From Flavobacteriaceae bacterium (GTDB taxonomy: Bacteria > Bacteroidota > Bacteroidia > Flavobacteriales > Flavobacteriaceae), in NCBI GenBank assembly GCA_015493405.1, contig WGDF01000077.1, forward strand, positions 1 through 12,508: a stretch of 12,508 nucleotides of DNA. Reading direction: 5' to 3'. Under the pieces are notes generated by a model, which was not told the origin of the DNA, searched no databases, and saw only the letters and a list, made by a program, of their open reading frames with translations. Position numbers and translations under genes: made by a program. How positions within the stretch are numbered: position 1 is the stretch's first letter; every line of letters begins with the position of its first letter. This document shows positions 1 to 12,508 of the stretch, piece after piece.

Positions 1-1838
1 ATATGCGTTTTCCGGCTTTTTCTGAAACCAACGGTAAATATGACGGAAAATACGCTTTCTTTTCAGATGGCGCTAATGCCCGTATTGCACTTTTAGGTTT
101 AGACGATTTTGAAACCAAACAGGTTTTGTCTAACACCATTTTAAAAAGTGTTTTCCCCGAAGCTGTCGTTACGCCTAATACGGAATATGTCGTGCAATCA
201 GGACAATTTCCGATGCCTTGGGACAGTAAAGTAACCGATTTGTCTAAAGCTAGAAACGGCATTACATTCTGGAAAGTACACCGTATCGAAAAAGAAGGTG
301 AACACAAAGGCCGTATCTTAAAAGAAGAATCTTTTACAGTTGAAATGCCCCCTTATACATATGACTATAATGACATAGGTAAAGGTGTTTCTGACGGTTT
401 AATGTTTGGTTTGGCTTTTAATGATGGTAAAACTTATGTTTATACATTAAATTATAAGAAAGCTGCCGGTTTGAAAAAAGTAAGAACCACTTTCTCTCAA
501 TATATGCCTTTAGATGCCGTTAAAAAAGCCGGTGTTTTAAGTTTTGTTGAATTACCTGCTTCTGCCAATATGGTTAAAGTATCTCCTGACGGTAAATATG
601 TCGTGGTAGCAGCTGATAATGTTTTAGTCTTAGATGCCGCTAAAATGAAAGCTAATTTGGGTAAAAACATTAAAGCAGATGCGGTTATGCACAAGTCTAT
701 TCCTATTGGAAAAGATGTAGTTGATGTTACCTTTGACTACCGAAAAAATGTAGCTTATGCTTCTGCTCACGATGATAGTAAAATCGTCCGTTTCAATTAT
801 GAAGACGGTAAAAAATTAGATGAAGTTAAATTAGGCTTTAAACCTTCTTATATCAACACACCTCAAGGTCTTTCTGTTGCACCGCATTCCAATTATTTGG
901 TTGCTGTCGACAAAGAAGCTTATTTGCCCAATTTGCCTAAAACCGGCCCGATTCGTCCCAGTGTGCAACACTTAATCGATATTTCTGCCGATAATGAAAT
1001 GGTTGATACTTATACCATGACATTGCCGCAAGCTAACGTTTACGGTAATATTGCTATTTTAAGAACGACTATCAAACCGATTATACGTTATCCTACGGGA
1101 ACTAACTCTCGTACCGGTGAACCTTCACCGTTCCGTGCTGTTGCCGGTCAAGAAAAAATAGAACGTAAAGGTAACCGTGTACACGTATTCGGAACTTTGA
1201 TTCGTTCGCATATTACGCCTGAAATCGTTGAAGTTAATGAGGGTGATATCGTTTCATTCCATATGACCAACTTAGAACGAGCTGAAGATGAAACCCACGG
1301 ATTTACCGTTGATACTTATGGTAAACATGGTTCATTTGAACCCGGAAAAACCGCTTCTTTAACTTTTGTAGCCAACAAAGCCGGTGTATTCCCTTACTAT
1401 TGTACAGAATTTTGTTCTGCTTTACACTTGGAAATGGAAGGTATCTTATTGGTTAAACCTAAAGGTTATAAAGGCAATACGAGCGATGACTTAAGTGTAA
1501 AATTAACCAAAGAAGAATTGGCTAAATACAAAAAAGATTACGAAAACAAACTTAAAGTTATCAAACAAACAGGGGATGTTATCGGTAGTGTAGTAGATTA
1601 CTTAAAGAAAAATCACTACGAAAAATATCCTTACGTAAAAGCTTTGGTTGCTGATGCATTTGACCAGTTGAATAAAGGTAAAATGGCTGAAGATAAGTAT
1701 AAAAAATATGCTAAAGAAGGTAAATGGAAACAAGCTTTCTTATGGGCAGAACAATATTTCCAATATCAAGTTAAAACAGCTGATGTTGGTTTGAGAGCCA
1801 AAAAACTTTTGGGTGAAAAATTGGCTAAAGAAGAATAA
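1..1838 (+). CDS. nosZ: NosZ paralogue with CuA only: CuZ histidines all lost (5' end outside window)
   Basis: This is a nitrous oxide reductase homologue with its N-terminus beyond the window; the ATG at 3 is internal, because alignment to the next gene places about 150 residues upstream. Numbering is from that Met. Residues 2 to about 370 are a propeller-type domain aligning with the downstream NosZ. The seven CuZ histidine positions hold R2, F3, F51, N189, D241, about Y283, and V346 or Y347, so no CuZ cluster is expected. The C-terminal cupredoxin domain (about 385-487) is intact for CuA: H432 in THGFTV, then C467, E469 (backbone ligand position), C471, H475 and M478 in CTEFCSALHLEM. Residues 490-611 form a lysine-rich, probably helical tail without a haem motif. 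The frame is open throughout, so this is not a decayed pseudogene by appearance. Stop to next ATG is 11 nt, which suggests co-translation. Inferred role: electron-entry subunit paired with the next protein in the periplasm. Confidence 0.9.
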   Translation, partial: MRFPAFSETNGKYDGKYAFFSDGANARIALLGLDDFETKQVLSNTILKSVFPEAVVTPNTEYVVQSGQFPMPWDSKVTDLSKARNGITFWKVHRIEKEGEHKGRILKEESFTVEMPPYTYDYNDIGKGVSDGLMFGLAFNDGKTYVYTLNYKKAAGLKKVRTTFSQYMPLDAVKKAGVLSFVELPASANMVKVSPDGKYVVVAADNVLVLDAAKMKANLGKNIKADAVMHKSIPIGKDVVDVTFDYRKNVAYASAHDDSKIVRFNYEDGKKLDEVKLGFKPSYINTPQGLSVAPHSNYLVAVDKEAYLPNLPKTGPIRPSVQHLIDISADNEMVDTYTMTLPQANVYGNIAILRTTIKPIIRYPTGTNSRTGEPSPFRAVAGQEKIERKGNRVHVFGTLIRSHITPEIVEVNEGDIVSFHMTNLERAEDETHGFTVDTYGKHGSFEPGKTASLTFVANKAGVFPYYCTEFCSALHLEMEGILLVKPKGYKGNTSDDLSVKLTKEELAKYKKDYENKLKVIKQTGDVIGSVVDYLKKNHYEKYPYVKALVADAFDQLNKGKMAEDKYKKYAKEGKWKQAFLWAEQYFQYQVKTADVGLRAKKLLGEKLAKEE

Positions 1839-1849
1839 TTAACAGAAAA

Positions 1850-4294
1850 ATGTATAAAAATTCTAAATTGAATTGGATTATGAAAAATATAAAAAATAAA
1901 TCTTGGTTGCGTCTTGTAAGTGCAACCATGTCCTTGATGCTCGTTGCTTTATTTGCCATTAGTTGTGGTGGTAACGGCGAAAAAGGCAAAAAAGCCGGCG
2001 CTACAGGAGATGTAGGTGCGCCGAGAGGAAAGGAATCTTTCCAAGACATTGTTAAACGTAGAGGTTTGAATGAAGATGATGTTTTAGCAGCCGTTAAAAC
2101 ATATACTCCCGATAATGTAAAAGACGAAGCAATTACTGCTAACTCCGGTGGGCAAGAAGGAAATATGCCTTCTTATGTGGTGCCTTCTATGCGTATGGTT
2201 AAATATATCCCGATTAATACCCGTCAACCCTATGCCGGTTACGGTTATTCCGAAGAAACCTATAATTTGATGAAAGATGGTTTTATTGATGGCACTCAAA
2301 TTCTTTGGGGTGACACCCACCATCCGGGCTTCTCTGAAAAAAATGGCGACTATGACGGTAAATGGATGGTCATCAATGATAAAGCCAACCCCAGAGTTTA
2401 TGTAGTCAATTTAAAAGACTGGTATGTAAAACAAGTGGTTCAAAATCCGATTTTCCGTTCTGATCACGGTGGTTGTTTCTTTACGCCTAATTCCGAATAT
2501 TTTATGGAAGCCTGTCAATATCCTGCTCCTTTCGATAGAAAATATTATCCTTTGACTGAAGCCAATTATCACAAATATTGGAGAGGTGGGGTAACCTATT
2601 GGAAATTTAATGATGATAAAGGAACGATCAATATGGACAAATCCTTTACTTTCGAATTTCCACCTTATACGCAAGATTTATCCGATGCCGGTAAAGAAAA
2701 ATCCTATGGTTGGGGCTTTACCAACTCATTCTGTTCCGAAGTTTATATCGGAGGTATTATGAGAGGTCGGCCACCGTTTGAAGCCGGTTGTTCTTCCAGA
2801 GACGTCGATTATTTACACGTTACCAACTGGAAAAAAGCCGAAGCTTTATTTAAAGCCGGTAAAATTGGTCAAAAAGTGGTTAATGGTATGCATGTCATTA
2901 CCATTCCCGAATCTATCAAATATGGTTTATTATACTTGATTCCCGAACCTAAATCACCTCACGGTGTGGATGTGAACCCTAGTGGTGAATATATCGTCGT
3001 TGCCGGTAAATTGGATTCTCATGCTTGGGTTTATAAGTTTGACAAAATTATGAAAGCCATTAAAGATAAAAACTTTGAAGGTAAAGATGAATATGGTATT
3101 CCTATTATTCCTTTGAAAGCTGCTCTTCATGGTAGTGTCGAAGTTGGTTTAGGACCCCTTCACAACCAATATGACAGTAGAGACGGCGTCATTTATACCT
3201 CTATTTATGTTGATTCACGGGTAACCAAATGGAATTACAAAACTTTGAAAGTTTTAGATTATGTACCGTCACATTATAATATCGGTCACTTGGTATCTTA
3301 TCATGGGGATACCGAAAAACCAAAAGGTAAATATTTGATTGCTTTGAACAAATTGTCTATTGACCGTTTTAATCCGGTTGGTCCTTTACACCCGCAAAAC
3401 CACCAGTTGATAGATATTGCCGCAGAGCATCCCAAATTGATTTATGATTTACCTATTCCTATGGGGGAACCGCATTATACCTTAATGATGGATCGTACTT
3501 ATTATGAAAAAAACAATATGGAAGCTTATCCGGTAGGAACCAATATTGTTACGATGAAAAAATCACCTTATGCAACTGCAGCCGGTGCTGAAAAAATCAG
3601 CGATAAAGGCAATACGGTTGAAGTATTCGGTACCATCAAAGATGGTAAAGTAACGCCTGCTGATATCAGTGCCAAACAAGGACAAGATGTAATCATTCAC
3701 TTGACAAACTTGGGAACCGGTTTATATGATCATTATGTATACGAATTGGTATCTTATGATAAAATGTATCCTTTTGCTCCGGGTGAAACAGCTACGATTA
3801 AATTTAATGCCGAAAAAGCCGGTGTGTATCCGATTGTTATTGATCCGCAAAACAGTCCCAAAAAACGCCAATTGGTCGGTCACTTAAAAGTAAGTTTCGA
3901 TCGCGCTGCTGAAAACAAACGTGCTTTAGCTTATACCAATCGTATTAATTGGGATAATAAGGTACAAGCCTTTAAACCTTCAGCCATTGAGTTGAAAAAT
4001 ATGTTGCCCGGTGAAATTCAATTCTTGAACTATGGTTGTAACGCTTGTCACAAATTCGGTCAACCTTTCAATGGTCCCGATTTGTTAATGGTTCACAAAC
4101 GTAGAAGTGACAAATGGTTAAAAGAATGGATTTTGAATCCTGAATCTAAATACAAAAATCCTGATATTGAAGCTATGCGTCAAACCTTTAAATTGGCTAT
4201 GCCAAATCAACATGTTGATCCTAAAGATGTAGATAAATTGATTGAATATATCAAAGCTAAATCAAATCAGGTTATTAAAGGTATGTCAAAATAA
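1850..4294 (+). CDS. nosZ: NosZ paralogue with CuZ only, fused to C-terminal cytochrome c; CuA ligands lost
   Basis: This is a nitrous oxide reductase (N2O + 2e- + 2H+ to N2 + H2O) of clade II form, 814 aa. The N-terminus has a hydrophobic segment ending in AISC (C39), probably a lipoprotein signal. The Met codon at 1880 is an alternative start giving a more usual 29-residue signal. All seven CuZ histidines are present: H157/H158 (DTHHP), H206 (SDHGG), H371 (SPHGVDV), H438 (GPLHN), H480 (NIGH) and H542 (GEPHY). The cupredoxin-like domain (about 580-680) aligns gap-free with the upstream protein over the CuA loop, but the ligand positions read Y629, I664, N668, K672 and L675, so CuA cannot form. 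A monohaem cytochrome c domain follows (C730-x-x-C733-H734, likely axial M784), as in campylobacterotal NosZ. A terminator follows the gene. Reductase activity therefore probably depends on the upstream CuA-bearing paralogue or on direct haem-to-CuZ transfer; both are inferences. Confidence 0.93.
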   Translation: MYKNSKLNWIMKNIKNKSWLRLVSATMSLMLVALFAISCGGNGEKGKKAGATGDVGAPRGKESFQDIVKRRGLNEDDVLAAVKTYTPDNVKDEAITANSGGQEGNMPSYVVPSMRMVKYIPINTRQPYAGYGYSEETYNLMKDGFIDGTQILWGDTHHPGFSEKNGDYDGKWMVINDKANPRVYVVNLKDWYVKQVVQNPIFRSDHGGCFFTPNSEYFMEACQYPAPFDRKYYPLTEANYHKYWRGGVTYWKFNDDKGTINMDKSFTFEFPPYTQDLSDAGKEKSYGWGFTNSFCSEVYIGGIMRGRPPFEAGCSSRDVDYLHVTNWKKAEALFKAGKIGQKVVNGMHVITIPESIKYGLLYLIPEPKSPHGVDVNPSGEYIVVAGKLDSHAWVYKFDKIMKAIKDKNFEGKDEYGIPIIPLKAALHGSVEVGLGPLHNQYDSRDGVIYTSIYVDSRVTKWNYKTLKVLDYVPSHYNIGHLVSYHGDTEKPKGKYLIALNKLSIDRFNPVGPLHPQNHQLIDIAAEHPKLIYDLPIPMGEPHYTLMMDRTYYEKNNMEAYPVGTNIVTMKKSPYATAAGAEKISDKGNTVEVFGTIKDGKVTPADISAKQGQDVIIHLTNLGTGLYDHYVYELVSYDKMYPFAPGETATIKFNAEKAGVYPIVIDPQNSPKKRQLVGHLKVSFDRAAENKRALAYTNRINWDNKVQAFKPSAIELKNMLPGEIQFLNYGCNACHKFGQPFNGPDLLMVHKRRSDKWLKEWILNPESKYKNPDIEAMRQTFKLAMPNQHVDPKDVDKLIEYIKAKSNQVIKGMSK

Positions 4295-4318
4295 ACATTT
4301 AATTGTTTGTAATACAAT

Positions 4319-4353
4319 AAATTGGGCTGTCTTAATGGCAGCCCGATTTTTTT
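4319..4353 (+). terminator. Rho-independent terminator after the nosZ pair
   Basis: The stem AAATTGGGCTG (4319-4329) pairs with CAGCCCGATTT (4339-4349) with a single G-T wobble and a 9-nt loop. A run of T at 4346-4353 follows. It lies 24 nt past the nosZ stop and separates the nosZ pair from nosB. Confidence 0.85.
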
Positions 4354-4372
4354 AAAAATAATCTTTAATTTA

Positions 4373-4404
4373 TTTGATTCTTATTTAAAATCATTATAAA
4401 TTTG
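4373..4404 (+). promoter_or_regulatory. Bacteroidota-type sigma promoter for nosB
   Basis: TTTG at 4373-4376 and TAAATTTG at 4397-4404 are separated by 20 nt. This matches the Bacteroidota primary-sigma consensus (TTTG, 19-21 nt, TAnnTTTG). Transcription would start about 4411, just upstream of the nosB ATG at 4428. Together with the terminator before it, this makes the accessory genes a separate transcription unit from nosZ. Confidence 0.7.
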
Positions 4405-4427
4405 TTTCAAATTTAAAACTTAATATT

Positions 4428-5189
4428 ATGAATAATAATGCAAAAAAGTTTAAGCTATTATATATGCTTTTCGGCCTATTGGGCACCGGTTTGGTGGTTG
4501 CTACCTATTTTTTACCGATGTGGTGGGTAGCTTTGCAAAGTATCCAATATCCTAAAACGATGTATCCTAAGGGTATTCGTATAGAATTTAAATACAACGG
4601 TGTTTACAACGGCTGTAAAGGCGTGAGAGAACGGGCTGAATTGGCTGTAGAATCAGGCGCCAACTGTTTAATTGAAATGAATAAAATCAATCACTTTATA
4701 GGTATGTTCCCTATTGTTCAAGGCGTCAATGATGTAGATGAATTGGGGAATCATGTCAGATATCCTGTCTATGCCGGAGATAGTATTCCCAAAGATAAAA
4801 TACCAAGTCAGCTCAAAGTTTTGGATGGCATTATGCGCAATGCACATATTGCTTTCATCCTATTGGGTATATTAGGACTTCTCTTTGTTTTCGTACCTAA
4901 GAAAAAACTATCATGGGCAGCTATCATAACCGCCTTTGCACCATTTTATTTCTTATTGATTTATGTGTATTACCTCTATTGGTACGGCCATCATTTAGGT
5001 TTACACGGAGGCGGTGCTTTTAACGGTATCAAGCCTTTTATGCCGACCGTTTTCGGTGAAGGTAAAGTCGCTCAATTTACAACTATGTCTTATCCTTATC
5101 TTGGATTTTTCATTGGTCTGGCCGGTTTTGTTTTACTCTTATTGGCAGTTAATTTTAAAAATAAATATTTAAAATCTGCCAAACAATAA
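4428..5189 (+). CDS. nosB: NosB-like integral membrane protein of clade II nos clusters
   Basis: This is a 253-aa inner-membrane protein with four predicted membrane segments: about 10-30, 137-156, 161-184 and 223-243. A large periplasmic-type loop (about 31-136) carries two cysteines (C63, C80) and the motif CLIEMNKINHFIGM. A second histidine- and glycine-rich loop (YWYGHHLGLHGGG) follows the third segment. Identification as NosB rests on its place directly between nosZ and nosD and on the four-segment topology; clade II clusters typically carry such a gene here. Its biochemical role is not established. The C63/C80 pair and the clustered histidines would suit metal or redox work, but that is speculation. 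It has its own promoter 24-55 nt upstream and is followed by a 144-nt gap to nosD. Confidence 0.7.
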   Translation: MNNNAKKFKLLYMLFGLLGTGLVVATYFLPMWWVALQSIQYPKTMYPKGIRIEFKYNGVYNGCKGVRERAELAVESGANCLIEMNKINHFIGMFPIVQGVNDVDELGNHVRYPVYAGDSIPKDKIPSQLKVLDGIMRNAHIAFILLGILGLLFVFVPKKKLSWAAIITAFAPFYFLLIYVYYLYWYGHHLGLHGGGAFNGIKPFMPTVFGEGKVAQFTTMSYPYLGFFIGLAGFVLLLLAVNFKNKYLKSAKQ

Positions 5190-5195
5190 ATTTTT

Positions 5196-5203
5196 TATAT
5201 TTG
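5196..5203 (+). promoter_or_regulatory. Possible -7 element of a promoter upstream of nosD
   Basis: TATATTTG matches the Bacteroidota -7 consensus TAnnTTTG. No convincing -33 TTTG lies at the right distance, so this is a weak candidate. If real, it would give a leader of about 120 nt containing the inverted repeats described next. Confidence 0.25.
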
Positions 5204-5227
5204 TCTATATAAGAAATCATTTATAAT

Positions 5228-5267
5228 GGGAGAACCTTCGCATTTTTTTTAAATCATTGGTTTTCCC
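5228..5267 (+). repeat. Inverted repeat in nosB-nosD spacer
   Basis: GGGAGAACC (5228-5236) can pair with GGTTTTCCC (5259-5267), with one G-T wobble and a 22-nt AT-rich loop. It could be a weak transcript hairpin. No T-run follows closely enough to call a terminator. Confidence 0.35.
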
Positions 5268-5284
5268 TTTATTAAAAAAAATTA

Positions 5285-5306
5285 TTATCTGAAAAATTTC
5301 AGATAA
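5285..5306. promoter_or_regulatory. Perfect 22-bp palindrome upstream of nosD
   Basis: TTATCTGAAA (5285-5294) and TTTCAGATAA (5297-5306) are exact reverse complements around a 2-bp centre. The site lies 28 nt before the nosD ATG. The near-absent loop suits a binding site for a dimeric regulator better than a hairpin. It does not match the FNR/CRP core TTGAT-N4-ATCAA. The regulator is unknown. Confidence 0.45.
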
Positions 5307-5333
5307 CCTTATTTTAAGCTAGAGGTTTTATTT

Positions 5334-6680
5334 ATGCGTTATTTCTTTACTTTTATTTTTATCTATTTTTGGTCTTTAAGCCCTCTTTTGGCTCAAGTGG
5401 ATCAAAGTTACCATCCCGGCTTGATTCACCCGATTCAAGGCTCGGAAGATCGGGCGCATATGCAAAATATACAACCGCTCATTGATGCTTTAAAACCAGG
5501 GGATACACTCAAGTTAAAACCCGGTTTTTATTATGGTCCGGCACATATCAAAACGCCTAACGTTACCATTGACGGACAAGGGAAAGCAACTGTTTCCGGG
5601 CGTAATTTAAAATCTGTTTTTTACATTGAAGCCAATGACGTCAGTATTAGAAATTTGCATATTATAGAATCCGGTGGGTCTCCCGATCAGATTGATTGTG
5701 CGGTTAAAATAACCAAATCTAATAATTTTGAAATTATCAATAATAAGATTGAAGAGACACTGTTTGGAATTGATGTGTTTTGGTCACAAGGAGGCTTAAT
5801 CAAACATAATGATATTACTTCGATTGCTCAAAATCCTAAGGGGTTAAAAGGCGATGCTATTCGACTTTGGTATTCCAAACATAATTTGGTGCAAGAAAAT
5901 TATTGGCATCAAGTCCGAGATATGGTTGTCTGGTATTCATCTGATAATCAATTTATTGGCAACCGCGGTATCGATAACCGATATAGCATTCACTTTATGT
6001 ATTCGCATCGGAATCAAATATCACACAATCATTTTTCCAATTCTTCAGTCGGTATATTTTTAATGTATAGTGAAAAAACTATTATGAATAATAATTTGAT
6101 AGAAGGCACACAAGGCGTTACCGGTATGTGTTTGGGGATGAAAGAAACGTCATCTAATCAAATTATTGATAATAAATTTTTATATTCTGCACGAGGTATC
6201 TATATTGATGTTTCGCCTTTCGTGCCTTGGAAAACGAATACTATTTCGGGTAATGAAATTGCTTTTTGCAATACGGCCGTAGAGTTTTTAAAAGATCAGG
6301 AAGGCAATACTTTTACCGAAAATATGTTTCACGATAATTTGACGCAAGTCTTTATTCAAGGCGGAGGAACTGCCAATCGCAACAGATGGATTGGTAATTA
6401 TTGGGGCGATTATGCCGGTTTTGATCGTAATGGAGATAATATCGGTGATTTTCCCTATCGCATTTATGAATACCATGCACGCTTATGGCGTTTTGAGCCG
6501 AATATTAAGTTTTTTTATGGCGCACCCATTTTGTCTATCTTAGATTATTTGGAAAAATTGGCGCCTTTTTCAAAACCGCAATTTGTTTTGAAAGATCCCA
6601 AACCTATTTTTAATTTGGAAATTTTTAAGAAAAAACGCAAAGCGGAATGGAAGCCGGTAAAATTAGATCAAGATAAGTAA
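5334..6680 (+). CDS. nosD: NosD, periplasmic beta-helix protein for CuZ assembly
   Basis: This is a 448-aa protein with a cleavable signal peptide (about 1-20, ending LLAQ). The body is a right-handed parallel beta-helix (CASH/PbH1 repeats), seen as successive N-x-I-x-x-N-x-I/F turns from about 60 to 340. Near residues 365-385 it carries the family signature WIGNYWGDYAGFDRNGDNIGD. NosD partners the NosFY ABC transporter and is required to mature the CuZ copper-sulfide cluster of NosZ. The length is normal for the family. A C-terminal lysine-rich stretch (about 430-448) may include a membrane-proximal segment near residue 400. The ATG is preceded by AGAGG about 9 nt upstream, one of the few purine-rich sites in the window. 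The stop is followed after one base by the dUTPase start, so the two are probably co-translated. Confidence 0.95.
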   Translation: MRYFFTFIFIYFWSLSPLLAQVDQSYHPGLIHPIQGSEDRAHMQNIQPLIDALKPGDTLKLKPGFYYGPAHIKTPNVTIDGQGKATVSGRNLKSVFYIEANDVSIRNLHIIESGGSPDQIDCAVKITKSNNFEIINNKIEETLFGIDVFWSQGGLIKHNDITSIAQNPKGLKGDAIRLWYSKHNLVQENYWHQVRDMVVWYSSDNQFIGNRGIDNRYSIHFMYSHRNQISHNHFSNSSVGIFLMYSEKTIMNNNLIEGTQGVTGMCLGMKETSSNQIIDNKFLYSARGIYIDVSPFVPWKTNTISGNEIAFCNTAVEFLKDQEGNTFTENMFHDNLTQVFIQGGGTANRNRWIGNYWGDYAGFDRNGDNIGDFPYRIYEYHARLWRFEPNIKFFYGAPILSILDYLEKLAPFSKPQFVLKDPKPIFNLEIFKKKRKAEWKPVKLDQDK

Positions 6681-6681
6681 A

Positions 6682-7371
6682 ATGAATAGAATCAAACAAA
6701 TGCTTTTGTTGCAACAGCAACTCAATGATGCTACCGGAGGTAAAGACTGGGAAAACGGCATGACCAATAAAGGCAAGCCGATTGACTGGCGGCGGTGCAT
6801 TTATTTGGAAACAGCTGAGTTGGTCGATTCATATCCCTGGAAGCATTGGAAAAATATAGATGCCAACCCTGATTATGAGAATATCAAGATTGAAATTGTA
6901 GATATTTGGCATTTTGTAATGTCCGAAGCATTGCGGGATTATAAAGTGAACGGAAAAGGAGATATTCAGACTTTGTCGCAAGATATTGTACAATTGTCGC
7001 ATTATCAAGATTTTGCATCTAATTCAATACCCAAGCAGTTGGGCGTTTTTGAGCAAATTGCATGGGTTGAGGTTTTTATGAAAACCCTGTTTACGTCTGA
7101 TAAAATATTATGGTGGGTAGATAATTTTCTTAAAATGTCCGCTTGTTTACAGGTCAATTTAGGAGAATTGTACAAGTTGTATGTCGGAAAGAATATATTG
7201 AACCAATTCAGACAAGATCACGGATACAAAGAAGGAAAATATATCAAAGAATGGAACGGTGTAGAAGATAACGTCGTGATGCAGCAAATTTTGGCAAAGC
7301 ATTCGGATATCAATCCGGAGAAATTGTATGATTTGTTGGAAGGAGCTTATACTAAAGTAGCAAGTGTCTAG
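6682..7371 (+). CDS. Dimeric-type dUTP diphosphatase (dUTPase_2, all-alpha NTP pyrophosphatase)
   Basis: This is a 229-aa cytosolic enzyme hydrolysing dUTP (and dUDP) to dUMP. It belongs to the dimeric, MazG-related all-alpha dUTPases, not the common trimeric Dut family. The metal-binding motifs are E43-x-x-E46 (in WRRCIYLETAELVDS) and E71-x-x-D74 (in IEIVDIWHF). The substrate-side segments WENGMTNKGK near the N-terminus and YVGKNILNQFRQDHGYKEG near residues 172-190 are typical. The pattern closely recalls campylobacterotal dUTPases as I remember them. There is no signal peptide. It starts one base after the nosD stop, so it is almost certainly in the nos transcript, yet it has no evident role in N2O reduction. 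A passenger gene, possibly transferred, is the best explanation. The family call is secure; the origin is inferred. Confidence 0.9.
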   Translation: MNRIKQMLLLQQQLNDATGGKDWENGMTNKGKPIDWRRCIYLETAELVDSYPWKHWKNIDANPDYENIKIEIVDIWHFVMSEALRDYKVNGKGDIQTLSQDIVQLSHYQDFASNSIPKQLGVFEQIAWVEVFMKTLFTSDKILWWVDNFLKMSACLQVNLGELYKLYVGKNILNQFRQDHGYKEGKYIKEWNGVEDNVVMQQILAKHSDINPEKLYDLLEGAYTKVASV

Positions 7372-7446
7372 TGCGAAGTGTGATTAGTGTGAAGTGGAAA
7401 GTGAAAAAGGAGTTGTCATTCTTGTCAGGATGATTAAAAGGACGTT

Positions 7447-7537
7447 TGTCATTTCGAAGGAGGAACGACTGAGAAATCTATAATTATGGTAATCAAGAGA
7501 TTTCTCCTCACTCGTGCCTCGCTTGGTCGAAATGACA
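7447..7537. repeat. REP-like 91-bp palindromic element, copy 1
   Basis: The outer arms TGTCATTTCGA and TCGAAATGACA are exact reverse complements, as are the inner AGAAATCT and AGATTTCT. The segments between them pair imperfectly because the right arm is 7 nt longer. Such TGTCATTTCGA...AGAAATCT elements are, from memory, widespread intergenic repeats in Bacteroidota. Confidence 0.75.
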
Positions 7538-7575
7538 GGAGTTGTCATTTTTGTCAGGATGATTAAAAGGACGTT

Positions 7576-7666
7576 TGTCATTTCGAAGGAGGAACGACTG
7601 AGAAATCTATAATTATGGTAATCAAGGGATTTCTCCTCACTCGTGCCTCGCTTGTTCGAAATGACA
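7576..7666. repeat. REP-like 91-bp palindromic element, copy 2
   Basis: This has the same structure as the copy 129 bp upstream. The outer arms begin TGTCATTTCGA and end TCGAAATGACA. Confidence 0.75.
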
Positions 7667-7672
7667 TCAGGC

Positions 7673-7755
7673 ATCAAATAATCAAATAATCAAATAACCA
7701 GTATAACCAGTATAACCAAATAACCGATTAACCAGATAACCATATAACCAATATA
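7673..7755. repeat. Ten-unit 8-9 nt direct repeat array ending 3 nt before nosG
   Basis: It reads as three ATCAAATA, two ACCAGTATA, then ACCAAATA, ACCGATTA, ACCAGATA, ACCATATA and ACCAATATA. The nosG ATG follows after AGT, so the array occupies the whole ribosome-binding region. No Shine-Dalgarno sequence is present. Confidence 0.8.
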
Positions 7756-7758
7756 AGT

Positions 7759-8586
7759 ATGGCAACAAATAATTACAAAATTAACAGAAGGCAATTCCTA
7801 AAGGCCAGTGCATCGGCAGTTGTGTCATTAGCAGTAGTGGGAAGTGCTGCTTACTACTTTAAAGACAAAAGTAGTTTAAGAGAAAAAGGTTTTTTACGCC
7901 CCCCGGGTGCTAGAGCCGAGAAAGATTTTTTATTTGCCTGTATCAAATGCGGGCTGTGTGTACAAATATGCCCCGTTCATGCGATTAAATTAGCAGATTG
8001 GAATGACGGTCTGTCTTATGGTACGCCATTTATCGATCCGAATTTACAAGCATGTGATTTTTCTTGTGATGCGATTCAATGTGCCGAAACCTGCCCTACG
8101 GCGGCTATTGATTTTCAAATCTTTAAACATGCCGGAAACAAGGCGGTTGCACCCTTGTATAAGAAATATCCCAACGGCGATTTTCCCCGTGATATGAACC
8201 CCTTTAAAGTTCAAATCATGGCGATGAAACGTGCGGACAAAATAGGATTGGCAGAAATTCCTAATCCATCTCAATGTTTGGCCTATAGTGGTCACGGATA
8301 TAAGGGAACACTGGGGCATGGCAATAAAGGCGAATTAAGACCGCCTGAAAAAGAAGAAAGAATTCTTATTCAGGACACGGAAGTGAATAGAGAAATTTGT
8401 GACTTGTGTGTTATATATTGCCCGCTTGGCCAAGAAGCTATTGAATTAGAAAAAATAGAAGATGGTAAATTTTTACCCAAAGTTAAAGATGGCTGTGTCG
8501 GTTGTGGCGTCTGCCAAATGGTTTGTCCAACCCATCCGGAAGCTATTGTTGTGAAGCCTGTGGATAAAAAACCGCAATTTGCTTAA
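7759..8586 (+). CDS. nosG: NosG, NapG-type four-cluster ferredoxin
   Basis: This is a 275-aa periplasmic iron-sulfur protein related to NapG. The N-terminus has a twin-arginine-type signal (INRRQFLKAS, R10/R11, then a hydrophobic run to about residue 32). The cysteine groups are C61-x2-C64-x2-C67-x3-C71; C99, C103, C108 and C112; C214-x2-C217-x3-C221, with C173 a possible fourth ligand; and C246-x2-C249-x2-C252-x3-C256. That is enough for four [4Fe-4S] clusters. In NapGH/NosGH systems this protein passes electrons from the membrane quinol-oxidising partner outward to periplasmic cytochromes. The partner nosH begins 21 nt downstream. NapG of nitrate reductase is the alternative identity, but the placement among nos genes and the absence of nap genes favour NosG. 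Confidence 0.85.
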   Translation: MATNNYKINRRQFLKASASAVVSLAVVGSAAYYFKDKSSLREKGFLRPPGARAEKDFLFACIKCGLCVQICPVHAIKLADWNDGLSYGTPFIDPNLQACDFSCDAIQCAETCPTAAIDFQIFKHAGNKAVAPLYKKYPNGDFPRDMNPFKVQIMAMKRADKIGLAEIPNPSQCLAYSGHGYKGTLGHGNKGELRPPEKEERILIQDTEVNREICDLCVIYCPLGQEAIELEKIEDGKFLPKVKDGCVGCGVCQMVCPTHPEAIVVKPVDKKPQFA

Positions 8587-8607
8587 TAAATTTTAAAACT
8601 TTGAATT

Positions 8608-9615
8608 ATGTCATTTTTATACGATTTTATTACCAGAGATAAAAAAAGGAAGCCGCTTCCTGCCAAAGATAGATCACAATTACCGTTTGCCCGTTTAGGC
8701 TTTAGCTTTAAAGAATGGCATGACGGCCATGAAAATAAACACAAATGGCGCAACCGCCGTTGGGCATTTTTGATATTTATCAATCTGCTTTTTGTGATTT
8801 CTTTCGCTTTGGATTTGTCGGTTTTGGAGGGCTCATTAAGTGGTTCCCGTTTAATCGGTATTTATCTGATGGATCCGTTTAACTCGGCACAACAATTGGT
8901 CATTGATTCCAAATTGGGTTATTTGGCCATATTAACGACCAATTTCTGGATCGGCTTTTTTGTCATTATGACCTTTTACTGGCTTCTGGGAGGACGGGCA
9001 TTTTGCTCTTGGGTTTGTCCTTACCATTTCTTTGCCGAAATGGGTGAGCGCGCGCGTGCCTATTTTATCAAAAAGAAAAAAATCAGAGATAAAACTTATG
9101 ATATTACCGTTAAGTATGTATTTTGGATTGGTTTTTTGTTTTTGGCTTTTTTGACCAAAGAATTGGTCTTTGAAGATTTGAATCCGGTTGGTATTTTGTC
9201 CCGTTCTATGATTTACGGACCCGGTTTAGCTTTAATATGGATAGTCGCTTTATTGCTTTTTGAAGTTTTTGGTATCAAACGTTTTTGGTGTCGTTATGTC
9301 TGTCCTATCGGCACAACTTATAGTTTTATAGGTGATGTTTCTCCTATCGGTGTCAAGTTTGATTTGGATAAATGCGGTTATTGTACCGATTGTCAAGATG
9401 TCTGTTTGGTGCCCCACGAATTATGGTTTGTTAAGAAAGGCGCGGCTACTAAAGAGGTGCATTTTACCGGTGGTGATTGTACCAAATGCGGTTTATGTAT
9501 AGATGTTTGTTACGGAGAGGCCTTATCCTTTGGGTTTAAAGCTCCAAGTTATATATTGGGTCACGTAGAAGAAAAAGTTGAATTGCATCCTTTAGAACAA
9601 CCGGATCAAAAATAA
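8608..9615 (+). CDS. nosH: NosH, NapH-type membrane polyferredoxin (quinol dehydrogenase)
   Basis: This is a 335-aa inner-membrane protein with about four hydrophobic segments (roughly 52-70, 105-130, 168-185 and 205-225). It has the two C-x3-CP motifs characteristic of NapH, C133SWVCP and C228RYVCP. Two [4Fe-4S] ferredoxin motifs follow near the C-terminus: C256-x2-C259-x2-C262-x3-C266 and C291-x2-C294-x2-C297-x3-C301. NapH/NosH proteins oxidise menaquinol together with the G subunit. The final cluster ends CYGEAL rather than the usual CP, a common variation. The gene is 21 nt after nosG and they are surely co-transcribed. No separate nosC cytochrome genes follow it. Confidence 0.87.
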   Translation: MSFLYDFITRDKKRKPLPAKDRSQLPFARLGFSFKEWHDGHENKHKWRNRRWAFLIFINLLFVISFALDLSVLEGSLSGSRLIGIYLMDPFNSAQQLVIDSKLGYLAILTTNFWIGFFVIMTFYWLLGGRAFCSWVCPYHFFAEMGERARAYFIKKKKIRDKTYDITVKYVFWIGFLFLAFLTKELVFEDLNPVGILSRSMIYGPGLALIWIVALLLFEVFGIKRFWCRYVCPIGTTYSFIGDVSPIGVKFDLDKCGYCTDCQDVCLVPHELWFVKKGAATKEVHFTGGDCTKCGLCIDVCYGEALSFGFKAPSYILGHVEEKVELHPLEQPDQK

Positions 9616-9656
9616 TAAGTTTTAAAATCGGATTTATATCTACCGGATTTAAACTT
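9616..9656. repeat. Imperfect inverted repeat downstream of nosH
   Basis: TAAGTTTTAAAATCGG and CCGGATTTAAACTTA pair with one or two bulges, starting directly after the nosH stop. An A-run rather than a T-run follows on the + strand, so it is not a standard terminator. The rest of the spacer to 9768 is AT-rich, with ATTGTAAATCGTAAATTATA resembling a Bacteroidota filler repeat. No promoter is recognisable there. Confidence 0.4.
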
Positions 9657-9768
9657 AAAAAATAATGAAGTAAGATTAAAGAGTAATGATAATATGCAAA
9701 TAGATTTCCAATTTAATAAAATGCAGTTCTAGAGTTAAAAATTGTAAATCGTAAATTATAAAAAATCA

Positions 9769-10419
9769 ATGGATACATTAATCGACATAAAAAATCTTTC
9801 CAAGACCTTTAATAAAGTAAAGGTAATTAAGGATTTAACCACACAATTTAAGGCAGGCGACCGGATTGCTCTTATTGGACAAAACGGTGCCGGAAAGACG
9901 ACTTTAATACGCTGTATTTTAGGTCTTTATACTTATGAGGGCTATTTAAGAGTCTTAGGAAAAAATGCCCGGACAGAAAGAGAATTGATTTTGCAAAATG
10001 TCGGTTTTGTGCCGCAATTACCACCGCCACTCAAAATGACGGTTTCAGAAATTATGGATTTCTTTTCGGTGATTACTAAAACAGACCGGGCAAAATTTGT
10101 CAAAATAGCCAATGATCTAAAATTGGATATCAGTAAGCATTTAAATAAACCCTTTTTGAAATTATCAGGCGGGATGAAACAAAAGTTATTGGTCTCTTTA
10201 GCCTTAGCTCGTAATCCTAAAATATTATTGATGGATGAACCTTCTGCAAATTTAGATCCGGAAGCACGGGTAGTTTTATTCAATTATCTGAAAGCTTTAC
10301 CCAAAGATACGTTAATGATCTTGAGCAGTCACCGCGTTGATGAAATAGAAGATATGGTCAACCGCTTAATTGAAATGGATTTGGGAGAAATTGTTGTGGA
10401 TGAATTAATGGATGTATAA
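9769..10419 (+). CDS. nosF: NosF, ABC transporter ATPase
   Basis: This is a 216-aa cytosolic ATPase that powers the NosFY transporter supplying the CuZ assembly system, probably with a sulfur species. The Walker A motif is GQNGAGKTT (37-45), the ABC signature LSGGMKQKL begins at L132, Walker B is ILLMDEP (about 150-156) with the D-loop ANLDP, and the H-loop is SSHR (about 185-188). It is shorter than proteobacterial NosF (roughly 300 aa) because the C-terminal extension is missing; the nucleotide-binding domain itself is complete. Its membrane partner NosY lies beyond nosL. The order F-L-Y differs from the commoner F-Y-L. Confidence 0.93.
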   Translation: MDTLIDIKNLSKTFNKVKVIKDLTTQFKAGDRIALIGQNGAGKTTLIRCILGLYTYEGYLRVLGKNARTERELILQNVGFVPQLPPPLKMTVSEIMDFFSVITKTDRAKFVKIANDLKLDISKHLNKPFLKLSGGMKQKLLVSLALARNPKILLMDEPSANLDPEARVVLFNYLKALPKDTLMILSSHRVDEIEDMVNRLIEMDLGEIVVDELMDV

Positions 10420-10428
10420 TAATTATAG

Positions 10429-10462
10429 AGACCTACTAGGTTTTTAAAAACCTAGTAGGTCT
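10429..10462. repeat. Perfect 34-bp palindrome between nosF and nosL
   Basis: AGACCTACTAGGTTTTT is followed immediately by its exact reverse complement, with no spacer. It sits 9 nt after the nosF stop and 16 nt before the nosL ATG. The downstream bases are GTTAAAAAAA, so there is no T-run for a + strand terminator. From memory, such TACTAGG...CCTAGTA palindromes recur between genes in Bacteroidota. Confidence 0.85.
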
Positions 10463-10478
10463 GTTAAAAAAAATAATC

Positions 10479-11009
10479 ATGAAAAAACTAGCATTAATTA
10501 CCGTTTTATTCTTGGCTACTTTATCAAGTTGTAATAAAAAGGTGGATTTCAGTCCACGAAAAATTAATTATGATCGCGATGTTTGTTACGTTTGCAAAAT
10601 GGGTTTGGATGAACCCAAATATAATTTGCAAGCTATAAATGAGCATGGTGATGTCCGGTGGTATGATGACATCGGCTGCTTAGCTGAAGATATGAGAGAT
10701 GGCAATTTTAACAAATGGAAAGGTCAAAAATATAAAATCTGGATTGGCGATGCTGATACAGGCCAATGGTTAGATGCCGAAAAAGCTTGGTACCGTTATG
10801 GTGACCGCACGCCAATGGGTTATGGTTATGGCGCGGTTAAAGATAAATCTGCGACTGCCCAATATGATTTCAAAACGGTTATTCAACGTATAGATGAAGG
10901 CAAAACCAAACGTGCAGATTTTATCAAGAAAAAGAAAATGTCAGTCAGTGGTAAGGATGCAGCATCAGGTAGTATGAAATGTGCCCCCGGAAAATGCGGA
11001 GGTCAATAA
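10479..11009 (+). CDS. nosL: NosL, outer-membrane/periplasmic copper-chaperone lipoprotein
   Basis: This is a 176-aa lipoprotein; the lipobox LSSC puts the lipidated cysteine at C18. The NosL core follows, with C36-x2-C39-x-M41 (DVCYVCKMGL), the Cu(I)-binding motif region, and MGYGYGAV near 112-119. NosL delivers Cu(I) for CuZ assembly through NosD. The C-terminus adds a lysine-rich stretch (KKKKM, about 152) and a tail MKCAPGKCGGQ with two more cysteines (C168, C173) that could form a second copper site. That tail is not part of the core NosL fold, and its role is inferred. The gene lies between nosF and nosY, 12 nt before the latter. Confidence 0.93.
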   Translation: MKKLALITVLFLATLSSCNKKVDFSPRKINYDRDVCYVCKMGLDEPKYNLQAINEHGDVRWYDDIGCLAEDMRDGNFNKWKGQKYKIWIGDADTGQWLDAEKAWYRYGDRTPMGYGYGAVKDKSATAQYDFKTVIQRIDEGKTKRADFIKKKKMSVSGKDAASGSMKCAPGKCGGQ

Positions 11010-11021
11010 AAAAAGAAAATT

Positions 11022-11852
11022 ATGAATAAGACTTTAGTTCAAGTATTAAAAAACGATATCAAGCAAAATTTGCGTTCCAAATCTTTTTGGATATACAGTT
11101 TGCTACTCGGTAGTTTTGTAGCTGTTATGTTTGCTACGGGGATTACCGAATCTCAAGTGGTCGGATTTGTCGGTTTAAGCCGGTTGATGATTACTTTTAT
11201 GCAGGTCAGTATGGTTATTTTGCCCATTTATGTTTTGATTTCAACAGTCAGGTCGGTTGTAGGAGATAGAGAAAATGGGGTTTTGGAATATTATCTGTCC
11301 TTACCCATTTCATTTAGCAGTTATTATTGGGGCAAATTTTTAAGCCGTTTTTTTGTCATCTATGTGCCTGTTTTTATCGCCTTTTTGGGGGCGGCACTTT
11401 GGGGTTTGGTAGTGCAATTAGATGTCCCCTGGGATTTATTTATCCTATATAGCGGTTTATTGGCCATGATGGTTTTTTTCTTTTTGGGTTTAAGCATGTT
11501 TTTATCGACTGTTTCCAAATCACAAGAGATGGCTTTGAGCTCAGCCTTTATTATTTGGTTGTTTCTAGTTGCTTTTATGGATATTTTATTGATTGGAATG
11601 ATGCTTAAAATGCGTGTTAATCCGGATGTTGTTATCATCAGCAGTTTGTTTAATCCTTTGCAAGTATTTAGAACAGGCAGTTTGATTTTATTTGACCCTA
11701 AATTAACCGTGATGGGCCCCGTTTCTTATTATATTTTAGATACAGTCAGTCGCTCGACTTTTATTATATTTTCATTGGTTTACCCTTTTGTCATGGGGCT
11801 TATCTTTTCTTTTTTCGGAGCCAGATATTTCAAACATCACGATGTGGTATAG
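11022..11852 (+). CDS. nosY: NosY, ABC-2 type permease
   Basis: This is a 276-aa inner-membrane permease, the partner of NosF. The N-terminus (VQVLKNDIKQNLRSKSFW) is the usual cytoplasmic elbow of ABC-2 permeases. Six hydrophobic segments follow, at about 22-42, 54-76, 105-127, 140-160, 166-190 and 247-268. The motif GDRENGVLEYYLSLPIS after the second segment is the conserved cytoplasmic coupling loop of this family. Length and topology are normal. It is the last recognisable nos gene; a short hairpin begins 3 nt after its stop. Confidence 0.92.
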   Translation: MNKTLVQVLKNDIKQNLRSKSFWIYSLLLGSFVAVMFATGITESQVVGFVGLSRLMITFMQVSMVILPIYVLISTVRSVVGDRENGVLEYYLSLPISFSSYYWGKFLSRFFVIYVPVFIAFLGAALWGLVVQLDVPWDLFILYSGLLAMMVFFFLGLSMFLSTVSKSQEMALSSAFIIWLFLVAFMDILLIGMMLKMRVNPDVVIISSLFNPLQVFRTGSLILFDPKLTVMGPVSYYILDTVSRSTFIIFSLVYPFVMGLIFSFFGARYFKHHDVV

Positions 11853-11854
11853 AG

Positions 11855-11873
11855 ACGCACGGTCGTGCGTTTT
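11855..11873 (+). terminator. Short GC hairpin after nosY, likely terminator
   Basis: ACGCACG and CGTGCGT are exact reverse complements around GT, followed by a four-T run (11870-11873). The stem is strong but the T-run is short. The related GACGCAC...GTGCGTC palindrome is, from memory, frequent in Bacteroidota intergenic DNA, so it may instead be a dispersed repeat. Confidence 0.5.
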
Positions 11874-11933
11874 AAGTGGAAAGTGAAAAGCGAAAAAGTG
11901 TCAGGGTACGTTATATGTTTTGATAAAACGCCC

Positions 11934-11973
11934 TGTCATTTCGACTGAGTGACGAAGGAGCGATGAGAAATCT
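11934..11973. repeat. Half-copy of the TGTCATTTCGA...AGAAATCT element
   Basis: It has the same ends as the left arm of the 91-bp elements at 7447 and 7576 (TGTCATTTCGA at the start, AGAAATCT at the end) but lacks the right arm. Upstream, AAGTGGAAAGTGAAAA (11874-11889) is identical to 7392-7407, so the two spacers share more than one repeat. Confidence 0.6.
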
Positions 11974-12044
11974 ATCATTAACATTGAATAACAAATTTTT
12001 CTAAGGAGTACAAACAGAACTTTAAACTTTTAACCTTCAACTAA

Positions 12045-12508
12045 ATGAAACGATATATAATTATAATTACCGGATTTATAGGATTGACCTTACTATCTTG
12101 TGGAGGCAAGTTCGGTGGACAAACAGCAACAGGTACTGAATCGGACACGACCAATATTCCCGAATTAATCAATTTTTTGGAGCAGCCTCAAATAGATTCT
12201 ATTGTCAATATAGATACGGGCAAAAAGCGACTTAAAGGGATTAAAAGCGTGCCGGGAGACGGCGATGATTTTAGGAAAGACAATTTAGACCGGATTTATT
12301 GGAATGGAGAAAGTGTTAAAAATGCCGATTTCAGAGGCGCCTCTTTCCGTTCGGCACGGTGTTTAGGTGCCAATTTGAGTAATGGTGATTTTAGAGCGGC
12401 AGACATTCGGTGGACTTGGTTTAACGGTGGTGATTTACATCATAGCAATTTTGATCAAGCTCGTTTATTTCATGTTCATGTCAATTATGCCAATTTGAAT
12501 AACTCTAC
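12045..12508 (+). CDS. Pentapeptide-repeat lipoprotein (3' end outside window)
   Basis: The open frame from the ATG at 12045 runs to the window edge (154 codons and two bases). The N-terminus MKRYIIIITGFIGLTLLSCGG is a lipoprotein signal with lipobox LLSC (C19). A polar linker runs to about residue 85. Pentapeptide repeats of the A(D/N)(L/F)xx type then begin (ADFRG, ASFRS, ANLSN, GDFRA, ADIRW, SNFDQ, ARLFH, ANLNN), predicting a quadrilateral beta-helix on the periplasmic face of a membrane. It lies 192 nt past nosY, behind a hairpin and repeat fragment, so it may not belong to the nos unit. Function is unknown; pentapeptide repeats alone do not indicate one. Confidence 0.8.
   Translation, partial: MKRYIIIITGFIGLTLLSCGGKFGGQTATGTESDTTNIPELINFLEQPQIDSIVNIDTGKKRLKGIKSVPGDGDDFRKDNLDRIYWNGESVKNADFRGASFRSARCLGANLSNGDFRAADIRWTWFNGGDLHHSNFDQARLFHVHVNYANLNNS

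Follow-up and report, generated by a model that had tools for sequence, protein, structure and literature searches.

Can a nitrous oxide reductase (NosZ) be split over two polypeptides, one carrying its CuA centre and the other its CuZ centre? The question is raised by two adjacent NosZ paralogues, ORF1 and ORF2, at the start of a 12,508-nucleotide stretch of DNA. This stretch, the whole of which is referred to here as the window, comprises the first 12,508 bases of contig C77, from base 1. The source genome is 2.07 Mb long in 395 contigs, 91% complete and 3.8% contaminated. An original prediction, made from the letters of the window, was that ORF1 keeps the ligands of CuA and has lost those of CuZ, that ORF2 has done the opposite, and that a duplication had been followed by specialization into an obligate heterodimer. 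NosZ is otherwise known as a homodimer. In the passages of PMC11573801 on the Marinobacter enzyme, a homodimer is described in which CuZ adjoins the CuA centre of the other protomer. In the abstract of PMC13122619, reduction of N2O to N2 is ascribed to NosZ alone among known enzymes. If the two chains do form one enzyme, each centre could be mutated on one chain with the other untouched, which would open several questions to direct testing: do the active sites of the homodimer act independently or in alternation, is the CuA centre of the partner the sole way for electrons to enter CuZ, and how is the copper-sulfur cluster loaded? Surveys of nosZ could also count half an enzyme as a whole one, the relatives of the other half being named cytochrome.

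Locus and gene layout

The features of the window are listed below (aa, amino acids; borders marked "about" in ORF1 are approximate).

3..1838, + strand: ORF1, CuA-only NosZ chain, 611 aa, 5' end cut by the contig edge
about 3-1157, + strand: dead CuZ propeller of ORF1
about 1158-1463, + strand: live CuA cupredoxin of ORF1
1296..1436, + strand: CuA ligands H432, C467, C471, H475 and M478, with the Phe gate F470 and the backbone-carbonyl position E469 (by alignment)
about 1464-1835, + strand: helical tail of ORF1
1850..4294, + strand: ORF2, CuZ-only NosZ chain, 814 aa, with a lipoprotein-like signal (C39) and live CuZ propeller
2318..3475, + strand: CuZ histidines H157, H158, H206, H371, H438, H480 and H542 of ORF2, with conduit Lys501 and Glu540
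2720..2785, + strand: blade IV stretch of ORF2, residues 291-312 (by alignment position)
about 3596-3901, + strand: dead cupredoxin of ORF2
about 3992-4291, + strand: C-terminal cytochrome c of ORF2
4037..4051, + strand: haem c motif CNACH of ORF2, C730-H734
4428..5189, + strand: membrane protein in the NosB position, conserved downstream of the pair
5334..6680, + strand: NosD maturation protein (family match above cut-off)
7759..8586, + strand: NapG-like ferredoxin in the NosG position (below curated cut-offs)
8608..9615, + strand: NapH-like ferredoxin in the NosH position (above the TIGR02163 cut-off)
9769..10419, + strand: ABC ATPase in the NosF position (Pfam)
10479..11009, + strand: NosL-like protein (CxxCKM motif and position)
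11022..11852, + strand: ABC-2 permease in the NosY position (Pfam)

Both reading frames had been predicted to be intact and 11 nt apart. The distance of 11 nt was borne out; ORF2 spans 1850-4294, and ORF1 is truncated at its 5' end. ORF1 very likely does not begin at the ATG of position 3, because the window opens at base 1 of the contig and P0001, an ORF1 homologue of 750 aa (90% identical), extends further toward the N-terminus. P0001 has 139 residues ahead of the equivalent methionine (M140), and by comparison with it ORF1 is short of about 139 N-terminal residues.

Copper ligands

Ligand columns were fixed using 14 complete NosZ from the same taxonomic family, together with alignments to solved NosZ. 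The 14 are those of 29 loci (L004-L032) that have a long frame on the strand read. ORF1 has a complete CuA set (H432, C467, C471, H475 and M478), and its seven CuZ histidine columns are occupied by R2, F3, F51, N189, D241, Y283 and Y347. ORF2 has a complete CuZ set (H157, H158, H206, H371, H438, H480 and H542), and Y629, I664, N668, K672 and L675 occupy its CuA columns. All twelve ligand residues are covered by ORF1 and ORF2 jointly, and each chain alone holds one set. Every position named in the original prediction was thus right, the last two in ORF1 being Y283 and Y347. The predicted offset of 197 between the chains is constant over the CuA columns.

Homologue sets were composed of the best 120 matches per ORF (240 in total, of 6481 and 7973 matches). 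All seven CuZ histidines are present in 120 of the 120 best ORF2 homologues, and no CuA ligand is left in 117 of these, the Met being kept in three. All five CuA ligands are present in 118 of the 120 best ORF1 homologues (P0040 and P0067 are the exceptions), with column counts of H 120, C 120, C 118, H 119 and M 119. Conservation at this level is more than would be expected by chance. The CuZ columns of the same 120 ORF1 homologues read, in order, R (116 sequences), F/Y, Y/F, variable, D (120), variable and Y (120); one histidine persists at one of these columns in ten sequences. The replacements by Asp and Tyr, each fixed in 120 of 120, suggest that the dead CuZ sites of CuA-only chains have been remodelled and are not drifting.

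We regard it as highly probable that ORF1 and ORF2 provide complementary half-sites of one NosZ, likely an obligate heterodimer with a single working CuA-CuZ pair.

Distribution of the gene pair

Contigs from one genome per species (84,980 species) were scanned using 32 ORF1 relatives as queries. The scan matched patterns in the CuA loop and tail, and the best 80 of 561 loci were kept. Note that lone CuZ-only genes are outside the reach of a scan anchored in this way. CuA-only genes were found at 45 of the kept loci, and a CuZ-only frame lies directly downstream on the same strand at 45 of these 45 (among the best 80 of 561). Of the 45 downstream frames, 44 can be read at least as far as the third CuZ histidine. 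At L075 the CuZ-only frame ends too soon and the CuA-only frame is in two pieces. The first ATG of the CuZ-only frame lies -50 to +100 nt from the stop of the CuA-only frame (44 loci). When the window is included, all CuA ligands are present in 46/46 CuA-only chains, 7/46 of which have a histidine at the sixth CuZ column; CuZ-only chains have histidines at CuZ columns 1-3 in 45/45 cases and at columns 4-7 in 41/41 readable cases. A search of genomes for the same adjacent pair had been proposed as a check, and an assembly chimera had been named as one way in which the prediction might fail. The pair was found at every CuA-only locus among those kept, and a chimera is rejected on account of its presence at 45 other loci.

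The CuA-only loci derive from Flavobacteriales, Lutibacter, Saprospiraceae, Bacteroidales, Lentimicrobiaceae, Chlorobiota and Melioribacteraceae, all of them metagenome-assembled genomes (MAGs) or uncultured. The pair loci fall in Bacteroidota and Chlorobiota/Ignavibacteriota (among the best 80 of 561). The other 35 kept loci, mostly from Proteobacteria, contain a single NosZ that has all twelve ligands and is without a CXXCH motif; the helical tail of ORF1 is 42% identical (median) to the tails of these 35 complete NosZ. Two CuA-only/CuZ-only pairs are present in some MAGs (L043 and L046 in one MAG; G110, G140 and G155), some of them cut by contig ends.

Within the genus, matches were obtained in 11 of 13 genomes, counting the source genome; the two genomes that gave none have a completeness of 68% and 95%. 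A CuA-only gene followed by a CuZ-only gene was found at ten congener loci, own included. G154, a congener that is 95% complete, is without the pair and is counted against the heterodimer. The pair is also present in the 99%-complete genomes G147 and G400. In an order-level sample it was found in 2/296 genomes, own included, and outside the source genome it was found neither in a sample of 99 family genomes nor in a sample of 246 phylum genomes. The nine best other matches in the phylum sample are complete NosZ. The distribution of the trait is patchy. For the best other Bacteroidota matches (L123-L127), an in-frame TAA was rejected as a candidate feature, being the ordinary end of a complete NosZ, and a gap pattern was rejected as an alignment artefact.

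Search for a complete NosZ in the same genomes

A canonical third NosZ had been named as evidence that would speak against the prediction. A search of the source genome for a third NosZ using TIGR04246 gave two matches, both in the window. No further complete NosZ was found in 11 relatives that are 83-99% complete (ten congeners and G400, which is 99% complete and belongs to another family), where no TIGR04246 match exceeds 670 bits. The search was also made in 44 other pair-bearing genomes of unstated completeness, leaving out L046, which is from the same MAG as L043. No complete NosZ above 900 bits was found in 41 of the 44. Several genomes among the congeners, the 11 relatives and these 44 are the same assembly under two handles (e.g. 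G100 and G144), so the counts of these sets overlap. The remaining three (G112, G117 and G143) have a further match above 900 bits that by its score resembles a complete NosZ, and these are counted against the heterodimer. In G103, another CuZ-like frame is located close to the start of a contig, and partial TIGR04246 matches occur in G119, G134 and G138. No further NosZ frame was found near the pair in the pair loci, some of which include 10 kb of upstream sequence. A third NosZ is accordingly not upheld as an objection by the genome search, by the 11 relatives or by 41 of the 44 pair-bearing genomes.

Selection and phylogeny

Values for dN/dS were derived by the Nei-Gojobori method for the window versus eight of the 45 loci. 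Whole-gene values range from 0.075 to 0.125 for ORF1 and from 0.069 to 0.123 for ORF2, where those for the four nearest relatives (dS 0.64-0.96) should be considered the most reliable, dS being >1 for more distant relatives. Relaxed selection (dN/dS near 1) in one of the genes, another ground on which the prediction might have failed, is rejected on these values. Within ORF1, dN/dS is 0.025-0.046 for the cupredoxin, 0.073-0.127 for the dead propeller and 0.104-0.172 for the tail. Within ORF2 it is 0.044-0.096 for the live propeller and 0.10-0.19 for the dead cupredoxin; the cytochrome c domain (0.057-0.080, measurable in five relatives) is constrained to the same degree as the live propeller. 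Purifying selection thus acts on both genes, and in 8/8 relatives the live copper domain is under stronger constraint than the dead one.

Median pairwise identities for the cupredoxin and the propeller are 90% and 60% in the CuA chain, and 65% and 74% in the CuZ chain. The 35 complete NosZ are without this asymmetry (74.5% for the cupredoxin and 74.0% for the propeller). When the identity matrices of the two chains were compared over 45 pairs, a Mantel r of 0.83 was obtained, and 0/2000 permutations were as high. The two genes diversify together.

A tree was made from 19 of the 45 pair loci plus the window, 14 of the 35 complete tailed NosZ and 6 of the 14 family NosZ. The CuA-only and the CuZ-only chains (20 rows each) group into one clade apiece, both with 100/100 support, and each clade is set on a long branch amid the complete tailed NosZ. 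A sister relation between the CuA-only and CuZ-only clades is neither supported nor rejected by the tree (p-AU 0.408), with which an origin of ORF1 and ORF2 from one another by tandem duplication would be compatible. Of the predicted course of events, the duplication thus remains at that level (compatible), and the heterodimer is supported by the division of gate, conduit and clamp described below. That the heterodimer assembles and is active is what we infer from the sequences.

Residues acting across the subunit boundary

According to passages of PMC11573801, access to the N2O site on CuZ is governed by F617 and M623, the conduit between CuA and CuZ is made up of F617, E488 and K450, and the propeller of one protomer is clamped to the partner's cupredoxin by a Ca-binding loop in blade IV. 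The Phe gate is present in 119/119 readable sequences among the best ORF1 homologues versus 0/120 of the best ORF2 homologues, and at the pair loci plus the window in 46/46 CuA-only chains versus 0/39 readable CuZ-only chains. The conduit Glu is found in 120/120 of the best ORF2 homologues, and Asn occupies the same column in 120/120 of the best ORF1 homologues; at the loci plus the window, the column is Glu in 41/41 readable CuZ-only chains and Asn in 46/46 CuA-only chains. The conduit Lys is retained in both chain types and therefore does not discriminate between them. With the Phe only on the CuA chain and the Glu only on the CuZ chain, both are present only when a CuA-only chain faces a CuZ-only chain.

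The blade IV stretch is 22 residues long in 120/120 of the best ORF2 homologues and three residues long in 120/120 of the best ORF1 homologues. Its marker Glu is present in 42/42 readable CuZ-only chains and in 35/35 complete tailed NosZ, and the stretch is deleted in 46/46 CuA-only chains. All 14 of the complete family NosZ have 15 residues here, with a gap in the column of the marker Glu. The stretch is taken as the equivalent of the Ca-binding clamp loop in solved NosZ, which we presume from its position in the alignment and from the known Ca ligands.

Both domains are retained in each chain, and CuA domains are able to pass electrons. The two proteins could on these grounds form separate homodimers, with the CuA-only protein docking transiently, as an electron carrier, on a homodimer of the CuZ-only protein. 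However, in a homodimer of the latter kind CuZ would face a partner that has neither the Phe gate nor the CuA ligands, and the Phe, the Glu and the blade IV element of the boundary are split between the chains. Furthermore, a free carrier needs no full dead propeller, yet the CuA-only chains keep one at a dN/dS of about 0.1. Separate homodimers are therefore considered improbable, although they fare best among the alternatives to the heterodimer.

Haem c, export signals and structure models

The haem c motif CXXCH is present in all 120 of the best CuZ-only homologues (one copy in 94 and two in 26), and was found in 0/120 of the best CuA-only homologues and in 0/35 related complete NosZ. Haem c is located on the chain with the dead cupredoxin, which is counted against the heterodimer. 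The motif would suit a CuZ-only protein that works alone and is fed by its own haem c, with the CuA-only protein used for another purpose such as copper storage or regulation. Set against this are the adjacency of the pair in 45/45 CuA-only loci (among the best 80 of 561) and its co-diversification, the cupredoxin of the CuA-only chain, whose median identity of 90% is the highest among the four copper domains compared, and the fixation of CuA ligands and gate Phe in CuA-only chains. We consider a self-sufficient CuZ-only protein very unlikely. Decaying duplicates or an assembly artefact, as might be suspected from the cut of ORF1 at the contig edge and from the CuA-only frame in two pieces at L075, are scarcely credible given a dN/dS of about 0.1 in both genes and the occurrence of the same pair at 45 further loci and in G147 and G400, both 99% complete.

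A second haem c motif is located in a C-terminal extension of some CuZ-only chains of about 900 aa (e.g. L043-L045). A lipobox-like start, as judged by a simple pattern, is present in 113/120 of the best CuZ-only versus 0/120 of the best CuA-only homologues, which suggests that the complex would be tethered through the CuZ chain.

AlphaFold2 models were of single chains. The CuZ-only model (mean pLDDT 74.8) matches solved NosZ with TM scores of 0.80-0.83 by target length (among the 50 matches listed). The CuA-only model, made for P0001, is too poor to use (mean pLDDT 63.7) and is counted against the heterodimer; its best matches are NosZ, with TM scores of 0.51-0.54. The solved structures matched here are presumably of the ordinary one-chain kind.

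Proposed mechanism of the heterodimer

In the heterodimer, both chains would be exported, the CuA-only chain (A) via a plain signal peptide and the CuZ-only chain (B) as a lipoprotein. They would pair head-to-tail as in the known homodimer, which would place the CuA of ORF1 beside the CuZ of ORF2. On chain A, CuA would receive the electrons, for which the haem c of chain B is a possible donor. Their onward path to CuZ would lead through the Phe of A and the Glu and Lys of B, and N2O would be reduced to N2 at CuZ. The opposite face, at which the dead propeller of A meets the dead cupredoxin of B, would act as scaffold only. Chain B would be the only one to receive a copper-sulfur cluster from NosD, NosF, NosY and NosL.

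It is also probable, with slightly less confidence than for the complementary half-sites themselves, that the pair represents a distinct class of N2O reductase: an obligate heterodimer, inherited as a unit of two genes, in which a single CuA-CuZ interface is active and the other interface is an inert pseudo-interface. This class would serve many Bacteroidota and Chlorobiota/Ignavibacteriota as their only N2O reductase, and would have been overlooked through database naming (CuZ-only as complete NosZ, CuA-only as "cytochrome C").

Relation to known NosZ

The Sec-dependent NosZ model TIGR04246 (cut-off 625 bits) accepts the CuZ-only chain, which scores 650 bits. The CuA-only chain falls below the same cut-off with 320 bits for the truncated gene, as do its full-length relatives with 387-473 bits. 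Assignment to clade I TAT NosZ (TIGR04244) was rejected (159 and 223 bits versus a cut-off of 625), as was assignment to clade III lactonase-type L-NosZ (NF052460; 61 and 106.5 bits versus a cut-off of 700), to which both chains have distant homology. In public databases, several CuA-only relatives are named "cytochrome C" (NCBI) and others "nitrous-oxide reductase" (JGI). The pair may have been overlooked because its CuZ-only member passes as NosZ and several relatives of its CuA-only member are named "cytochrome C".

The pair has in common with clade II Sec-dependent NosZ homology over both domains, the CuZ and CuA ligand sets taken jointly, and an operon with NosD, an ABC transporter and NapG/H-type ferredoxins. 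It differs in that clade II NosZ is a homodimer with both metal sites on one chain, whereas here each chain has one site and the other is replaced. A C-terminal haem c is shared with the Wolinella-type clade II NosZ described in passages of PMC8301774, where the haem domain is proposed to pass electrons on to the enzyme's CuA; in the pair, it is the chain without CuA that bears the haem.

Literature searches of openly licensed PMC papers, preprints excluded, gave no title or abstract on a bacterial NosZ that is split or heterodimeric. The nearest prior report found, PMC10936187, is that of the CuA-only "nosZ-like" genes of DPANN archaea, which like ORF1 encode a CuA-bearing NosZ-like protein without CuZ. 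As stated there, the DPANN proteins branch between Cox2 and clade II NosZ and have weak HMM scores. In two DPANN MAGs, a protein with five conserved histidines that groups with clade II NosZ is encoded directly upstream; most DPANN MAGs are without this neighbour, and complementation with a single gene gave no significant N2O consumption. Compared with the DPANN genes, the order of the genes here is reversed, the pair is made up of two long NosZ paralogues, none of the seven CuZ histidines is missing, and the two genes are paired in every CuA-only locus (among the best 80 of 561).

Flanking genes

The window carries a clade II nos operon, with NosD and the NapH-type ferredoxin above cut-off and the ABC ATPase and permease matched by Pfam. 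The membrane protein at 4428-5189 has no Pfam or NCBIfam match, and a relative of it follows the pair at 31/31 loci that have >650 nt past the CuZ-only gene (L075 aside). It occupies the position of NosB in the clade II operon order. The protein at 10479..11009 likewise has no family match and is presumed to be NosL-like from its CxxCKM motif and its position. Gene order is alike in most loci with enough flanking sequence; L055 deviates beyond the NosB-like gene.

A dUTPase gene is located inside the operon at 6682-7371, between nosD and the NapG-like gene. Among L033-L077, a counterpart was matched only at L035 (67% identical, same place). Two tandem copies of a 129-bp unit, 97% alike, lie at 7408-7666 in the gap before the NapG-like gene, and are followed by about ten copies of CAAATAAC at 7675-7756. 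A frame at 12045-12506, open at the end of the window, encodes pentapeptide-like repeats after a lipoprotein-like start, and matches to it were found downstream of the permease gene in several loci.
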